Part shown: positions 1-64,000 of the stretch, in pieces
Layout of the letters: every line of letters begins with the position of its first letter
How positions within the stretch are numbered: the first letter of the stretch is position 1
Source of the DNA: Candidatus Poribacteria bacterium
GTDB taxonomy: Bacteria > Poribacteria > WGA-4E > WGA-3G
Assembly: GCA_028821605.1 (NCBI GenBank)
Contig: JAPPFM010000056.1
Span: 209,346-273,345, forward strand
DNA: 64,000 nucleotides
Reading direction: 5' to 3'
The notes under the pieces: model-generated
The model's database searches: none
Seen by the model: the letters and a program-made list of their open reading frames with translations, nothing else
Told to the model about the DNA's origin: nothing
Made by a program: the position numbers and the translations under genes

Positions 1-121
1 AGCATAAACTTTCAGTTTGTGCATAAGCCAGTACCATAAACTTTACGGAGACTTCAGACAGCTTGTAGCATAAACTTTCAGTTTGTGCATAAGCCAGTAC
101 CATAAACTTTACGGAGACTTC
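1..121. repeat. 55-bp tandem duplication carrying a hairpin and an SD
   Basis: Positions 1-55 and 67-121 are identical, offset by 66 bp. Each unit begins with an imperfect hairpin (AAACT-TTC-AGTTT), repeats CATAAACTTT twice, and ends in CGGAGACTTC. In the second unit CGGAGA serves as the ribosome binding site of the gene that starts at 124. The window edge cuts the left side, so further units may exist. Its origin is unknown. Confidence 0.85.
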
Positions 122-123
122 GG

Positions 124-879
124 ATGAAAAAGCCTGAACTTGTCATTGGATACCTTATGAATGGCGGAGCCTTCATCCAATCTATTAAGGTTCCAAAGTT
201 ACTGGATTGGATCAAACACTTAGAACCTGAAGAACTTATTGCGTTTTTTCAGGATTTACTCGAATTGGTAATACAAATTCCGAGGGGAAAGGAAGATGTT
301 GAGACACTTGAGGAATTTTTCGGCTATTGGCGAGAGCTTGCATTAGAATCAGATAGCGCACTTGGCGAAACTCACACCGATCCGGAAGAAGCAGAAATCG
401 CAGCGAAAGCCGCTGATATACTTTGGAAATCTCTCGCCGATTCCCTTAGCGCAGCCATGAGCACAGGCGAATTGGGAATCTTCAGAAATTATGATGATGA
501 GGAACACGAATTGACATCACCGTGGATAGATATTGTTGATGAGCAACCCGGACCAGCATTAACAACTCACGGCATTTACATGGACCCAGAGCCTGTTGAT
601 ATAACGGAAGCACAACGGGATGCGTACTTAGCTCTACCTATTTTAGAAATCCCATTCTCTGCCCGGATCCACAATTGTCTTGAAAGGGAAAATATCAAAA
701 CCGTCCGTGATCTCGTCATCAAAGAGGAGTGGGATCTGTTGGAATACAAGAACTTCGGACCCGGGTCGCTACTCAATGTCAAAAAACAACTCGCCTCCAG
801 GGGCCTTTACTTGGGAATGGACCTGGATGACGAGGACTATGAGGAAGATGAGGACATCTACGAAGAAGATACGGAATAA
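124..879 (+). CDS. Stand-alone protein with RNA polymerase alpha-CTD-like C-terminal domain
   Basis: The protein has 251 residues. Residues about 170-236 resemble the C-terminal domain of the RNA polymerase alpha subunit: R181-x-x-N184-C185-L matches the R265/N268/C269 region of E. coli RpoA, N210-F-G212-x-x-S215-L matches N294/G296/S299, and the segment ends in LASRGLYLGM, almost as in RpoA. K298 is replaced by Gly. The RpoA N-terminal assembly domain is absent; residues 1-165 are acidic, helical and unrecognised, and the tail is very acidic. The gene lies 30 bp upstream of a type IIG restriction-modification gene and is probably co-transcribed with it. By inference it is a DNA-binding or transcription-modulating partner of that enzyme. 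It is not a true rpoA, because no ribosomal protein genes are near. Confidence 0.75.
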   Translation: MKKPELVIGYLMNGGAFIQSIKVPKLLDWIKHLEPEELIAFFQDLLELVIQIPRGKEDVETLEEFFGYWRELALESDSALGETHTDPEEAEIAAKAADILWKSLADSLSAAMSTGELGIFRNYDDEEHELTSPWIDIVDEQPGPALTTHGIYMDPEPVDITEAQRDAYLALPILEIPFSARIHNCLERENIKTVRDLVIKEEWDLLEYKNFGPGSLLNVKKQLASRGLYLGMDLDDEDYEEDEDIYEEDTE

Positions 880-909
880 TCCTGTGAATATAATGAAAGG
901 GTAACATAA

Positions 910-3900
910 ATGCTGAATATCCGAGAAACACGCCAATACCTCAAAGAATCCGACTTTGAAAACCTCTTTACGCAAGTACTCGGTTGGGATAATCACACGC
1001 AAACCCTCAATGTCCGAATAGACGAAACCGAATATCAACTCACCGCCATCGCCGAAAAACGAGGAATGGTTGTTTTTGAATGTCCAGCAACCGAAGCCGA
1101 AGGACGCATCCCCGATTATGCCACCCGCCGCAAGATTCAAAAACAGGTCGCAAAATCCGTCCACGAACACTTCATCATCTACACCAACATTGAGAAAACC
1201 ACAGACATCTATCAGTGGGTCAAACGCGAGCGGGGAAAACCCGACGCATGCCGTGAACACCGGTATAACCGAAACGAACAATCCGGTGAATCCCTCATCC
1301 AGAAACTACAAACCCTCGCTTTTGCTTTTGAGGAAGAAGAGCAGCTGACGCTCTTTGAAGTAACCGGACGTGTCGGGACAGCCTTTTACGCTGAACGGGT
1401 TACCAAGAAGTTTTACGACCATTTCAAAAGGGAGCATACGGCATTTCTCAAATTCCTCAAAGGCATTCCTGATGAAGAGATGCAACGTTGGTACGTCTCC
1501 GTCATGCTCAACCGCCTGATGTTTATCTATTTCATTCAGAAGAAAAATTTCCTGAATAACGACAAGAACTATCTGTCTACCAAACTGTCAGAGAGCCAAG
1601 CGAACGGCACCAATCGATACTACAAAGACTTCCTCTGCCCACTCTTCTTTGAAGGATTCGCGAAGCCAGAAAACGAACGGAACAGAGAAGTAAAACGCTT
1701 ACTCGGTAAAATCCCCTATCTCAACGGTGGTATCTTTCAAAAACACCAACTTGAGACACTCCACGGCGAAAACATTGACATCCCCGATAAAGCGTTCGAG
1801 CAGCTTTTCAGTTTCTTTGAGCAGTACGACTGGCACCTCGACGACCGTCCACTTCGCAACGATAACGAGATTAACCCCGATGTGCTCGGCTACATCTTTG
1901 AAAAGTACATCAACCAGAAGCAGATGGGAGCATACTACACCAAAGAGGACATCACCGAGTACATCAGCAAAAATACCATCATTCCGTTCCTCTTTGACAA
2001 GGCACAAAAAGCATGTAAAATCGCCTTTGAAGGCGACACTTCCGTTTGGAAACTCCTACAAGACGATCCAGACCGCTACATCTACGATGCCGTCAAAAAA
2101 GGTGCTGAATTGGAAAATTTACCCCCTAATATTGCTGCTGGCATTGATGATGTCTCCAAACGCACCGACTGGAACACACCCGCAGATCCTGATTACGCCT
2201 TGCCGACAGAGATTTGGCGAGAGACCGTCGCTCGGCGACAGCGTTATGAAACCATCGGCGCTAAACTCGCAAACGGAGAGATAACTGACATCAACGATCT
2301 GATTACCTATAACCTCAATATCCGCCAATTCGCCCAAGATGTCATCGAAAATTGTGAGGGGCCCGAACTCCTCCGCGCTTTCTGGAAAGCCATCACCGAA
2401 GTGACGATCCTTGACCCGACCTGCGGCTCCGGTGCGTTCCTCTTTGCCGCTCTCAATATCCTCGAACCGCTCTATGAGGCATGTTTGGATAGGATGCAAG
2501 TCTTCCTTGACGAGTTGCAGCACGCTAATAAAAAAACACACGCTCTGAAATATGATGACTTTCGGAAAACGCTTGAACAGCACCCAAACCGCAAATATTT
2601 TATTCTCAAATCCATCATCATCAACAATCTCTACGGTGTGGACATCATGGACGAGGCTATCGAGATTTGCAAACTACGCCTCTTCCTCAAAATGGTAGCA
2701 CAGATTGACGATGTCCAACAGGTTGAACCGCTACCGGATATCGATTTTAACGTTCAAGCAGGGAATATCCTCGTCGGTTATGCGACTTATGACGAGGTAG
2801 AAAAGACGGTCACCGGTAAATTCGACTTTGACGATACCATGAAACGCATTGAAGAAAAGGCTGGAGATATTGACGTTTTTGTTAATATGTTTCGCGATCA
2901 ACAAACGAAAGAAAAGGATGATGAGAAACTCATTAAACCGGCAGACAAACAGAATTTGCAAAGTAGACTCCAAGAATTAGAAGACGAGCTCAACTTATAT
3001 CTTGCTGAAGAATACGGCGTGGATCCAAAGAAAAAATCTGCTTACCAAGACTGGTTAGTTTCACATAAGCCCTTCCACTGGTTCATCGCGTTTTACGGTA
3101 TTCTTAAGAACGGTGGGTTTGATGTGGTTATTGGCAACCCGCCGTATCTTGAATTAAGACAGGTTGACTATTTGCCTCCCAAGAACCTAGCTAGTTACGA
3201 AACTAAAGCGATTCATGCAATGTGCATAGATCGCAGTTCGCAGCTTTTAAGTCAACAAGGCTGCATGAGCATGATTGTCCCTTTAGCTTTAGTTTCCACA
3301 CAGCGAATGCAGAGCATACAAACCATCTTAGAAGGAAGTCGTAATGTTTGGTACACCAACTATTCATGGCGACCTGCTAAACTGTTTGATATGGTAAATC
3401 TTCTGTTAACTATTTTCATTGCAGCTCCTTCAACGGAAAATAAGACATTTTCTACCAACTGTCAGAAATGGACTTCCGATAATCGAGATTCACTAATGTA
3501 TAGCATTAGTTATGTAGAAATACCGCGACATAGAACAGCAGTTTGGGCACCAAAGTTGGGGATGGAAATTGAAACAACTTTACTTAAGAAATGTACCGAA
3601 GTCAAAACTGTTTTAAGGTTATTTATGTCGTCGCAAAGTAAACATCGGGTCTATCACCGTGTAGCGGGTGGGTTATATTGGAAAGTGTTTACAGATTTCC
3701 AACCGGCGTTTAGGGTTAATGGTAAATCAGGGAATTCTACAGCTGAGCGGTCATTTAGTGTTGAAACTTCCGAAATATTAAGACCTGTCATTGCAGTTTT
3801 GAGCAGTGATCTGTTTTGGTGGTGGTACACGATTACGACGGACTGCCGAAATCTTTCTGCATCTGATATTAAGAATTTTCCAATCCCTAAGTCCGCTCTT

Positions 3901-4146
3901 TATGATTCTCAACTCGCTGAACTCGGAGAGATGTACTTGGAGGATTTACAACGTAATAGCATAATGCAAGTTCGCGTTCAAAAACAGACTGGCCGAACTG
4001 AAACACAGTTATTCAAGATTCAAAAGTCCAAGCACATCATAGACCAAATTGACCGGGCCCTTGCCAAACACTATGGCTTCACCGACGAAGAATTAGACTT
4101 CATCACCAACTACGACATCAAATATCGTATGGGGTTGGGAAATTAA
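910..4146 (+). CDS. Type IIG restriction-modification enzyme (Eco57I-like class I DNA methyltransferase)
   Basis: The 1078 residues form a single-chain restriction-modification protein. The SAM-binding motif I is D502-P-T-C-G-S-G-A-F510, and the catalytic amino-methyltransferase motif IV is N743-P-P-Y746, so the product is probably N6-methyladenine. The first ~170 residues correspond to the usual N-terminal nuclease region, but I could not pin down a clean PD-(D/E)XK triad. The C-terminal third (about 750-1078) corresponds to target recognition and ends in a short, recognisable tail (YDIKYRMGLGN). Length is normal for the family. It follows the alpha-CTD-like gene by 30 bp. A decayed copy of its last 20 codons lies at 5912-5974. 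PglX of BREX is related, but no other BREX gene is present. Confidence 0.88.
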   Translation: MLNIRETRQYLKESDFENLFTQVLGWDNHTQTLNVRIDETEYQLTAIAEKRGMVVFECPATEAEGRIPDYATRRKIQKQVAKSVHEHFIIYTNIEKTTDIYQWVKRERGKPDACREHRYNRNEQSGESLIQKLQTLAFAFEEEEQLTLFEVTGRVGTAFYAERVTKKFYDHFKREHTAFLKFLKGIPDEEMQRWYVSVMLNRLMFIYFIQKKNFLNNDKNYLSTKLSESQANGTNRYYKDFLCPLFFEGFAKPENERNREVKRLLGKIPYLNGGIFQKHQLETLHGENIDIPDKAFEQLFSFFEQYDWHLDDRPLRNDNEINPDVLGYIFEKYINQKQMGAYYTKEDITEYISKNTIIPFLFDKAQKACKIAFEGDTSVWKLLQDDPDRYIYDAVKKGAELENLPPNIAAGIDDVSKRTDWNTPADPDYALPTEIWRETVARRQRYETIGAKLANGEITDINDLITYNLNIRQFAQDVIENCEGPELLRAFWKAITEVTILDPTCGSGAFLFAALNILEPLYEACLDRMQVFLDELQHANKKTHALKYDDFRKTLEQHPNRKYFILKSIIINNLYGVDIMDEAIEICKLRLFLKMVAQIDDVQQVEPLPDIDFNVQAGNILVGYATYDEVEKTVTGKFDFDDTMKRIEEKAGDIDVFVNMFRDQQTKEKDDEKLIKPADKQNLQSRLQELEDELNLYLAEEYGVDPKKKSAYQDWLVSHKPFHWFIAFYGILKNGGFDVVIGNPPYLELRQVDYLPPKNLASYETKAIHAMCIDRSSQLLSQQGCMSMIVPLALVSTQRMQSIQTILEGSRNVWYTNYSWRPAKLFDMVNLLLTIFIAAPSTENKTFSTNCQKWTSDNRDSLMYSISYVEIPRHRTAVWAPKLGMEIETTLLKKCTEVKTVLRLFMSSQSKHRVYHRVAGGLYWKVFTDFQPAFRVNGKSGNSTAERSFSVETSEILRPVIAVLSSDLFWWWYTITTDCRNLSASDIKNFPIPKSALYDSQLAELGEMYLEDLQRNSIMQVRVQKQTGRTETQLFKIQKSKHIIDQIDRALAKHYGFTDEELDFITNYDIKYRMGLGN

Positions 4147-4178
4147 GAGAAACAACTGAGCGCAAAAACAAAATAAAT

Positions 4179-4207
4179 TTGAAATTTCTTGCTGGGTGTG
4201 ATATACT
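4179..4207 (+). promoter_or_regulatory. Sigma70-like promoter for the TPR/AlbA_2 gene
   Basis: TTGAAA at 4179-4184 and TATACT at 4202-4207 are separated by 17 bp. It lies about 105 bp upstream of the start at 4312, so this gene is transcribed separately from the type IIG enzyme. Confidence 0.55.
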
Positions 4208-4311
4208 TAACATGAGTTGGTATAAGGAAATCGTATTTCGGAAGGTTTTCTGATTCGTCCTTTGAAATATTAGCAAAAACTGCTCATGACTTGTAAAACA
4301 TAGAGGATATT

Positions 4312-5871
4312 ATGGAGAATTTAGTCCGTAGAAAGATTATACTGTGTTTATTGGATTGTGCCCCTAAGCCAGCAAACGAAATTGCCGCTGAGATTGACGA
4401 ATCGTTGACATCGATAGAGGATCAACTGACAGCACTTGTCTCTGAAAATATTTGTGAAAAAGTAAACCAAAATGGGTCAAGTCAGTACAACGTCAAAAAA
4501 GACATTGAAATTTTTGCACAATTGACTAAGGAATTCCTCTCAGAGAAAGAAGAAAATAGGGAGCAGATAGAACAGTTCATTACTTCAGAGTATTACTTCA
4601 CCAGAATTGACAGTGGGTTGGTGGATCATGTCCTTCAACGCTTTCATCTGGATTCAATACATCAAACTGATGAGGAGAAAGAGAGCACTCGGAGGATACT
4701 ACTCGCGTCTCCTTCAGCTCTGTTTTTCGCTTTGCATAGTGAAACGAAACAGTTTCGTGAATCATGGGAACATCGGAATCAACTGAATCCTTCAGATGAA
4801 GATCGAAAACGGATAATAGAGATAGACCGCTCATTATTTATGACACCATTAGTAAAAATGCTTACTGATGATTTAAAAGATTTCACTTACCGCTCTCTTC
4901 ATGATAAGCTCGAAATTCGGATGACAAAGACAAGCATCCAAGTGAGTTTAGCAACCCCAAACGAACAGTATGTTGAGGCAATAGGCGGAGGGATTACTGC
5001 CTTTTGCAGATTAGATGAAGATTTACAGGAGAGTTTACGCCCAGGGCAATGGCTTACGTTTGTCAACCCAATGGATTTCTCCGATTATGGTTTAGCACTC
5101 CTTAATCTTGGGGAGTTCCAAAATGCTCTTGATAGTTTTGATAAAGCACTTAACGGAGTGCCAGATCCAAATCAAAAAGCAATGGTATTGAACAACAAGG
5201 GATGGGCTTTTCTCAGGTTGAGACAATATCAAAAAGCGATTGAGTGTTTTGAAGAAGGTATTACGCTTGATCCAGAAGGTGAAATTTCCGTATTACATGA
5301 AAATAAACAGATAGCTGAAGAATATTTAGTTCAGGCAACTGATGCTGATAACCTAACTGAACCGACCCAAATCCGTTTTGTTCAGGATCAACCCGTGCCT
5401 TTTGAGGAAACACGCTTCTATGAATTTAAGGAAATCAAGGGCAGAAATCCAGCTAATCGAATTACAAAAGACTCTGATGAGTACGCCGTTGCCTTTCTCA
5501 ATAGTGAAGGCGGACGTATTTTTTGGGGAGTAACGGATAGTGATAGAACCACGGTAGGCGTAACTCTCAATGACCAAAAGAGAGACGAAGTTCGACGTAT
5601 AGTGTCTGAAAAACTTGGGTCTATAGATCCGCCAGTCAGCGTTGAAGATTGGCAACTTGAATTGCATCAAGTCTATAACTTGCATGGAGAAGCCATTGAG
5701 GATTTGTGGGTTGTTGAACTTCTGATTCCATCCCTACAGAAAAGAGACGTTGTTTACACAAACAGCGGCGAGCTTTTCGTCAAAACTGAAGGGGGTAAAC
5801 AGAAATTATTAGGAGCGCAAGTAACAGAGTTTATCCGCAGTCGTTTTCAGAATGAGGCAGAAACGAGCTAA
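4312..5871 (+). CDS. Winged-helix / TPR / AlbA_2 (Schlafen-like) fusion protein
   Basis: The protein has 519 residues. Residues 1-65 look like a winged helix (RRKIILCLLDCAPKPANEIA...), residues about 240-335 hold two TPR units (YGLALLNLGEFQNALDSFDK and NNKGWAFLRLRQYQKAIECF), and residues about 370-510 form an AlbA_2/Schlafen-like domain (YEFKEIKGRNPANRI, then FLNSEGGRIFWGVTDS). AlbA_2 domains bind nucleic acid and often occur in regulators and in antiphage or toxin-like proteins. There is no signal peptide, so it should be cytosolic. It has its own promoter and lies inside the defence-like island. The three-domain order is unusual to me. Its role is unknown; nucleic-acid sensing is inference. 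Confidence 0.75.
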   Translation: MENLVRRKIILCLLDCAPKPANEIAAEIDESLTSIEDQLTALVSENICEKVNQNGSSQYNVKKDIEIFAQLTKEFLSEKEENREQIEQFITSEYYFTRIDSGLVDHVLQRFHLDSIHQTDEEKESTRRILLASPSALFFALHSETKQFRESWEHRNQLNPSDEDRKRIIEIDRSLFMTPLVKMLTDDLKDFTYRSLHDKLEIRMTKTSIQVSLATPNEQYVEAIGGGITAFCRLDEDLQESLRPGQWLTFVNPMDFSDYGLALLNLGEFQNALDSFDKALNGVPDPNQKAMVLNNKGWAFLRLRQYQKAIECFEEGITLDPEGEISVLHENKQIAEEYLVQATDADNLTEPTQIRFVQDQPVPFEETRFYEFKEIKGRNPANRITKDSDEYAVAFLNSEGGRIFWGVTDSDRTTVGVTLNDQKRDEVRRIVSEKLGSIDPPVSVEDWQLELHQVYNLHGEAIEDLWVVELLIPSLQKRDVVYTNSGELFVKTEGGKQKLLGAQVTEFIRSRFQNEAETS

Positions 5872-5911
5872 ACCCGTTTAGAAATCACATTGCTCCCTTG
5901 GTTCATTTTGA

Positions 5912-5974
5912 GAGGTGGAATTGAACTTCATCATCAACTGCGATGTCAAATATCGTATGGACTTGGGAAAATGA
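5912..5974 (+). pseudogene. Relic of the 3' end of a second type IIG gene
   Basis: Read in the frame ending at TGA 5972-5974, this stretch gives LNFIINCDVKYRMDLGK, which aligns with LDFITNYDIKYRMGLGN at the end of the intact type IIG gene (4146). By hand alignment 11 of 57 bases differ. Upstream of 5912 the likeness fades and the frame breaks. It marks the former end of another restriction-modification gene, or an imprecise recombination point. It also shows that an ATG at 5943 is not the true start of the next gene. Confidence 0.75.
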
Positions 5975-5999
5975 TACAGCCAATGGACAGGATTTCATC

Positions 6000-7628
6000 A
6001 TGACAAACACTGATAATGTTTCCTGTGAATTGCGAAAAATTGAAAAGGAAATAGACAACTATTACAACTCTAATCCTCTGCTCAAACTTCCATTTGCGAC
6101 TGCTGCATCGTATTTGCTACGGTCTGCTGAAGAATACATGCTAAATGAACAAATCAATGGAGTGTTCAGCACGCAAGGTCGCCATGCGTTAGGTAGTGAT
6201 TTCATTACTGAACTTGAGCATTCTATGTCTTGGCTCCACCGTGATTGTGAGCAAGGTGGAAAAATTCCCTTTGCTTATGATTCTGACCTTCACAAAGCAT
6301 CCAAGGATTTATTCGAGTTAGGACGTAAATATGATCTGATTGTTTTTGCATATACATGTGCAAGCGAAGGGATACTTGAATTAGAACTTCAAGGATCAAC
6401 TATTCAACCAACTGGAGATTTTTTTGCGAGTATAGAGTATGAAGCATACAATATCTTGGTTGACGCACATGAACCCGAAGAAGCACAATTCGATCTGAAT
6501 CCCGATGATTTCCCCACAACAGCGATCCTCGATTCTGTAAGGGTTCAAGGTGATAGATTTTGTTACGAATTGAACCCAAAGATGGTTACTGATATGAAAA
6601 AGTATTTGCAACCGTTATTTGATCGAATGTTTTTATTGCCAAGTGAATGGCAATTTAGTTGTTACATGTTGGGAGGCTTTCAGAAGGTTTTTGAAACTGT
6701 TTGTGCTATCGCACATATTCATTCAGCAGCACGAGTGAACGCAGCGCTTTTAGAGTGTCCAAATATGGCCTATCTTGATAGCATTTACGTACTAACCTAT
6801 GGTAAATTGATTAGGTGTGTTGCTAGATGTTCTGATATGTCACCTATAAAGGTAAAAAATGTTTTTGATGATTTGACCTATGGAGGCAGTGATATTAAAA
6901 GACCTATCCCTGCTTTGCAGCCTTTAATTAAACTGAATTCAAGGTACTATGCAATTGCCCCTCATATCTGGATTTGTTCCTCAGCGGAACGAAATTTCAC
7001 CGCACTGCTAAATAGAATGCAAAATCAAAATCAGAAGATTTACGAAAAATTTACCAATAAAAAAGAAGACCTTATGAAAAAACGTTTTACTACTGGTTTA
7101 TGTAATAAAGACTTTAAATTCATTTCGGGCAATATAACAAACCTAACGGATGTCGACCTTGCTATTGTAAATCATTCCGAAAAAGCGTGTTTACTTTTAG
7201 AACTCAAATGGTTCATTGCGCCGACAACAGCACATGAACGTATTAATAAATCTAAAGAGATTAAAAAGGGTGTCTCTCAGATCCTAAAACTGAAACAGGC
7301 TTTTGTAGAAAACCACAAACCGTTATTAGAAAAACTCAACATTGATACCAGCTATAGACTTGAGGGTGCTGTTGTTTCAGAAAACTGGATTGGATATGGC
7401 AATGTTCAGAATCCGGAAGTACCTGTCATCCGAGCTAACCATCTCATAGAAAAGTTAAAGACAATAGACAGTCTACGTGCAACGATGGAATGGTTGAAAG
7501 ACCGAGAGTATCTGCCTAAGGAAGGAGAACATTTTACGGTTCATAGACCTCCTACAACAATCGGTAATTGGACCATAAAGTGGTACGGGATTAAATCGCT
7601 CACTGAAAATGCGTTTTTTCCCGTGTGA
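6000..7628 (+). CDS. Putative PD-(D/E)XK nuclease, unrecognised family
   Basis: The protein has 542 residues counted from ATG 6000, which has GGACAGGA seven bases upstream; an in-frame ATG at 5943 lies within the type IIG relic and is rejected. D386 followed by E401-L-K403 (DLAIVNH...LLLELK) is the typical D-x(14)-ExK arrangement of a PD-(D/E)XK nuclease core on two beta strands. The N-terminal 380 residues are helical and not recognised. No membrane segment or signal peptide is seen. The gene sits between two AlbA_2 genes in the defence-like island and replaces whatever followed the lost type IIG gene. A nuclease effector is the best inference; the family cannot be named from sequence reading alone. 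Confidence 0.6.
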   Translation: MTNTDNVSCELRKIEKEIDNYYNSNPLLKLPFATAASYLLRSAEEYMLNEQINGVFSTQGRHALGSDFITELEHSMSWLHRDCEQGGKIPFAYDSDLHKASKDLFELGRKYDLIVFAYTCASEGILELELQGSTIQPTGDFFASIEYEAYNILVDAHEPEEAQFDLNPDDFPTTAILDSVRVQGDRFCYELNPKMVTDMKKYLQPLFDRMFLLPSEWQFSCYMLGGFQKVFETVCAIAHIHSAARVNAALLECPNMAYLDSIYVLTYGKLIRCVARCSDMSPIKVKNVFDDLTYGGSDIKRPIPALQPLIKLNSRYYAIAPHIWICSSAERNFTALLNRMQNQNQKIYEKFTNKKEDLMKKRFTTGLCNKDFKFISGNITNLTDVDLAIVNHSEKACLLLELKWFIAPTTAHERINKSKEIKKGVSQILKLKQAFVENHKPLLEKLNIDTSYRLEGAVVSENWIGYGNVQNPEVPVIRANHLIEKLKTIDSLRATMEWLKDREYLPKEGEHFTVHRPPTTIGNWTIKWYGIKSLTENAFFPV

Positions 7629-7633
7629 TACGG

Positions 7634-7662
7634 TTGCACTCACCATTAATTTCTGCTAAATT
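7634..7662 (+). promoter_or_regulatory. Sigma70-like promoter for the small gene and AlbA_2 regulator
   Basis: TTGCAC (7634-7639) and TAAATT (7657-7662) are separated by 17 bp, and the -10 is preceded by TGC. It lies just after the nuclease-like gene ends and 28 bp before the next start. Confidence 0.5.
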
Positions 7663-7689
7663 GTAGACAAAAGGAGCACTAAACAGTCT

Positions 7690-7896
7690 ATGAAAACTAC
7701 ACACTCAAAAAACACAACTAACGAAAAACAGAAGCAACGCCTCGCTTTTCCCGTCTATGATGAAGAGGATATCCTTGACTGGGATGCTGCCATCATTACG
7801 CCCCCGCCGCGGCCATCTGGCACAATACGAGTTAGGTTAATATACAAAGGACGTAGTAAACCAATTCCTGTTGAAAATCCTTGGGAAGAGGAATAG
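7690..7896 (+). CDS. Small basic/acidic protein upstream of an AlbA_2 regulator
   Basis: A 68-residue protein with a Lys/Gln-rich start (NTTNEKQKQRLAF), an acidic middle (YDEEDILDWDAA), a proline stretch (TPPPRPSG) and an acidic end (ENPWEEE). I do not recognise a family. It is preceded by its own promoter and ends 24 bp before the AlbA_2 gene, so the two are probably co-transcribed. The size and position would fit an antitoxin-like or accessory partner, but that is speculation. Confidence 0.5.
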   Translation: MKTTHSKNTTNEKQKQRLAFPVYDEEDILDWDAAIITPPPRPSGTIRVRLIYKGRSKPIPVENPWEEE

Positions 7897-7919
7897 ATAT
7901 TTGGATATTATCAAAAAAT

Positions 7920-9302
7920 ATGGAAACCATTGATCTCAAACAACGTATCCTGCAAGGCGAAAATACCACGACCGAATTCAAAGAGAACTTCGATCAGGAA
8001 GTGATTGAGACCGCCGCTGCATTTGCCAATACCGATGGCGGCACGATTCTCATTGGTGTATCCGATAAGCGAGAAATTAGAGGTATCACCATCGGGAAAG
8101 AGACGCTAAGAAACTGGTCAAACCAAATCCTTCAAGCGACTGAGCCGCGCGTAGTTATAGAAATTAAATCAGCCGCGGTAGAAGAGAAATCGGTGCTGTT
8201 GATACATATCGCGGAATCCTCTATAAAACCCGTTGCTGTTAGGGGAAGATGTTATAGAAGGGTTGGAAATAGCAACCGCGTCATGTCTCCACAAGAGATT
8301 GCCCAAATGCACCTTAACACCACTGGACAAACTTGGGACCAACTCATAGTTACACGTGCTGAAATTGATGATATAGATGAGAAAAAAGTTGAATGGTATC
8401 TGACCCGTCGAGAAACAATCCGGAATGTGTCTAAACCGCAAGATATGAGTATGGAAGCGTTTTTGAAGAACATTAATGGTATCAACGATGATGGAACACC
8501 AACCCACGCGGGACTTCTTTTTTTCAGTAAGCACCCCCAACGAAGATTCTTCCATAATGCCCAATTACGGGTTGTCAGATTCAAAGGAACATCCGTTATC
8601 CATCCGGTCATTGATCGGCTTGATTGCGGCGAGACACTCTGGGAAAACGTCGATACCGCCGAAGAATTTATAAGAAGAAACATCCGCCTTCTCAGTTTTC
8701 GGACCTCAAGGAGTTTCCAACGAGACGATAAATTTGAATACCCGATTAATGCACTACGGGAGGCGATTATCAACGCCTTGATTCACCGCAGTTATCAAGA
8801 GACTGCTGATGTCAGGGTCTTCATATTTGATAATCGCGTTGAGGTTATCAATCCTGGCACTTTTCCAGAAGGCGTTAGCCCAGATGAACCGACTCACAAA
8901 CCGGTAAACCCTACTTTAAGTCAATTCATGTTTGATGTTGGTTTCATTGAACGGTACGGTGCCGGTATCAGGATGATGCAAAGATTATGCAAGGAGTGGG
9001 GAAACAAGGTACCTCGCTATAATTTTCATCCACTTGAAACCAAAATCATCTTTGATTCCCCGATCCAAGAGAGCACTTTTGTAGAGATTGATGATATTTC
9101 GGAACAATTGAACGAGCGTCAAAAGAACGCTTTTTCCTATGTGCAAAGACACGGACAAATTGCGACAAAGGAATATGTAGCGATCAACAATATCTCGCGC
9201 AAGATTGCCTATCAGGAACTAAAGGATATGACAGATAAAGGGTTATTGTCCATGGCAGGAAAAGGTAGAGGAAGCCGATACGTCCGAAAAGTAAGCGATT
9301 AG
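7920..9302 (+). CDS. AlbA_2 / ATP-binding transcriptional regulator (COG2865-type)
   Basis: A protein of 460 residues from ATG 7920. The N-terminal 120 residues are an AlbA_2 domain (ENTTTEFKENFDQ, then AFANTDGGTILIGVSD), followed by a linker and a HATPase_c_4-like segment (ALREAIINALIHRSY at about 280 and GFIERYGAGIRMMQRL at about 350), and a C-terminal winged helix (ATKEYVAINNISRKIAYQEL). This is the usual layout of COG2865 regulators, found across bacteria and often beside mobile or defence genes. An in-frame upstream codon at 7881 would overlap the 68-residue gene; ATG 7920 matches the family start. The last four codons (VSD plus stop) are the first unit of a 12-bp tandem repeat. Confidence 0.8.
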   Translation: METIDLKQRILQGENTTTEFKENFDQEVIETAAAFANTDGGTILIGVSDKREIRGITIGKETLRNWSNQILQATEPRVVIEIKSAAVEEKSVLLIHIAESSIKPVAVRGRCYRRVGNSNRVMSPQEIAQMHLNTTGQTWDQLIVTRAEIDDIDEKKVEWYLTRRETIRNVSKPQDMSMEAFLKNINGINDDGTPTHAGLLFFSKHPQRRFFHNAQLRVVRFKGTSVIHPVIDRLDCGETLWENVDTAEEFIRRNIRLLSFRTSRSFQRDDKFEYPINALREAIINALIHRSYQETADVRVFIFDNRVEVINPGTFPEGVSPDEPTHKPVNPTLSQFMFDVGFIERYGAGIRMMQRLCKEWGNKVPRYNFHPLETKIIFDSPIQESTFVEIDDISEQLNERQKNAFSYVQRHGQIATKEYVAINNISRKIAYQELKDMTDKGLLSMAGKGRGSRYVRKVSD

Positions 9303-9338
9303 GTAAGCGATTAGGTAAGCGATTAGGTGAACGATTAA
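9291..9338 (+). repeat. Four 12-bp tandem units, each ending in an in-frame stop
   Basis: The unit GTAAGCGATTAG occurs three times (9291-9326), followed by a variant GTGAACGATTAA (9327-9338). All units are in the frame of the AlbA_2 gene, reading Val-Ser-Asp-stop three times, then Val-Asn-Asp-stop. The first unit supplies the real stop codon. Confidence 0.9.
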
Positions 9339-9357
9339 CGCAAGGAGCAGCACCCAC

Positions 9358-10677
9358 ATGTCAAGGGGAAAAGGCGAAGGTATCACCAAGATAGCAGTCA
9401 AGGGTTTCAAGTCGATAGTAGAAGAATGTGAGATTGACATCCGTCCGTTGACAATCCTTGCTGGTGCGAACAGTTCCGGGAAATCCAGTATCATGCAACC
9501 ACTCCTAATGCTAAAGCAGACGCTGGAGGCACCTTATGATCCGGGGGCACTGTTGATTGATGGCCCAAACGTTCAGTTTACTAAAGCATCACAATTTTTG
9601 TCCACGTTGGTCGGGGAGAAGGGGGCAGACCGTTTTCACATTCGGATCAGCACGAGTATATCTAATTTTTCTCACTCAGTGGAGATAATTTTCGGAAAGG
9701 GATTGAGCGGGATTGAAATTGTTGAAATGACAAGCAAAGGAAAATCAGATGATGACCCACCGGTGTTTCCTGAACATCTTACTTTGTATCCTGAGATGTC
9801 TCTTGAAGAAATCAAGGCACTGACGGATCAATATACAATTTTTAGAATTGCGGGTGTTAATGGGGTGAAGCGTTCACGCTGTTTTTTGCGTTTGGTATCT
9901 CAAGGTGGTTCTAAGTCTTTAAACCTCGACACTACTGTTAAACTCATCAGTGACCCTGAATCCGATATTCTCGAAACCATTTACCTCCCTGGATTACGCG
10001 ATGGTCCAGAACGCATTGACAATTTGACTAGCACCGGGACGTTATATCCTGGTGGATTTGAAAATTACGTTGCGAGTCTCATTCATGAATGGCAGGAGAC
10101 GAAAGATAAACGCTTGAAGATGGTAACTGATGCGCTCTATACGCTTGAATTAACAGGAAAAGTCGGTGCCCAAAAAGTTGGCGATGTTGGTATTGAAGTT
10201 CAAGTTGGTCGTCTCCCACGCGGCAACACCGACGAGACGGATATGGTCAACATCACCGATGTAGGACTCGGTGTGTCTCAAGTTTTACCCGTTTTAGTCG
10301 CCGTGATTGTTGCGGAACCCGGGCAGCTCGTCTATATCGAACAGCCCGAGCTGCATCTCCACCCTCGCGCCCAAATTGCATTAGCGCGAGTGCTGGCAGA
10401 TGCTGCGAAACGTGGGGTCCGCGTCGTTGCCGAAACGCACAGTTCGCTGCTGCTTTTGGCGGTTCAAACGCTTGTTGCTGAAGGAGACCTTCCGCCGGAA
10501 TTAGTCAAACTGCACTGGTTCACACGCCGAGAAGATGGGGTAACTGAAGTTAACAGTGCCGATCTGGATGAGGCGGGAGCTTATGGAGAGTGGCCAGAAG
10601 ATTTTGATGATGTAGACCTCAAAGCACAAAGTCGTTACATAAAAGCAGCGCAGTCGCGTTTTGTTGAAGGGACATAG
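9358..10677 (+). CDS. AAA/ABC-type ATPase, DUF3696-like (OLD/RecF-like fold)
   Basis: A protein of 439 residues. The Walker A motif is GANSSGKSS (about 36-44, counting from ATG 9358), the signature and Walker B region is LVYIEQPELHLHPRAQIALA (about 323-342), and the H-loop is ETHSS (about 361-365). The C-terminal part (WFTRREDG...YGEWPEDF) is like DUF3696. No TOPRIM domain follows, unlike OLD nucleases. The start has AAGGAG 11 bases upstream. The next gene begins one base after the stop, so the two are translated together. Such ATPases pair with nucleases in several antiphage systems (Septu, PARIS, Gabija), which suggests a sensor role here. Confidence 0.8.
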   Translation: MSRGKGEGITKIAVKGFKSIVEECEIDIRPLTILAGANSSGKSSIMQPLLMLKQTLEAPYDPGALLIDGPNVQFTKASQFLSTLVGEKGADRFHIRISTSISNFSHSVEIIFGKGLSGIEIVEMTSKGKSDDDPPVFPEHLTLYPEMSLEEIKALTDQYTIFRIAGVNGVKRSRCFLRLVSQGGSKSLNLDTTVKLISDPESDILETIYLPGLRDGPERIDNLTSTGTLYPGGFENYVASLIHEWQETKDKRLKMVTDALYTLELTGKVGAQKVGDVGIEVQVGRLPRGNTDETDMVNITDVGLGVSQVLPVLVAVIVAEPGQLVYIEQPELHLHPRAQIALARVLADAAKRGVRVVAETHSSLLLLAVQTLVAEGDLPPELVKLHWFTRREDGVTEVNSADLDEAGAYGEWPEDFDDVDLKAQSRYIKAAQSRFVEGT

Positions 10678-10678
10678 T

Positions 10679-11215
10679 ATGCGCTCAAGGAATTTGAAGC
10701 GACTCGTTGTGAACGCCTCGGTTGCCCGGGCCGCCGGTGGCAAAGGAGCAACTGCGTCCGTATCAATCAACTGCACTGAATTTCTTGAAACCTTTCGAGA
10801 TGAATGTCCGCATCATATTGTGATGACATCTGAGTTATCCGAGGAGTGGAACGCACATCAATCGAATTTTGCGGCCAGATGGTTGAAATCAATGATTGCC
10901 AGAAAAAGGTTTGATTACATCACGCCTCCCCAAGATACAGCGTTGTCCAACAAAATCGACACAACAACAACCAGAGAAAGAGATATTGAAGCACTACGTA
11001 AAGATTTTCACCTGCTACAAGCAGCACTCGCAACCGATCAGACAATTATTTCGCTTGACGAAACCATCCGGCAGCTTTTTAAGCAAGCATCTCAGCAGGT
11101 TAGCGAAATCCGAGATATTATCTGGGTAAATCCAAATAGGACAACAGCAGAACAACCCATCACTTGGCTCCAAAACGGCGCGCCACCTGAACCCCATCGT
11201 CAACTTTCCGCTTAA
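10679..11215 (+). CDS. PIN-like nuclease partner of the DUF3696-like ATPase
   Basis: A protein of 178 residues from ATG 10679, with AAGGGA upstream inside the end of the ATPase gene; an earlier start at 10661 would overlap the ATPase. The opening LVVNASVARAAG looks like the first strand of a PIN domain, with N12 where Asp is usual. EEWNAHQSNFAARWL (about 57-71) and ALATDQTIISLDE (about 117-129) match the middle and the second acidic end of the fold. It should be an endoribonuclease-like or degenerate subunit. The one-base gap to the ATPase gene marks a two-gene module at the end of the island. Fold assignment is by eye and moderately sure. Confidence 0.6.
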   Translation: MRSRNLKRLVVNASVARAAGGKGATASVSINCTEFLETFRDECPHHIVMTSELSEEWNAHQSNFAARWLKSMIARKRFDYITPPQDTALSNKIDTTTTRERDIEALRKDFHLLQAALATDQTIISLDETIRQLFKQASQQVSEIRDIIWVNPNRTTAEQPITWLQNGAPPEPHRQLSA

Positions 11216-11313
11216 TCCCGTATCTTCAGTAATGATGTAAAGAATAAGTTGACAGTCACAGAAAATCTATAATCCTGTCCATCTTAAAATTCTGTAAATC
11301 CTGCTTCAGACAA
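11216..11313. other. Intergenic stretch with short degenerate repeats
   Basis: This gap between convergent genes holds imperfect repeats of the type TAATCCTGTCCATCTTAAAAT / TGTAAATCCTGCTTCAGA in shorter form at about 11268-11312. No ORF or clear terminator hairpin is seen. Confidence 0.35.
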
Positions 11314-12186
11314 TCACCCCCGCCAACCTACATCAATGCTCGTATATCCGTGTGTGTATTGGTGCAAATGTGGTGGTAAGTCCGCTAAAAACTGTTTACC
11401 GTCCTCTGGAATCTCCCACGGGATGTCAATGGAATGGTCACGCCGCCGGAAACCGATGGCGCACGACAACCGAATTTCATCAATCTGGTTCGGGAACGCA
11501 CCGTGATATGTGCGATGTGCGAACACAATCATATCCCCCGGATTCGTGAAGAGCGGCACTAACCCCGGAATATCGAATCCTATGTATGCCTTCTCCTCTT
11601 CACCCTCCTTATAGAAGGAACGTTTATCTGCTGTCAGGTTAAAGCCTTCAGGTCCCTCCCAACCTTCCACATGAGAATTCTCAATCACGCACAAACCACC
11701 GTGCTCCGGGCGCGAGCCGGTCAAATAGAACCATTTGCCTGAGGGCCACAGTCCTCGGTTCAGCACATCCCCCGAATTTTTCGGCGCGTCCGTCGAAAAT
11801 CCGCACCAGTCGGTATGCCATGCGACAGGTTGTGAGCCTGGCATCCGAATAATAGCAGCAGATCGATGGACAGTCATCTCCTCCGTACCAATCAGATGGC
11901 GGTGAATCTTCATAAAGGGTTCATACTCTAAGAGTTGCCACGCCCCCGCTCCGGATTCAACCCAAGCGTGTCGGGTGCTACTTTGCCCGTGCTCTAACTC
12001 TCTGTTCGGATCCGTGCCATCAAAGACCGCCTGTTTTAAACCCTCAACCAATTCAGGCGGCAGGACATCTTTAACAATCGCAAAGCCGTGTGCCTCTACG
12101 CATTCGGACACCTGAGAAAGTTGATCCACCTCAAACTCGTAAGTATAACCAAGTTCCGGTTTCTGAATCTCTAAATATTCTTCCAT
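11314..12186 (-). CDS. Phytanoyl-CoA dioxygenase family protein
   Basis: A 290-residue Fe(II)/2-oxoglutarate oxygenase of the PhyH family. The iron-binding His/Asp pair is in VAWHTDWCGF, the distal His in FAHRTYHGAFPN, and the 2-oxoglutarate-binding Arg in RLSCAIGFRRRD. It probably hydroxylates a small organic substrate that cannot be named. ATG 12186 is chosen because GAGGTG stands seven bases before it; an upstream GTG at 12195 is less likely. It is divergent from the dprA-like gene and has its own promoter. Four PhyH-like proteins in this window differ widely, so the family is expanded here. Confidence 0.82.
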   Translation of the reverse strand: MEEYLEIQKPELGYTYEFEVDQLSQVSECVEAHGFAIVKDVLPPELVEGLKQAVFDGTDPNRELEHGQSSTRHAWVESGAGAWQLLEYEPFMKIHRHLIGTEEMTVHRSAAIIRMPGSQPVAWHTDWCGFSTDAPKNSGDVLNRGLWPSGKWFYLTGSRPEHGGLCVIENSHVEGWEGPEGFNLTADKRSFYKEGEEEKAYIGFDIPGLVPLFTNPGDMIVFAHRTYHGAFPNQIDEIRLSCAIGFRRRDHSIDIPWEIPEDGKQFLADLPPHLHQYTHGYTSIDVGWRG

Positions 12187-12246
12187 GCGTAACACCTCAG
12201 ATATTTTGTTAGATTTAAGCGCGTATCGTAAAAACTGAGTTTCACC

Positions 12247-12275
12247 ATATTAGCAGACATTCACTGCCGCGTCAA
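12247..12275 (-). promoter_or_regulatory. Promoter of the phytanoyl dioxygenase gene
   Basis: On the minus strand TTGACG (12275-12270) and TAATAT (12252-12247) are separated by 17 bp, and TGC precedes the -10. Confidence 0.6.
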
Positions 12276-12307
12276 TCGCAATTTTTTCGACGCAATGCGC
12301 TATACAC

Positions 12308-12336
12308 TTGCACTAATTGCTAACTTTTGCTAAAAT
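12308..12336 (+). promoter_or_regulatory. Promoter of the dprA-like operon
   Basis: TTGCAC (12308-12313) and TAAAAT (12331-12336) are separated by 17 bp with TGC before the -10. It faces away from the phytanoyl dioxygenase promoter 33 bp away. Confidence 0.55.
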
Positions 12337-12414
12337 AATCCTGCTACTTCACAAGGTAGAGGTAGCATTTACACGCTAACAGCGACACTATTAAATATCC
12401 CATAGGAACTGGAA

Positions 12415-13071
12415 GTGACACAGTCAATCCAACACATCACACAGACGGATACTAATTACCCGAAAAGGTTAAAGGACTACCTAAAAACAGACACCCCAGA
12501 AACGATCTGGATACGCGGGAACATCAACTTGTTACCGGGGCGAAATACTAATTTAAACGGAGATCTCTGGGCACTCTTCTGCTCCAGCAAATGTCCAGGG
12601 GAGATCATCCTAAAAGCACACGACTTGGCTCAGAAATTCAAGGAGACAGACACCCCAACCATCGGTGGCTATCACTCCCCGATTGAAAAGGAATGTCTAC
12701 GCGTCTTACTGCGTGGTGCACAACCGATTCTTCTATGTCCAGCACGGAGCATCGAAAAAATGCGCCCACAACAGGCATGGAAAGACGCATTAGCAGAAGA
12801 ACGACTCTTAATCTTATCTATCTTTGAGAATCGCCACCAATCGACCGTTGCATTGGCGAACCAACGCAACGCCTTCGTTGCAGCACTTGCGGACAAAATC
12901 TGTATCGCACATGCCGCAGAGGACAGCAAAATCTTGGAATTTGCACAGATGGTAGTGTCGTGGGGCAAACCTGTTTTTACATTTGACACACCAGCAAATA
13001 AACCGCTTTTTGAGCTTGGCGTACAGTCCATGGAGCGTGGGTGGACACACGGATCCGCGCACAAAAAATAG
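12415..13071 (+). CDS. Short DprA/Smf-like Rossmann-fold protein
   Basis: A 218-residue protein starting with GTG and with AGGA upstream. From about residue 50 it follows the DprA pattern: a first strand (LWALFCSSKCPG), a Gly-rich turn (TIGGYHSPIEKECLR), a further strand (AQPILLCPAR), then LILSIFEN and LANQRNAFVAALADK, which match the llSE...RNRiIagL region, and finally WGKPVFTFDTP. It lacks the N-terminal SAM and C-terminal winged-helix domains of competence DprA and is about 100 residues shorter. It may handle DNA or a nucleotide. It is the first gene of a three-gene + strand run (18- and 21-bp gaps). Confidence 0.6.
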   Translation: MTQSIQHITQTDTNYPKRLKDYLKTDTPETIWIRGNINLLPGRNTNLNGDLWALFCSSKCPGEIILKAHDLAQKFKETDTPTIGGYHSPIEKECLRVLLRGAQPILLCPARSIEKMRPQQAWKDALAEERLLILSIFENRHQSTVALANQRNAFVAALADKICIAHAAEDSKILEFAQMVVSWGKPVFTFDTPANKPLFELGVQSMERGWTHGSAHKK

Positions 13072-13089
13072 AAGCATCGGAGGATTTAC

Positions 13090-14301
13090 ATGATACACAA
13101 GCGGAACCCAATAGCACTCAAATGCTGTGTGGTTTCAGGGATTCTGGCATCATTTTTCTTGATGGTTGTTTTCTTTTCAGGCTGCCAACGAATTCAACAA
13201 TTTATTGCCCCAACGGATTTAGAAACACCAGACAACAAGGTTACTGTCAAGATCGGTTTTTTATATAGCCCACCCGACCCGGGAACGACTCGAAACGGAG
13301 CGGAACTGGCTGTCGCACTCGCGAACGAAGCTGGCGGAATTAATGGGCTACCAATAGAACTCCTCATTCGGGATGATAAAAGAGATCCAGCACTCAGCGT
13401 CCAATATGCAAAGGAACTAATTGATGCTGGTGTATCCGCAATCGTGGGACCGGACTATTCTGTTCTGGCAATGGACGTAGGGAAGATTGCCCAAGAACAC
13501 GGAATTCCTATGGTGACAACCTATCCGACAAACCCGAAGGTTCCTGAAAGTGGGAATTTTTCGTTTATGGGAGCGTTCACCGATCCATATCAAGCCGATG
13601 TGATGGCGGATTTTGCTGTTGGGGAATTAGTCGCGGAGACAGCCGCGGTGCTTACAGAAACGGGTAGTGCTTACTCGGAAGGGTTGACGGATGTTTTCAT
13701 CGAAGAATTCACTGCTCAGGGTGGGACAATTGAAGTTGATCTATTTTACGAGGCAGGTACCACAGATTTTACCGAGCAATTGATGGCAATTGCAGCAGTG
13801 GAACCCGCTATCGATGTTGTCTTTCTACCCGGCTTGGGCCCCGAATTCTTGTTAGCTGTGAAACAGACGAGAGCTGCCGACCTCAATATTCCTGCAACTT
13901 TCCTCGGAGGCGATGGATGGGATAGACCCGATCTCGTTGAAATTGCTGGGATGGCAGCCGAAGGCAGCTTCTTTGCGAACCACTTTTCAGCCGGAGGTAC
14001 CCCAGAACAGTTAGGAAAAGAGGCGAGTCAATTTATTGCGGACTATACCTCACGGTTTGGCATTGCACCTGACGGACCCGCATCGCTCGGCTATGATGCA
14101 GCGAATATTATCATTGAGGCGATGAGACGCGCACCTAATCTGACCCCCGCGGCAATTCGAGACCAAATTCAGGCGACTCAGAACTACAAAGGAGCCACAG
14201 TTCTGTCGCATTTTGATGAAAATCGGCATGCAATCAAAAGTACTGTCATCAACACCGTCAAAGATGGAAAGATACAACTTCACACAGCGATCACACCCTA
14301 A
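13090..14301 (+). CDS. Periplasmic binding lipoprotein of the branched-chain amino acid type
   Basis: A 403-residue lipoprotein. The signal peptide ends in the lipobox F-S-G-C32. The mature part is a type I periplasmic binding fold (Peripla_BP_6/LivJ-like): IGFLYSPPDPGTTRNGAELA, then NEAGGINGLPIELLIRDDK, VSAIVGPDYSVLA and VFLPGLGPEFLL. The ligand may be an amino acid or similar small acid. GGAGGA is 8 bases upstream of the start. No permease or ATPase gene is nearby, so it is an orphan binding protein or acts as a sensor. It lies between the DprA-like and a phytanoyl dioxygenase gene, probably in the same transcript. Confidence 0.85.
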   Translation: MIHKRNPIALKCCVVSGILASFFLMVVFFSGCQRIQQFIAPTDLETPDNKVTVKIGFLYSPPDPGTTRNGAELAVALANEAGGINGLPIELLIRDDKRDPALSVQYAKELIDAGVSAIVGPDYSVLAMDVGKIAQEHGIPMVTTYPTNPKVPESGNFSFMGAFTDPYQADVMADFAVGELVAETAAVLTETGSAYSEGLTDVFIEEFTAQGGTIEVDLFYEAGTTDFTEQLMAIAAVEPAIDVVFLPGLGPEFLLAVKQTRAADLNIPATFLGGDGWDRPDLVEIAGMAAEGSFFANHFSAGGTPEQLGKEASQFIADYTSRFGIAPDGPASLGYDAANIIIEAMRRAPNLTPAAIRDQIQATQNYKGATVLSHFDENRHAIKSTVINTVKDGKIQLHTAITP

Positions 14302-14322
14302 TTGTCATTTAGGAGGAAAATA

Positions 14323-15225
14323 ATGGCAGAAACTGTTTTTTTAGGAGACCATGAACTGACCTTTCCCGGCCCACATCTCGGTGTGCTTCGGGACTGTAAC
14401 GCTGTGCTTGATTCAGCAGAAGGTTTGCACAAACAGATCGCGGAAGATGGATATCTCCTCGTTCGCGGCTTAATTGATAAAGAAAAAGTTATCGCGGGGC
14501 GCCGTGCTATCCTTGAATATGCCGATGGAAACGGAAAAGATGACGTTTTCAAGTCCGGCACCGACATCATGGAGGCACTCGCTGGTGAAGGGAGTCCCGG
14601 ACGAACGATGGGCACGCCTGCCGTCACGCACCATCCAGATGTCCAGTCCGTTTTAGAAGGCGACGAGCTCTTCAAATTCTTCCGCCATTTCTTTGGGGGC
14701 GATACCCGAACCTTCGATTACAAATGGCTACGGTTCGTCCGCCCTGATGGCTGGTCGGGACCGCACTTCGATTTCGTCTATATGGGGAGAGGCTCGAAGC
14801 AGTTGCACACCTGTTGGATTCCGTTCGGCGATGTGCCTGCAACCATGGGGACACTGACTGTGCTTGTCGGATCGCACAACCTACCGAGCTTTGCACCGAT
14901 TCGGGATACCTATGGCAAAACGGATGTTGACAGAGACGGGACCCCTGGACATTTCGGAAACGTTCCGATGGAGATTAGTGAAAAATATGGCGGTGATTGG
15001 CAGACAGCCGATTTTGAGATGGGAGATGTCATCATTTTCACAATGCACACGATGCACACCTCTACCAAGAACCTCTCCGATAGATGGCGCGTCAGTTGTG
15101 ACATCCGTTTCCAACCCGCAGCGCATCCAATTGATGAGCGGTGGGTCGGCAAGAACCCGATCTCTCACACCGGAAGCCAAAAGATTTCGTTCGAGGAAGC
15201 AAAGCAACAGTGGGGTCTGGAGTAA
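14323..15225 (+). CDS. Phytanoyl-CoA dioxygenase family protein
   Basis: A protein of 300 residues, PhyH-like. The Fe ligands are visible in GPHFDFVYMG (HxD) and in MHTMHTSTKN (distal His), with an Arg in WRVSCDIRFQP for 2-oxoglutarate. ATG 14323 is chosen because AGGAGG lies eight bases upstream; an in-frame codon at 14302 overlaps the stop of the binding-protein gene. It is the last gene of the run that starts at 12415. The substrate is unknown. It is only distantly similar to the other three PhyH-like proteins in the window. Confidence 0.82.
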   Translation: MAETVFLGDHELTFPGPHLGVLRDCNAVLDSAEGLHKQIAEDGYLLVRGLIDKEKVIAGRRAILEYADGNGKDDVFKSGTDIMEALAGEGSPGRTMGTPAVTHHPDVQSVLEGDELFKFFRHFFGGDTRTFDYKWLRFVRPDGWSGPHFDFVYMGRGSKQLHTCWIPFGDVPATMGTLTVLVGSHNLPSFAPIRDTYGKTDVDRDGTPGHFGNVPMEISEKYGGDWQTADFEMGDVIIFTMHTMHTSTKNLSDRWRVSCDIRFQPAAHPIDERWVGKNPISHTGSQKISFEEAKQQWGLE

Positions 15226-15247
15226 TCCGCACACTTAAGGGCACGGT

Positions 15248-15304
15248 TTTTTCGCAATTTCTATCACTTTAGGTCGGATATGTATACTTTTTCGCAATTT
15301 CTAT
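15248..15304. repeat. 17-bp direct repeat in a TATAC-rich intergenic region
   Basis: TTTTTCGCAATTTCTAT is found at 15248-15264 and again at 15288-15304, exactly 40 bp apart. Between and after the copies lie several GTATAC/TATACAT motifs (15282-15345). The spacing equals about four helical turns, which would suit an operator, but no regulator is known. Confidence 0.6.
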
Positions 15305-15351
15305 ACATATTCAAGTATATATGTATAATTTGTATACATATCGATTGATCA

Positions 15352-16527
15352 TTAACCGAACAACGCTCGCCGAATTTGACGCACCGCCTGCCGAATCCGA
15401 TCTTCGTTTTCTACGAGCGCAATACGGATATAGCCCTCGCCATTGTGTCCGAACCCGGCACCTGGGGAGACACAGACCTCAGCCTCGTTCAGCAGCTTCA
15501 TTGAGAAGTCCAGGGAGTTCAAATGCCGCCACGCTTCGGGAATAGGTGCCCAAACAAACATAGAAGCCTGCGGTTTCGGTACCTTCCATCCAATCCGGTT
15601 TAGGCTGTCAACGAGTACATCGCGGCGTTTCTGATAAACAGAAGCGTTTTCCATCACCGTATCTTCTGGCGTGCGCAGCGCCATGATCGCAGCAACCTGA
15701 ATCGGTGCGAAAATCCCGTAATCGTAGTAGCCTTTAATCCGAGCGAGTGCCTCGATAATCTCCCGATTTCCAGCGGCAAACCCGCAGCGCCATCCCGCCA
15801 TATTGTAGGATTTAGACAGCGAGATAAATTCAACACCTACATCCTTCGCGCCCTTTGCTTGTAAAAGACTCGGTGCTTTGTAGCCGTCGAAAACGATATC
15901 GGCGTAAGCCAAATCGTGGATAACAACGATCTCTTGACGTTTCGCAAACGCAACGATCTCCTCAAAGAACCCAAGATCAACGACAGCCCCTGTCGGATTA
16001 TGTGGGAAACTTAAGATTAACACTTTCGGTCTCGGCCAAATATCACGCGTGATTTCGGTCAGTGAGGGGATAAAATCATTCTCTTCTGTCAAGGGTATGC
16101 TCACAACGCTTCCACCCGCAAGCACAATACTGTACATGTGGATTGGGAAGGTCGGATTCGGCACCATCGCCAAGTCTCCGTTATCAATCAAGGCTAGAGC
16201 AAGGTGTCCAAGTCCCTCTTTAGTGCCGATGACGGCAATGGTTTCTTCATTTGGGTCGATGTCAACCCCAAACCGGCGTTCATAATGCCAACTGACTTCC
16301 CGCCGCAGATTGTAGATGCCGCGCGAAGCGGAATAACGGTGATTCCGAAGTTCCTGTGCCGCTTCCGTTAGTTTATCAATAATTGGTTGTGGGGTCGCTT
16401 GATTCGGATTTCCCATTCCCAGATCAATAATATCTATCCCTTGCTGTCGACGTTCATGTGTTATCTGTTTGAGCTTACCGAACATGTATGGCGGAAGCCG
16501 ATTTAAGCGTTTTGAAAATATATTCAT
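15352..16527 (-). CDS. alaC: Class I/II aminotransferase, AlaC-like
   Basis: A PLP-dependent aminotransferase of 391 residues from ATG 16527 (a TTG at 16536 is the alternative). The PLP Lys lies in SLSKSYNMAGWRCGF, the substrate-binding Arg near the end in YIRIALVENEDRIR, and the FPHNPTG and DLAYADI motifs hold the cofactor. The opening (RLNRLPPYMFGKL) and length are those of the glutamate-pyruvate transaminase AlaC/YfdZ group. Its likely reaction is pyruvate plus glutamate to alanine plus 2-oxoglutarate; a diaminopimelate or other specificity cannot be excluded. It is the last gene of the minus-strand run that starts at 19477. Confidence 0.75.
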   Translation of the reverse strand: MNIFSKRLNRLPPYMFGKLKQITHERRQQGIDIIDLGMGNPNQATPQPIIDKLTEAAQELRNHRYSASRGIYNLRREVSWHYERRFGVDIDPNEETIAVIGTKEGLGHLALALIDNGDLAMVPNPTFPIHMYSIVLAGGSVVSIPLTEENDFIPSLTEITRDIWPRPKVLILSFPHNPTGAVVDLGFFEEIVAFAKRQEIVVIHDLAYADIVFDGYKAPSLLQAKGAKDVGVEFISLSKSYNMAGWRCGFAAGNREIIEALARIKGYYDYGIFAPIQVAAIMALRTPEDTVMENASVYQKRRDVLVDSLNRIGWKVPKPQASMFVWAPIPEAWRHLNSLDFSMKLLNEAEVCVSPGAGFGHNGEGYIRIALVENEDRIRQAVRQIRRALFG

Positions 16528-16575
16528 TTTTTCCAAAGTCCTAATTTTTTAGATTTGTGCTACCGAATTTATTTC

Positions 16576-18000
16576 CTATCTACCGTGCTCCCAATATGCC
16601 CGTAACCGCTCCCCCCAATTTGATATGACGCGTTTCGGGCTTGGATGCACAATTTGCTGGCGATGGAGTTGAGCCTCTTGAGCGAGTAGTTTATCTCGGC
16701 ACGTGTTCACGACCTCGCTATAGGCTGCGTCCTCTGAAAGGTTTTTTGTCTCACCCGGGTCATCATACCGATCAAATAGCTGCGAAAGCCCAAGTTGTTC
16801 GGCATCCGGTCCAGGTGGTGAGAAATCCTCCACCGCTTTCGGTCTATATTCTGTAACGTATTTATATTCCTTAGTAACGATTGCCCGTCCCCAATAGTTA
16901 CTCTCTATGTAAGCGCAATCCCGCCAGGGGACATCTTTCGCTTCAGCAAGTGGACGAACACTCACGCCTTGTATCCCTTCGGGTACGTCAATACCAGCGT
17001 AATCACAGACGGTTGGGAATAGATCTACACCGGAAACGAAATGCGTTTCATCAAACCGATCTTTTTCTATAGAAATCCCATCTCCTAAACACGCCACGAT
17101 AAAAGGTACTCTCACACTCTCCTCGTAGAGCGTGAACTTCTGAAACATCTGATGACTCCCACACGCTTCACCGTGGTCCGCGCTAAAGATGATGAGTGTG
17201 TTGTGGTGTAAAGATGTCTCCCGCAGTAGTGCAAGCACCCTCCCAATCTCTGCGTCAACCTTTTCAATGAATCGGTAATAGTTCCATCTCAAGTAACGCC
17301 AGTGAAGCTCATCCCAATTACGGACCCCTTTAAGGATAGCAGCGTGGATAAGCGCGTCGTCAACCCTTCGGCAGACGCGGTGTAGCACCGTTTCCCGTTC
17401 ATCATAGTCGAAGTTTTCGGGGGGCGGCGGCAAATCGTCTTCCGAAACAATTTCCCGTTCCAGGGGATTTGGGATACGTTTTTCCTCATGGTTGTGTAAA
17501 TATTCGCATACATCATGTGGATCGACATACCCGATCTGTAGGTAAAACGGTTCGTCGCTATCGTAATTTGTCAAGAAATCAGCAACCGCATGCGTAGATG
17601 CTGAATCGTAGTATGCTGCGCCGCCTGCCCCAATATCGGTTTTCCCGTAATAAAGCGTTTGAAAACTCTCGCGGACATTTCGCCCTGGAACATGCCACTT
17701 GCCACAATGGAATGCTCTATAGCCGCCTGCGTTGAGGCACTGCCCAAGATCAGGAATTTCTGGATGCAAATACCCACCGTTGAAGGGTACACCTGTTTCA
17801 GAGGTGTATAAACCTGTCGCCCAACTGGAGCGGGCCGCGGCGCACACTGGATCCGTGCAGAATGACCTGCGAAAAGAGGTTCCATTCCGATGGAGTTCAT
17901 CAATATTAGGCGTACGAAGATACGGGTTTCCGTAAGCCGAGATCGCATCCCACGAGTGTTGGTCAGTGTTAATAAAGAGAATGTTAGGACGTTTATTCAT
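16576..18000 (-). CDS. Sulfatase (formylglycine-dependent)
   Basis: A 474-residue sulfatase. The maturation motif C-A-A-A-R is at C53 (counted from ATG 18000), where Cys would be turned into formylglycine. NILFINTDQHSWD carries the metal-binding Asp pair, and FSADHGEACGSH the later metal ligands. No signal peptide is seen, so it may act in the cytosol. ATG 18000 overlaps the stop of the upstream gene by one base (TGATG), so translation is coupled. Substrates could be sulfated sugars; choline sulfatase and phosphonate hydrolase relatives share this layout. Maturation would need a formylglycine-generating enzyme encoded elsewhere. Confidence 0.85.
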   Translation of the reverse strand: MNKRPNILFINTDQHSWDAISAYGNPYLRTPNIDELHRNGTSFRRSFCTDPVCAAARSSWATGLYTSETGVPFNGGYLHPEIPDLGQCLNAGGYRAFHCGKWHVPGRNVRESFQTLYYGKTDIGAGGAAYYDSASTHAVADFLTNYDSDEPFYLQIGYVDPHDVCEYLHNHEEKRIPNPLEREIVSEDDLPPPPENFDYDERETVLHRVCRRVDDALIHAAILKGVRNWDELHWRYLRWNYYRFIEKVDAEIGRVLALLRETSLHHNTLIIFSADHGEACGSHQMFQKFTLYEESVRVPFIVACLGDGISIEKDRFDETHFVSGVDLFPTVCDYAGIDVPEGIQGVSVRPLAEAKDVPWRDCAYIESNYWGRAIVTKEYKYVTEYRPKAVEDFSPPGPDAEQLGLSQLFDRYDDPGETKNLSEDAAYSEVVNTCRDKLLAQEAQLHRQQIVHPSPKRVISNWGERLRAYWEHGR

Positions 18001-18791
18001 CAACGGTCCTCCATCTTCTCTCTGAGTACCAACGTCTCGAAGAAAGTCGAAGCGATAGCGATGTTCCCGTGAGCATCAAGCCACCAATACGAGGGCAAAA
18101 GTCCAGTGCCGTAGAGATAATAACCGTCGAGTGGAAGTGGAGTCTGTATTGACTCAAGAAAACCGACTCTGCTTTTGGGTCGAAGTTGTTCTAAGTCTTC
18201 GAGCACAGCAATATCGATCCCATCGCCCGATGCTTGAATTGTTTGCGCAAGTGCAGGAATCACATCGAAGAGTGCCCAATTGCACGTCAGTTTGACAGAT
18301 GTGTCCACTGTTCCAGTTCTGATTTCAGCGTCATTAATGCGCAGCCGAATCTCTGAATCTAAGGCGAGATAGCCCTCGCATAACAATCGGGAATATGTAT
18401 CGTCGCCACTGTTTCGGGCATCAACACTCCAATTCCCTGTGAGTGGACGGTAATCTTCATCGCTACAAGAAAACTTAATCTCCAGATTCTCACCGCTTGT
18501 TGTATTCTCGTATTGAACAAAATAACTCCAGTGATTATTGTCGTTCTTGCTCCGTTCAACGATGGCTGTCCCGATGCTTAGTTCTTCCTTAGTACCCCCT
18601 CTACTATAGCCGCGCCAATAGTTCGGCAGAATATCGTAAACGTGGGTGACAGTTTGCGCTTTTTGTGTGCCACGCGTGCCAATCTCTGGGTCATATCCAC
18701 GAAGTGTTTTGATTAATTCCTGTGCAAATTGGGGATTTTGCGCACCGTAATTGTAGTCAAATGACCAGTGCAGCGGATTGCTATCGTTCAT
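18000..18791 (-). CDS. Conserved-looking protein of unknown function, coupled to the sulfatase
   Basis: A 263-residue soluble protein without a signal peptide. It starts MNDSNPLHWSFDYNYGAQNP and is rich in Trp/Tyr and beta-strand-like segments (HWSYFVQYENTTSG, SEIRLRINDAEIRTG). The end (YYLYGTGLLPSYWWLDAHGN) contains many aromatic residues. I do not recognise a family. It is sandwiched between endonuclease V (14-bp gap) and the sulfatase (1-bp overlap), so it belongs to that operon. A sugar- or ester-related role is possible but not shown. Confidence 0.6.
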   Translation of the reverse strand: MNDSNPLHWSFDYNYGAQNPQFAQELIKTLRGYDPEIGTRGTQKAQTVTHVYDILPNYWRGYSRGGTKEELSIGTAIVERSKNDNNHWSYFVQYENTTSGENLEIKFSCSDEDYRPLTGNWSVDARNSGDDTYSRLLCEGYLALDSEIRLRINDAEIRTGTVDTSVKLTCNWALFDVIPALAQTIQASGDGIDIAVLEDLEQLRPKSRVGFLESIQTPLPLDGYYLYGTGLLPSYWWLDAHGNIAIASTFFETLVLREKMEDR

Positions 18792-18805
18792 GGTATTGCA
18801 ATCAT

Positions 18806-19477
18806 TTACGTATTTTGGGGGATTTTGCCGGATGCAGCGTTGTGTGCATGACGGGTCGTCTCAGGCAGGCGATATCCTTGGCAGCATGCCAGTGTCCATG
18901 TACGTGCTGAATCCAAGGAGATTCGGTGTCCTATTGATACGTAGACCACCCGAACGTTTGTACGTGTGCGGACCGCGGCACCAATCACCTCGTCTTTGTC
19001 TGTGAGGTACGTATAAGCACCCTGTTCTGAATCGGGTTCTTCGTATCGTCCCCAGAGTCGAGATTTTGCACAACCGATCGTCGGTTTATCCAAGACCAAC
19101 CCTAAATGCGATGCGAGTCCGAATCGTCTTGGGTGTGCGATGCCCTGTCCGTCTACTATCACCAGATCTGGTTCCGTTTGTAACTGCGAAAACGCTATCA
19201 ATGATGGTGGGATTTCCCGGAAGGACAACAACCCCGGTATATAAGGAAAACGAACAGGGCTCTCTGTAACCACGCTATCTACCACCTGTAGTTCGGGAAA
19301 ACTGAGGACAACCACGGATGCCCGTGCGATGTCCTTTTTCAGCCCGATATCTACGCCAGCAACGGTGTTGATTGTCCCAAACCGGTCTGCTGTAACCACC
19401 TGTGTACGAAGCCTGTTTTGAATTTGCCGTGCCTCTTCAGGTGAAACATCCCACGAATGGAGGGCGTGATACTTCAT
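18806..19477 (-). CDS. nfi: Endonuclease V (deoxyinosine 3' endonuclease)
   Basis: A 223-residue endonuclease V. The first strand VAGVDIG holds catalytic D43, the damaged-base wedge motif is PYIPGLLSFREIP, and DGQGIAHPRRFGLASHLG contains the second Asp and the helix that follows. The enzyme nicks DNA one base 3' to deoxyinosine and starts repair of deaminated adenine. Length is normal. It is the first gene of the minus-strand run that also holds the unknown protein, the sulfatase and the aminotransferase. Confidence 0.92.
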   Translation of the reverse strand: MKYHALHSWDVSPEEARQIQNRLRTQVVTADRFGTINTVAGVDIGLKKDIARASVVVLSFPELQVVDSVVTESPVRFPYIPGLLSFREIPPSLIAFSQLQTEPDLVIVDGQGIAHPRRFGLASHLGLVLDKPTIGCAKSRLWGRYEEPDSEQGAYTYLTDKDEVIGAAVRTRTNVRVVYVSIGHRISLDSARTWTLACCQGYRLPETTRHAHNAASGKIPQNT

Positions 19478-19641
19478 AGCTGCCGCTGTTCGTTTTCAAT
19501 CTAACGTTATTTCGTTTTACAATGTCTCAGGCACCAAGAAAGAACGCAGCGGTAAACCTTTCGTCCCAATGCTCAATAACATTATAATACAAAAATCTTC
19601 AACTGTCAAACCTTTTCGGTGTAGCCTACGAGTCCAAGTGG

Positions 19642-19794
19642 CTATTTCTCGCGCGTTGTTTCTTTGACTTCAACAGCACCGGGCTTCGTGATATGCCGGA
19701 TGCCCGCAAAAAAAGCAGAGAGGACAAGGTAACCGCCGCCAATACCAATGAGGGCACCTAAACTACCGATAATAATTTCTATTCCGTAGAACAT
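19642..19794 (-). CDS. Small single-pass membrane protein (50 residues)
   Basis: The reading frame starts at ATG 19794 with GAGGAG nine bases upstream and ends at TAG 19642-19644. It begins MFYGIEIIIG, has a hydrophobic Gly-rich helix at about residues 4-31 (GALIGIGGGYLVLSAFFAG), and a charged tail (EVKETTREK). A good -10 (TATAAT) stands upstream at about 19826. No family is recognised. It is too short for most gene finders. Confidence 0.5.
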   Translation of the reverse strand: MFYGIEIIIGSLGALIGIGGGYLVLSAFFAGIRHITKPGAVEVKETTREK

Positions 19795-20227
19795 TGTCCG
19801 TTCTCCTCACTGTAAAATTTCTATTATAATAATAGACCTATGTGAGTCTATTGACGTTTCTTAGGTTTGAAACCTTCCGCCGAAAACGTTGGTAAGATAT
19901 AACGCAGATACCTGATAATCGGTTTCAAACTTTGCCAAATTTTGTTTAATTTGTCTATTAATTGTCCCAATAAATGTATTAGCAATAATCGTGCCATCTA
20001 AAAAACCTCCAAAATGACCGAATAAGTCGGAAAAATGTGTTTTATTTAACACAAAGGGACGAAAAATGTGAAGAAATTGTAGCAAAATAGAAACACGCCC
20101 AATATGTCTTTGAAGTAAGGTTTTACGTGGGTACGTTTTTCAGGAAATGCATATAACATATAAAACGTAACTTTATCTTATTTTCAGCGTCAAAGTGAAC
20201 AGAGATTGTCCGTTACGAGGTAAATAG
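19795..20227. other. AT-rich intergenic region
   Basis: About 430 bp between the small membrane protein and the DUF488-like gene. It holds a 13-bp palindrome AGGTTT-G-AAACCT (19863-19875) and several T- and A-runs. A 74-codon minus-strand frame (19861-20085) has no clear ribosome binding site or recognisable product and is not called. Confidence 0.4.
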
Positions 20228-20797
20228 ATGTTATATTTAGATACACTTGACAACTTAAAGAAAGACAACACGCAAAACCAATTCGTCATCTGCCACCAAG
20301 CAGTAGACGGTTTGCAGCGTATACTTGAGTTAACCCCAGCTGCAAAACTATTACAAAGATGGGAAACTGAGAAACTTGGATGGGAAGAATTTCAACAAGC
20401 CTTCAAAGCGCAGCTACGCGAGGAATACAGTAAAGGTGAAAAAAGCCGACTCAGAGGCTTGGCAAGTTACTGTCTTGAAAATGATGTTGTCCTCTACTCG
20501 CCAGAGTCTCCCGGTGAAAAGACCTATCGTGCAGTTCTTACAGAAGTAATTAACAGCATCTGGGAACGGACAGGCGAGGCGACGCGTGCCATTGACCAAG
20601 CTGCTGAATCTGTTAATAACAGACTCGCCAAGGTTTATCGAGAGGCAATGGAAGAGATCGCCGACACTTGCGAATATTTACAACCGACTGTCCAAAACCC
20701 ACATCGCAAATCTTGCCTTTACTGTGGGCATTTGGATGCGCAAGTCTATAGCTGCCAGAAGTTAGACAAACTCGTCATTCCGTACAGGTGGCGTTAG
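20228..20797 (+). CDS. DUF488-like protein with a C-terminal Cys motif
   Basis: A 189-residue protein. Residues about 35-115 follow the DUF488 pattern: LTPAAKLLQRWETEKLGWEE, LREEYSKGEKSRLRGLASYC, then NDVVLYSPESPGEKTYRAVL. The first half of DUF488 (the GYTNR region) is missing or diverged. The end adds CLYCGHLDAQVYSC, a possible metal-binding Cys cluster. Its function is unknown. The last 23 bp overlap the 3' end of the convergent NadD-like gene. Confidence 0.5.
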   Translation: MLYLDTLDNLKKDNTQNQFVICHQAVDGLQRILELTPAAKLLQRWETEKLGWEEFQQAFKAQLREEYSKGEKSRLRGLASYCLENDVVLYSPESPGEKTYRAVLTEVINSIWERTGEATRAIDQAAESVNNRLAKVYREAMEEIADTCEYLQPTVQNPHRKSCLYCGHLDAQVYSCQKLDKLVIPYRWR

Positions 20798-21554
20798 AAA
20801 GACTTTCGTCAAGCATAGCGAGGATACTGGGAGGCACAAGGTGTTCAATAGCTTCGCCTCGCTCCAAAAGTTCGCGGACCTCTGTTGAGGACATATAGGC
20901 GTAAACGTCCGGCAGCAGAATACATGAAACGTAGGAAGCATATCGGCGAATTTCGGGTTGGTTCATGAAGGATCCTATTGTCTCGATATCCGCCTCCGCA
21001 CGATTTGCAACAATAAAACGGGCGGTTCTGAACAGTTCCTCCAATTCCGCGTGAAAATCTGTGTAATATTTCGGATTGAAGATTCTCACTAAGGTGTCAT
21101 ATCCAACAATAAAGTAGAACTCGGTCTCCGGAGGTGAAATCGTTTTTAAAGCGGTGACTTTGTCGATATATCTGCCGTGGCTTGACACACCAACGGAAAA
21201 CCTTTGGTGGTCCTTCGTGTATCTTTTGAGTGTCAAGAGTCTCGCGGCAAGCGGTAAACCGAACACCGTTTTATCAACGTTTGCTTTTGCAAGGAGTAGG
21301 AGCAGTTCGTCTAATTGGTATTTAGCGATTGTTTCCTCTATCATCTTCGTATGTGCGAGCGTCAATGGATTGAAGGCACCTGAAAAAATACCGAGTTTCT
21401 TACCCTGTTCAAGGGTTGACGATGTGGCACGATGAATCAGTTCTATCTGCGGCGGAGCTGTCGGATCCAGCCGGTTAAAGAGTTCGGTGTACTTTTCGTA
21501 GTCTGGATGGTTTTCGTATTTTTGTATCAATAGATTCAAAACTGAGTTTTCCAT
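20775..21554 (-). CDS. NadD-like nucleotidyltransferase
   Basis: A protein of 259 residues from ATG 21554. After a helical N-terminal extension of about 50 residues, the Rossmann-like nucleotidyltransferase core begins with GIFSGAFNPLTLAHTKM, where T-L-A-H stands in the place of the usual (H/T)xGH motif. MSSTEVREL is the ISSTxIR motif near the end. YFIVGYDTLVRIF matches the middle of nicotinate mononucleotide adenylyltransferases. The N-terminal extension and variant motif make the exact substrate doubtful. It is the last gene of the minus-strand run 24400-20775, following mazG. Confidence 0.7.
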   Translation of the reverse strand: MENSVLNLLIQKYENHPDYEKYTELFNRLDPTAPPQIELIHRATSSTLEQGKKLGIFSGAFNPLTLAHTKMIEETIAKYQLDELLLLLAKANVDKTVFGLPLAARLLTLKRYTKDHQRFSVGVSSHGRYIDKVTALKTISPPETEFYFIVGYDTLVRIFNPKYYTDFHAELEELFRTARFIVANRAEADIETIGSFMNQPEIRRYASYVSCILLPDVYAYMSSTEVRELLERGEAIEHLVPPSILAMLDESLSNATCTE

Positions 21555-21609
21555 TTGCACACCTATTTTCGCTTTCCACGTCCTCAATCTCTACTTCAAG
21601 GGGACAGAA

Positions 21610-22401
21610 TTAATCCCTATCAACTTCCGCCTTTTTCGCCTCTTCCCAGATTTCATCTAAACTTTCTAAGTTCTGCGCTTCAAAATTCGTGCCGCGGCGT
21701 TCCAATTCCGCTTCCATCCATTTAAAGCGGGTCATAAACTTGCGGTTCGCGTTCCGTAACGTTTCTTCGGCTTGAATTTCCATAAAACGGCACAGATTAA
21801 CGATAGCAAAAAATAGGTCTCCGAGTTCTGCCGAAATCGCTTCTGGCTTATCTGCGCTGATGCTCACCTTGACCTCTTCAAGTTCTTCATCCACTTTGGC
21901 GATAACATCGGCGAGTTTATCCCAATCAAAACCGACACGCGCCACTCGGTTCTGTATCTTCTGAGCGCGGAGAAGTGTAGGAAGCGCGTTCGGAATTCCG
22001 TCAAGCACCGATTGACGATCCTCATACCCCGCCTCTTGGCGTTTGATCTCCTCCCAGTTCTTTACGACCTCGTCCGAATCCTCAACATCAACATCACCAA
22101 AAACATGTGGGTGCCGTCGGATCAGCTTTTCTACTAACGTTTCAATCACCCCATAGATGTCAAAATCTTTGTGTTCCGCTGCAATCTGCGCTTGGAGCAT
22201 GATGTTCAAAAGGAGATCTCCCAATTCCTCTTTCAATTTTTTCGGGTCACCCGTATCAATCGCCTCAAGTGTCTCGTAGGTTTCCTCGATGAGTGTGGAT
22301 TTTAGGGTTTCATGCGTCTGCTCCCGGTCCCACGGACATCCATTCTCGCTTCTTAAGGTCGCTATGACACCAACAAGTTCTTCAAATAATTCTTTTTTCA
22401 C
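21610..22401 (-). CDS. mazG: Nucleoside triphosphate pyrophosphohydrolase MazG
   Basis: A 263-residue, two-domain MazG. The first domain has CPWDREQTHETL, then EETYETLEAI and EELGDLLLNIMLQA (the EExxE...ExxD metal-binding layout). The second has KVDEELEEVK and AELGDLFFAIVNL. It hydrolyses (d)NTPs to monophosphates and cleans the nucleotide pool. The hinge motif KLIRRHPHVFGDV is typical. It follows the esterase gene after 11 bp and precedes the NadD-like gene, so it lies within an operon. Confidence 0.93.
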   Translation of the reverse strand: MKKELFEELVGVIATLRSENGCPWDREQTHETLKSTLIEETYETLEAIDTGDPKKLKEELGDLLLNIMLQAQIAAEHKDFDIYGVIETLVEKLIRRHPHVFGDVDVEDSDEVVKNWEEIKRQEAGYEDRQSVLDGIPNALPTLLRAQKIQNRVARVGFDWDKLADVIAKVDEELEEVKVSISADKPEAISAELGDLFFAIVNLCRFMEIQAEETLRNANRKFMTRFKWMEAELERRGTNFEAQNLESLDEIWEEAKKAEVDRD

Positions 22402-22412
22402 AGAGTTCTCCT

Positions 22413-23603
22413 TTACTTTGTCTTTGTTTTATTTTTCAAAGTCTTTACATGTTTTTGGACTTCGGAGTAACGTTCCGCTTCTGGGAAATAGGTGAGATAG
22501 AGTTCATAAAGCTGCAGCGCACGTGCATAGTTTTTCTCTGCTTCTGCTGCACGAGCACGTGCCTCTAACGCGTCTGCTTTGGCGTTCAATAACTCGCTGA
22601 GCAGTTGCGTCGCACGTTTTGTGAAAACACTACCGGCATAGGTCCTGCGAAATGCCTCTAACGTTTTTACCATCTCGGCGTAGGGTTTTTCATCAGCTGC
22701 CTTTTTTAGTTGGTCAAATTGCGTCTCAGCTTGCGTCCTGAGACGTGTTGTCGATTCTTTCGCATTTTGGCAGAGCTCTGTATCAGGTAAAATGTCCGCA
22801 ATTTGGGTGTAAATTGTGAATGCCTCTCCAAGTCTGCCATTCTTTTCGGCGGTTTGTGCCTTTTCAAATCCAACTTCAACCTGCTTCATAGGTCCATAAG
22901 CGATAAGCCACTCCCTTATTTTTGTTTTCGTTGACCACTTTGGAGAAAGCGTGTGTGTTTCATCTGGCCACCCCTCAAAAGTCACATCTGCACCCCACAT
23001 CCTATAAAACTGTGCTGCGCGTTTTGCGCGTTCGTAATGCGGGTCATCCAATTCACCTGCACCATAGAAAACCGGATGTCCGCGAATCAATTCCGCAGGG
23101 GGTGGATTTATGTCCACGTCGCGTCTTCCAGCACCGAGGACGAATCTCCCCGCTAATTGATCTAACATCTGTTCTCCGAGGACGGTCGTTGAATAGCCGC
23201 CTTGGCTATACCCCCCCATGAAAATGTATTCTTTGGCGACGTTCACCCGTTTTGAAACAAGTTCTAACGCCTCATCAAAGAAAATTTTCTCCGGTGCCGT
23301 TTCGGTGGGGCTGAGTCCTCCCTCATAATAACGATCAGTTGCATAATTCATACCGACAATAATAAACCCTTTTCCTTTTGTTAGCAGCCTGAACATTCCT
23401 GTTGTGGCCGTCCCACGGTAACCGTGGTAATAAAAAATAACTGGAAATGGACGTTTGTCGGTGTAATCAATTGGAACGTAAAGCAGAAATGTCTTCCCTG
23501 TCTTTGGGGCTGTGATACGCACCTCTTTCCCCGGCACCACAGTAGGTATCTCAGCAGCGAACGCGCTGTGAAGCAGAAGCAGCGGGACTATATTGCAGCA
23601 CAT
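22413..23603 (-). CDS. Secreted alpha/beta-hydrolase (feruloyl esterase/PHB depolymerase-like) with TPR-like tail
   Basis: A protein of 396 residues from ATG 23603, which has GAGG upstream and opens a clean signal peptide (CCNIVPLLLLHSAFA, cleavage before AEIP). An in-frame ATG at 23696 would add residues read from the dispersed repeat at 23641-23682, so it is rejected. The hydrolase part has an oxyanion region (VIFYYHGYRG), the nucleophile elbow GGYSQGGYS and a late DETH that could supply the His. Residues about 265-396 are helical with TPR-like character (LQLYELYLTYFPEAERY). It probably acts on esters in the periplasm or outside. Confidence 0.75.
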   Translation of the reverse strand: MCCNIVPLLLLHSAFAAEIPTVVPGKEVRITAPKTGKTFLLYVPIDYTDKRPFPVIFYYHGYRGTATTGMFRLLTKGKGFIIVGMNYATDRYYEGGLSPTETAPEKIFFDEALELVSKRVNVAKEYIFMGGYSQGGYSTTVLGEQMLDQLAGRFVLGAGRRDVDINPPPAELIRGHPVFYGAGELDDPHYERAKRAAQFYRMWGADVTFEGWPDETHTLSPKWSTKTKIREWLIAYGPMKQVEVGFEKAQTAEKNGRLGEAFTIYTQIADILPDTELCQNAKESTTRLRTQAETQFDQLKKAADEKPYAEMVKTLEAFRRTYAGSVFTKRATQLLSELLNAKADALEARARAAEAEKNYARALQLYELYLTYFPEAERYSEVQKHVKTLKNKTKTK

Positions 23604-23640
23604 AATCCTCACGCTGCGGCGTAAATGATTGGAACATGGA

Positions 23641-23682
23641 CTTTTGATAGCAAGTTTCGGAAACCTGCAAGCTGCGCCAAAA
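23641..23682 (-). repeat. Dispersed ~40-bp repeat, copy A
   Basis: On the minus strand this reads TTTTGGCGCAGCTTGCAGG..., ending in AACTTGCTATCAAAAG. A related copy lies at 33142-33180. It contains a hairpin GCAAGTTTC-G-GAAACCTGC (one mismatch). It stands just upstream of the esterase start. Confidence 0.7.
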
Positions 23683-23692
23683 GGACGTGTTT

Positions 23693-24400
23693 TCATGCGT
23701 CTGCTCCATTCTCCTGTTCTTGAAGGGTTTCTAATTCAAGAATCAACTGACCGAGTTGAAGACGCAATAGTAAGGTATAGATTTGCATCAGGAGCGTAAC
23801 CTGCGCCTCCGTTGGCAGATCGCTGGCATGAATTACCGCGAGCAGCCTGTCCGCACGTTCTCGTACCTGTTCGGCTTTTTCTAAATCGTCTTCTTCTGTT
23901 TCTGCCGTGCTCTCCTTGATAAACTGCCAGATGCGGTCCTGAATTTCCAGCATATAATTTTTTGCCATTGCGGTCCGCGCCTTCTTAGCAGAATCTACCC
24001 AGATGGTATTTGCCTTCCAATTCAGCATAAAGGCGATACTGTTGATAATCACATCGCGAAGTGTGTCTTCGCCAGAGAGTAGTTCTTCTAAGTTTGTTAT
24101 GCCCTCTGCTTCTGCTGAGAAAGTACGAACGCGCCTAAAATCTTTCATATTTGTCAACAACACTTCATTTTCTGCGATGAGCCGCCAAAAATCCGCACTC
24201 GTTGAAAGTAGTACCTCTAAGCGATTGCAAACCGTGTCGGATATCTGTGTGCGAACGCAGTAGTAGTGCAGACTGTGGAGTCGGCTCCGAAAGTGTTGCA
24301 AACTTTCGGTCGTCTGAATCTTCGACGCGTATGCGATATGCGGAAGGAATTCCTCCCGAATCTGATCCAAAAGTGTAGGGACAATGCGTTCAGCGTTCAT
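23693..24400 (-). CDS. Helical protein of unknown function, first gene of the esterase/mazG operon
   Basis: A 235-residue soluble protein that is almost entirely helical (LLDQIREEFLPHIAYASKIQ; LLMQIYTLLLRLQLGQLILE). There is no signal peptide and no recognised family. It is followed by the esterase, mazG and the NadD-like gene. A truncated paralogue of its first 58 residues lies at 25228-25404, beyond the hicBA pair. It has its own promoter at 24454-24482. Confidence 0.6.
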   Translation of the reverse strand: MNAERIVPTLLDQIREEFLPHIAYASKIQTTESLQHFRSRLHSLHYYCVRTQISDTVCNRLEVLLSTSADFWRLIAENEVLLTNMKDFRRVRTFSAEAEGITNLEELLSGEDTLRDVIINSIAFMLNWKANTIWVDSAKKARTAMAKNYMLEIQDRIWQFIKESTAETEEDDLEKAEQVRERADRLLAVIHASDLPTEAQVTLLMQIYTLLLRLQLGQLILELETLQEQENGADA

Positions 24401-24453
24401 GTGATAAGTTTTATTTCTGAAAAGTGTTTATTGGCATAATCTTCTCCCCTAAT

Positions 24454-24482
24454 AGCATAGCAGGTTTGCTCGAAAAAATCAA
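24454..24482 (-). promoter_or_regulatory. Promoter of the esterase/mazG operon
   Basis: On the minus strand TTGATT (24482-24477) and TATGCT (24459-24454) are 17 bp apart, with TGC before the -10. The sequence around it matches the promoter region at 28014-28042 (shared ATAGCAGGTTT core, read on the + strand). Confidence 0.55.
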
Positions 24483-24491
24483 TTTGAATCC

Positions 24492-24520
24492 TTGCTTTTT
24501 CTAAATTTTTGATGTATACT
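24492..24520 (+). promoter_or_regulatory. Candidate promoter of hicBA
   Basis: TTGCTT (24492-24497) and TATACT (24515-24520) are 17 bp apart. They lie about 170 bp upstream of hicB and diverge from the promoter of the neighbouring operon. Confidence 0.5.
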
Positions 24521-24590
24521 TTAGTAATACTATAAACAATTTCATAGGACTTACGCAATTTGCTGATGAATACCTACGGATCGTACGCCA

Positions 24591-24637
24591 CTGGCGAGGT
24601 GTTTTTGCTTGGGTGTTTCCCCTAAAAACCTCGCCAG
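24591..24637. repeat. Inverted repeat of the GGCGAGG family
   Basis: CTGGCGAGGT (24591-24600) pairs perfectly with ACCTCGCCAG (24628-24637) across a 27-base loop containing TTGCTTGGGTGTTTC. The loop motif recurs at about 30636 and 30665. The sequence ATAGGACTTAC stands about 50 bp to the left, as it does before the similar palindrome at 55725. Confidence 0.8.
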
Positions 24638-24688
24638 CAAGGGATACTGTGTAAGTTTTGTTTCAGTCTTGTGAATATGGAGGTTCCA

Positions 24689-24973
24689 ATGAAAAATCTT
24701 GTGGTAACGGAAGAAATTTGGAAAGAAGGCAATATGTACACCGCCTATTGCCCAGAATTGGATGTTGTGAGTTGTGGAAGGGATATAGAAGAGGCACAAA
24801 AAAATCTCATGGAAGTCATTGAAATCCAACTGGAAGAAACAGCGAAGCTCGGAACGCTCAGGGCGTTTTTAGAAGACGCAGGTTACGATTTGACCACTTC
24901 ACAACCGACCCTCCAACTTGATAAACAAGTCGTAGCATTTAATCAGCGTACTGTCCCTCTTGGAGGCCTTTAA
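24689..24973 (+). CDS. hicB: HicB-like antitoxin
   Basis: A 94-residue HicB-type protein from ATG 24689, chosen because GGAGG stands six bases upstream. The partly degraded RNase H-like fold is seen in EGNMYTAYCPELDVVSCGRD and IEEAQKNLMEVIEIQL. It should bind and neutralise the HicA toxin. The antitoxin comes first, and its stop overlaps the hicA start by one base (TAATG). Confidence 0.85.
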   Translation: MKNLVVTEEIWKEGNMYTAYCPELDVVSCGRDIEEAQKNLMEVIEIQLEETAKLGTLRAFLEDAGYDLTTSQPTLQLDKQVVAFNQRTVPLGGL

Positions 24974-25203
24974 TGCCGAGGCTTTTGCCAACAGATTGGC
25001 GAACCCAAGTTAGAATTTTTGAAAAATTCGGGTGCCACTATGTTCGGCAGAGGGGATCACATCTCATCTACCACCACCCCAATGCGAAACGTGCCGTTGT
25101 TATCCCTCGCTATGATGAGATCCCTGTTACGTTTATTAGAAATAACATGCGTACTGTCGGCATGAGTAGAGAACAATACTTTCGGTTGTTTACAGAAGTT
25201 TAA
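24973..25203 (+). CDS. hicA: HicA mRNA interferase toxin
   Basis: A 76-residue HicA toxin with the double-stranded RNA-binding-like fold. G28-S29-H30 (VRQRGSHLIYHHP) carries the catalytic His, and RAVVIPRYDEIP is the following strand. It cleaves mRNA independently of the ribosome when free of HicB. It is somewhat longer than the shortest HicA proteins, with an added N-terminal segment (MPRLLPTDWRT). It is translationally coupled to hicB. Confidence 0.88.
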   Translation: MPRLLPTDWRTQVRIFEKFGCHYVRQRGSHLIYHHPNAKRAVVIPRYDEIPVTFIRNNMRTVGMSREQYFRLFTEV

Positions 25204-25227
25204 TTGTTTAATACGACACCGCTGTTT

Positions 25228-25404
25228 TTAAGAAACTGTATTGGGGATTTCCGCACGGACACAGTAATAGCGGAGATTATGAAGTTGACTCCGAAAGCGT
25301 TGCAAACTCTCGATCGTCTGGATCTCCGACGCGTATGCGATATGCGGAAGGAGTTCCTCCCGAATCTGATCCAAAAGTGTAGGAACAGTACGTTCAGCGT
25401 TCAT
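25228..25404 (-). pseudogene. Truncated copy (58 residues) of the helical protein at 23693-24400
   Basis: The frame from ATG 25404 to TAA 25228 reads MNAERTVPTLLDQIREELLP... and matches the start of the gene at 24400. Over 121 bp (25284-25404 against 24280-24400) I count 11 mismatches by hand. The likeness weakens beyond that and the frame stops after 58 codons. It lies 3 bp after the end of the TPR reading frame, between that frame and hicA. Confidence 0.85.
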
Positions 25405-25407
25405 ATT

Positions 25408-25788
25408 TTAGTTTCCAGACTTCGTTTCTTCTAATTGCTTCGCCTTTTCAAAGTCATCTATCGCTTCTTTCGCTTTGCCAAGGGCAGCGTTTGCAAGTCC
25501 CTGCCATTGGTAGTGCACGGCATTATTAGGTTCCAATTCAATAGCTTTCTTAAAATCTTCGCGTGCTAAATTGTACTGCTTCCGCGCTTCTTTTGAAGGT
25601 CCCTGGGTCGATTTCGCGGAACCAAGTAGACATCGCGTAATCCCTCGTAAACCGAAATCTTGGGCCCGAGCAGAACCCAACTTCTTGTCAATAACCTCGG
25701 TAAAATCCACAATCGCTGCGTGATAATCTGCCATCATTTCATTATGGTCACGAATAACCCCGCTTAGGAGTTTTGTATAACCTCTACT
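25408..25788 (-). pseudogene. C-terminal TPR part of the protease, cut off by an in-frame TAG
   Basis: This stretch continues in exactly the same frame as the gene ending at 25789, with no other stop. The TAG at 25791-25789 falls inside a TPR helix: ...NSQYY-stop-SRGYTKLLSG, where YYxRGxxKxxLG is the standard TPR opening. The remaining 126 codons hold further TPR units (FKKAIELEPNNAVHYQWQGL). An ATG at 25737 could reinitiate translation of 109 residues. It could be a fresh nonsense mutation or a read-through site. Confidence 0.75.
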
Positions 25789-27927
25789 CTAATAGTATTG
25801 GGAATTCTCCGCCCCTCTAATAGCTTTATCATGATTTTCAATCGCCTCTTGATATAACCTTCGCGCAGCTTCCAAATCCCCCAGATCAGCTTTAAAATTG
25901 CCCATTCCTGATTTTGTTCTACCCAGAGCGTCATAAACATGAGGAGGGGCAGGATCAGAGTCATATAATAATTCGAGAATTTTGTCAAAGCTTTCAACTG
26001 CTTTCCGATATTCGCCCCGTTTGTAAGCTTCCATGCCCGAGAGGTAGTGGACCCTTGTAAAATCTTCTTTAGCTGCATCAACCTGACCGGATTTTTTGTT
26101 GGCAAGTCCACGACCAAGGTATGCATCGGCAAAGTCCTCTTTTAACTTGATAGCTTGGGTATAGTCTTCAACAGCCTTTTGATAGTCTCCTTCTTTACCA
26201 CGGAGATGGTGCTCTTTGCCTCGATTATAGTAGGCTTCGACAAACTTTGGTTTTAACTTGATAACTCTATCAAAATGATCAAGTGCCATTTTATAGTTAT
26301 TAAGATGGGAATGTGTCATCCCCAACTTGTAATAAACTTCAGCGTAATCTGGTTTCCAGTCGATAACTTTCTTATAGTCCTTGATTGCTTTCTTGTAATC
26401 CTCGTTTTCCAATTTCGCGTTGCCTCGATCATAATAAGCCTCTACATAATCCGGATTTAACTCAATGGATTTATCAAAACTTTTAATCGCCGCTTTATAT
26501 TGACCAATGTTGAAATTTGCTTTACCTTCATAGTAGTAAGCTTTGGCATGGTCAAGTTTAGCACTCTCATCTTTACCTAAAGCTTTCCTTGCATTGCCTA
26601 ATTCGTAGTAGGCCTCGCCCAGCATAATAGCATTATCTGGATTTAGGTTGATAATTTTTTCATAATCTTGAATCGCCTTTTTATAGTTAGAGTCAGACTT
26701 TTCTATGTTTGCAACACCCCGATAGAAATAAGCATCGGCATTTTTTGAGTTTAAGTTAATGGCTTGGGTATAGCTTTCAATCGCTCCCTTATAGTCAGTA
26801 CTTTTTAGTTTCACGTCGCCCAGGTTATAGTACACCTTGGCCAGCAAAGCGTCGCCCGGTTTTAATTCGATTGTTTTCTCATAGTCTCTCATTGCCCCCT
26901 TATAGTCACGATCAGATGCCTTCGCAATGCCTCGGTTGAAATAAGTTGCGGTGTCGTCTGGATTTAATTTAAGTGCTTTGTTATAGGCTTGGATTGCGCC
27001 TTTATAGTCCGCACTTTGTTGCTTCGCGTTCCCAAGGTCGTGGTAGGCAATAAAATCATCTGAAATCAGTTTGATTGCCTTTTCGTAGGTTTCAATAGCG
27101 TCTTGATATTGACCAAGTTCTGCTTTTACAATTCCATATTCTCGCCAAAATTTAGCATATTTTTGATATGATTCAATGGTTTTCTCAAAACCTTTTGTTG
27201 CTTCATTATAATTTTGGTCTTCTAACTTACGATTGGCCCACGCACTATAGGCGTAAGCACGTATAGGATCTTTCTTTTGCCAATCCACTAAATTTTCCTC
27301 GAACGAATCAGACAATGCCTTAAGATCGCTTAAATCACTGGCGAAACTAAAACCATTGGATGAGAAAAACACAACCCCTACGACTTGTCCCTTGCTGTTT
27401 AGGGCGGGACCACCACTGACACCAGGAGCAAGCAAAGAATCACCCTTGTTTGCTGGAAAGCCCTTGGAAACCAACCGTAGTTCTTTGTCACTGTTCCGTA
27501 TACCGTGTATCTTACCCTCTGTGACCTTGTATCCTCCGCCAGGGTAACCTACGACGAAAATCGACTCACCTATTTTTCCTTTGCTAAGCTCAAGCGGTTC
27601 ACTTTCACCTGATACCTCCAGGACAACTAAGTCACGCTCTGGATCATATCCTGTGATCTTTTCAATATTGTAAACTTTTTCTGTTCCAACAACAAAAACC
27701 ATTCTTTTACCAGCAACAACGTGGATATTGGTCACAATTTTATCAGGTTCAACAAAAAAACCGCTACCATTTTTAATAGAACTGTCTGCATTTCCTGTAA
27801 TTATTAAGACTGTAGCATTTTTGGCCGCTTCAAGGATGTCCTCTGGAATTTCTGCTGCAGCCCACGTGCAGGAAATCAGAAACCCTAAAACTAATAAACT
27901 AAACGAAAACTTTCTGTTATATCTCAT
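25789..27927 (-). CDS. Secreted trypsin-like serine protease with TPR array
   Basis: A protein of 712 residues from ATG 27927, with AGGAAGG upstream. The signal sequence (FSFSLLVLGFLISCTWAAA) could be cut by signal peptidase I, or used as a lipobox at LISC. The protease domain has the triad H69 (TNIHVVAG), D99 (PERDLVVLEV) and S171 (APGVSGGPAL). From about residue 220 a dozen TPR units follow (for example YYDRGNAKLENEDYKKAIKD). The protease is HtrA/trypsin-like without PDZ. An in-frame TAG ends it; 126 more codons of TPR continue downstream. Confidence 0.85.
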   Translation of the reverse strand: MRYNRKFSFSLLVLGFLISCTWAAAEIPEDILEAAKNATVLIITGNADSSIKNGSGFFVEPDKIVTNIHVVAGKRMVFVVGTEKVYNIEKITGYDPERDLVVLEVSGESEPLELSKGKIGESIFVVGYPGGGYKVTEGKIHGIRNSDKELRLVSKGFPANKGDSLLAPGVSGGPALNSKGQVVGVVFFSSNGFSFASDLSDLKALSDSFEENLVDWQKKDPIRAYAYSAWANRKLEDQNYNEATKGFEKTIESYQKYAKFWREYGIVKAELGQYQDAIETYEKAIKLISDDFIAYHDLGNAKQQSADYKGAIQAYNKALKLNPDDTATYFNRGIAKASDRDYKGAMRDYEKTIELKPGDALLAKVYYNLGDVKLKSTDYKGAIESYTQAINLNSKNADAYFYRGVANIEKSDSNYKKAIQDYEKIINLNPDNAIMLGEAYYELGNARKALGKDESAKLDHAKAYYYEGKANFNIGQYKAAIKSFDKSIELNPDYVEAYYDRGNAKLENEDYKKAIKDYKKVIDWKPDYAEVYYKLGMTHSHLNNYKMALDHFDRVIKLKPKFVEAYYNRGKEHHLRGKEGDYQKAVEDYTQAIKLKEDFADAYLGRGLANKKSGQVDAAKEDFTRVHYLSGMEAYKRGEYRKAVESFDKILELLYDSDPAPPHVYDALGRTKSGMGNFKADLGDLEAARRLYQEAIENHDKAIRGAENSQYY

Positions 27928-28013
27928 AAGTACTATCCTTCCTATAATTTCTAAGCAGATGAGAAAAATCACCCACAACCCTGGAGATGCTGCTAACGTT
28001 TAAACCTTCTAAT

Positions 28014-28042
28014 AAAATAGCAGGTTTCCCGTAAAAAGTCAA
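28014..28042 (-). promoter_or_regulatory. Promoter of the protease/TPR gene
   Basis: On the minus strand TTGACT (28042-28037) and TATTTT (28019-28014) are 17 bp apart, with TGC before the -10. It abuts the divergent promoter at 28044. Confidence 0.5.
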
Positions 28043-28043
28043 C

Positions 28044-28073
28044 TTGACAATTGTTGAGAGACTGTGTTAGAAT
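28044..28073 (+). promoter_or_regulatory. Promoter of the redoxin/epimerase run
   Basis: TTGACA (28044-28049) and TAGAAT (28068-28073) are 18 bp apart, just upstream of the gene at 28111. The -35 boxes of the two divergent promoters are adjacent. Confidence 0.55.
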
Positions 28074-28110
28074 GCGAATAGAGAATACACGGTACGGGAG
28101 AAAGGCTGCC

Positions 28111-28659
28111 ATGAAATTGTCCATTGTTGCTATCGTTAGTATCGCTTTCTTTGGGATACTCGCGAGTTTTGCTGACCAAAAGTCCGAAACTGAACCGCCA
28201 AAAGTAGGCGATACAGCACCCGATTGGACGCTCCAAGACCCCGAAGAGAAGGAACATAACCTGAAGAAATTGCGTGACAAAGTTGTTTTCCTCATTATGG
28301 GCAACCGTAAAATTCGGAAAGAGGATGACAAATGGGCAGAGGCATTCCAGAAGGACTACCGAGAGAACAAACAAGTTGTCGCTTATATCATTGCTGATTT
28401 GCGGAGTGTCCCCGGATTCATACCCAAAAGGTTTATCAGGAGCCAACTCAAGAAAAACCCGCCCCCTGTGAACTTCTTATTGGATTGGAAGGGAGAGGTA
28501 CATAAGCGGTACCAGACGGAAAAAAAGAAACCCACGCTCTACCTAATCTCGCAGGAAGGCACAATTGTATTCCACCGAAAATCCGATTTCAAACCGGAAA
28601 TTTACGCCGAACTTAAAAAGGAAATCGACAAACTTTTAGCAAAGTCGGATGCAGAGTAA
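28111..28659 (+). CDS. Secreted thioredoxin-fold (redoxin-like) protein without catalytic cysteines
   Basis: A protein of 182 residues from ATG 28111 (AAAGG upstream), with signal peptide KLSIVAIVSIAFFGILASFA. The mature part begins like redoxins (PPKVGDTAPDWTLQD), then LRDKVVFLIMGNRKIRKEDD, where peroxiredoxins and TlpA would have a CxxC or a peroxidatic Cys. Neither is present; the middle strand and cis-Pro (KKPTLYLI) are. The closest type I can suggest is the YtfJ-like group. It may be a structural or binding thioredoxin fold. It is the first gene of a three-gene + strand run. Confidence 0.65.
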   Translation: MKLSIVAIVSIAFFGILASFADQKSETEPPKVGDTAPDWTLQDPEEKEHNLKKLRDKVVFLIMGNRKIRKEDDKWAEAFQKDYRENKQVVAYIIADLRSVPGFIPKRFIRSQLKKNPPPVNFLLDWKGEVHKRYQTEKKKPTLYLISQEGTIVFHRKSDFKPEIYAELKKEIDKLLAKSDAE

Positions 28660-28746
28660 TGTTTATAAAGTCGTATTTTGTTGTCAGTTGCCCTTGTATT
28701 TAGCAGTGTTCAAACGCGGGCAATCCTCTCGGTAATGGAGAAAAGT

Positions 28747-29601
28747 ATGGCCACGAAAATTAGAATAGAACCCTATTTGTCCAGTCCAATCTTTTTCCTT
28801 GTCGCGGGTCTGTTCCTTGGTGGATTCGGTTTCTTCGCGATGGGCGTAGCCGGAGACGACTTACTTTTTTTCATTTTAGACTGGATTTTAATCATCTTTG
28901 GTTTTTCTGCTGCGGTCTACGGGTTCATGGGGATAGTAGAAGGCAAACAAAAACGGATCAAGGGGAACCAGCAGGAGGTACGTGCCCTGTCTCAAGATTT
29001 AAAGGTGCGTTATCCGACCTACATCTTAAAGGTTCACAAGTTGAAAGAGAAGCATGAAGACCTGCATGAGAAGTTTCCTGAAGTCCGGGCATCTTCTGAG
29101 GAATTCAAACGCCGTATCAAGGTGTTTCAAGCCGAGTTAGTTGAATTGGAAACACAACTTCACGATAATCTACAGAAGCACGCGCCCATTATAGATAGCG
29201 ATAACGTGGACGGTGTCGCGAAAAAGATTCTCTGGTCCGATCAGCAGATTCAGTTGACACAGTTGGAGAGTACTTTAAAAACGCTCACTGAGACGGAAAG
29301 TCCGATGGTGCCAGAGAATTACCGTAGCGTGCTGAATCGGATACGCCACGATTTCAAAAGGCTTGATGGCGGTGTAACGCTTTATCACGAATTGTTAACA
29401 GCATGTACCAGTGAAACTGATGCGTTCGACGCTATTTCAGCCTTGAAACAGGAAGTTGAGGCGGTTGACGCGCTGCTCTCGCAGCACGAAGCCGAATTGC
29501 AAAAGTTAGAAACAGATACCCAAACGCAATATGAGATGTCGAAAATGGCACTGTCAATATTTCAAGAGCGTTTTGAAGAATTCAAAGCGGGTTGCGAATA
29601 A
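28747..29601 (+). CDS. Two-TM membrane protein with a long coiled coil
   Basis: A protein of 284 residues from ATG 28747 (GGAG upstream). Two membrane segments (PIFFLVAGLFLGGFGFFAMG and LLFFILDWILIIFGFSAAVY) are followed by about 210 residues of highly charged helix, probably a coiled coil (KLKEKHEDLHEKFPEVRASS; ALLSQHEAELQKLETD). No known domain is recognised. It lies between the redoxin-like gene and the epimerase (18-bp gap). Confidence 0.6.
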   Translation: MATKIRIEPYLSSPIFFLVAGLFLGGFGFFAMGVAGDDLLFFILDWILIIFGFSAAVYGFMGIVEGKQKRIKGNQQEVRALSQDLKVRYPTYILKVHKLKEKHEDLHEKFPEVRASSEEFKRRIKVFQAELVELETQLHDNLQKHAPIIDSDNVDGVAKKILWSDQQIQLTQLESTLKTLTETESPMVPENYRSVLNRIRHDFKRLDGGVTLYHELLTACTSETDAFDAISALKQEVEAVDALLSQHEAELQKLETDTQTQYEMSKMALSIFQERFEEFKAGCE

Positions 29602-29619
29602 TCACGAAGGGAAACGAAT

Positions 29620-30600
29620 ATGAAGTATCTCGTTACTGGCTGTGCGGGGTTTATCGGTTGGAAAGTGACGGAGTTTTTGTTGGAAGCAGGACACACCGTT
29701 GTTGGAATCGATAATATAAACAAAGCGTATGATACACAAGTCAAGCAGTGGAGACTTCAGCAACTCGAAGGCATCCCAAACTTCCAATTTCACCGTTCAG
29801 ACATCTGTGACCGAGATACCCTACAGGCAATATTCAAGAAGAGTACCCCTACATTTGACGCAGTGATTAACCTCGCAGCTCGTGCCGGGGTGCGGCAGTC
29901 CGTTGAAAATCCTTGGGTATACGTTGGCACCAACGTAACTGGTACACTGAATCTGTTAGAATTGTGCCGCGAATTTGAAGTAAAGAAATTCGTGTTGGCA
30001 TCGACATCAAGTCTTTACGGTGCGAACAATCCACTCCCCTTCAGCGAGGAGGCAAACACAGACGGACCTTTATCCCCTTACGCTGCCTCAAAGAAAGGTG
30101 CCGAATCGTTCTGCCATAGTTACCATCACCTCTACGGTATCGACGTGACAATCTTCCGTTTTTTCACTGTCTATGGTCCCGCTGGCAGACCGGATATGAG
30201 CGCGTTTCGTTTTGTACAGTGGATCAGTGAAGGGAAACCGGTCATCGTCTATGGCGATGGCAAACAGTCCTCGCGAGATTATACTTATCTTGAAGACATC
30301 GCTCGTGGAGTGATAGCAGGGCTGAAACCTCTCAACTACGAAGTGATTAACCTCGGTTCAGACAGTCCCATCGTACTTATTGATACGATTCGGCTTATAG
30401 AGGAACTCGTTGGTAAGAAAGCGCAGCTCTCACACCAACCTTTTCATCCGGCTGATGTTCGCGCCACGTGGGCAGATATCCGCAAGGCGGAAAAACTTTT
30501 AGACTGGCGACCCCAGGTCACTTTCCGTGAAGGTATCACTGCGCTTGTAGAGTGGTATCAGGCGAATCGTGAATGGGCAAAAGACATCCAAACAGGCTAA
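29620..30600 (+). CDS. NAD-dependent sugar epimerase (UDP-glucuronate/UDP-glucose 4-epimerase-like)
   Basis: A 326-residue extended short-chain dehydrogenase. The NAD-binding motif is TGCAGFIG (G-x-x-G-x-x-G), the catalytic pair is Y-A-A-S-K (PYAASKKGAE), with the active-site Ser/Thr in LASTSSLYG. FTVYGPAGRPDMS matches the UDP-uronate epimerase group. It probably makes a nucleotide sugar for envelope polysaccharide. It has an 18-bp gap to the upstream gene. Confidence 0.85.
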   Translation: MKYLVTGCAGFIGWKVTEFLLEAGHTVVGIDNINKAYDTQVKQWRLQQLEGIPNFQFHRSDICDRDTLQAIFKKSTPTFDAVINLAARAGVRQSVENPWVYVGTNVTGTLNLLELCREFEVKKFVLASTSSLYGANNPLPFSEEANTDGPLSPYAASKKGAESFCHSYHHLYGIDVTIFRFFTVYGPAGRPDMSAFRFVQWISEGKPVIVYGDGKQSSRDYTYLEDIARGVIAGLKPLNYEVINLGSDSPIVLIDTIRLIEELVGKKAQLSHQPFHPADVRATWADIRKAEKLLDWRPQVTFREGITALVEWYQANREWAKDIQTG

Positions 30601-30743
30601 ATCGCACCTCCTTGTAGGAGCAAGTGTTTTGCTTGGGTATTTCTGCGGATTGCTTGGTGTCTTTGCTTGGGTGTTTCTGCGTATTTTTGCGGACTTCCCG
30701 TGCTCGCGACCTTTACACCCATTAACTTTGACGAGACAAAGCA
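30601..30743. other. Intergenic region with repeats of TTGCTTGGGTNTTTCTGCG
   Basis: TTTTGCTTGGGTATTTCTGCG (in shorter form, about 30628-30647) is followed by TTTGCTTGGGTGTTTCTGCG (about 30662-30681). The same core is found in the loop of the inverted repeat at 24591-24637. No gene is seen. Confidence 0.6.
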
Positions 30744-31331
30744 CTAAGTCAATAGTGTGACTGCCTTTTTCAAAGCATCGGCATCCACCTTTATTTTTGC
30801 TATCTCTGCCTCGCGTTGGACATAAGTGAGTGTATGTTCTGGACTCATCGGGGCAGCAATGTCCTGAACGATCTTGTGGAGCCTCTTCACATCGGTTTTC
30901 TTGATACCAGTCTGTGCTTCAATGCGGGCATGTAACTCAGCGGGAGACTCCGGTTCTTCAATGGGTGCTGTGCGTTTGGAAGGTGCCCCTTTTCTTTTCG
31001 GTTTCGATTCTGCCGATGGAGATGTCCGTGTCTTCGTCTGGCGTGCCCTTCTTCGAGACGTTCCCTGTTTAGAAGTCTGAATTTTCCCCACTTCTAAGGA
31101 CTTGACACCACATTCCTTACACAACTTCGCTGTGACATCCGCCAAGGTCATCGTTACAATCATTTCTGTAATCGCGCCACAGACTTCACATTCGGAAAGG
31201 TTCTCGATGTTTGTAAGGATCTCAGCGTGTATGACGAGCATCTTCTCTTTATCAGTTTTTGTCTGTTTCTCTTTCTGACAGAGTGCTATCAGTTTCTGTG
31301 CTGCCTTCTCAATTGTGTCTAAATGTCCCAT
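30744..31331 (-). CDS. Zinc-ribbon-like protein of unknown function
   Basis: A 195-residue protein. Residues about 48-70 hold two CxxC pairs (CEVCGAI ... CKECGVK), as in a small zinc ribbon. The middle is basic and low in complexity (SKQGTSRRRARQTKTRTSPS and KPKRKGAPSKR). The end has LHARIEAQTGIKKTDVKRLH, which looks helical. It may bind nucleic acid. It is transcribed alone, convergent with the epimerase run. Confidence 0.55.
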   Translation of the reverse strand: MGHLDTIEKAAQKLIALCQKEKQTKTDKEKMLVIHAEILTNIENLSECEVCGAITEMIVTMTLADVTAKLCKECGVKSLEVGKIQTSKQGTSRRRARQTKTRTSPSAESKPKRKGAPSKRTAPIEEPESPAELHARIEAQTGIKKTDVKRLHKIVQDIAAPMSPEHTLTYVQREAEIAKIKVDADALKKAVTLLT

Positions 31332-31393
31332 GTTGTTCCCCTAAAGATATGAGGCACGGTAACCTCAAGGTGAAATATATCCTCGCTTCCGTT

Positions 31394-31414
31394 GGCGAGG
31401 ATTGTATCCTCGCC
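31394..31414. repeat. Palindrome of the GGCGAGG family
   Basis: GGCGAGGAT-TGT-ATCCTCGCC is a perfect 9-bp-arm palindrome between the zinc-ribbon gene and citramalate synthase. Confidence 0.75.
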
Positions 31415-31550
31415 TTCCTCCAATGTTCAAGTAAGCGTAGACTTTACGATAAATTGCGATTCGTTTATAGGTGAGGTTTCTGACAGGAGGCACGCTTAGT
31501 CTTCACCAAAGCGCGCGTGCAGGACAATGTGGCACGTACGTCCTGCGTAA

Positions 31551-33137
31551 TTATTTAGATTGCAGCGAAGCAGCGAAAGTCTTGTCTGTATAGAGTTTAT
31601 ATTCAAAACTGTCTATCAATGCTTCGCAACTGGCGGAGATGATGTTCTCTGAAACGCCAACGGTGCTCCAAGTTCTCTCTCCGTCACTCGCTTCAATCAA
31701 TACTCGGACTTTTGAACCTGTCCCGGCTTTGGTATCCAAAACTCGAACCTTGTAATCTATCAATCGGACTGTCTGCAAAGCCGGATAGAACTGCTCAAGT
31801 GCTTTTCGGAGCGCAGTGTCAAGCGCGTTGACGGGTCCATCTCCATCAGCAGCGGTGTGTGCCGTAAGGCCATCTGGTGTCGTAACCTTTATGGTTGCTT
31901 CAGAACGCATCGCGTAGTCGCTGAACTGTTCAATGATAACGCGGAAACCAACAGATTCAAAAAAGGATTCGTAACCATTAAATATCTTATGTGTCAAAAG
32001 TTCAAACGATGCTTCAGCGGCTTCGTATTGGTAGCCTTCCTGCTCCGCTTCCTTGAGGCGTTTGAAGAGTTCTAACACCTGTGGTGAATCCTTGTCGTAA
32101 TCGGGGTATTCCTTCTCAATCTTTTTCATAATGGTGCCGCGTCCCGCTTGGTCAGAGACGAGAATTCGTTGCGTATTGCCAACCGTTTCCGGCACGATGT
32201 GTTCATAAGTAAGACGATTTTTACGGATGGCATCGGTGTGCAAGCCACCTTTGTGGGCAAAAGCGGAACGTCCAACGTAAGGTTGACGTTCATCGTGCGG
32301 GAGGTTCGCCAATTCGCTGATAAGTCGCGATACACTTGTTAACGCTTGTAGCCGCGTATCGCTGAGGCACTTTATACCGAGTTTGAGTTGAATCGTGGGA
32401 ATAATAGAGGCGAGATTCGCGTTTCCACACCGTTCACCGTAGCCGTTGAAGGTGCCTTGCACATGGGTCGCACCAGCCTGGACAGCCAGCACGGAATTTG
32501 CCGCACCCATTCCAGCATCGTTGTGTGTATGAATACCAACCGGCAAGGACAAATCGGAAAGAACAGTTTCAATACCTGCTTGGATTTCCAGTGGTAGTCT
32601 GCCGCCGTTGGTATCGCAGAGCACGAGGCAGCTCGCACCGCCAGATGCAGCCGCCTGCAACGTCTCCATTGCATAGGTGGCATCGTCGGCGTAACCATCG
32701 AAGAAATGTTCGGCATCGTAAATCACCTCTCGCCCATTTTCGACAAGATAGCGGACAGAACTCTCAATTAATTCCAAGTTCTCTTCTGCTGTGACACGCA
32801 GGACATCGGTGGCGTGGAGCCGCCAACTCTTTCCAAAAATTGTAACCGTCCTCGCACCAGTATCCAACAAAGCAGTCAAATTCGGATCGACATCGGCGGT
32901 ATACGTCGGATAGCGTGTGCTGCCGAATGGCACAATCGTTGCCGTTTCTAACGCCATCCCTTTTACTCGCTTGAAAAACTCTATATCTTTCGGGTTGGAG
33001 CCAGGGTAACCCCCCTCAATATAGCGGATGCCTAACTTATCCAGTGCCTCTATGATGATAAGTTTATCTTCAACAGAAAACGCCACGCCTTCTGCTTGGC
33101 TGCCATCCCTAAGTGTTGTGTCATAAAATTCAACCAT
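31551..33137 (-). CDS. cimA: (R)-Citramalate synthase
   Basis: A protein of 528 residues from ATG 33137, which has AAAGGG upstream and begins VEFYDTTLRDGSQAEG, the standard start of this family. An ATG at 33167 would add ten residues from a dispersed repeat. The HMGL-like barrel has GGYPGSNPKD and HTHNDAGMGAANS (metal His), and the C-terminal part is the LeuA regulatory domain (GDGPVNALDTALRKAL). It condenses pyruvate and acetyl-CoA to citramalate for isoleucine synthesis, bypassing threonine. It has its own promoter. Confidence 0.92.
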   Translation of the reverse strand: MVEFYDTTLRDGSQAEGVAFSVEDKLIIIEALDKLGIRYIEGGYPGSNPKDIEFFKRVKGMALETATIVPFGSTRYPTYTADVDPNLTALLDTGARTVTIFGKSWRLHATDVLRVTAEENLELIESSVRYLVENGREVIYDAEHFFDGYADDATYAMETLQAAASGGASCLVLCDTNGGRLPLEIQAGIETVLSDLSLPVGIHTHNDAGMGAANSVLAVQAGATHVQGTFNGYGERCGNANLASIIPTIQLKLGIKCLSDTRLQALTSVSRLISELANLPHDERQPYVGRSAFAHKGGLHTDAIRKNRLTYEHIVPETVGNTQRILVSDQAGRGTIMKKIEKEYPDYDKDSPQVLELFKRLKEAEQEGYQYEAAEASFELLTHKIFNGYESFFESVGFRVIIEQFSDYAMRSEATIKVTTPDGLTAHTAADGDGPVNALDTALRKALEQFYPALQTVRLIDYKVRVLDTKAGTGSKVRVLIEASDGERTWSTVGVSENIISASCEALIDSFEYKLYTDKTFAASLQSK

Positions 33138-33141
33138 GTCC

Positions 33142-33180
33142 CTTTTCACGGCAAGTTTTGGCTGCAAACTACGCCAAAAT
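33142..33180 (-). repeat. Dispersed ~40-bp repeat, copy B
   Basis: On the minus strand it reads ATTTTGGCGTAGTTTGCAG..., ending in AACTTGCCGTGAAAAG, clearly related to 23641-23682. As there, it lies directly upstream of a start codon, on the same strand, and could contribute leader sequence. Confidence 0.7.
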
Positions 33181-33236
33181 TCGGTGTCTCCTTTTAGGCT
33201 TTTATATCTTAATTCCTGTTTAGTTTTTACACTAAT

Positions 33237-33265
33237 ATTTTATCACATTTAAGGGTAAAAGTCAA
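33237..33265 (-). promoter_or_regulatory. Promoter of cimA
   Basis: On the minus strand TTGACT (33265-33260) and TAAAAT (33242-33237) are 17 bp apart. The leader is about 90 bases long and includes the dispersed repeat. Confidence 0.65.
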
Positions 33266-33341
33266 ATTTTGTCTGTGTTTCTCGCAGTGCCGATAGCAAA
33301 ATAAAATCCTTGTGCTGCGTCTCTTTAAATCTATTTGTAAT

Positions 33342-33369
33342 TTGATAATTCGTTCGATTGTGGTATCAT
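33342..33369 (+). promoter_or_regulatory. Promoter of the DacB-like gene
   Basis: TTGATA (33342-33347) and TATCAT (33364-33369) are 16 bp apart. The ATG at 33378 follows the -10 by only 8 bp and no SD is seen, so the mRNA may be leaderless. Confidence 0.5.
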
Positions 33370-33377
33370 TAAAAATT

Positions 33378-34670
33378 ATGAAAACTTTTTCCATCTTTCT
33401 CTGTTGTGGAATAATACTATTTTCAGGTTGTGGGATATTCACCTCCAAACCGGTTGAGATCCAGATTCCAGCTGCATCGTTGGATCCACTCGAAAAACTA
33501 CACGCCGATATTGATACCGTTTTACAGGAAGCGTTGTTCACAACGGCAAGCATTGGGATAAAGGTGGTTGCGGTTGAAACAGGGGAAGCGATTTATCAAA
33601 AAAATGCGCACAAGCTACACCACCCCGCCTCCACAACGAAACTCTTCACGGCAGCGGCTGCTTTGGCGAAATTGGGATCGGATTACCAGTTTGAAACAAC
33701 GCTCTATGTCGATGCGGATGCGAATACACAAGTGATAGAAAACATCTACCTTAAAGGCAGAGCGGATCCAGTGCTTCAACCAGATGATATAGTGCAATTG
33801 GCTGACCTGTTACTTGAATCTGGTGTGAAGTTGATAGAAGGTGATGTCGTTGTTGACGAAACATATCTTGACACCGTTCGGGAGGGTCCAGGATGGATGT
33901 GGGACGATAGACCATTTCGGATGAGTGCTTTAAGCATCAGACAAATAGAACCCGATCCGGAAACAAGAAGCAGAGCACTGTCGTGTGGCTATCTATTGAA
34001 AATCGAACTCGAACAAAAAGGCATTGAAGTGGCAGGTGATGTCGTCTCAGGAACAGTCCCACCAGACGCACGCAGCGTTGCCAAGCATTTATCGCCACCG
34101 CTCGCCGATATTCTCAAACGAATGAACAAACCGAGTGACAATTGGATCGCTGAACTGCTCTTCAAAACCATAGGAGCAGAAGTGATAGGTGAACCCGGAA
34201 CGTGGAGGAAAGGACGAGATGCCATCAATGAATTTTTAACTGAAATCATGGGCAAACCGCCGCCGCATCGGTTCGTTGACGGTTCCGGGCTTTCTCGGTA
34301 CAACCTCCTCAACGCCGAATTGCTCACGAAACTGCTCGTCTACATGTATCAGAACTTTGAGTTGATGCCAGAGTATCTGGCATCGCTCCCGATTGCTGGC
34401 GTTGATGGCACCTTAAGCAATCGGATGCAAGGCGTGTCCGCCGAAAAGACATTACGTGCGAAAACTGGCACTTTAAGCGGTGTTTCTGCGCTTGCGGGTT
34501 ACACCGTAACTGCAGACGGTGAGGTGTTCGCATTCGGCATCCTCATCAGCCATTATGTCGGTCCAGCGACACCTGCACGGAACATCCAAGATAAAATTGG
34601 GAATTATCTGGCCGGATTTAGCCGCCATCCGGTTAGTAACATTACCGGTAAACTCTCCGAAAACGAATAG
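33378..34670 (+). CDS. dacB: D-Ala-D-Ala carboxypeptidase/endopeptidase, PBP4-like lipoprotein
   Basis: A protein of 430 residues with lipobox L-F-S-G-C18. The penicillin-binding motifs are S85-T-T-K88 (HHPASTTKLF), S-D-N in NKPSDNWIAELLF, and K-T-G in LRAKTGTLSG. It trims or cleaves peptidoglycan cross-links in the periplasm. The start at 33378 opens the signal peptide; a start at 33312 would hide it behind an odd extension. It is somewhat shorter than E. coli PBP4, so one of the extra inserted domains is reduced. Confidence 0.88.
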   Translation: MKTFSIFLCCGIILFSGCGIFTSKPVEIQIPAASLDPLEKLHADIDTVLQEALFTTASIGIKVVAVETGEAIYQKNAHKLHHPASTTKLFTAAAALAKLGSDYQFETTLYVDADANTQVIENIYLKGRADPVLQPDDIVQLADLLLESGVKLIEGDVVVDETYLDTVREGPGWMWDDRPFRMSALSIRQIEPDPETRSRALSCGYLLKIELEQKGIEVAGDVVSGTVPPDARSVAKHLSPPLADILKRMNKPSDNWIAELLFKTIGAEVIGEPGTWRKGRDAINEFLTEIMGKPPPHRFVDGSGLSRYNLLNAELLTKLLVYMYQNFELMPEYLASLPIAGVDGTLSNRMQGVSAEKTLRAKTGTLSGVSALAGYTVTADGEVFAFGILISHYVGPATPARNIQDKIGNYLAGFSRHPVSNITGKLSENE

Positions 34671-34708
34671 GAACAACTTGGGCATGTTGCTCTATAAACG
34701 TGATTCTC

Positions 34709-34737
34709 TTGTCATATAGGCTTTCATGTGGTATAAT
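34709..34737 (+). promoter_or_regulatory. Promoter of the HigB/TPR-antitoxin operon
   Basis: TTGTCA (34709-34714) and a perfect TATAAT (34732-34737) are 17 bp apart. The leader to ATG 34870 is about 125 bases long. Confidence 0.65.
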
Positions 34738-34869
34738 AGTCGCGGTTTTGAGGGACTTATCTAATAAGATGGTGTAATTTTATTATCCGCAGCGTCCTAA
34801 GAATTCGCTGCTGGTATTCCAAGAACAGATACACCCGTTAATACAACAAACACACTACATGACTCTTTT

Positions 34870-35190
34870 ATGCGAATTGTTAGAGAAAATGAGTTGGCGA
34901 AATTTGCAGAGCGACATCCAAATACTCATACCTCCCTCAACCATTGGACACAATTGATGAGAGAAGGAAGTTTTAAGTCAATTATTGACCTGCGTGAAAC
35001 GTTCGGACGCGTTTCACCAGTGAAGGTTCAACCTCGAAGGTTTAATCGAGAGTCAATAACATTGACAGTTTTCAACATTAGTGGCAACGATGCTCGTCTT
35101 ATCACGGTCGTGCAATACGCGCAACAGGTCGTGTTTATCGATCAAGTGCTAACACACGATGAGTATGATACAGGAAATTGGAGAAAGTAG
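34870..35190 (+). CDS. higB: HigB-type mRNA interferase toxin
   Basis: A 106-residue HigB-family toxin (HigB_toxin, RelE superfamily). The opening MRIVRENELAKFAERHPNT and the core VFNISGNDARLITVVQYAQ, followed by VLTHDEYDTGNW, match the family closely (N-I-x-G-N-x-x-R-L-I; THxEYD). A short insertion (GRVSPVKVQPRRFNRESIT) replaces the usual brief loop. It should cut mRNA on the ribosome. It is the first gene of a two-gene operon, with only 3 bp to the next start. Confidence 0.88.
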   Translation: MRIVRENELAKFAERHPNTHTSLNHWTQLMREGSFKSIIDLRETFGRVSPVKVQPRRFNRESITLTVFNISGNDARLITVVQYAQQVVFIDQVLTHDEYDTGNWRK

Positions 35191-35193
35191 ACC

Positions 35194-37413
35194 ATGTTAA
35201 CTGAAAGACCTCCGACACCGAATGTATCGCCAACACCCATTTCTTTCGGACTTAATGTCTTATTAGAGAAAACAGACCTTAGCGCACTCCTCCAAGAACA
35301 AGCTATTGCTGAGTTCAGTTCCGAGCATCTACAAACACTGATGTGGAAAATCGTTCCTGAAGTTCCAATGTCTTTTTCCAAACCAATAAAAGCATCGGAA
35401 CAAGAACAGATTGAATTGGATCCATATCCAGAAAGCGACTACCAATGGCTTCTGGAAGTACTTGAAACCCTAAGCGATATAGTGAGTCGGAACGTAAATA
35501 ACGACTTTGCTGCACTGACCGAAACCGACTATGAACAACTTGATGCAGTGCTAAAAGAACTAATCTATATCGTTGGTGACGATGAAAAGCATCGCTTGGC
35601 ATCATTGATGGACTTCACTGGTGTCCTCATCACAAAGTATGAAAATGAATACTTTCCAAAACTGACAGACTTGTTTCCTGAATTAGCAGAAAATGTAAAT
35701 TTAAACGACATAAAAGATGAGAATCAACAAGATAATTCTACCAAGAAGCTAGAAAAACCTACAAATGTTCTTGCAGCAGAGGCTTTTCTTTCTATCGGTA
35801 ACCTTCTTTCGGACGGAGATAAGAGCAATGAAGCAATTTCCGCTTATAATCAGGCAATTCTGTTGAGCCCTGATTATGCCGATGCCTACTACTATCGGGC
35901 TGAGGCAGAACGCTCGCTTGAAAAGTATGAATCTGCGCTTGACGACTTCAATGAAGTCATTCGGATTACCTCAGCTGATCCTTATGCCTACTTCAAGCGT
36001 GCCGATGTAAAGTGCGCCCTGAGTCAATACGAGGCTGCCATTGCTGATCTCAATGAAGTTATCCAATTGAATTCAGATGAAATTTTACTTTATTTCGCTT
36101 ACCTCCTTCGCGGTTGTGTAAATAGGATACTGGGTCAATACAAGGCTGCTATTGCTGATGCTGATGAGGCACTCCGATTAAATTTGGATGATCCTTCCGT
36201 CTATATTGCTTACGCCACCCGTGGTAGTGCAAGGAGTGCTTTCGGTCAACATGAGGATGCTATTAGTGATTTTAATGAGACCCTTCGGCACAACTCGAAT
36301 GATGTCGGAACCTATTTTATGCGCGGATACGCCAGGTCCTTACTAGGTCAACATGAGGATGCCATTGCCGACTATGACGAGACAATACGCCATAAGTCAG
36401 ATGATGCCGAGGCTTACTTTAGACGAGGAATTAGTAAGGTAATCCTGAATATGTTTAAAGCTGCTATTGCCGATTTTGATGAGAGTATTCAACTCAAAAT
36501 AGATGCCCCATGTGTTTACCTCGCACGAGGAATTGCGCAGTTCATGGATGGTCAATATGAGTTAGCGATTACAGATATCAATGAAACTATTCGGCTAAAA
36601 CCTGATTCTGCTGTAAACCATACAGGTTTTGCTTACACTATGCGAGGATTTGTGAAATTTGTAACAGGTCAATATGAAACTGCGATTGACGATCTTGATA
36701 ATGCCATCCAGATTAAATCCGATCCTTCTCTAGATCACATAGATCTTGCTTATATTCTTCGTGGCAAGGTAAAAAGTACCATCGGTCAATACACAGAGGC
36801 TGTTGCTGACTATAGCGAGGCCATTCGGATTAACCCGGATTTGTCAAAAATTTACGAAAACAGAGCGGAGGCAAAACGAGAATTATGTCAACTTGAGGAG
36901 GCTATTGCTGATTATGATAAGGCTATACAGTTAAATCCGGAGGCTTCTACCTATTATAATCGTGGATATGTAAAAGGGCAGTTAGGAAAACACGAGTCTG
37001 CAATTCGGGACTATAGTGAAGCTATCCAGATTAACCCAAACGATGCACATGCTTACCACAATCGCGGAATCGACAAGGGCAAAATAGGTCAACATAAGCA
37101 GGCTATTACTGATTTTAATAAGACTATACAGTTAAATCCGAATGATATCTATGCCTATTGCAACCGCGGAATTGCCAAAATCTTACTTAGCGAATACGAA
37201 GATGCCATTATTGACTGTACAAAAGCTATTTGCCTAAGCCCGGATTATGCCGGAGCTTACCATACCCGAGGCGTAGCAAAAGCCCTCTTATGTAAAACTC
37301 AGGAAGCAAAAAAGGATTTCCAGAAAGCCTGGGAATTGGCAGAACAAATTGGAAATCAAGTTCTCAAAACTGAGATAGAACAATCACTTCAAAAACTTGA
37401 AAATACCGAGTAA
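35194..37413 (+). CDS. HigA-like N-terminal domain fused to about 15 TPRs: candidate antitoxin
   Basis: A 739-residue protein. Residues about 80-165 resemble the N-terminal part of HigA antitoxins of the HigB_toxin type (SDYQWLLEVLETLSDIV; HRLASLMDFTGVLITKYENE, where HigA has LxxLxxLIExYExxH). In HigA the DNA-binding helix-turn-helix follows. Here residues about 190-730 are instead some 15 tandem TPR units (YYNRGYVKGQLGKHESAIRD and alike). No membrane segment is seen. It follows higB by 3 bp. By inference it neutralises HigB and uses the TPR solenoid to sense a partner. It could also be merely a fusion whose N-terminal part is coincidental. Confidence 0.65.
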   Translation: MLTERPPTPNVSPTPISFGLNVLLEKTDLSALLQEQAIAEFSSEHLQTLMWKIVPEVPMSFSKPIKASEQEQIELDPYPESDYQWLLEVLETLSDIVSRNVNNDFAALTETDYEQLDAVLKELIYIVGDDEKHRLASLMDFTGVLITKYENEYFPKLTDLFPELAENVNLNDIKDENQQDNSTKKLEKPTNVLAAEAFLSIGNLLSDGDKSNEAISAYNQAILLSPDYADAYYYRAEAERSLEKYESALDDFNEVIRITSADPYAYFKRADVKCALSQYEAAIADLNEVIQLNSDEILLYFAYLLRGCVNRILGQYKAAIADADEALRLNLDDPSVYIAYATRGSARSAFGQHEDAISDFNETLRHNSNDVGTYFMRGYARSLLGQHEDAIADYDETIRHKSDDAEAYFRRGISKVILNMFKAAIADFDESIQLKIDAPCVYLARGIAQFMDGQYELAITDINETIRLKPDSAVNHTGFAYTMRGFVKFVTGQYETAIDDLDNAIQIKSDPSLDHIDLAYILRGKVKSTIGQYTEAVADYSEAIRINPDLSKIYENRAEAKRELCQLEEAIADYDKAIQLNPEASTYYNRGYVKGQLGKHESAIRDYSEAIQINPNDAHAYHNRGIDKGKIGQHKQAITDFNKTIQLNPNDIYAYCNRGIAKILLSEYEDAIIDCTKAICLSPDYAGAYHTRGVAKALLCKTQEAKKDFQKAWELAEQIGNQVLKTEIEQSLQKLENTE

Positions 37414-37455
37414 ACAACAATATGAAATTGGTCGGTGGTTCACCGATAATTCCCT

Positions 37456-38235
37456 TTAATCAAACCGTGACTCAATCTCAGGTGGTGGTTCCCCCACAGC
37501 GGACTTTCCATCTTTCAACAACGGTTCAGCGTTGCCCCATAGACGACTCCCATCATGTGAAAGCAGAGGTTCCGCGGAATACTGCGCAAGATACGCACGC
37601 CGTAGACTGTTCGTGTAGTTCGTCCCGCTACAGTGGAAATTGATGCTCGTAAACGCCACAATGCTCCCCGCAGGAACGATAGCAGGTACACCCTTTTCCG
37701 GTCCGAAATAGCCCACCATATCGTTACTTTCATCGTCGCGGATGTGTTTTACCCATGAACGGACACCGATATGGGAAAACGGCATCACGTAGACCGTCCC
37801 ATTCTCTTCAGACATATCATCAAGGGCACACCAACAGGTAAGGTACGGCTTGTGATCGGGATAACCGACATAGCCCGAATCCTGGTGCCAGCTGAATTTC
37901 ATTCCCTCTTCTGCTCCCTTGACGACGTACTGCTCCCAGAAGAGATACGCCGTATCGCCTAAGGTCGCACGGCAGACATCCGCCATCAGATCGCTGAACA
38001 GAAATTCGCGAAGTTTAGGCTGTTGCCTGAAGCAGTTTGAGACGAAATACCGCTTTCCGCGATGATTGAGACCGAGCATTTCTGTGTCCTGCCGCTCCAT
38101 CTCAGCATCCGCCTGATTGATAAAGGTCCCGCACTCACCGCGAAGCAGTTCCAAAAGCGGTTCCGGGATAACGTTCTCTAAAATGAAATAGCCTTCCTCT
38201 TGGTATTGCTGTTTCTGTGCATCAGTTATGTTCAT
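37456..38235 (-). CDS. Phytanoyl-CoA dioxygenase family protein
   Basis: A 259-residue PhyH-like oxygenase. The Fe ligands are in FSWHQDSGYVG (HxD) and FTSINFHCSGTN (distal His), and the 2-oxoglutarate Arg in LRRAYLAQYS. It begins ITDAQKQQYQEEGYFILENV, the usual start. It shows the WCALDDMSEENGTVYVMPFS region typical of the bacterial branch. The substrate is unknown. It is transcribed alone on the minus strand, convergent with the TPR-antitoxin operon. Confidence 0.88.
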   Translation of the reverse strand: MNITDAQKQQYQEEGYFILENVIPEPLLELLRGECGTFINQADAEMERQDTEMLGLNHRGKRYFVSNCFRQQPKLREFLFSDLMADVCRATLGDTAYLFWEQYVVKGAEEGMKFSWHQDSGYVGYPDHKPYLTCWCALDDMSEENGTVYVMPFSHIGVRSWVKHIRDDESNDMVGYFGPEKGVPAIVPAGSIVAFTSINFHCSGTNYTNSLRRAYLAQYSAEPLLSHDGSRLWGNAEPLLKDGKSAVGEPPPEIESRFD

Positions 38236-38257
38236 AAACTTCTACCTATAACGTGAC

Positions 38258-38284
38258 GCTGGCGAGGTTTCAAACCTCGCCAGC
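38258..38284. repeat. Perfect palindrome of the GGCGAGG family
   Basis: GCTGGCGAGGTTT-C-AAACCTCGCCAGC has 13-bp arms and a single-base centre. It stands between two minus-strand genes and could also act as a terminator or RNA hairpin for the sulfite-oxidase-like transcript. Confidence 0.85.
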
Positions 38285-38302
38285 AATATGGGAGTATAAA
38301 TT

Positions 38303-39433
38303 CTATTCGATATTTATTGGACGGACGATCTGGCCGTTGCTTTCCCAATACGTATGCTTTCCGGTGATGTAGTCAGAGTCCCCAGCAGGTTGGATGTTCC
38401 CTTTCGTATCAATGGCTCTGGAGACGACAGTATGTTCCCCCTTCGATGGGCTGTTCCAATCAAGATGCCAGATTTTCCATGCGAATTCGGCATCTTCTTC
38501 CGAGTCTATGGTCGCTTTTTGCCACGCACCGCCATCAATGCTTACTTCAACGGTTTTGATAGGTGCCCCCCACGCGGCACCGTAGATACGGTATCTATCA
38601 CCGATGCGCGTTACTTTCGCCGCTAACGATTTCAAGTTTGCCCTACCAACTGAAGTCTCCATCCACACCGATTCGCCATCGGGACGTTTCTCCTCGCGCA
38701 TCGTGACATAATCGCGTCCCATAAACCGTCCCATATACCGGGTATTGCGCACCTCAATACGTTTGAGCCATTTGACACAAGCAATACCGTACCATCCGGG
38801 AGTGATCAAGCGTAGCGGCGCGCCATTCGCATGTGGTAACGGTTCACCGTTCATCTCATAACAGAGGAGGTTGGTGTCTTCCAGTGCGTCTTCAACGGAC
38901 ATACTCCGTGCGAAGTTCTGACGCATCTTTACACCCCGTCGTTCCTCTTCGCCAACATCGTGCCCGAAGAAAATTACCTCAATGCCGTTTTCTTGGATAC
39001 CAGCCTCCTTGATAATCGGCGCGAGGGGTGTGCCAGCCCATTTAGCATTGCCAATTCCACCTGTGAACGTCGCAAACCCATGGTTGCCGGAGCACTCCAA
39101 CGTAAAGGTTACCTCCTGCCGTGGACGTGCTTTAATATCTTCAATTGTGAGCATCAACGGGTTGTCAACCAAACCGCTAATCTCCAGTTTCCATGTCGCG
39201 TGATCAACTTCAGGTGTGCCGTAGTGGGAAACATTGAAGAATTTATCGTTCGGTGTGATAAAGGTATCAAGCTTACTCCAATCCAACAAAACTCGCTCTG
39301 AAGGTGGCGGTTGATCGGTGAACGGAATAAGCACTTCACCCTCACGACGTGGAAAGGCGTAGACTGCCCACGGACTGAGCAGCAGCCCTGTAAGCGTCAT
39401 ACCGCTCTGTCGCAAAAAATCTCTGCGATCCAT
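38303..39433 (-). CDS. Tat-exported molybdopterin oxidoreductase (sulfite oxidase family)
   Basis: A 376-residue protein of the sulfite oxidase/SoxC family. It starts with a Tat signal (MDRRDFLRQSGMTLTGLLL). C114 in TLECSGNHGF is the molybdenum ligand, and the dimerisation domain follows from about residue 255 (YRIYGAAWGAPIKTVEVSID). It may oxidise sulfite or reduce sulfoxides in the periplasm; the redox partner is not nearby, and no haem motif is present. It lies 31 bp downstream of the superoxide dismutase gene. Confidence 0.87.
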   Translation of the reverse strand: MDRRDFLRQSGMTLTGLLLSPWAVYAFPRREGEVLIPFTDQPPPSERVLLDWSKLDTFITPNDKFFNVSHYGTPEVDHATWKLEISGLVDNPLMLTIEDIKARPRQEVTFTLECSGNHGFATFTGGIGNAKWAGTPLAPIIKEAGIQENGIEVIFFGHDVGEEERRGVKMRQNFARSMSVEDALEDTNLLCYEMNGEPLPHANGAPLRLITPGWYGIACVKWLKRIEVRNTRYMGRFMGRDYVTMREEKRPDGESVWMETSVGRANLKSLAAKVTRIGDRYRIYGAAWGAPIKTVEVSIDGGAWQKATIDSEEDAEFAWKIWHLDWNSPSKGEHTVVSRAIDTKGNIQPAGDSDYITGKHTYWESNGQIVRPINIE

Positions 39434-39464
39434 GGTGCCTCCTCATTTTTCGGTAGACGTGGTT

Positions 39465-40187
39465 TTAAGCGTTCGTTGCCGCAATATAGTTGGCGTTAAC
39501 CTGTTTCCAGTTAACGATCTTACCCCAAGCATCAACATAATCAGCGCGTCGGTTCTGATAGTTCAGATAATAAGCGTGTTCCCAGACATCAAGACCGAGG
39601 ATAGGGGTATGTCCTTTCATCAACGGACTATCCTGATTTGATGTTGAATAGATCTGCAGCTTCTTCTTATCGTCAACGACAAGCCATGCCCATCCGGATC
39701 CGAAATGTGTTTTCGCGGCTTTGGCAAACATTTCGCTGCCAGCATCGAATGAACCAAACGTGGATTGAATCGTCTCGGCAACTTTCCCTGTCGGTTCTCT
39801 GCCTTCGGGAATCATAATGCTCCAGAAGAGCGTGTGGTTGGCGTGTCCACCGCCGCTGTTGATAACGGCTTGGCGAATGTCCTTCGGCACTTTATCAATA
39901 TTCCTGAGCAGGTCTTCAATTGACAGGTGCTCCAAATCGTGGTGCCCTTTGATTGCCGCATTGAGTTTATTGACATAACCTTGGTGGTGTTTCCCGTGAT
40001 GGATCTCCATTGTGCGTTTGTCGATGTATGGTTCAAACGCATCGTGCGGATAGCGTAGTGCTGGTAGCGTATGACCATGGCTATGCGCTTGCTCGTGATG
40101 GTCAGCATAAAGGCGCAATGGACTGTTCGCAAGGAGCAGTCCTGCCACTGCGGTACTTCCTCGAATTAAAAAATTTCTGCGGTTCAT
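39465..40187 (-). CDS. sodA: Tat-exported Fe/Mn superoxide dismutase
   Basis: A protein of 240 residues from ATG 40187, chosen for AAGGAG upstream and for the Tat signal ([20 protein letters not shown]). The metal ligands are in [21 protein letters not shown] and [11 protein letters not shown]. It turns superoxide into peroxide and oxygen, here outside the cytosol. An upstream start at 40337 would bury the Tat signal. It shares a transcript with the sulfite-oxidase-like gene, pointing to a joint periplasmic redox role. Fe or Mn preference cannot be told. Confidence 0.92.
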
Positions 40188-40218
40188 GAGTTCTCCTTGT
40201 CCTGCTATTTTGGATAGC

Positions 40219-40247
40219 ATTTTACAGAAATTGCGGGTTTGTGTCAA
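40219..40247 (-). promoter_or_regulatory. Promoter of the superoxide dismutase operon
   Basis: On the minus strand TTGACA (40247-40242) and TAAAAT (40224-40219) are 17 bp apart, about 30 bp before ATG 40187. It is among the best promoters in the window. Confidence 0.7.
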
Positions 40248-40340
40248 TATAAAATTCGGTTGATTTTGGCACAGAGATGTGGTATGTTGATTGCAATACC
40301 AATATAAAGAAACAAAGAATGAAAAGGAAGACAACACTTT

Positions 40341-41330
40341 ATGTCTAAAGAACTTTCCCGTCTTAAACCCGTTGAACTCCGTGATATTTGGCCCAACGAA
40401 GCTGCAGACTTTACACCATGGCTGGCTGAAGAAGAAAATCTTAACCTTCTCGCTGAAACCCTCGGTTTAGAACTGGAACTTGAAGCACAAGAAAGAGATG
40501 TGGGAGACTTCTGTGCTGATATTTTATGCAAAAATGATGATGGTTCACGAGTGCTCATTGAAAATCAATTGGAAGCGACTGACCACATTCACCTTGGTCA
40601 AATCCTAACGTATGCGGCTGGATTGGATATCCACACAGTTATCTGGATTGCGAAAGAATTCCGAGAAGAACATCGTGCTGCGCTTGATCGATTAAACGAA
40701 ATTACAGATGAACACTTCCAGTACTTTGGGATAGAGATTAAAGTATGGCAAATTGGGGATTCTGCACGTGCCCCGCAATTTGAGATCGTCTCTAGCCCCA
40801 ATGACTGGAGCCGATCAGTGACTAAAGACACGCGAAATGCCATTAAAGATCTCTCTGAAACCCAACGACAACAGGAAAAATTCTGGACAGAATTCGGCAA
40901 GCACTTGACTAAAAAAAACAGTCCGATTACGCAGCCAAACCCACAACCTTTAGCACGGACGATTTTTAGGATTGGCAGATCCGATTTCGGTATATACACA
41001 ACTTTAGTTAACAGGAGGCAGGAGATTCGTATTCAACTTACCATACGCGGAATCAACGCCAAGGCTCACTTTCATCTATTGAGAGAACAACAACCTGAAA
41101 TTGAAAGTGAATTTGGTGAACCACTTGGATGGTCAGAACTACCTGAAAGAGAGGAAAGTCATATATACTTACTAAAAAGTGACACTGATCCATCAGATGA
41201 AGCTGATTGGCCCAATCAGCATGAATGGCTTGCAGCTAAACTTGAAAAGTTTTATGCTGTTTTCCGGCATCGCGTAAAAGCACTCAATGTCGACAACTGG
41301 GAACCACCCGAAGCCGAGGATGACGCATAA
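40341..41330 (+). CDS. DUF4268 protein with a PD-(D/E)XK-like core
   Basis: A 329-residue protein. The N-terminal half has D60 ([13 protein letters not shown]) and E74-N-Q76 ([17 protein letters not shown]), a known variant of the PD-(D/E)XK nuclease site with Gln for Lys, plus the helix [12 protein letters not shown]. The C-terminal half is DUF4268 ([20 protein letters not shown]). Such proteins are often linked with restriction or defence genes. It is followed by a hairpin and, 59 bp on, by a patatin gene. Nuclease activity is inferred, not shown. Confidence 0.75.
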
Positions 41331-41351
41331 ACATGGATTTGGTTTGTAGTA

Positions 41352-41367
41352 GGGCAATTTATTGCCC
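41352..41367. terminator. Hairpin GGGCAAT-TT-ATTGCCC
   Basis: A perfect 7-bp stem between the DUF4268 and patatin genes, followed by a short GTTT run. It may weaken read-through or stabilise the upstream mRNA; it may also be a dispersed repeat. Confidence 0.45.
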
Positions 41368-41389
41368 GTTTATCAAAGAGAGATAATCA

Positions 41390-42310
41390 ATGGAAAACGC
41401 AGACACCTTCCACATTCTCGCGTTAGATGGCGGTGGCACCCGCGGCATGTACACCGCCCAACTCCTCGCTAAAATTGAAGAGGCTTTTGGAACGCGTATC
41501 AAAACCTGTTTCGATCTCATCGCCGGAACGAGCACAGGCGCAATCATCGCTGGTGCTGCTGTTTCCGACATCCCGATGACAGATATCGTCCAACTCTTTG
41601 AAACTGAGACCCCTTATATCTTCCGAAGAAGATGGTATCGCATTCCATTATTCTTGAGTAAATATCCAAGCGAACAACTCGCCCAGGTTATCGCCAAGCA
41701 TATTCCGGCAACACTTCTTGGTGAAATAGCAACGCCATTAATGATAACAAGTTCGGAGATCGCCAAAAGTGAAGTTCACATTTTTAGATCCAATTATGGG
41801 AGTCGCGATTCGGAGGGTACGCCCCCTACAAGTAAAGAGGTTTGTTTACGAGAGGCTATCCTTGCCTCCTGTGCTGCACCCACATTTTTTGCCCCAAAAT
41901 CCGTTGATGACCTCTTGTTAGCAGACGGCTGCTTATGGGCAAACAATCCCTCCACAATTGCCGCCACAGAGGCACTCTCAGTGTTTAGAAAAGAGGCACG
42001 AAAAATTCGGATGCTCTCCATCGGCACAGGACACTCGACAAACATGTATCGGCAGAGACGCGGCTGGGGATTTATCACCGGATGGGGTGGTGTGAAACTA
42101 ACCTCCTACGTGATGACATTGCAAGCCCAAGCCTCCGCATATACAGCGAAACTGTTGCTAAACGGCAATTATTTACGCATCAATCCAGAAATCGATCGCT
42201 GGGAGATAGATACCCTTACGCGGTTAGATGACCTCAAATCTCTCGCCGAGCGCGATTTTGAGAGACACGCCACAGAAATTAGGACGTTTATTTCCAAAGC
42301 GTCTGAATAA
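41390..42310 (+). CDS. Patatin-like phospholipase (CapV-like)
   Basis: A 306-residue patatin. The oxyanion motif is G14-G-G-T-R-G, the nucleophile elbow G46-T-S48-T-G50, and the catalytic Asp D179 (LLLADGCLWANNPS). It should release fatty acids from membrane phospholipids. CBASS effectors (CapV) have this layout, but no cyclic-nucleotide synthase gene is near. Residues 138-145 are encoded by a 25-bp repeat also found at 49366-49390. It follows the DUF4268 gene by 59 bp. Confidence 0.87.
   Translation: MENADTFHILALDGGGTRGMYTAQLLAKIEEAFGTRIKTCFDLIAGTSTGAIIAGAAVSDIPMTDIVQLFETETPYIFRRRWYRIPLFLSKYPSEQLAQVIAKHIPATLLGEIATPLMITSSEIAKSEVHIFRSNYGSRDSEGTPPTSKEVCLREAILASCAAPTFFAPKSVDDLLLADGCLWANNPSTIAATEALSVFRKEARKIRMLSIGTGHSTNMYRQRRGWGFITGWGGVKLTSYVMTLQAQASAYTAKLLLNGNYLRINPEIDRWEIDTLTRLDDLKSLAERDFERHATEIRTFISKASE
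41801..41825 (+). repeat. 25-bp dispersed repeat inside the patatin gene
   Basis: AGTCGCGATTCGGAGGGTAC plus GCCCC is identical to the reverse complement of 49366-49390. Within the patatin it is read in frame as SRDSEGTP, in a loop between two strands. Confidence 0.85.
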
Positions 42311-42394
42311 AATGCAGCGATTACGTCAAAGCGTGATTCTCATGCATTTCTAATCCGCAATTTAGACACTCCGATATACTTTTCTGTTAAAAAA

Positions 42395-42423
42395 TTGACT
42401 TTTTATTTTGTAAGATGTATAAT
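42395..42423 (+). promoter_or_regulatory. Promoter of the small membrane protein gene
   Basis: TTGACT (42395-42400) and TATAAT (42418-42423) are 17 bp apart. The leader to ATG 42582 is about 150 bases, with no recognised riboswitch. Confidence 0.7.
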
Positions 42424-42581
42424 GCAGGCGAATGTGACAAATTTTTCCGTTTTGAGAAGTGAAGGTAATTTCTTGTTTCGTTAACGAGAGGCTAAGCACC
42501 TCAAACTTCATCCATTAACAATCCCATCTCCAATTTTGTCTTGGAATAGGATTTAACTGGACCCAATAAGGAGAAATTTTC

Positions 42582-43010
42582 ATGGAATCTCTCAAGCGCG
42601 TTATAGGCGTTGTGCTTATTGTCATTGCGCTGATAGTCGCTATCCAGACGATAATCGAGCCAATTTACCACACCTCCACCGAAGATAGCCCGTACAGTTC
42701 CGCCTGGGACATCATCAACTGGCTCTCCGCCATTTCGATAATACTGGGGTTGATATTCGGCTACATTCGTCTGAGTGGTGTTGGGGCGGATTCAAGCGTC
42801 CAAGAGTTCATTGGGGCGAACTCGCTGTTCTACGGGTTTATATTCGTAGCTATAATCTTCTTCTGGAACTGGTTCGGCATCATGGGTTTCGCGTCAGACT
42901 TTACCGCTGTCAGCCATGGCACCCGAGGCTTAGTATGGATCCTCTTTGATGCTATACTACCACCGTTGAATATCGCAATGGGTATTCACCTGCTGCGTGC
43001 CAGTGAATAG
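42582..43010 (+). CDS. Integral membrane protein, about four helices
   Basis: A 142-residue hydrophobic protein with membrane segments at about 7-27 (VIGVVLIVIALIVAIQTI), 42-64, 82-102 and 115-137. No family is recognised. It is transcribed alone from a good promoter and ends before a hairpin at 43084. GGAG stands upstream of the start. Confidence 0.7.
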   Translation: MESLKRVIGVVLIVIALIVAIQTIIEPIYHTSTEDSPYSSAWDIINWLSAISIILGLIFGYIRLSGVGADSSVQEFIGANSLFYGFIFVAIIFFWNWFGIMGFASDFTAVSHGTRGLVWILFDAILPPLNIAMGIHLLRASE

Positions 43011-43083
43011 GCAACGAAGCCTATTTTCAAAATTGACATCCGAGTTCATAGTCGTACAAGTACCATGACGAGCCTGAATACGC

Positions 43084-43118
43084 AGTGCGCGCTTTCCAAG
43101 TGCGCACTTTACTTTTTT
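43084..43118 (+). terminator. Rho-independent terminator of the membrane protein gene
   Basis: AGTGCGC (43084-43090) pairs with GCGCACT (43102-43108), followed by TTTACTTTTTT. Confidence 0.65.
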
Positions 43119-43183
43119 ATGGACAATTTTCAACATTTCTGATATCCTTACCCTTAAAGACAACAGCCAAACAGGAGAAACCT

Positions 43184-43939
43184 ATGGAAATAAGACCAAA
43201 CAGAGTTAAACAGAAGTTAGCAGACGGAGACCTCGCGTACGTCATCTCAGGGCTCACAAATGCCGACGATATAGACATCTTCGGTCCAAACGGATACGAT
43301 GGCGTATGGTTAGAAGGCGAACACGGGCGGGTTGACGCATCAGAAATCGCTGATCTGACACGCGCGTGCGACCTCTGGGGCATGACCTCCATCACACGTG
43401 TCAACCGCAACGACCAAGGGCTTATCTACCGCACGCTGGACTGCGGCTCAATGGGGATCGCTGTCCCTCATGTCAACACGAAAGCGGAGGCGCAGAACGT
43501 CGTAGATGGTACGAAGTTCGCACCGATTGGTCACCGGGGTATGTATACCAGCCGTCAAGGGTATGGTGTGGACAACTATTTTGATGTAGCCAATTCACAG
43601 ACACTCGTTATTGTGCTAATTGAAGATATCGTAGCGGTTAACAATTTAGACGATATCCTCACCGTCGATCATATTGACGTGTTTTTCGTTGCACCCTCGG
43701 ATTTAGCGACCTCTATGGGGCATATCGGGAACTTAACGCACCCAGATGTCCAGAACACAATAGACACCGCACTCGCGCGCATCCAAGCAGCAGGACGGGT
43801 TGCTGGCACCTTGGCACTTGATGCCATGGTAGAGAAATATGTCAAGGCGGGTGTACGGCTCTTAATGACAGGTGTTGGTGGATGGATTACGTCCGGTGCA
43901 GCAGCATATAAAGAACGCGCAGAAGGCGCGAAACCCTAA
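43184..43939 (+). CDS. HpcH/HpaI-family 2-keto-3-deoxy acid aldolase
   Basis: A protein of 251 residues from ATG 43184 (AGGAG upstream). The class II aldolase core has DGVWLEGEHGRVD (metal/base region), GSMGIAVPHVNTKAEA and FFVAPSDLATSMG. The metal Glu is in VLIEDI. It splits a 2-keto-3-deoxy sugar acid into pyruvate and an aldehyde. The neighbour on the other strand is a fuconate dehydratase, whose product would be a fitting substrate; this pairing is inference. Confidence 0.82.
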   Translation: MEIRPNRVKQKLADGDLAYVISGLTNADDIDIFGPNGYDGVWLEGEHGRVDASEIADLTRACDLWGMTSITRVNRNDQGLIYRTLDCGSMGIAVPHVNTKAEAQNVVDGTKFAPIGHRGMYTSRQGYGVDNYFDVANSQTLVIVLIEDIVAVNNLDDILTVDHIDVFFVAPSDLATSMGHIGNLTHPDVQNTIDTALARIQAAGRVAGTLALDAMVEKYVKAGVRLLMTGVGGWITSGAAAYKERAEGAKP

Positions 43940-43979
43940 CAGATTTAACTTTGATAGTAGTCTCTCTTCCTTCTCATCA

Positions 43980-44005
43980 GCGCGGTTTTTAACCGCGCAT
44001 TTTCG
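43980..44005. terminator. Bidirectional terminator between the aldolase and fuconate dehydratase genes
   Basis: GCGCGGTT-TTT-AACCGCGC (43980-43998) is followed by ATTTTCGTT on the + strand; the genes on either side converge here. Confidence 0.65.
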
Positions 44006-44014
44006 TTAAGGCAA

Positions 44015-45349
44015 CTATGCCAAAAAAGTGATCCCCCCAGATGCCTCTCGTCCCTGCCATACTGATCCTGTCGGATAGGTATGCTTCTCGACGAAGTCCG
44101 CGTACATTTCAAGTCCCCAACCGAGTGCCGTTGGTGTGACATAAGCACCGTTACGCACCTGAATCGGATGTAAGAAAACGTCCTCTTGTAGGAAGTTGAG
44201 GTATTCAACAACCTGTGTCTCCGAGTGCGCTGCAGCGCAAATCTGATCCCATATAGCGTAGTGTTGAATCATATTGCACAGACCGATACCACCACCGTGC
44301 GGACAGACAGGTATATCATACTTTGCCACCATTAAAATGACTCCTAACACATCATTGACACCCCCAAGCCGCGTCGCGTCAATCTGACAATACTGGATCG
44401 CACCACTTGTAATCAACTGCTTGAAGATAACCGGCGACGGAACCTGTTCTCCCGTTGCAACACCGATACCATGTTTCTCTAAGGCACGTGCGATTTTCAC
44501 GAAGCCGAGGACATCATCGCGGGCTGTCGGTTCCTCAATCCAGGTCGGCTTGAACACTGCCAATTCTTCCATGTAGGCGATGGCTTCATCAACACCCCAA
44601 ATCTGGTTTGCATCCAGCATCAAACGTGCTTCTGAGCCGATCGCCTCGCGTATGAAGGCGAGCCGTTTCTTGTCAAATTCCAAATCCTGTCCGACCTTCA
44701 TTTTGAAGCAGTCGAGTCCATCCGCTTTCACCTGATTTACTGTCTCAATAATCTGTTCGTCTGTCAGACCGAGCCATCCCGCGGTGGAATACGCCTTCGG
44801 TCCCTGTTGACGAAGTGCTTGCTCGCGGGCTTCACAACTGTCTTGGTGTGTATTGAGAATTGCCTCTGCTTCATCAGGTGTCAGGGCATCCCGCAGATAC
44901 CGCCAATCGATGCACTGCACAATCTTCTCCGGTGGTAAATCGACGAGGAGTTTCCAGAGCGGTTTATCAACCAATTTTGCCCAAGCATCCCACATCGCAT
45001 TGACAATACTGCCGATCGCCATCCGATTAACGCCATCCGCAAGCCAGCGCAGCTGGTGATGGTCTACGAGCAGTCTATGGAACGCGCCCGGATCATTAAC
45101 GAAAGTCTCCATTTCCATCCCCACAACGAGTTGCGCGAGATCTTTAACCCCGTATGCGATCCAGTCGTTTCCGGCACCAGCAGTGAACGCCACTGATATG
45201 CCTTGGTGTCCTGTACTTGTCTCTATCATCGTTAGTACAGCTGAGTAATTCGGTTTCTTATGAAACGGATCAGAGCCGAGTAAAGTGTCTGATGTAGGAA
45301 CGCGTAGATCTACAACCTTAACGTTTTTAATCTTTCCTGAAGTTTTCAT
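44015..45349 (-). CDS. fucD: L-fuconate dehydratase (enolase superfamily)
   Basis: A 444-residue protein matching L-fuconate dehydratase along its length: WLADGVNRMAIGSIVNAMWD near the front, K-M-K in CFKMKVG (catalytic Lys), D in RLMLDANQIW and E in TWIEEPT (Mg ligands), and GGGIGLCNMIQH. It removes water from L-fuconate to give 2-keto-3-deoxy-L-fuconate in a non-phosphorylating fucose pathway. Size and motifs are normal. A convergent aldolase and a nearby aldo/keto reductase could supply other steps. Confidence 0.9.
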   Translation of the reverse strand: MKTSGKIKNVKVVDLRVPTSDTLLGSDPFHKKPNYSAVLTMIETSTGHQGISVAFTAGAGNDWIAYGVKDLAQLVVGMEMETFVNDPGAFHRLLVDHHQLRWLADGVNRMAIGSIVNAMWDAWAKLVDKPLWKLLVDLPPEKIVQCIDWRYLRDALTPDEAEAILNTHQDSCEAREQALRQQGPKAYSTAGWLGLTDEQIIETVNQVKADGLDCFKMKVGQDLEFDKKRLAFIREAIGSEARLMLDANQIWGVDEAIAYMEELAVFKPTWIEEPTARDDVLGFVKIARALEKHGIGVATGEQVPSPVIFKQLITSGAIQYCQIDATRLGGVNDVLGVILMVAKYDIPVCPHGGGIGLCNMIQHYAIWDQICAAAHSETQVVEYLNFLQEDVFLHPIQVRNGAYVTPTALGWGLEMYADFVEKHTYPTGSVWQGREASGGITFLA

Positions 45350-45356
45350 ATTTCTT

Positions 45357-45385
45357 TTGACCTCTTTTTTGACAAAGTATATAAT
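45357..45385 (+). promoter_or_regulatory. Promoter of the cobalamin adenosyltransferase gene
   Basis: TTGACC (45357-45362) and TATAAT (45380-45385) are 17 bp apart. ATG 45394 follows the -10 by 8 bp, so transcription should start at or next to the start codon. Confidence 0.65.
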
Positions 45386-45393
45386 GGATTGAC

Positions 45394-45936
45394 ATGAAAA
45401 TCTACACTAAATTTGGTGATTCTGGAGAGACCGCCCTTTTCGGAGGGATGCGGCTTCGGAAAGATGCCCCACGCATCGAGGCAATCGGTACTGTTGATGA
45501 ACTGAACGCCTATATCGGCTATGCGCAAACGCTGATTGATGATGCTGATCTTTCCGAACTTATGACGCGGATCCAAAATCACCTCTTCTCGGTCGGGGCA
45601 GATTTGGCGACACCAGAGACACACGCGAAGGCTGCTGAGTTTCGTATATCGGCAGATTTCACGACAGAGATGGAAACTGCAATAGATGCACTTTCTGCGG
45701 AACTTCCACCGCTGACGAACTTTATTTTACCCGGTGGATGCACTGCCGGTGCTATTTTACATATTGCGCGCGTCGTCTGTCGCCGAAGCGAACGGTGTGT
45801 CGTCCGCCTCGCACGCGAAGAAGATGTTAATCCTGAGATAATTCGGAGTTTGAACAGACTTTCGGATCTTCTGTTTGTTCTTGCTCGAACAGTGAATTTC
45901 CGAGCAAACGCTTCGGAACCGATTTGGGAATCCTAA
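45394..45936 (+). CDS. Cob(I)alamin adenosyltransferase (PduO/MMAB type)
   Basis: A 180-residue PduO-type enzyme. KIYTKFGDSGETALFGG is the ATP-binding N-terminus, with R-I-E-A-x-G-T-V-D-E-L-N next, and HIARVVCRRSERCVVRLA and RLSDLLFVLAR near the end. It makes adenosylcobalamin from ATP and cob(I)alamin. Length is normal. It appears to be expressed from a leaderless or nearly leaderless mRNA. It is divergent from fucD with 44 bp between. Confidence 0.93.
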   Translation: MKIYTKFGDSGETALFGGMRLRKDAPRIEAIGTVDELNAYIGYAQTLIDDADLSELMTRIQNHLFSVGADLATPETHAKAAEFRISADFTTEMETAIDALSAELPPLTNFILPGGCTAGAILHIARVVCRRSERCVVRLAREEDVNPEIIRSLNRLSDLLFVLARTVNFRANASEPIWES

Positions 45937-45965
45937 TTGAACTTTTAAAACGGATTGTATTATAC
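45937..45965 (+). promoter_or_regulatory. Candidate promoter of the lipoprotein gene
   Basis: TTGAAC (45937-45942) and TTATAC (45960-45965) are 17 bp apart, directly after the adenosyltransferase stop. Confidence 0.4.
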
Positions 45966-46033
45966 AAGGTGATGTGTTAAAATTGAAAGACTTTTACACT
46001 TCATTTTATAAATTTTACGAAGGAGAATGAATT

Positions 46034-46804
46034 ATGAATTTAAAATTTGCAAACCTCTTTTTCATAGTTCTCATCGTACTCGTTGCACTGGCAGGTTGTG
46101 ATAGAGGACAAAGGGTAATGATGGATAGCATGCCCTCAGCGGATGCTACCATGGATGACACCATGACTGATATGGAAGCGGTTCCAGTGAAGTTTATTTT
46201 GTTGATTGATTATCCGGAGAGTGGGAAGGATGCTTATATCGCATGGGTCACATCCGTTGTACCAGCCCTGCAAGCACCCGAAGAGGTCGTTCGGATAAGA
46301 TCTTACGACAACGAGGACCCGGAAATGAGTCCTAATCGGCTCGTCGAATGGGAATTCAACAGTTTCCTCGATATGGCGACCTATCTGAATCGTCCAGAGA
46401 TCGCTGCCATACTCGGAGATATTCCGAACCATACAAGCGTAACAACCGCGCACACGTTTATCGAGCGTTCCGACTATTCAAAAGGCGAGGAAGGCAATTG
46501 GCAGATAAAAAGTATTCTTCTGATTGATTATCCACTTAGTGGGAAACAGGCGTATTTGGAATGGGTTGCGTCCGTTTCTCATATAACCATCGGACCGCCT
46601 CAGTTGAAAGCGACGACCGCTTACGACAACTATTATGGTGAATCTCCGCACCGGCTTGTCGAATTTGATTTTGCAAGTCGAGAGGATGCTGATGCCTATG
46701 AGCAGTTGGAAGAGATAATGGCACTCCAGGTTGAACTTGACAACCAAGCGGGTAGCTGGGTGCTACATACATTTGAGTTAAGATCAGATTACATCAACGA
46801 ATAA
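46034..46804 (+). CDS. Lipoprotein with an internally duplicated domain
   Basis: A 256-residue lipoprotein (lipobox A-L-A-G-C22). After a Met/Asp-rich linker two similar halves follow: FILLIDYPESGKDAYIAWVT at about 54 and ILLIDYPLSGKQAYLEWVAS at about 161, each then running to RLVEWEF/RLVEFDF and ending in HTFIERSDY/HTFELRSDY. Each half may be a ferredoxin-like alpha/beta unit of the dimeric barrel type. Function is unknown. AAGGAG lies upstream of the start, and a terminator follows. Confidence 0.7.
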   Translation: MNLKFANLFFIVLIVLVALAGCDRGQRVMMDSMPSADATMDDTMTDMEAVPVKFILLIDYPESGKDAYIAWVTSVVPALQAPEEVVRIRSYDNEDPEMSPNRLVEWEFNSFLDMATYLNRPEIAAILGDIPNHTSVTTAHTFIERSDYSKGEEGNWQIKSILLIDYPLSGKQAYLEWVASVSHITIGPPQLKATTAYDNYYGESPHRLVEFDFASREDADAYEQLEEIMALQVELDNQAGSWVLHTFELRSDYINE

Positions 46805-46830
46805 TGCTTCACAATTGCTTTTGTCCCAGT

Positions 46831-46866
46831 AGGCGCGCTTTCCGAGCGCGCCTTTCTTTTTTATTT
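46831..46866. terminator. Strong rho-independent terminator
   Basis: AGGCGCGCT-TTCCG-AGCGCGCCT (46831-46853) is followed by TTCTTTTTTATTT. It ends the lipoprotein gene and abuts the stop of the convergent aldo/keto reductase gene. Confidence 0.85.
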
Positions 46867-47852
46867 CACCGTGCAGGTCCTGGACCGCTGTATTCCCTAC
46901 CGAACGCCAAACTATGGGGTTCCTCAAAGGGTCGAAACGGCACCATATCCGCGATCTCCTGAAGCCGTTCTAATACTTCCGAGGGCAATGGACCCGCTTC
47001 AACCGCACGGACATTCTGTTCAACCTCTTCCACAGATCTCGCCCCCACCAACACCGTAGAAATATCAGGATTGGATATAACCATACGGATACCTGCCTCT
47101 GGAAGCGAGAGTTCGATTTCATCCAAAAACTGATAAAGCACTTTGAACTGTCCCTGACGCGGACGGCTAAGCCACCATACCCCCGTCTCTACTTCGGCGT
47201 GGCGGCGTGACAATGCGCCTTGTTGTAAGGGAGCACCGATGACAATTCCCATATTCTGTCGTTTCGCTTCTGGGAAAATTGAGATTGCCGCTTCACGCCA
47301 GAGTAGACTATAATTCTGCGCTGCCAATACCACATCGTAGACCCCTGTTGCCATAATTGCGGGGAGTTGATGTGCAGTTGTCCCACCTAATCCTGTGAAA
47401 CGGACAATCCCTTCCGCTTTGAGTTCCGCCAACAACTCACAGACCGGTCCATCAAATGTCTCGTGGCTTGTCCACCAATCGTATTGTCCCGGACGATCCG
47501 GTTCATGCACCATCAGGATGTCAATAGTATCTCTTTTCAGCAAACGCAGACTCTCTTCAACCGATTGCCGTAGGAGTTGTTTATCCTTCGGATCGAAAGG
47601 TTGTGGTCTGCCGCCGATTTTCGTGGAGAGGTAATGCGGCTGCAACACACCCTCTAAAGCTTCCCCAACGACTTCTTCACTGTTGCCGTAACTCGGTGCG
47701 GTATCAACATAATTGACACCGAGTTCCAAAGCGCGTCGGATAGCGTTATGTCCGTCAGCGCGATTCCCACCGCCAGCCGTTGAGACAAAGAGTCCGCCCA
47801 TTCCTAAGACGCTCACTTCAAGCCCAGTCCGCCCAAGAATTCGTTTTTCCAT
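46866..47852 (-). CDS. Aldo/keto reductase
   Basis: A protein of 328 residues from the ATG at about 47852 (MEKRILGRTGLEVS is the family's usual start; an earlier TTG at 47936 would add residues read from promoter sequence). The catalytic Tyr is in DTAPSYGNSEEVVGEAL, and the Lys in LSTKIGG. NAD(P)-binding residues lie in VLVGARSVEEVEQN. The extent resembles D-threo-aldose (L-fucose) dehydrogenases, which would fit the fucose genes near by, but specificity is inferred. A degraded copy of its 5' end lies upstream. Confidence 0.82.
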   Translation of the reverse strand: MEKRILGRTGLEVSVLGMGGLFVSTAGGGNRADGHNAIRRALELGVNYVDTAPSYGNSEEVVGEALEGVLQPHYLSTKIGGRPQPFDPKDKQLLRQSVEESLRLLKRDTIDILMVHEPDRPGQYDWWTSHETFDGPVCELLAELKAEGIVRFTGLGGTTAHQLPAIMATGVYDVVLAAQNYSLLWREAAISIFPEAKRQNMGIVIGAPLQQGALSRRHAEVETGVWWLSRPRQGQFKVLYQFLDEIELSLPEAGIRMVISNPDISTVLVGARSVEEVEQNVRAVEAGPLPSEVLERLQEIADMVPFRPFEEPHSLAFGREYSGPGPAR

Positions 47853-47994
47853 GGTTATCCCTTTTGTTGATTTAGCAGAATTGGTACGTACAATGGAATA
47901 GAGTTTACAATAGATTCCACGGAAGGTCAACACCAAAATCCGTTTCTATTGCAACAAGGGGTTTCACTCCATGGCTCCTGCAACCGCGACAAGG

Positions 47995-48046
47995 TCAAGT
48001 CCGTCCGAGAATTCGTTTTTCCATAACTATTCCTTTTGTTGATTTA
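47995..48046 (-). pseudogene. Duplicated 5' end of the aldo/keto reductase gene, interrupted by a MITE-like element
   Basis: On the minus strand the copy reads MEKRILGRT and then breaks, and its leader (TAAATCAACAAAAGG) equals that of the intact gene. The copy's leader resumes at 48344-48440, where TTTGATTTAGCAAAATTGG and the following 80 bp match 47866-47950. The two parts are separated by the element at 48047-48343. Confidence 0.8.
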
Positions 48047-48343
48047 ACTTGAGTTCGATAAAAAAGGTCGGTTCTTGTAGGTTGGGTTGAACGAAGATTT
48101 ACTAAAAACGGCACAAAGCAAACAACTTCACGCGACACCCAGAAACCTGAAATTACCAAAGCGCGAGTGAAACCCAACGCATTCTCTACCAATGACGTTT
48201 GGAGTGTTGGGTTTCGCTATATCCATCTCCAAGAATAGGGCATCGAAAACTGGCACTCTCCGTGTAAGCTGAAAAATTTTCGGTCTTTTACCGCTCTACC
48301 CAACCTACATTTACACCTCAATTTTTATTATCGAACTCGCGTT
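48047..48343. mobile_element. 297-bp MITE-like non-coding element with target-site duplication
   Basis: TGATTTA occurs directly at both edges (48040-48046 and 48344-48350). The ends are inverted repeats: ACTTGAGTTCGATAA on the left and TTATCGAACTCGCGTT on the right (GAGTTCGATAA matches exactly). Inside lies a second inverted pair, GTAGGTTGGGT (48077-48087) and ACCCAACCTAC (48298-48308), and a third pair around AAACCCAAC/GTTGGGTTT (about 48171-48223). No ORF is seen, so a transposase elsewhere would be needed. Confidence 0.8.
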
Positions 48344-48467
48344 TGATTTAGCAAAATTGGCACGTATGATGGAACAGAATTTACAATAGATTCCGCCTTG
48401 CGTCAACGTCAAAAATCCTACATTCAATTAGAAACAACCCCCGCGCCCCTACCAAAAGTAAAATTTA

Positions 48468-48497
48468 TTGACACAGTCCAACCAAGTGTGCTAAATT
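48468..48497 (+). promoter_or_regulatory. Promoter of the phytanoyl dioxygenase gene at 48568
   Basis: TTGACA (48468-48473) and TAAATT (48492-48497) are 18 bp apart, with TGC before the -10. Confidence 0.5.
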
Positions 48498-48567
48498 GAT
48501 TATCAATATTTATTACCGCAATCTCACAGCTAAGTTTGAAGCCTGTAGATAATAGGAGACTGAGCGT

Positions 48568-49353
48568 ATGAGCGATCTACAGTTACAACAATACCTCTTC
48601 GACGTGCAAGGCTACCTTGTCATTGAGAATGTCTTGAGTCCAGAAGAGGTCGCAGCACTCAATCAATGTATTGACGAACAACAACTCCCTACACCGGGGA
48701 AGGTGCAAAGATTTGGAAGTGCCCCTGATGGTCCCGGTTTTCTGCAGTGGGGACAACCGTTTTGCAATTTACTCGACCATCCTGAGATTATGCCAATACT
48801 TCAATTTCGCTTAGGCGATTGCTTTCGGCTCGACCGTATTTACGGGATGTATATGCAGGAAGGAATGCCGCGCGGACATCTGCATGCCGACTATGGTGCC
48901 ACTTCTCCGACAGCAAGAGCGCAACCGGGAGAATACTACTCTTTCCGAGATAACGAGATTCATAACGGCTTCGTTGTTGTGACGTGGAACCTCGCCGACA
49001 CCGGACCGGATTATGGTGGATTTTGCTGTATTCCGGGCAGCCACAAAGGCAATTTCAAACTACCACAACAGATCGCTGAGGCACCCCAAGACGCACCTTG
49101 TGTCGTCATTCCGAATGCCCCTGCAGGTTCAGCGATTCTATTTACCGAAGCACTGACACACGGCACGGCGGCGTGGAACGGTAAGCACCAACGCAGGTCC
49201 CTTCTGTATAAGTATTGCGTTTCGCACATCGCGTGGACTTCGCGACGCGTAGCAATACCGGAAGATATAGAAATTACAGAACGTCAAAAGATTCTCTTCC
49301 GTGAACCTGCTGACCCGTATCGTCATTTCCCATCGCTATTTGAAGCAGCATAA
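48568..49353 (+). CDS. Phytanoyl-CoA dioxygenase family protein
   Basis: A 261-residue PhyH-like oxygenase. Fe ligands are in HLHADYGATS (HxD) and EALTHGTAAW (distal His), with the 2-oxoglutarate Arg in HQRRSLLYKY. It begins LQLQQYLFDVQGYLVIENVL, as do many Poribacteria-type members. It opens a + strand stretch of metabolic genes. The substrate is unknown. Confidence 0.88.
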   Translation: MSDLQLQQYLFDVQGYLVIENVLSPEEVAALNQCIDEQQLPTPGKVQRFGSAPDGPGFLQWGQPFCNLLDHPEIMPILQFRLGDCFRLDRIYGMYMQEGMPRGHLHADYGATSPTARAQPGEYYSFRDNEIHNGFVVVTWNLADTGPDYGGFCCIPGSHKGNFKLPQQIAEAPQDAPCVVIPNAPAGSAILFTEALTHGTAAWNGKHQRRSLLYKYCVSHIAWTSRRVAIPEDIEITERQKILFREPADPYRHFPSLFEAA

Positions 49354-49365
49354 TAGATATGGTAC

Positions 49366-49390
49366 GGGGCGTACCCTCCGAATCGCGACT
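49366..49390 (-). repeat. 25-bp dispersed repeat, intergenic copy
   Basis: It is the exact reverse complement of 41801-41825. Here it is flanked by GGTAC and lies between the phytanoyl dioxygenase and the Ldh-type oxidoreductase. Confidence 0.85.
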
Positions 49391-49423
49391 TCTTAATATA
49401 GGACACAGAGAACCGAAAGCTAT

Positions 49424-50482
49424 ATGCCAAATTTTACGCAGAACCAGTTACAGAAAATCGCAACTGACATCTTTGAAGCCGGAGGTGTTCCAAGCGATGA
49501 AGCAGAGATTATCGGGGAATTGCTCGTCGCTTCAAACCTTGCCGGGCATGATTCCCACGGCGTTCTCCGCATTCCGCAATATATTGGACTCATCGAATCC
49601 GGACTTATTCAACCCGGAGCACCGATGGAGATTGAACGTGAGTCGGCTTCACATGCACTCATCAACGGCAATTGGGGGTTTGGACATGTCATTGCACAAA
49701 AGGCGATGTCGCTTGCAATAGAGAAGGCGAAATCAAGTACGATCAGTGCAATCAGTGTCTATAACTGTAATCACATCGGACGTATTGGAAGCTATCCGAT
49801 GATGGCAGCTGAAACCAACATGGTAGGCATCACGATGGTGAATGCCGGTGGGACTGCACTATATGTTGCGCCGTTCGGTGGACGAGATGGTCGGCTTGCG
49901 ACGAATCCTATCGCAATTGCCACACCGACACGCGAGGGACACCCGATTCTGCTTGACATCACAAGTAGTGTTGTCGCGCAGGGTAAGATTCGCGTCGCAG
50001 TGAATCGTGGAGAATCTGTTCCACTCGGTTGGCTGATCAACAATGAAGGCGAACCAACACAGGACCCACGAGATTTAATCGAACCTCCACACGGTGCGTT
50101 GTTACCGCTCGGAGGGATTGTTGGACACAAAGGATATGCACTCGGTCTGATGATTGACATTTTAGGAGGGGCGTTGTCCGGCGCAGGCTGTAGTGGATCG
50201 GGGAACACCCGTCTTCAGAACGGTGTCCTGATGATTGCACTGGATATCGCTAATTTTACACCGCTTGACGATTTTTATGACCATGTTGATGGACTCGTTG
50301 CCCATGTGAAAGCCTCACCAACCGCACCTGGATTCGATGAAATCTTGACACCTGGAGAAATCGAAGCACGCCAGACAGAGCGTCGTTTACGCGAAGGCAT
50401 TCCAATCGATGACGAAACGTGGCGACAGATTCAAGAGACTGCAACACAGGTGGGTCTCTCGTGCTTAAATCTTGAAAGTTAA
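49424..50482 (+). CDS. Ldh-family NAD(P)-dependent oxidoreductase
   Basis: A 352-residue protein of the malate/L-lactate/ureidoglycolate dehydrogenase (YlbC/Ldh_2) family. AGHDSHGVLRIPQYI near the start holds the catalytic His, and VYNCNHIGRIGSY, FGGRDGRLATNPIAIATPT and GHKGYALGLMIDILGGALSG are family signatures. It reduces a 2-oxo acid to the 2-hydroxy acid or the reverse. It is next to a thiamine-diphosphate decarboxylase acting on 2-oxo acids. The exact substrate is unknown. Confidence 0.88.
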   Translation: MPNFTQNQLQKIATDIFEAGGVPSDEAEIIGELLVASNLAGHDSHGVLRIPQYIGLIESGLIQPGAPMEIERESASHALINGNWGFGHVIAQKAMSLAIEKAKSSTISAISVYNCNHIGRIGSYPMMAAETNMVGITMVNAGGTALYVAPFGGRDGRLATNPIAIATPTREGHPILLDITSSVVAQGKIRVAVNRGESVPLGWLINNEGEPTQDPRDLIEPPHGALLPLGGIVGHKGYALGLMIDILGGALSGAGCSGSGNTRLQNGVLMIALDIANFTPLDDFYDHVDGLVAHVKASPTAPGFDEILTPGEIEARQTERRLREGIPIDDETWRQIQETATQVGLSCLNLES

Positions 50483-50597
50483 TTGTAATACGTCTAATTG
50501 AGAAGGTTTTCGCCAATTTTTAGAATCTCAACTCAAATACGTCTCCATTTTTCGGTACAACATCAAATGTTGCGATTTTACCGAAGAGGTACGATGG

Positions 50598-52238
50598 ATG
50601 CAAAATCAACAATTAACTATCGGTAAATACCTGCTGAGAAAATTGCAAAGTTACGGTATTGATCACATCTTTGGCATTCCCGGTGATTATGTAGTGCAGT
50701 TCTTCGATATGATCGAGAAAAGCCCTATTCAACACATCGGCACGACACGAGAAGAAACTGCGGGATTTGCTGCAGATGCCTATGCCCGGACAAAAGGCGT
50801 GGGAGCTGCATGTGTGACGTATGGGGTCGGTGGGTTATCGATGATCAACGCTGTTACCGCCGCCTACGCTGAAAAATCACCACTCATTGTGATTAGCGGA
50901 AGCCCAGGGATAAAAGAGCGTAGTGAAGAGGGGCTTTTGCATCATAAAGGTAAAGATTTCTACACACAACAACGTATTTATGACGAGATAACCGTTGCAT
51001 CCACACTTCTTGATGAACCCTTTACCGCCTTTAACGAGATAGATAGAGTCCTCGACGCTGTGTATTGGCACAAGCGTCCCGGCTACATTGAACTGCCACG
51101 GGATATAGTAGGTATGCAGGGAACACCCTCCCAACGTCCTTCAACGGGCGACCACCAGAGTGACCCGGAGACATTAGAGGCCGCCTTAGAAAATGCAATT
51201 GCGTTCATAAATCAGAGCGAAAATCCTGTCATTTTAGCAGGCGCGGAACTCCACAGATTCGGCTACCAAAACAAATTACGCCAGCTTGCCGAAGAAAAAC
51301 AGTTTCCGGTGGTGACAACGCTGTTGGGCAAATCGGTAATGCCAGAGGCTCATCCGCTCTACTTGGGTATTTACGGCGGCGCGATGAGCAGGGAAGAAAT
51401 CACAGTACTCGTTGAATCTGCCGATTGTCTTATCACCCTTGGTGCCTTTATGACCGATGTCAACCTCGGAATCTACACGGCAAACTTAGATCGCAGTCGC
51501 CGGGTATACGCCACCTCGGATAAAATTTCGGTTGGCTATTCTACCTATGAAAATGTCACGTTTGAAGATTTTATTGATGGATTGCATTCTCCGAAACTCC
51601 ATGAACGCGGGGACATAGATTTGGAGTGGGTCATGGAAGTGCCAGAACCTTTCAAGATGATGCCCGACCAGCCGCTTACAATGAAACGCCTGTTCCAACA
51701 CCTAAATCTACTGCTGTGTGAAGACATGACAGTTATTCCTGACATCGGTGACAGCCTCTGGGCGGCTTTAGACTTACGGCTTCCGGCACGTACCGATTTT
51801 ATTGCGCTTGCCTACTACACCTCAATGGGGTTTGCAGTTCCCGCCGCAATCGGTGCCCAACTCGGCAAACCCACAGCCCGGCCACTTGTCATCGTAGGGG
51901 ATGGTGCATTTCAAATGACCGGCACCGAACTCTCAACGACTATTCGCTACCAGCTCAATCCGATTGTTCTGATTTTAAACAATCAGGGATACGGCACCGT
52001 CCGTCCCTTTATTGACGGACCCTTTAACGATATAGAAAATTGGAACTACACCCATGTACCGGAACTCTTTGGCACAGGATGTGCATTTGCTGCCCGTACG
52101 GAAGGCGAATTTGATACTGCCATGAAAGCAGCACTTGCTGAGACACAACATTTTGTTTTGATTGAGGCAACACTTGACAAATCGGACATTTCGCCCTCAC
52201 TTATGCAGTTGGCAAAACAGGTGTCCAAGAAAGTTTAA
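50598..52238 (+). CDS. Thiamine-diphosphate-dependent 2-oxo acid decarboxylase
   Basis: A 546-residue enzyme of the pyruvate/indolepyruvate/phenylpyruvate decarboxylase type. The N-terminal part has GIPGDYVVQFFDMIE and the catalytic Glu in TTREETAGFAAD, plus a His pair LHHKGKDF. The cofactor motif GDGAFQMTGTELSTTI...NNQGYG lies at about 433-466. It removes CO2 from a 2-oxo acid to give an aldehyde. The preferred side chain cannot be read. It is followed by a phosphatase-like gene. Confidence 0.88.
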   Translation: MQNQQLTIGKYLLRKLQSYGIDHIFGIPGDYVVQFFDMIEKSPIQHIGTTREETAGFAADAYARTKGVGAACVTYGVGGLSMINAVTAAYAEKSPLIVISGSPGIKERSEEGLLHHKGKDFYTQQRIYDEITVASTLLDEPFTAFNEIDRVLDAVYWHKRPGYIELPRDIVGMQGTPSQRPSTGDHQSDPETLEAALENAIAFINQSENPVILAGAELHRFGYQNKLRQLAEEKQFPVVTTLLGKSVMPEAHPLYLGIYGGAMSREEITVLVESADCLITLGAFMTDVNLGIYTANLDRSRRVYATSDKISVGYSTYENVTFEDFIDGLHSPKLHERGDIDLEWVMEVPEPFKMMPDQPLTMKRLFQHLNLLLCEDMTVIPDIGDSLWAALDLRLPARTDFIALAYYTSMGFAVPAAIGAQLGKPTARPLVIVGDGAFQMTGTELSTTIRYQLNPIVLILNNQGYGTVRPFIDGPFNDIENWNYTHVPELFGTGCAFAARTEGEFDTAMKAALAETQHFVLIEATLDKSDISPSLMQLAKQVSKKV

Positions 52239-52273
52239 AACAGCATGGAGGTTGGGATATCCGAACTTGAATT

Positions 52274-52990
52274 TTGAACCAGTTGAAACTTCCGATCCAA
52301 ACTATTATATTTGACTTTGACTATACGTTGGTAGAATCTTCACGTGGAACGATCGATGGTGTCAATTTCGCATTTGACAAAATGGGGATGCCGCTCGCTT
52401 CCGATGCCGCGATTCGGCAGACAATCGGTTTAGCACTACCGGATATACTGACGGCGTTAGCAGGGGAAGCATATAGCAGGCGAGTGGATGAATTTACGCG
52501 CCTGTTTCTTCAACGCGCCGATGAGACTATGGTCGCGTTAGCAGAATTTTACGCGGGTGTGCCAGAAACAGTACAAGCATTGCGGAGGCTTGGTCTTCAA
52601 CTTGCCATCGTTTCTCAGAAACGTCGCGACTACATTCAGGGGATCCTTACGCGTGGAAATTTGTTAGATGCATTTGACGTTATCCTTGGTGGTGGGGACG
52701 CAGCGTATAAGCCGAACCCAGAAGGGTTACTGCTGGCGGTTGCGCAAACGGATAGTATTCCGCAAAATTGTTTCTATGTCGGAGATAGCGTGACGGATGC
52801 TAAAACTGCTCAGCGTGCTGCTGTTCCCTTTATTGCTGTGCTGTCGGGTGTCACGCCACGAACGGCTTTTGAAGATTACGATGTTTATGCGATTCTTGAA
52901 GATGTGTCTGAGGTACTAAATTTAGAACCGGTGAAAAATTGTAACAGCGTTAACAACCGTGCATTAGCAAAGGAGCGAGTCACACGATGA
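52274..52990 (+). CDS. HAD-family phosphatase (phosphoglycolate phosphatase-like)
   Basis: A 238-residue HAD hydrolase, starting with TTG in this reading. The nucleophile motif is FDFDYTLVES (D-x-D-x-T), motif II Ser is in LAIVSQKRR, Lys in AYKPNPEGL and the acidic motif in FYVGDSVTDAKTA. It resembles Gph/PpaX. The start is not sure since no ATG stands before the first motif. Its 3' end overlaps the next gene by 4 bp (ATGA), so they are coupled. Confidence 0.82.
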   Translation: MNQLKLPIQTIIFDFDYTLVESSRGTIDGVNFAFDKMGMPLASDAAIRQTIGLALPDILTALAGEAYSRRVDEFTRLFLQRADETMVALAEFYAGVPETVQALRRLGLQLAIVSQKRRDYIQGILTRGNLLDAFDVILGGGDAAYKPNPEGLLLAVAQTDSIPQNCFYVGDSVTDAKTAQRAAVPFIAVLSGVTPRTAFEDYDVYAILEDVSEVLNLEPVKNCNSVNNRALAKERVTR

Positions 52991-53781
52991 AAACGATGAT
53001 TTTATCCGTCCTCTTCGGGTTTCTGCTCGTTTTTGTAGTCAAGGCAGACTTTCTGCCAGAGGACAACAGCGATGCGTTTGGGTTGGAATATGCAGAATCA
53101 ATCGCGGGGTTCATCCCGAACGCCCCTAAGATTGATGGAAAACTTGACGATTGGAAGTATGCCATCTGGGTCGCGTTTGACTCAGAGAAGGAGCTTCTTC
53201 GAGGAAAAGGCGCGTGGAAGGGAAAAGATGACCTTACAATGACTTGGTCAACCATGTATGATGCGAAAACCTTCTACTTCGCAGCAGCAGTGCGTGACGA
53301 TATTTTCGCGCCAGCAGCGAATGCCGCACAACCTTGGATAGGTGATACGATTTTTTTGTATATTGATTGGGAGCAAGTGGGAGCTGGAACACCTGCATGC
53401 AAGCCCAATTTCGCGTTTATCAACAAAAAAGCCCTCGTCACCGACTTCAGTGGGGTCAAAAATCCGAATCTCCCGAAGTCCGATATAGCAATCGTGCCAA
53501 CCCCCGAATTGGGTAAAGGTGGTATGATTTATGAGGTGGCGATGCCGTTTGAATGGCTCACGAAGGTAAAAGTTGAAGAGGGTACTGAAGTCGGGTTTAC
53601 ACCCGGATATGAGGAAGGCACGGATAACCCAGAGAAAAAAGCGGGGCTTGTGTTCATGGATTGGCACGGTCTGAATCCAGACGAATCCGCGAACCTTGGC
53701 ACTTTGATCTTTGGCGAGCCGCTTGCTGTTGATGCAGTGGGCAAATTGACGCTAACGTGGGGAGCGTTAAAGAAATTTTGA
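52987..53781 (+). CDS. Secreted CBM9/DOMON-like protein with shared C-terminal tail
   Basis: A 264-residue secreted protein with signal peptide KTMILSVLFGFLLVFVVKA. The mature part resembles family 9 carbohydrate-binding or related beta-sandwich domains: APKIDGKLDDWKYA near the start, then KTFYFAAAVRDDIF, WIGDTIFLYIDW and YEVAMPFEWL. The last residues LAVDAVGKLTLTWGALKKF match the ends of two other secreted proteins here. It is coupled to the HAD gene. Confidence 0.75.
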   Translation: MKTMILSVLFGFLLVFVVKADFLPEDNSDAFGLEYAESIAGFIPNAPKIDGKLDDWKYAIWVAFDSEKELLRGKGAWKGKDDLTMTWSTMYDAKTFYFAAAVRDDIFAPAANAAQPWIGDTIFLYIDWEQVGAGTPACKPNFAFINKKALVTDFSGVKNPNLPKSDIAIVPTPELGKGGMIYEVAMPFEWLTKVKVEEGTEVGFTPGYEEGTDNPEKKAGLVFMDWHGLNPDESANLGTLIFGEPLAVDAVGKLTLTWGALKKF

Positions 53782-53803
53782 AGTAGCCAGCACACACCTT
53801 AAA

Positions 53804-53932
53804 TAGTTGTCAGTCGCCAGTTATCAGTTAAACACTTGTGTCGGTTACTTTTAGTGTTACTGCCACAAGGCACCTCTTAACTGAAAACTGAAAGGTTTTT
53901 CGCAGAAAAACCGAACTGAAAACTGACAACTA
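53804..53932. repeat. 129-bp inverted-repeat element
   Basis: TAGTTGTCAGT (53804-53814) pairs with ACTGACAACTA (53922-53932). A central hairpin GGTTTTTC-GCA-GAAAAACC lies at about 53894-53912, and CAGTTATCAGTTAA/TTAACTGAAAACTG near the arms. A related CAGTTGTCAGTTATCGG lies near the window's end (about 63940). Confidence 0.7.
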
Positions 53933-53960
53933 TTCTTCTGATAACCGATAACCAAAAATA

Positions 53961-54869
53961 ATGTCTGAAAAAACGCGAAATCAGGAAGAACTCCTTGTTC
54001 AACTGCTGGAGAAGGCAGATAACTTACTAACTCGTTTGGGTGGGCTCCCGTCCCAATCGTCGGGTGCGCTACTTGATGCTGAACTTGATGACTACATCGC
54101 TTTCCGGTGGCAAGCACAGAATGAGTCGGGACACCTAATTCCAGTTAAATATCCGAATCTTGTGGGACTATCGGATTTGATTGGAATAGAGAGGCAGTCC
54201 ATAGAACTGGATCGGAACACACGCCAGTTTCTAAACGGACTACCCGCCAACCACGTTCTGTTATGGGGCGACCGTGGCACTGGTAAATCTTCGCTTGTGA
54301 AGGGGATGCTATCGCGCTACGCCGATGAGGGACTTCGGCTGATCGGGATCAGTAAAGAGGGACTCGTGCATCTGCAGGAGATTGCCGAGGTGTTGTGGGA
54401 GCGTCCAGAACGTTATATCCTTTTTTGTGACGACCTCGCCTTTAACGAAGATGAACCGGAATACCGCGAGTTGAAAGCGATGTTGGAAGGTGGAATCTCT
54501 GCTTGTCCAGACAACGTTCTCATCTATGCTACCTCGAATCGTCGGCATCTGATGCCTCGACAGGTCCGCGAAAACCGGTATCCGCAGAATGACGAAGATG
54601 AATTATATCCGCGCGAGGCGACGGAAGAAAAGGTCTCATTAAGCGACCGTTTTGGATTGCGCCTCGCTTTTCAACGGATTTCACAGGACACCTACTTGCA
54701 GATTGTCTCCCATTACGCGCAGAAACGCGGACTCTCCGTTCCGACGGAAGCATTACACCGAGCAGCGTTGGAATGGGAGGCATCCTCAAGTGGGCGTTCA
54801 GGGCGTGTCGCCTATCAGTTTGTTGCAGACCTCGCTGGGCGGTTAGCACTTGAATCAAATGCAAAGTAG
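53961..54869 (+). CDS. DUF815 AAA+ ATPase
   Basis: A 302-residue protein. The Walker A motif is WGDRGTGKSS (about 97-106), Walker B is LFCDDLAFNE and sensor 1 is VLIYATSNRRHL. The layout is that of the DUF815 (YraA/YifB-unrelated) ATPase group, widespread but without a settled function. It seems cytosolic. It stands between two secreted-protein genes; the upstream 179-bp gap holds an inverted-repeat element. Confidence 0.85.
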   Translation: MSEKTRNQEELLVQLLEKADNLLTRLGGLPSQSSGALLDAELDDYIAFRWQAQNESGHLIPVKYPNLVGLSDLIGIERQSIELDRNTRQFLNGLPANHVLLWGDRGTGKSSLVKGMLSRYADEGLRLIGISKEGLVHLQEIAEVLWERPERYILFCDDLAFNEDEPEYRELKAMLEGGISACPDNVLIYATSNRRHLMPRQVRENRYPQNDEDELYPREATEEKVSLSDRFGLRLAFQRISQDTYLQIVSHYAQKRGLSVPTEALHRAALEWEASSSGRSGRVAYQFVADLAGRLALESNAK

Positions 54870-55016
54870 TAGGCACGCTCCGCGTGCCGTAACCGTAACA
54901 AAACCAAAGTAGACACTCTTAACTTGAAACTGGACGAAACAGTAGCAAGCACACACGGTGTGCGATAAAAAATAACAAGAAGCACGGTGCACTACCGCGC
55001 TTTTATGGAGATTTTT

Positions 55017-55652
55017 ATGAAAAATCGATTGATGTTCTCTGTAATACTCACGCTCTTCCTGAGCGGTATGCTTCTGATACAAACCGCAGATGCTGTGCCG
55101 AAGAAAGGTACATTACGTATCAGCGGCGATAATACATGGGTTGCGTTTATTAACGGCGAAGAAGTCGCTGCAAGCGGAAATTGGCAAGTCCCCACGGTCA
55201 GTGAATTTAAACTGGACAAAGGCTTTGCGCAGATTGCTGTCTATGTCCACGACGCTGAACCCGGTGCTGCCGGTAGAGGCGGATTCCTCGCTGATATCAT
55301 CCTTGATGCCAAACCGGATTACATTGGAACAGGTGAAGATGGTTGGCGATGTGATACTGGCGACCCCATCGGTGATCGGAAAGATGGTTGGGAAAAAACC
55401 GATTTCGACGACAGCAAATGGGAAGACGAACTCGAAATCTATGAAAAATTCGGGGCTGGTATATGGGGATTTGGTGCTGCAATCATGCAACAAATTCTCA
55501 AAGACCCCGATTGTGAAGCGAATTGGGTATGGTGCGGTCCTAACGATGTCGAAGACGATATCTATTTCCGATACACCATTGGGACGCTTTCCGTTGAACC
55601 CGAAGACAAACTCGCGACGACATGGGCACGCATTAAGGGAGAAGCAATGTAG
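55017..55652 (+). CDS. Secreted galactose-binding-like protein with shared C-terminal tail
   Basis: A protein of 211 residues from ATG 55017 (GGAG six bases upstream). The signal peptide is NRLMFSVILTLFLSGMLLIQ plus TADA. The mature part resembles a galactose-binding-like jelly roll, as in lectin-like domains (NTWVAFINGEEVAASGNW; KTDFDDSKWEDELEIYE). It ends in LSVEPEDKLATTWARIKG. No catalytic domain is present. It is transcribed in the same direction as the CBM9-like gene. Confidence 0.65.
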   Translation: MKNRLMFSVILTLFLSGMLLIQTADAVPKKGTLRISGDNTWVAFINGEEVAASGNWQVPTVSEFKLDKGFAQIAVYVHDAEPGAAGRGGFLADIILDAKPDYIGTGEDGWRCDTGDPIGDRKDGWEKTDFDDSKWEDELEIYEKFGAGIWGFGAAIMQQILKDPDCEANWVWCGPNDVEDDIYFRYTIGTLSVEPEDKLATTWARIKGEAM

Positions 55653-55724
55653 CCTTAACGGATAGGTACGGTTGGGAAACTGCACCATAAGCGTCAAATT
55701 TAATAGGACTTACCCACCCTTCTT

Positions 55725-55753
55725 CGCTGGCGAGGTTTGTAACCTCGCCAGCG
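55725..55753. repeat. Perfect palindrome of the GGCGAGG family
   Basis: CGCTGGCGAGGTT-TGT-AACCTCGCCAGCG has 13-bp arms. It stands between two convergent genes and follows ATAGGACTTAC by about 20 bp. Confidence 0.85.
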
Positions 55754-55783
55754 GCGTGTGGTCGTAGTTGTCCATTCTTCGCT

Positions 55784-57088
55784 CTATAATTTCTCAATTA
55801 CCTCTGCGATTGTCTTGAAAACCGTTTCAATATCCGCTTCTGCGATGCATGAATAAGCCACCCGTAACTCGGTTTCACCGAGTGTAATCGTGCCGATGCC
55901 GTGTTCCTCAAGAAGCTGCTGCCGAACCGCCTCTGCGCTCGCGGATTTGAGGTTCAGGCATATAAAATAACCGGCATGACTCGGATACACCTCCCAAAGT
56001 TTTGCATATTGGGCATCCGAGGCAATTTCTTTTGTTTTCAACGCGCGCGCCTTGAGTTTCTCATAGTTATGTCGTTTCTGCTCGGTATGCCCCAGAGCCT
56101 TCATCGCTTCAAGGATGAGCGTTTGGGAGACCTGTGATGCGCCGGAGGTATTCGCTCGAATTAGCCCACTGAACTTCTGTTCAAGGGGTTGCATCGCTGC
56201 CTCTCCGAGACCGAAACTCATAAACGCGACACGTAAGCCCCACGCATATTCCTCTTTCGTCGCCCCGTCTATCTTTACAGGAACTACATTCGGGTGGCAT
56301 CCGACCAACAGTCCAAAAAGCGATTCTTGCATAACCGATGCATCGTACCACAGACCCGCATAGGCATCATCAATCATAACGAGGATACGACATCCAGCGT
56401 CGGCACGCGCCACAATCGCTTCTACAATATGCTGCGCTTCTGTGTGGGTAATTGCATAGCCGGTGGGGTTGTGCGGAAAATTCAGGAGAACCAGCAGCTT
56501 TTCGTCGGTAACATTGGTAAGTGTCTCCCGAAATCCGTGTGTGTTGAAACCTTTCGCCGCGTTGAAAAACGGATAGGTTTGAAGATTCGCCGCCGCTTTG
56601 GTTTGGAAAATAAGTCGATAATTCCCCCAAATATTATCTGGAAGAACGAGCGTGTCTCCACTGTCTGTGAAAAGTTCCGCGAGTAGACTAAACCCGTGCG
56701 TCATTCCACTCGTCACAATTGGTAGACTTAATGCTGCCTCGGCAAGTGACGGGTTCTCTTTCAAGAGATGCGTTTTCCATGCGTTCCGTAATTCCGGTTG
56801 ACCTAACACGGGTGCGTACCCGTAGATACTCTCCAAAGGTAACGCTGGCACGAACTCCCGTGAAACGGTGAGGTGCATCATATCGCTGCCCTGCTGTGAA
56901 AAGTCCAAGGCAATCGCGCGCGTCGCGTTGAGACGGTGTGCTTTTGTATTCGCCTCCGCTGTCTGGCTTAAGATACCTCTCGGCAGATAGATGCGTTCCC
57001 CTAACTTGGAAAGTAACGCGGAGACTGTCGGCGCGGCATTTTGAAGCTGCTTATTTAATTCGATGGCTAAGGGATTTAAATCTTGCAT
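55784..57088 (-). CDS. PLP-dependent class I/II aminotransferase
   Basis: A 434-residue aminotransferase. LNFPHNPTGYAITH and MIDDAYAGLW carry the cofactor contacts, VKIDGATKEEYAWGLR holds the Schiff-base Lys and the following Arg, and ELRVAYSCI the substrate-carboxylate Arg. The N-terminal extension (SKLGERIYLPRGILSQTAEA) is longer than in AspC-like enzymes. The substrate cannot be assigned. It stands alone on the minus strand. Confidence 0.8.
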   Translation of the reverse strand: MQDLNPLAIELNKQLQNAAPTVSALLSKLGERIYLPRGILSQTAEANTKAHRLNATRAIALDFSQQGSDMMHLTVSREFVPALPLESIYGYAPVLGQPELRNAWKTHLLKENPSLAEAALSLPIVTSGMTHGFSLLAELFTDSGDTLVLPDNIWGNYRLIFQTKAAANLQTYPFFNAAKGFNTHGFRETLTNVTDEKLLVLLNFPHNPTGYAITHTEAQHIVEAIVARADAGCRILVMIDDAYAGLWYDASVMQESLFGLLVGCHPNVVPVKIDGATKEEYAWGLRVAFMSFGLGEAAMQPLEQKFSGLIRANTSGASQVSQTLILEAMKALGHTEQKRHNYEKLKARALKTKEIASDAQYAKLWEVYPSHAGYFICLNLKSASAEAVRQQLLEEHGIGTITLGETELRVAYSCIAEADIETVFKTIAEVIEKL

Positions 57089-57254
57089 ATTTTCTCTAAA
57101 TTGTGAACAATGATAACTGTATAGAACACTAAAAAGACAAAGAGGTTATTCGACATTAATTGTGGACTGTCGCCAACTTAATGTCAACCGATTTCCGCTA
57201 CTATTCGTTTAAGAAGAAAAAATTTAGACGCATCACATAGCACAAGGAAAAAAC

Positions 57255-58358
57255 ATGAAAGCACTTTTGAAAAGTCTGACCCTGATCATTATTTTTGTCG
57301 TTTTTGTCGGTCTCGGCTTTAGCGTCTATGTTCTTCAAGCACCACCAGTTGAACAGAAAGGCGCGCCGAAACTACAGATCCATACACGTACAGCACTGCG
57401 CAGCAGACCGACAGTAAACTCAAAACCGATTCGTTACACCAAAGATGTATACCGTTTCAGTATGGATCGACAATACATTAGCAACCTGAATAGCAGTAAA
57501 TTAGAGCATGAACTTCTGTTTAGTGCGGGGTTAGCGCATCGTGCAAGATTGAAAGCGCAACGTTTAGATGACTCTTTGAAAACAGCAACCGATTGGCAAA
57601 AGATGTTTGCTGATATGACACAAGATATTCGATTCCGTCCGAGCGCGTCACCTGTTGAAGTCTTACTGAGTGGTGAGGAGTGGTCACTCAGAGATACCAC
57701 CGGTGCCGCATACACAGTCGTAAAAACTGATGACCGGGTTGATGTTTATCTGCCTGATCTGAGGGAGGCGTTTGACGCAAACAAAATCTCGCTATCAACA
57801 GATCTGGAAATCTCCACTAAACAAACAAATAGACGGTGGCTCATTACGGATAACGGATATAAACAGGCTTATAGCATTGTGAACGGTGAAGGAAAACTCA
57901 ATGTTTTTCAGCAATCGAAGTTTGAAATTCTCACATTTCTATTTGAAGTGGATACGGCATTGCAAAACTCTCTTGCACAGAAAAAGTTGTCTCCTGACTT
58001 GATCCAAGAATTTGTGAAGGAAAAAATACCATTGTCACGACGGGCGAAAGTGTCCGCGAACGAAAACGGTATGAGTTGGCAGATAACCAACCCTCCATTG
58101 AAGTATAATATCCGAAGTGAGGACGGTCGATTGAAGGTCTATCTTGATCTTGAAAGTAGATGGCTCCTCGTCAAAGTTGATGACAGCGTAAAAGGCTGGG
58201 TACAAAGCGAGCGCGGCACCATTTTCGAGCCACCCGCACCAACACCCAGTTCACGCCAGCAAGTCAAAGAACGACTTCTCGTACTCATTGATGAATTGAA
58301 AGAGAAAGTCGGACTCTCCAATGCAGAAGATGAAGCCCAAGATACTGCGTCCCGGTAG
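57255..58358 (+). CDS. Membrane-anchored protein with a C-terminal SH3-like segment
   Basis: A 367-residue protein with one N-terminal membrane segment (LTLIIIFVVFVGLGFSVYVL) and a long extracytoplasmic part. It contains two similar stretches, ATGAAYTVVK/VDVYLPDLREAF and ITNPPLKYNIR/LKVYLDLESRWL. WLLVKVDDSVKGWVQSERG resembles a bacterial SH3 domain, so cell-wall binding is possible. AAGGAA is upstream. The end overlaps the next gene by 29 bp. Confidence 0.6.
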   Translation: MKALLKSLTLIIIFVVFVGLGFSVYVLQAPPVEQKGAPKLQIHTRTALRSRPTVNSKPIRYTKDVYRFSMDRQYISNLNSSKLEHELLFSAGLAHRARLKAQRLDDSLKTATDWQKMFADMTQDIRFRPSASPVEVLLSGEEWSLRDTTGAAYTVVKTDDRVDVYLPDLREAFDANKISLSTDLEISTKQTNRRWLITDNGYKQAYSIVNGEGKLNVFQQSKFEILTFLFEVDTALQNSLAQKKLSPDLIQEFVKEKIPLSRRAKVSANENGMSWQITNPPLKYNIRSEDGRLKVYLDLESRWLLVKVDDSVKGWVQSERGTIFEPPAPTPSSRQQVKERLLVLIDELKEKVGLSNAEDEAQDTASR

Positions 58359-59373
58359 TCGCGTTGCAGCGATTTCGCTCTCCTGGGGCGGTCCCGGCAC
58401 TGTTCCCTACCGATACCAAATAGGTAAACGGCAATTTGAAGAAGAATTCGGTGTGACGGTTATTGAGACCGAACATGCCTTGCGCGATGCGGATTGGCTT
58501 GCTAAAAACCCCAAAGCGCGTGCCGACGATTTGATGGCAGCTTTCGCCGACGAGACAATCGACGGAATTATCTCAACCATCGGTGGTGAAGACTCAATCC
58601 GTACGCTGCCGCACCTCGACTTGGATCTGATTCGGAACAACCCCAAAGTTTTCATGGGTTTTTCGGATACGACTATATCGCACGCCGCCTGTTTTAAAGC
58701 GGGCCTCGTGTCGTTCTACGGTCCGTCATTTATGGCAGGATTTGCCGAAAACGACGGGATGTTTCCGTATATGGTGGATTCTGTGAGACGCACCCTCTTT
58801 TCCGCCGAACCGATTGGTGTTATTGAACCGAATCGAGCGGGCTGGACAGTTGAACATCTACCGTGGGAGAACCCTGAAAACCAGTCAGTTCGTCGGAAAC
58901 TCAACCCTTGCACCGGTTGGAAGTTTCATCAGGATGAAGGTGTTGTCGAAGGACAACTTTTTGGGGGTTGTGTTGAGGTTTTGGACTGGCTTCGCGGCAC
59001 CGACTATTTCCCTTCTGGTGGTGACCTTCAAGGTGCCGCTCTCTTTTTGGAGACCTCTGAAGAGGCACCGCCGCCTTCGTTTCTGGCGAGGTTTGTGAGA
59101 TGCATCGCAGCGATGGGCGTTCTCGAAGGACTTAGCGGCATACTGCTCGGACGACCCGGCGGCGGTGTTGATCCTGACACTTTCCACGAATACGACGACG
59201 CACTTTGTAAAACCGTCCGCGAGGAGCATGGATTAAACGACATGCCAATTGTCACGAATATGGACTTCGGACACACAGATCCGATGTTCGTCATCCCAAT
59301 GGGCATGAAGGTTCGTATTGATTCTGCCAAGCAGGAAATCGTCATTGACGAGGCAGCGGTTATCGAAAACTGA
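58330..59373 (+). CDS. S66-family peptidase (LD-carboxypeptidase/MccF-like)
   Basis: A 347-residue S66 peptidase from ATG 58330. STIGGEDSIRTLPHLD and VFMGFSDTTISHAA (catalytic Ser of the nucleophile turn), LFLETSEEAPPPSFL (Glu) and NMDFGHTDPMFVIPMG (His) follow the family order. Members recycle murein L,D-peptides or inactivate microcin C-type compounds. It overlaps the SH3-like gene, hinting at a cell-wall connection. No signal peptide is present. Confidence 0.87.
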   Translation: MKPKILRPGSRVAAISLSWGGPGTVPYRYQIGKRQFEEEFGVTVIETEHALRDADWLAKNPKARADDLMAAFADETIDGIISTIGGEDSIRTLPHLDLDLIRNNPKVFMGFSDTTISHAACFKAGLVSFYGPSFMAGFAENDGMFPYMVDSVRRTLFSAEPIGVIEPNRAGWTVEHLPWENPENQSVRRKLNPCTGWKFHQDEGVVEGQLFGGCVEVLDWLRGTDYFPSGGDLQGAALFLETSEEAPPPSFLARFVRCIAAMGVLEGLSGILLGRPGGGVDPDTFHEYDDALCKTVREEHGLNDMPIVTNMDFGHTDPMFVIPMGMKVRIDSAKQEIVIDEAAVIEN

Positions 59374-59392
59374 CACAAAAAATTAGTATGAT

Positions 59393-59489
59393 GTTGGGTT
59401 TCACTGGGTTTTCGGAACAAAACTGACCTATTCGATTTGACATGTCTTTGAGAGGCTACATCGAATTTCTCTTTTCCGTTCAACCCAAC
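59393..59489. repeat. Short relative of the GTTGGGTT inverted-repeat element
   Basis: GTTGGGTT (59393-59400) pairs with AACCCAAC (59482-59489), the same inner motif as in the 48047-48343 element (AACCCAACCTACA at the right end). No target-site duplication is evident. Confidence 0.55.
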
Positions 59490-59531
59490 CTACAGCAATA
59501 CTGATTACACGCTTGGCGTAAAATTAAAAAG

Positions 59532-60722
59532 ATGAAGATTCTTTTTCTTTCCCCTACCGTGCCGTTCCCACTCACCGATGGCGGACGTATTCGGGTGTTT
59601 AACCTTCTCAAACAGATCGCACAGAAAAGCGAAATAACGCTGCTCGCCTTAGAGACGCAACCGACAGATGCAGAGGGGGTTTCCGAACTCCAGCAATTAG
59701 GTATTCAGGTGCATCTTGTCCCGAATGCACCGACACTCCCACGTCTATCGTTCGGCACACTCACCAACGCTTTCTTCAAACGACAACCCATCACTGTGGC
59801 GCGCTACGATCTCCCCGCCTATCGTCAGCAGTTCAAAGCGTTAATCGCAACCGATACTTTCGACCTCGTCCATTATGAGATGTTCCACACAGCACAGTTT
59901 CGGACAGAGACAGATCTGCCCGGCGTGCTTTCACAACAGAACGTCGATTCTGCAATCTGGCGGCGACTTTGTGGCGAGACCGTCAACCCGTTCTATAAGT
60001 TCGCATACTGGACGCAGCAACTCGCATTCCAACGCTATGAACGGGTGCTAAGTCCGAAATTCGATGCCGTAACGTGTACCTCTGACATCGATGCCGCCGT
60101 TTTCCAACGACACTGTGCGGAAGACGTTATTGAGATAATTCCGAACGGTGTCGATGTTGCACACTACCAGCCCGACTTTTCCGCTGAGGCTCCAGCACAC
60201 CTCATCTATATCGGGAGCATGGACTGGTATCCCAACGAAGACGCTGTCTCCTTTTTTGCCGATGAGGTGTTACCCCAGATTCATGCCGAGGTCCCCGATG
60301 TTAAGTTTTCGATAGTCGGTGGAAATCCGTCGGCACGTGTCCAAAAGTTGACGGAGAGAGAAGGGGTTATTGTAACCGGACGTGTGCCGGAGATTAAACC
60401 CTATTTCGCCGAGGCGACAGTTTTTGTCGTGCCGCTGCGTATCGGGAGTGGGACCCGCCTGAAAATCCTTGAAGCCTTAGCGATGGGCAAAGCGATTGTC
60501 TCTACCTCGGTCGGTGCAGAAGGGTTGGATCTTAAAGATGGCGAGGAAATCTTCATCGCTGACGAACCCGCAGTCTTTGCTGAGGCGGTCACTCGATTGC
60601 TCAAAGACCCGTCCCTTCGCCGTAGGATTGGCGAGAGCGGTCGCGCCCGTGTCGAGCAGGATTACGACTGGCGGAGCATCGGCGAGAAACTTCATCGACT
60701 CTATACCAAAATTCTTCATTAA
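59532..60722 (+). CDS. Glycosyltransferase family 4
   Basis: A 396-residue GT-B glycosyltransferase. FLSPTVPFPLTDGGRIRVFN is the acceptor side, IIPNGVDVAHYQP the hinge, and PLRIGSGTRLKILEALAMGK (about 306-325) plus STSVGAEGL the nucleotide-sugar-binding part with the Glu pair. It should transfer a sugar in exopolysaccharide or glycolipid synthesis. No signal peptide. No other cell-surface sugar genes are adjacent. Confidence 0.9.
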   Translation: MKILFLSPTVPFPLTDGGRIRVFNLLKQIAQKSEITLLALETQPTDAEGVSELQQLGIQVHLVPNAPTLPRLSFGTLTNAFFKRQPITVARYDLPAYRQQFKALIATDTFDLVHYEMFHTAQFRTETDLPGVLSQQNVDSAIWRRLCGETVNPFYKFAYWTQQLAFQRYERVLSPKFDAVTCTSDIDAAVFQRHCAEDVIEIIPNGVDVAHYQPDFSAEAPAHLIYIGSMDWYPNEDAVSFFADEVLPQIHAEVPDVKFSIVGGNPSARVQKLTEREGVIVTGRVPEIKPYFAEATVFVVPLRIGSGTRLKILEALAMGKAIVSTSVGAEGLDLKDGEEIFIADEPAVFAEAVTRLLKDPSLRRRIGESGRARVEQDYDWRSIGEKLHRLYTKILH

Positions 60723-60741
60723 GAATCGTCAACCCAAAAAG

Positions 60742-60770
60742 TTGATTTTCCTTCTCAGATATGCTAATAT
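60742..60770 (+). promoter_or_regulatory. Promoter of the LamG gene
   Basis: TTGATT (60742-60747) and TAATAT (60765-60770) are 17 bp apart, with TGC before the -10, some 60 bp before ATG 60833. Confidence 0.6.
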
Positions 60771-60832
60771 ATAGCCAACTTGAACGAAACCTTCCAGTCT
60801 CAATAACAAACCACTTAAAAGGAGCGATTCCA

Positions 60833-61582
60833 ATGAAACTCTTTACGTTCGTTTTGGCAGTCACCTTTTTACTGATGAGTACCACTTTAGGGATTACCGG
60901 TGAAGACCCAGATTTAGTAGCGTACTACCCGTTTGATGGTGACTCAGAAGACGCAACCGGGAACGATAACCACGGCGAAATTACAGGCGGATCCAAGTGG
61001 GTTAAAGGCAAATTTGGAGATGCTATTGAACTTGACGCGGCCGCTTATGTCGAGATGCAAGCCTCCGACTCACTCCACGGCGACTTTTTCAAAGAAGACC
61101 CGTTTACAATTTCCGCTTGGATTAATCCGAATTTCGAGGGAACCACATGGGAACATATCTGGCGGAGCCTACCGTCCGCTGTTGGACACAACACTTTGTT
61201 TATTAACAAAGACCAAGGACTCATCTCTTGGCGTGGACGGGTCGGTGGATGGACAGTCCTCTGTCAAACCGACGGAGGGATCGTCGAAGCGGATAAGTGG
61301 ATGCATGTAGCCGTCACAGGCGATGGCGATAAATTTAAAATTTATGCTGATGGTGAGATAGTCGCCGAGACGGACTTTCAAAAAACTGATGGTGGGAACG
61401 TCACTTACCGCATGGGTGGTTCTGGTGGCGAAACCTTTGCCGGTTTATTGGACGATTACGCCGTCTTCTCCCGCGCATTAGACGAGGATGAAATCAGTCT
61501 GATAATGGAAGGCGTTGAAACATTCCTGCCGGTTGAGCCGCAAGGAAAACTCGCAACACAATGGGCGAAACTCAAACGCTAA
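60833..61582 (+). CDS. Secreted LamG-domain protein with shared C-terminal tail
   Basis: A protein of 249 residues from ATG 60833 (AAGGAG upstream). The signal peptide is KLFTFVLAVTFLLMSTTLG. The rest is a LamG/concanavalin-like jelly roll: LVAYYPFDGDSEDATGNDN, then FTISAWINPNFEG, WMHVAVTGDGDKFKIYADGE and FAGLLDDYAVFSRALDEDEI. It probably binds sugars outside the cell. It ends LPVEPQGKLATQWAKLKR. Confidence 0.88.
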   Translation: MKLFTFVLAVTFLLMSTTLGITGEDPDLVAYYPFDGDSEDATGNDNHGEITGGSKWVKGKFGDAIELDAAAYVEMQASDSLHGDFFKEDPFTISAWINPNFEGTTWEHIWRSLPSAVGHNTLFINKDQGLISWRGRVGGWTVLCQTDGGIVEADKWMHVAVTGDGDKFKIYADGEIVAETDFQKTDGGNVTYRMGGSGGETFAGLLDDYAVFSRALDEDEISLIMEGVETFLPVEPQGKLATQWAKLKR

Positions 61583-61594
61583 TCCCCAGGTCCG

Positions 61595-61621
61595 GTAGGT
61601 GCGGTTTGCAACCGCATCTAC
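61595..61621. repeat. Palindrome of the GTGCGGTT family
   Basis: GTAGGTGCGGTT-TGC-AACCGCATCTAC pairs with one mismatch. A related palindrome lies at 63008-63028. Confidence 0.75.
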
Positions 61622-61657
61622 TGACAGCCGACAATCGACTGCTATCCCATATTTCCC

Positions 61658-61685
61658 TTGAACTCTTATCCCTTTCTGATAAAAT
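61658..61685 (+). promoter_or_regulatory. Candidate promoter of the LarA-like gene
   Basis: TTGAAC (61658-61663) and TAAAAT (61680-61685) are 16 bp apart. Confidence 0.45.
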
Positions 61686-61733
61686 AAGGCTATAAAGTCC
61701 ACCTATAGGTGAAAATATAAAGGACGGAAACGC

Positions 61734-62987
61734 ATGGCACTTCCAAATATGACACGGATTCAACAGCGGTTTGAGGCACCCGTTCTCACCGATCTCCCTG
61801 CAGCGATTCATGCTGAATTGGAACGGATTAACGCCTCCGACATTGTCAAACCTGGCGAAACTGTCGCCGTTACCGCTGGCAGTCGTGGGGTCGCGAATGT
61901 TGACATAGCAGTCAAGGCGACGGTTGATTACCTCAAAACACTCGGTGCGAAACCTTTTGTTGTTCCGGCGATGGGAAGCCACGGTGGCGCGACACCCGAA
62001 GGACAGCGGAGCGTGTTGGAACACTACGGTATCACTGAAGAGACCGTTGGCGCACCCGTAAAAGCGACAATGGAGGTCGTGGAACTCGGAAAGACAGCAG
62101 ATGGCTTGCCGGTTTTCTTTGATCGGTATGCTGCTGAAGCCGACCATGTTGTGCCGCTCAATCGCATCAAAGCGCATACAGATTTCAATGGCTCCATTGA
62201 GAGTGGCGTGATGAAGATGATGGTGATTGGACTCGGCAAACAGCAGGGCGCGAACTTCTATCATCGTGCCTTCTTTCAATACGGTTTTGAACACGTCATC
62301 ACTGCAGTCGGCGGCTTTATTCTTGACACCGGAAAGATCGCTTTCGGCATTGGACTGATTGAAAACGCACACGAAGATACCGCGAAAGCAATAGCGATGC
62401 CCGCCGCGCAGCTCCTTCAAACGGAACGAGAACTACTGGTTGAGGCGAAATCGTTGATGGGACGACTCCCGTTTGAGGAACTCGATCTGCTTATCGTGGA
62501 TTGGACAGGCAAAAACATCAGCGGCACCGGTATGGATACAAATGTCATCGGTAGGATGATGCAGAACTTTGAACCGGAACCTGCGAAACCCGCGATTCTT
62601 CGTATATTCGTCCGGGATCTCACCGAAGAGAGCGACGGCAACGCCACCGGTATCGGGCTTGCTGACTTCACAACGACGCGCCTCGTAGATAAAATAGACC
62701 GGCACTCGACCTATATGAACGGTATCACAGCACTTGGACCGCAGAAGTCGAAAATCCCGTTCTACTACGACACCGACCGGGAAGCAATTGAAGTTGCACT
62801 CGACACTATTGGACTCACCGAACCTGAAGATGCCCGGGTTATCCGTATTGAGAGTACGCTGAGGTTGACGGAACTCGATATTTCTGACGTGCTGCTTGAG
62901 GATGCGAAGCTGCATTCAAGGTTGGAAGTCATTGGCGAAACGAAGCCTCTCCCATTTGACGCTGCAGGTAACCTGCTGCCATTTTAA
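61734..62987 (+). CDS. LarA/DUF2088-like protein
   Basis: A 417-residue protein with a lactate-racemase-like N-terminal domain: ETVAVTAGSRGVANVDIAVK, VVPAMGSHGGATPEGQ and VPLNRIKAHTDFNGSIESGV. The later part has GIGLIENAHEDTAKA and LDLLIVDWTGKNISGTGMD. LarA needs a nickel-pincer cofactor; whether this one does is not clear, since the sequence is diverged and no larB/larC/larE genes are near. It may be a racemase or epimerase of hydroxy acids. Confidence 0.7.
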   Translation: MALPNMTRIQQRFEAPVLTDLPAAIHAELERINASDIVKPGETVAVTAGSRGVANVDIAVKATVDYLKTLGAKPFVVPAMGSHGGATPEGQRSVLEHYGITEETVGAPVKATMEVVELGKTADGLPVFFDRYAAEADHVVPLNRIKAHTDFNGSIESGVMKMMVIGLGKQQGANFYHRAFFQYGFEHVITAVGGFILDTGKIAFGIGLIENAHEDTAKAIAMPAAQLLQTERELLVEAKSLMGRLPFEELDLLIVDWTGKNISGTGMDTNVIGRMMQNFEPEPAKPAILRIFVRDLTEESDGNATGIGLADFTTTRLVDKIDRHSTYMNGITALGPQKSKIPFYYDTDREAIEVALDTIGLTEPEDARVIRIESTLRLTELDISDVLLEDAKLHSRLEVIGETKPLPFDAAGNLLPF

Positions 62988-63007
62988 TAGGTTTTTGTGG
63001 ATTATTC

Positions 63008-63028
63008 GGTGCGGTTGGAAACCACACC
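63008..63028. repeat. Palindrome of the GTGCGGTT family
   Basis: GGTGCGGTT-GGA-AACCACACC pairs with one mismatch, between the LarA-like and prenyltransferase genes. Confidence 0.65.
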
Positions 63029-63056
63029 TATCGCGTTGGGTTGGTGAGGACGGAGA

Positions 63057-63908
63057 ATGCGGAAACTCAGAATTATCTTAGAGATGATCAAATTTGAACA
63101 CACGGTCTTCGCGCTTCCGTTCGCGGTCATGAGTGCTTTTATCGCTGCGGACGGATTTCCGTCGCTGCCAAAACTTGGCTGGATCCTCGTAGCAATGGTC
63201 GGGGCGCGCAGCTGCGCCATGGCATTCAATAGACTCGCCGATGCCGAAATTGATGGCATAAATCCCCGCACCGCCATGCGTGCAATTCCCGCAGGCTTAA
63301 TCACAAAGGGTGCAGTGTGGATTTTCACTACTGTCTCCGCCGGTTTGCTGGTTTTTGCGGCATGGCGACTGAACCCGCTTGCCTTTGCGTTATCCCCGGT
63401 CGCTCTTATCGTGGTGATGGGCTATTCCTACACCAAACGTTTCACAGCACTCTCCCATTTCTGGCTCGGACTTGCGCTCTCCATTTCACCCGTCGGAGCA
63501 TGGATTGCGATTCAGGGCAGCTTTGCGTTACCTCCCATCATTCTCTGTCTCGTAGTGCTACTATGGACAGCCGGATTTGACATCATCTATGCGTGTCAGG
63601 ATGTCAACTTTGATAGGAAGCACAGACTACATTCGATTCCAGCGAAAATCGGGATTCGGTGGGCGTTATGGCTTTCGTCTGCTTTACACGTCATTGCGGT
63701 GTTGCTGCTCCTCGGCATCCCATTCCTTGTCAAATTAGGACTTTTCTACTACATTGGGGTTGGGATTGTCGTGCTTATTTTCATCTATGAACACGCCATC
63801 GTCAAGCCGACGGATCTATCCCGTGTCAATCTCGCCTTTTTCACACTGAACGGTATGATTAGCCTCGTCTTGATGGCACTCTCAATCGCTGATATTTTAC
63901 TGTTATAG
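63057..63908 (+). CDS. UbiA/MqnP-type polyprenyltransferase
   Basis: A 283-residue membrane protein with about eight helices. The first Asp-rich motif is NRLADAEIDGINPRT (about 58-72), the second DVNFDRKHRLHSIPAKIG (about 182-199). The start KFEHTVFALPFAVMSAF is typical of 4-hydroxybenzoate or futalosine-pathway (MqnP) prenyltransferases. It joins a polyprenyl chain to an aromatic ring for quinone synthesis. Length is normal. No other mqn or ubi gene is in view. Confidence 0.88.
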   Translation: MRKLRIILEMIKFEHTVFALPFAVMSAFIAADGFPSLPKLGWILVAMVGARSCAMAFNRLADAEIDGINPRTAMRAIPAGLITKGAVWIFTTVSAGLLVFAAWRLNPLAFALSPVALIVVMGYSYTKRFTALSHFWLGLALSISPVGAWIAIQGSFALPPIILCLVVLLWTAGFDIIYACQDVNFDRKHRLHSIPAKIGIRWALWLSSALHVIAVLLLLGIPFLVKLGLFYYIGVGIVVLIFIYEHAIVKPTDLSRVNLAFFTLNGMISLVLMALSIADILLL

Positions 63909-64000
63909 TTTTCAGAGGAATGGTTTCGGAAATCCATTCAGTTGTCAGTTATCGGTAAAGAAGTTTTCGTCTAACAACGAATGTCTCTTAGGATAATCCC

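Follow-up and report, generated by a model that had tools for sequence, protein, structure and literature searches.

Why should a sponge-dwelling bacterium carry, just ahead of a restriction-modification gene, an additional copy of the DNA-binding domain of the RNA polymerase alpha subunit? The question is raised by the first gene of the window (the whole 64,000-nucleotide stretch of poribacterial DNA that was analysed), for which the initial annotation had proposed a control protein binding DNA in place of the polymerase alpha subunit. No earlier description of such a fusion was found in the open-licence papers that were searched.

The fusion gene and its alpha-CTD

The open reading frame at 124-879 encodes 251 aa and is followed at 910 by the next gene, so that the 30-bp gap originally reported is exact. 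The gene can be divided as follows.

124-879, + strand: antitoxin-alpha-CTD fusion gene, 251 aa
124-357, + strand: antitoxin-like N-terminal domain (residues 1-78); its homologues are free-standing antitoxins of 109 aa whose genes elsewhere overlap a ParE toxin gene
358-597, + strand: acidic middle, residues 79-158, where the antitoxin has its toxin-facing tail
598-816, + strand: copy of the RNA polymerase alpha-CTD, residues 159-231, the stretch swapped between alleles
817-876, + strand: acidic C-terminal tail, residues 232-251

The presence of a genuine alpha-CTD lacking the alpha-NTD was borne out. The Pfam profile RNA_pol_A_CTD (PF03118) matches residues 164-224 with 59.1 bits (E 3.6e-16; curated cut-off 23.8), the alpha-CTD is the only part of RpoA matched, and rpoA itself is a separate gene (G000:C11). 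In the AlphaFold model this part has a pLDDT mostly above 88 and lies 0.6-1.2 A from E. coli alpha-CTD structures over about 67-71 residues; it is therefore not a generic helix-hairpin-helix, the alternative identity that the initial annotation had named and which profile score and fold match together exclude.

The five UP-element-contacting residues singled out at the outset are all present, R181, N184, C185, G212 and S215 corresponding to E. coli R265, N268, C269, G296 and S299. Taking together the 14 fusion copies from the genus of the window that were studied in detail, this 265 determinant is kept as R265 in 14/14, N268 in 13/14, C269 in 13/14, G296 in 14/14 and S/T299 in 14/14. Other DNA-contact residues are mostly altered, N294 being kept in 3/14 and K298 in 1/14; the window allele retains the former as N210 and has G214 at the position of the latter. 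The contact with sigma region 4, E261, is a glutamate in one fusion out of 14, as against E or D in 26/26 RpoA, and is replaced by P177 in the window.

The recurrence of this architecture in 14 copies from independent MAGs rules out a fusion to full-length RpoA or an assembly chimera. A phage or plasmid origin was also rejected, as viral contigs contained no relative of the N-terminal part and the phage and plasmid matches to the protein were nearly all RpoA-like and confined to the alpha-CTD.

An antitoxin that has lost its toxin

The N-terminal part, initially described as acidic and of unknown nature, can now be assigned. Residues 1-78 share about 44-54% identity with a 109-aa antitoxin family of sponge Poribacteria, to which this part belongs; this homology explains the previously enigmatic portion of the protein. 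The description as acidic stands for residues 79-160 and extends to the C-terminal tail (231-251), these being the most acidic regions of the protein, and the model falls below a pLDDT of 50 at residues 107-151. No profile matched the N-terminal part, no Pfam family exceeding its cut-off, and comparison of its structure with the PDB gave no match better than E 0.7.

The genes of the 109-aa antitoxins usually overlap a ParE toxin gene (93-103 aa; ParE_toxin PF05016, 29.4 bits, above the cut-off) and are often flanked by the gene of an HKD-SNF2 helicase on one side and that of a 'type IIG' methyltransferase on the other. All 14 fusion copies, however, have an alpha-CTD and no toxin, and tblastn searches with two toxins revealed neither a toxin nor a toxin remnant beside any fusion gene. 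In the genome of the window, the first antitoxin on C56 is followed by a toxin stub of 20-30 residues, and the toxin gene behind the C36 antitoxin is interrupted. A series of states can be read from these loci: antitoxin with toxin, antitoxin with toxin stub, antitoxin alone, and antitoxin with alpha-CTD. A toxin-antitoxin module in a restriction island is thereby seen losing its toxin and gaining the DNA-binding part of the host RNA polymerase.

It could be argued that the protein is still an antitoxin, neutralising in trans, as an anti-addiction device, ParE toxins encoded elsewhere within the genus, with the alpha-CTD merely stabilising it or providing DNA binding for autoregulation. ParE-type pairs of this antitoxin family are indeed widespread in the genus, and the toxin-facing tail within the acidic middle is kept in other alleles (SERDVLADI.EAEQELDSPW), remaining recognisable in several of them as SERDVLADILEAEQELDSPW. 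In the window allele, however, this tail is mostly degenerate, as it is in close relatives, and the toxins of the window genome are the damaged ones mentioned above, which makes this function rather improbable.

Descent and rapid change of the alpha-CTD

In a tree that also took in 15 RpoA from other families, all 14 fusion alpha-CTDs fall into a single clade (100/99), which groups with the RpoA of the genus itself (100/100). The tree thus supports the descent of the fused domain from the genus's own RpoA, whose alpha-CTDs are 55-60% identical to the copy in the window. Since then the domain has changed quickly, with a dN/dS of about 0.47 versus 0.02 in the alpha-CTD of RpoA, approximately 20-fold higher. 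The change is also unevenly distributed: between the alleles of G000 and G008 the alpha-CTD holds 50 of 67 differences (Fisher 3e-16), and between those of G008 and G027 the pattern is the opposite. The alpha-CTD thus passes between alleles as an internal cassette.

Such figures might be expected of a functionless relic, that is, of a decaying toxin-antitoxin remnant joined in frame by chance to the 3' end of rpoA. The dN/dS is raised over the whole fusion protein (0.47-0.65 versus 0.10-0.13 in intact antitoxins), and toxin genes, as well as some IIG and helicase genes, are visibly broken in these islands; in the window genome the promoter, too, has apparently been moved away from the gene. 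Against decay, the reading frame is open in all 14 copies (one ends at a contig edge), dN/dS stays below 1, R265, N268, C269 and G296 are almost invariant amid changing neighbours, and the gene persists as several alleles, with duplicates in G009 and G030. A relic is thus as improbable, in our judgement, as an antitoxin acting in trans.

The main rival of a regulatory role is a decoy or sensor, in which the alpha-CTD copy would serve as bait for phage proteins targeting the alpha-CTD of RNA polymerase by modification, binding or cleavage, and capture or modification of this copy would be relayed by the antitoxin-like part to the defence island. The derivation of the domain from the host's own RpoA, the confinement of allelic exchange to it, its high dN/dS and its location within a defence island all favour this possibility, as does the invariance in the fusions of R265, which we take to be the T4 modification site on alpha. 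Phages are known to attack alpha: phage Rac is reported to sever its linker (PMC7552054), and T4 Alt, ModA and ModB are cited in a passage of the same paper as ADP-ribosylating it. Nevertheless, a bait would be expected to stay close to the real domain, unlike the diverged window copy; no effector is attached, and the toxin has gone; and the fast change may be mere relaxed constraint. A decoy is consequently considered unlikely, and slightly more so in its integrated form, in which the diversified and cassette-exchanged alpha-CTD would detect phage attackers of RNA polymerase and switch the surrounding island.

The defence island around the fusion

The genes that follow the fusion in the window are these.

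910-4146, + strand: DNA N6-adenine methyltransferase, 'type IIG'-like, Eco57I family, 1078 aa (PDLC03628; motifs DPTCGSGA and NPPY)
4312-5871, + strand: Schlafen AlbA_2 and TPR protein, found behind the methyltransferase gene in several relatives
5943-7628, + strand: 561-aa protein without Pfam match, recurring behind the methyltransferase gene
7881-9302, + strand: protein with Schlafen AlbA_2 and HATPase_c_4, belonging to this defence island as well

A PD-(D/E)XK-like motif was seen by eye in the 561-aa protein.

The methyltransferase had been designated a type IIG enzyme at the outset. It matches PADLOC REase_MTase_IIG PDLC03628 with 1037 bits and Eco57I with 80.7 bits, and has the methyltransferase motifs. 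An ExK motif is not clearly discernible in its N-terminus, which has E-x-C in the window, and the gene is consistently accompanied by that of an HKD-SNF2 helicase. This helicase matches PADLOC C3a139 HKD+Snf2, DrmD-like. It bears an HxK and a GSSN motif, both conserved in 90% or more of 25 sequences, and its gene, ending just beyond the window, probably encodes the restriction partner of the methyltransferase.

The fusion stands directly ahead of the IIG gene in only four genomes (G000, G007, G030 and G083). Elsewhere it precedes the helicase gene (G010, G012), is separated from the IIG gene by some 10 kb (G013) or neighbours Schlafen/AAA defence genes at a site that lacks a IIG gene (G008, G032, G016, G009). 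What nearly every copy examined shares is the helicase/methyltransferase/Schlafen/AAA island. In G000, G007 and G083 the fusion lies between the helicase gene and the methyltransferase gene, which might suggest an accessory subunit of the restriction system, for instance one that targets DNA or doses the methyltransferase, instead of a regulator of transcription. This is very improbable, because in other genomes that slot is occupied by toxin-antitoxin pairs or a PemK toxin, or contains nothing recognisable as a gene, and fusions are also retained at sites lacking the helicase and methyltransferase genes.

Promoter inheritance and a proposed regulatory function

Most genes of the antitoxin family have, 33-39 bp ahead, a promoter consisting of an A-tract closely followed by the -35 box TTGAAC, 17 bp and TATAAT. 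It is kept in 10/14 fusions. In 9/14 it lies 38-43 bp ahead of the gene, whereas for the window gene, with the promoter at window positions -189 to -161, the distance is 284 bp, apparently owing to a repeat insertion in between:

1-122, no strand: two 66-bp direct repeats with the palindrome GCATAAACTTTCAGTTTGTGC (2-22, 68-88), directly before the fusion gene

Beyond the window edge, these repeats are preceded by an assembly gap (Ns). A role of the palindrome as a dedicated operator is not supported, as it is scattered at 14 genomic places and missing before most relatives. No weight was placed on a second candidate operator, the palindrome ATACA..TGTAT spanning the -10 box, which occurs in some genes only. 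No Rfam match to an RNA element was obtained within window positions 1-10000.

Homology, synteny and the tree support the view that the ancestor was the antitoxin of a ParE-type pair in a Poribacteria defence island, that the toxin was lost, and that the 3' end of the host rpoA, encoding the alpha-CTD, was copied and joined on. The product is most likely a DNA-binding regulator, in which the antitoxin-like part is assumed to self-associate and the alpha-CTD would grip AT-rich DNA, for example the A-tract of the inherited promoter. In this way the fusion would tune transcription of its own gene, and of the methyltransferase gene where that comes next; since E261 has been lost, this regulation would presumably dispense with the usual sigma contact, and cassette exchange between alleles might shift the binding preference. 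The whole proposal, a toxin-less antitoxin with a host alpha-CTD serving as DNA-binding regulator of the defence island, is given a probability of about 0.4.

The maintenance of DNA-face residues despite the fast evolution of the domain has been counted in favour of a regulator. Several considerations run the other way: a domain that reads one constant operator would hardly be expected to change rapidly and to be exchanged as a cassette, several copies do not adjoin a methyltransferase gene, N294 and K298 are mostly changed, the window promoter is apparently displaced, and the N-terminal fold has no PDB match.

The control protein originally suggested accordingly survives in part. The alpha-CTD from the genus's own RpoA, its largely kept DNA-contact face and the restriction/defence setting agree with it, but the position directly before a IIG gene is limited to the four genomes cited; and, the N-terminal part being an antitoxin, the control device becomes a repurposed antitoxin. 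In any case, the fusion allows one to ask whether the alpha-CTD can act in phage defence as a transferable module, either for binding DNA or as bait.

Comparison with known systems

C-proteins are small helix-turn-helix proteins. The fusion gene is likewise small, lies just upstream of a restriction/modification gene and possibly encodes a regulator, but scans of its product against Pfam, NCBIfam and PADLOC matched no HTH family, and it is the alpha-CTD that would bind DNA.

Class 1 DISARM combines an HKD-endoDNase and Swi2/Snf2 helicase with an N6-adenine methyltransferase. The same three components occur in type-2 BREX-related systems (PMC12839542). The island resembles both in its HKD-SNF2 helicase and N6 methyltransferase, with partial PADLOC DrmD/DrmMI matches; DUF499, DUF3780, DrmA and DrmB were absent among the neighbouring proteins scanned, and it differs in that its helicase-methyltransferase slot holds toxin-antitoxin genes.

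Short stand-alone alpha-CTD proteins (NCBIfam PRK07758, NF005841) also lack the alpha-NTD, but the fusion matches them weakly (18.7 bits, cut-off 115) and it alone has the antitoxin part. With RpoA (PF03118) it shares the fold, the 265-determinant residues, genus-specific residues and an acidic tail, differing in the missing alpha-NTD, the loss of E261, far faster evolution and allelic mosaicism. Finally, ParE/RelE-type type II modules resemble it in the homology of its N-terminal part to ParE-overlapping antitoxins and in the promoter arrangement, whereas in the window gene an alpha-CTD stands in the place of the toxin.

Architecture of the fusion gene

The genes considered here are arranged as follows.

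ending at about window position -249: helicase with HKD/PLD and SNF2 domains, 1132 aa, DrmD-like (PADLOC C3a139)
124-879: fusion gene, open, 251 codons
910-4146: 'type IIG' gene, 1078 codons, starting 30 bp after the fusion gene

The spacing of 30 bp reported in the initial annotation is confirmed, as are the residues R181, N184, C185, G212 and S215. The alpha-CTD identity of the product is borne out by a profile search, in which RNA_pol_A_CTD matched residues 164-224 with 59.1 bits (cut-off 23.8), and by an AlphaFold model, confident in this domain (pLDDT mostly >88), on which Foldseek superposed the E. coli alpha-CTD at 0.6-1.2 Å. The rpoA of this genome is a separate gene on a different contig.

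A protein search of 60 related genomes for relatives of the window protein gave three types of match. Some were RpoA, matched through the alpha-CTD only, others were full-length relatives, and a third type comprised short frames (mostly 109-137 aa) that align with residues 1-78. The C-terminal tail of these short proteins has the form SEPDVLADIAEAEQELDAGGGKPWSQIKKEIGL, and a protein of 93-103 aa directly follows most of them, the frames overlapping by at least 4 bases. This second protein matches ParE_toxin, with 29.4 bits at locus L149, over the curated cut-off, and 24.1 bits, only just above it, at L088. Since the short homologues mostly precede and overlap such a protein, the N-terminal part of the fusion is antitoxin-like; it is indeed joined to an alpha-CTD, but the label 'unknown' no longer fits a region homologous to ParE-paired antitoxins.

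The antitoxin tail (SERDVLADILEAEQELDSPW) is still present ahead of the alpha-CTD in fusions from several genomes and is degenerate in the window allele. No toxin or toxin remnant was found next to any fusion gene. The antitoxin model has a pLDDT of 79, and neither structure nor profile comparison retrieved a known relative of its fold. A second genus of the same family has antitoxins too, always without alpha-CTD, and they are present in three sponge Latescibacterota MAGs; among the genomes searched, the fusion is limited to the window's genus.

Origin and evolution of the alpha-CTD

Maximum-likelihood analysis of the alpha-CTDs of 14 fusions together with 11 distinct RpoA of the genus and 15 RpoA of other families recovered the fusions as one clade (support 100/99), grouped with the genus RpoA at 100/100, the 70 columns used leaving finer forks unresolved. 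N274, A254 and Y292 (E. coli numbering, as below), among others, are common to fusions and genus RpoA, and uncommon or absent in RpoA of other families.

By pairwise counts on short, recombination-affected segments, dN/dS is 0.02 in the almost frozen alpha-CTD of the host RpoA versus about 0.47 in the fusions. R265, N268, C269, G296 and S/T299 are each retained in 13-14 of the 14 fusions; E261 is retained in one, the position being E or D in 26/26 RpoA, and N294 and K298 are mostly altered. Between the window gene and its G008 counterpart, DNA identity is 97% in the N-terminal part and 77% in the alpha-CTD, which holds 50 of the 67 differences (Fisher 3e-16), and likeness resumes in the tail and shortly beyond the stop codon; G008 and G027 give the reverse pattern. 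This concentration and its reversal mark the alpha-CTD as an internal cassette exchanged between alleles, and such shuffling argues against a simple repressor acting on a single operator.

A conserved upstream element (A-tract, TTGAAC, 17 bp, TATAAT), a putative promoter, lies 33-39 bp ahead of the start codon in most antitoxin genes and 38-43 bp upstream of 9/14 fusion genes (G083 replacing G027 in this count). To judge from this conservation, the acceptor antitoxin gene would have kept its own promoter on fusion. The window genome retains the element intact 284 bp upstream of the gene, at window positions -189 to -161; an insertion carrying repeats, together with an assembly gap, lies between. 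The 66-bp direct repeats at 1-122 contain the palindrome GCATAAACTTTCAGTTTGTGC, a scattered repeat adjoining the assembly gap and found at 14 genome places with ≤2 mismatches.

Association with a defence island

Helicase and methyltransferase ('type IIG') genes are paired in 21 listed loci of a dataset consisting of MAGs throughout, some fragmented. The slot between them holds the fusion in three (the window genome G000, G007, G083), antitoxin plus ParE toxin in five, antitoxin with the toxin broken or missing in six, a PemK toxin in one (G003) and no recognisable gene in six. The G003 toxin is of PemK/MazF type (L096:7422-7802), and the slot therefore receives unrelated toxin-antitoxin genes.

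Elsewhere, the fusion lies immediately 5' of a methyltransferase fragment, the helicase missing (G030), or upstream of the helicase (G010, G012). In G008, G032 and G016, helicase and methyltransferase are absent and the fusion, occupying the same chromosomal position, adjoins defence genes of the Schlafen-AlbA and AAA types; G009 is similar but has a helicase remnant. Because fusions also sit elsewhere in the island, some without the methyltransferase, their association is with the island more than with the 'type IIG' gene itself; the linkage initially proposed holds only for G000, G007, G083 and the G030 fragment. Remnants of the pair lie beside fusion genes at L071:8767-9699 (G009) and L073:9105-9995 (G030), which suggests that these islands are losing the restriction pair but keeping the fusion gene.

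A 561-aa protein (5943-7628) with a PD-(D/E)XK-like stretch (VDLAIVNHSEKACLLLELKW) and no Pfam match is encoded again in G010, G035 and G083, each time 3' of the methyltransferase gene.

Proposed roles: regulator or decoy

The data support the ancestry and architecture of the fusion, the absence of a toxin, the kept promoter and DNA-face residues, cassette exchange and island location. The protein would bind AT-rich promoter DNA and might thereby regulate the defence island. The strongest competing reading sees the protein as a decoy, aimed at phage proteins attacking alpha, attacks which are documented (PMC7552054). The divergence of the fusion alpha-CTD from RpoA counts against a simple decoy; an invariant R265 with a fast, shuffled remainder fits both decoy and regulator, so sequence alone cannot separate them.

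The phylum has another non-RpoA use of alpha-CTD: proteins of about 600-850 aa (L168:5719-7864, L169, L170, L171, L172, L173) carry 1-4 N-terminal copies, accompanied by a sigma-70 region 4 domain in those scanned. In G045 (contig C122, L115:8635-11265), there is a second RpoA, complete with both alpha-NTD and alpha-CTD, fused in a single 876-aa frame to an extension of about 550 aa bearing a PD-(D/E)XK-like motif (YDLDVDGLHIDVKNSR); the ordinary rpoA is located elsewhere in that genome, and the extension occurs without RpoA in G036, G039, G041, G043 and another G045 contig.

The putative restriction pair and known systems

The 'type IIG' gene has N6-adenine methyltransferase motifs and a IIG profile match, and no clear ExK nuclease motif was found in the N-terminus of its product; the HxK and GSSN motifs of the helicase are conserved. 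Helicase and methyltransferase would thus constitute a restriction system whose nuclease is carried by the helicase. Although DUF499/DUF3780 were not found in the scanned neighbours, a difference from the Type-2 BREX-related systems (PMC12839542), the pair is probably close to these systems.

What the first reader, a model, noticed from the sequence alone, without database searches (positions are those of the whole stretch)
48047..48343. MITE-like element with a clear TGATTTA target-site duplication in a duplicated gene leader
The host sequence is a second copy of the aldo/keto reductase leader, so the empty site can be read from the first copy (TTGATTTAGCAGAATTGG). The insert is 297 bp, has end-inverted repeats, and has nested inner inverted pairs with GTTGGGTT cores. 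A shorter relative lies at 59393-59489. Since the empty site is in the same window, this gives direct proof of insertion.
Basis: seen in the sequence. Interest (0 to 1): 0.66.

Follow-up and report, generated by a model that had tools for sequence, protein, structure and literature searches.

The report
Jumping repeat nested inside another repeat
A 296-base insert in an uncultured bacterium (Poribacteria) is a small transposable element that carries a second kind of mobile repeat inside it, so repeats belonging to two unrelated gene-jumping systems have been fused into one travelling unit.

Summary
In detail: 48047-48342 (296 bp) is an insertion flanked by an 8-bp duplication, TTGATTTA (48039-48046, 48343-48350). 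The empty site is readable in the diverged leader copy at 47826-47938.

"MITE-like" is right for the shell only. The element has two layers.

Outer layer: ends of consensus AACGTGAGTTTGATAA. These are the ends of an IS982-family insertion sequence, found intact (1017-1023 bp, transposase E = 8e-76) in same-genus genomes.

Inner layer (48077-48308, 232 bp): two inverted GTAG-tagged palindromes, i.e. a large REPIN. The same palindrome flanks this genome's RAYT transposase gene and lies in 8 of 8 named Ca. Poribacteria RAYT loci.

The fusion is an old unit. Twelve of 22 two-armed composites, from several species, have exact duplications of 6 bp or more at the IS982 ends (5 of 462 in a permuted control). 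The "shorter relative" at 59393-59493 is a single REP without IS982 ends.

Each layer is a known kind; I found no report of the fusion in the searches made. Against a simple story: no IS982 transposase was found in this genome, and composite number follows RAYT rather than IS982.

The parts
48039..48046 (.). left target-site duplication TTGATTTA
48047..48342 (.). whole composite element, 296 bp, no ORF of 80 aa or more overlapping it
48047..48061 (+). IS982-type left end (ACTTGAGTTCGATAA, 2 mismatches to consensus)
48328..48342 (-). IS982-type right end (ACGCGAGTTCGATAA on - strand, 2 mismatches)
48077..48308 (.). REPIN core: two GTAG-tagged long REPs in inverted orientation
48077..48178 (+). 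left long REP: GTAG + GTTGGGTT..AACCCAAC hairpin with a 2+2 mismatch bulge and a long loop
48206..48308 (-). right long REP (GTAGGTTGGGTAGAGCG.., changed in the stem)
48343..48350 (.). right target-site duplication TTGATTTA
47826..47938 (-). uninterrupted AKR start and leader: the paralogous empty site
   Evidence: AKR PF00248
47998..48046 (-). second AKR start/leader copy, proximal part (ATG plus about nine codons)
   Evidence: reading
48343..48414 (-). second leader copy, distal part beyond the insert
59393..59493 (-). single long REP of the inner family, no IS982 ends

Best explanation
A composite non-autonomous transposon. The shell is a MITE with IS982-family ends; it was inserted by an IS982-type DDE transposase acting in trans, which duplicated 8 bp of target. 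The cargo is a REPIN of the genome's RAYT (TnpA-REP) system: two inverted GTAG-tagged palindromes that a Y1 HUH transposase is expected to handle as single-stranded DNA. Shown: insertion with duplication; ends equal to those of IS982 copies in sister species; the same REP around the RAYT gene; the fused unit present in several species with duplications at its outer ends. Inferred: that the IS982 transposase moved it, that a REPIN once entered an IS982 MITE to make it, and that the RAYT recognises the inner part. It probably has no selected function at this site; it sits between the AKR stump and the PhyH gene and could act on transcription there, which is untested.
For: Ends: intact IS982 copies of 1017-1023 bp with ends AACGTGAGTTTGATAA / AACGTGAGTTTGAAAA in G005, G009, G010, G016, G017, G021; transposase NF033520 8.1e-76 and PF13612. 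Duplications: 12 of 22 two-armed composites with exact repeats of 6 bp or more against 5 of 462 permuted pairs; all end-pairs found, redundant pairings included, 16 of 58 against 1.2%; REPIN-free copies have them too (L045, L047, L139). REPIN: 212 GTAGGTTGGGTTGAAC sites with 2 or fewer mismatches, control 8; REPINs on both sides of the RAYT gene; RAYT is NF047646 6.4e-60 and matches TnpA-REP 4er8 at 3.5e-37; the REP lies in 8 of 8 Poribacteria and 22 of 22 cyanobacterial loci fetched by RAYT match, and in 4 of the other 39; exact REP counts are higher in the 7 genomes with a close RAYT than in the other 33 (p = 0.0003, not corrected for kinship). Separable layers: 5 of 9 end-paired MITEs read hold no REP; of 51 REPIN cores of this genome listed (loose rule, up to 5 mismatches), 21 have one or two IS982 arms, 10 have another end family, 20 have neither. 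REPIN boundary: a pyrimidine precedes GTAG in 51 of 52 flanks outside both end families (21 of 52 at position -15).
Against: No IS982 transposase match in this genome (98% complete), so the mover is not on hand here. Composite number is not associated with intact IS982 (p = 0.59), but with RAYT (p = 0.02, uncorrected for kinship). Ten of 22 two-armed composites show no exact duplication of 6 bp or more. Beyond about 16-20 bp the composite arms are not visibly IS982 (by eye). No REPIN-free copy of the composite's own arms was found, so the order of assembly is inferred. The CT cleavage dinucleotide of other TnpA-REP was not enriched outside the arms (15 of 52 against 12 and 15 of 52). The window's two REP hairpins fold little better than shuffles (z -1.12 and -0.27).
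Confidence: 0.86

Rival explanations
1. A plain IS982 MITE whose inner inverted repeats are just part of the MITE; the likeness to RAYT repeats is incidental.
For: Ends and duplications suffice to explain the insertion.
Against: The inner core is found 30 times without IS982 arms among 51 cores of this genome, flanks the RAYT gene, and occurs near RAYT genes of cyanobacteria that lack good IS982 ends. MITEs with the same ends have no core.
Confidence: 0.04
2. The composite is moved today mainly by the RAYT, carrying the IS982 arms along; the duplications are relics of older IS982 moves.
For: Composite number follows RAYT presence (14, 11 and 10 copies in G000, G020 and G019), not IS982. Near-identical composites (95.9-97.3%) exist in G020, where no IS982 match was found.
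Against: Copies start exactly at IS982 ends and the duplications lie there, also in G020 (TATTTCAA, TATCGTA). G003 and G006 have a RAYT and 0 and 1 composites.
Confidence: 0.09
3. Chance arrangement: duplicated leader with slipped repeats, no transposition.
For: The host is itself a duplicated, rearranged leader, and the empty site is paralogous.
Against: 46 matches dispersed in the genome, empty-site reading in register, permuted control.
Confidence: 0.01

Closest known systems
IS982-derived MITE of Cardinium (MITECca01, PMC9769881; passages seen)
   Same: Short element without transposase, ends of an IS982 parent, many copies
   Different: There the parent is intact in the same genome; no REPIN cargo is described in the passages seen
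REPIN/RAYT (Bertels and Rainey, PMC3116915; TnpA-REP, PMC8266576; passages seen)
   Same: Two inverted REPs, GTAG tag, hairpin with mismatch bulge, clusters beside the RAYT gene
   Different: Here each REP has a loop of about 70 nt, so the REPIN is about 230 bp, and it sits inside IS982 ends
TIRtrons of Di Nocera et al. (PMC3733652; passages seen)
   Same: GTAG units joined to unrelated inverted sequences, some beside RAYT genes
   Different: There the joined sequences are unrelated palindromes flanking RAYT genes; here they are IS982 ends with target duplications and dispersed copies

Membership tests
MITE of the IS982 family | Terminal inverted repeats matching a full IS of the family | tested here: met
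   window ends 2 mismatches each to the 16-nt consensus
MITE of the IS982 family | Target-site duplication of the parent's size | tested here: met
   window 8 bp; composites 6-8 bp; of 8 IS copies with both flanks, read by eye, 3 (L183, L186, L211) show 6-8 bp
MITE of the IS982 family | Short, no transposase gene, multicopy | tested here: met
MITE of the IS982 family | Parental transposase in the same genome (usual, not strict: parents can be lost or unassembled) | tested here: not met
   no match; present in sister species
REPIN of a RAYT system | Two REPs in inverted orientation, each with GTAG at its 5' foot | tested here: met
REPIN of a RAYT system | Hairpin with unpaired GTAG and a mismatch bulge | tested here: met
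   GTAG unpaired in all four folded sequences; 8-bp stem in three, 7-bp in the window's right REP; 2+2 mismatch in the left one. Energies of the window's own REPs are not clearly better than shuffles
REPIN of a RAYT system | Same REP flanks a RAYT gene | tested here: met
REPIN of a RAYT system | REP of 20-40 nt (size given in PMC3733652); a usual rather than defining size | tested here: not met
   here about 100 nt each; short REPs of 30-44 nt with the same stem exist in the genome (8 sites)
REPIN of a RAYT system | RAYT recognises and cleaves it | not testable with these tools
   indirect CT cleavage-site test inconclusive

The most novel reading that the evidence does not exclude
A doubly served mobile element: one DNA unit spread both by a DDE (IS982) transposase through its ends and by a domesticated Y1 HUH transposase (RAYT) through its core, so that it keeps amplifying in species that have lost one of the two enzymes.
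Probability: 0.22. Interest if true: 0.65.

Novelty: new variant of a known kind. Interest (0 to 1): 0.42.

Why it matters
How REPINs reach new sites is unresolved. Here REPINs ride on a classical transposon whose insertions leave a readable duplication. That gives a second, testable route for REPIN spread, with clear outer boundaries (duplication at IS982 ends) to set against the inner ones (pyrimidine-GTAG). Species in one genus differ in which of the two enzymes they keep, so the contribution of each can be compared.

Tried and rejected
Rfam: no family at E up to 1 over 47500-48900. CT-dinucleotide cleavage site: inconclusive. REPIN-free site inside the second end family (L034:1941-2300): only a partial copy, no clean empty site. 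REPIN-free copy of the composite arms: none clear. For arm A, 29 of 35 hits are followed by the REP; of the other six, L255 has a REP with a change, L141 an interrupted REP, L170 is unclear, and three look like chance; arm C 9 of 9; arm W 8 of 12, the other four at the 6-mismatch limit. Flank search for REPIN presence/absence between relatives: no clean case. IS982 in own genome: no match. Literature: eight searches, open-licence PMC only; no REPIN inside an IS982 MITE seen in the listings. Four papers were read in passages, none in full.

The quick core tree has long end branches and 37 of 75 inner forks are unsupported; it is used only to say that armed cores cluster.

Full report
WHAT IS THERE. 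The window copy is an insertion of 296 bp, 48047-48342, between two copies of TTGATTTA (48039-48046 and 48343-48350). The AKR leader copy at 47826-47938 shows the same stretch with a single TTGATTTA. No ORF of 80 aa or more overlaps the insert. The host copy of the leader also holds an ATG and about nine codons of an AKR gene, so it looks like the stump of a second AKR gene next to the intact one (PF00248; the gene on the other side is PhyH, PF05721). Of nine relatives' loci fetched, eight cover this place (L239 starts inside it) and only the first leader copy is found in them; in G008 and G006 a WD40-repeat gene (named by eye from its repeats) fills the gap that the stump and the element occupy here. 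The two leader copies are 81-88% alike while the closest relative's AKR region is 95% alike, so the empty site is paralogous and not a fresh duplicate. The reading of the duplication does not depend on that.

TWO LAYERS. Aligning the 30 best copies in the genome shows that likeness comes in two blocks. Most copies match from GTAG to CTAC (window 48077-48308); only some match out to the ends. The outer block has the inverted ends AACGTGAGTTTGATAA. With 3 or fewer mismatches this motif occurs 206 times in the genome (reversed-pattern control 32). With 1 or fewer it occurs 51 times (control 0) and is found in 23 of 23 other genomes of the genus, 5-109 times each, and in 7 of 16 genomes outside it, once or twice each. 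Nine pairs of facing ends were read in full: lengths 57 to 494 bp; five hold no REP, two hold a REPIN or most of one, two hold a REP interrupted by other sequence.

OUTER LAYER = IS982. In G005 facing ends lie 1021 bp apart and enclose a 298-residue transposase, NCBIfam IS982 at 8.1e-76, Pfam DDE_Tnp_1_3 at 1e-62. Full-length matches without stops are in G005 (6), G017 (4), G009 (2), G021 (2), G010 (1) and G016 (1) of 40 genomes searched (G000 itself was one of the 40 and had none). Their ends differ slightly, GATAA at one end and GAAAA at the other, and many composites keep that difference. Of the eight IS copies with both flanks, three (L183, L186, L211) show exact duplications of 6-8 bp by eye. 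This genome itself gave no match.

INNER LAYER = REPIN. The core holds two copies of GTAG-GTTGGGTT...AACCCAAC in inverted orientation. GTAGGTTGGGTTGAAC with 2 or fewer mismatches occurs 212 times (control 8). Eight exact copies surround the gene at L033:3385-3978, whose product is a REP-associated tyrosine transposase (NF047646, 6.4e-60; Pfam Y1_Tnp; PDB 4er8 TnpA-REP 3.5e-37). The closest named relatives are eight Candidatus Poribacteria loci (72-88%), then cyanobacteria. The REP (1 or fewer mismatches to GTAGGTTGGGTT) lies in the fetched loci of 8 of 8 Poribacteria, 22 of 22 cyanobacteria and 4 of the 39 others. Over 40 genomes, exact REP counts are higher in the 7 with a close RAYT (74% or more) than in the 33 without (p = 0.0003); kinship is not corrected for. 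The folded left REP of the window leaves GTAG unpaired below an 8-bp stem with a 2+2 mismatch; the loop is about 70 nt and the energy is not clearly better than shuffles. Short REPs with the same stem also exist (8 sites).

THE FUSION IS A UNIT. In 84 REPIN cores taken from the fetched loci (51 from this genome; a few alternative pairings of one place are among them), IS982-type arms lie outside 67 of 168 ends (reversed pattern 8 of 168). These loci were chosen for their REP or end matches, so the share is not a genome-wide frequency. Twenty-two cores have both arms; 12 of these carry exact duplications of 6 bp or more at the outer ends, against 5 of 462 when left and right flanks of different copies are paired. 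The 12 come from G000, G019, G020 and G010. The pattern end + 12-42 nt + REP occurs in 12 of 40 genomes searched, all of this genus: 14 in G000, 11 in G020, 10 in G019, fewer elsewhere; control 0. Three composites of G020 are 95.9-97.3% alike, two others 91.5-92.5% to one of them, and a pair in G000 98.1%. In a quick tree of 78 cores the armed ones cluster (18 changes against 25.8 shuffled); the window copy pairs with L002, in a part of the tree that also holds G020 composites. The arm sequences were not clearly found without the REP.

WHAT SPEAKS AGAINST A SIMPLE STORY. The genome with the most composites has no IS982 transposase match, and across the genus composite number goes with RAYT (p = 0.02), not with full IS982 copies (p = 0.59). 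Either the IS was lost or not assembled after a burst, or the RAYT contributes. The start of the REPIN is marked by a pyrimidine before GTAG in 51 of 52 flanks outside both end families (21 of 52 at position -15). That suggests a boundary of its own, but the CT cleavage dinucleotide known from other TnpA-REP (PMC8266576, passages) was not enriched there.

COMPARISON. IS982 MITEs are known (Cardinium, PMC9769881, passages). REPINs and their clusters beside RAYT genes are known (PMC3116915, passages). GTAG units joined to unrelated inverted sequences are known (PMC3733652, passages). The combination of a long-loop REPIN carried by an IS982 MITE that spreads with target duplications was not seen in the listings. 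I rate it a new variant of known kinds.

Noticed in passing
L034:2734-2980, L036, L037, L040, L041, L269: A second end family, CATAGGTGTCAATTTA, flanks the 238-248 bp REPINs on both sides, and in some beyond it lies a palindrome like GGTGCGGTT..AACCGCACC: possibly a further layer of nesting.
   Followed up: partly
L020, L027, L045, L049, L141: Several REPs are interrupted just after GTAGGT by a similar short stretch (GTGTTTTTGCTTGGGTGTTTCC..), as if another small repeat inserts at one fixed place in the REP.
   Followed up: no
L061-L073, L075-L079 (cyanobacteria) and L053-L060 (Poribacteria): RAYT proteins of the cyanobacterial loci are about 59-68% identical to this one and share the same REP stem, hinting at transfer between phyla.
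   Followed up: no
L063:3064-5627: Arthrospira RAYT gene flanked by long arrays of REPs at regular spacings (53 and 41 bp on one side, alternating pairs every 72 bp on the other).
   Followed up: no
window 47974-48440: A WD40-repeat gene present at this place in G008 and G006 is missing here; only its last bases seem to remain before the AKR stump.
   Followed up: partly
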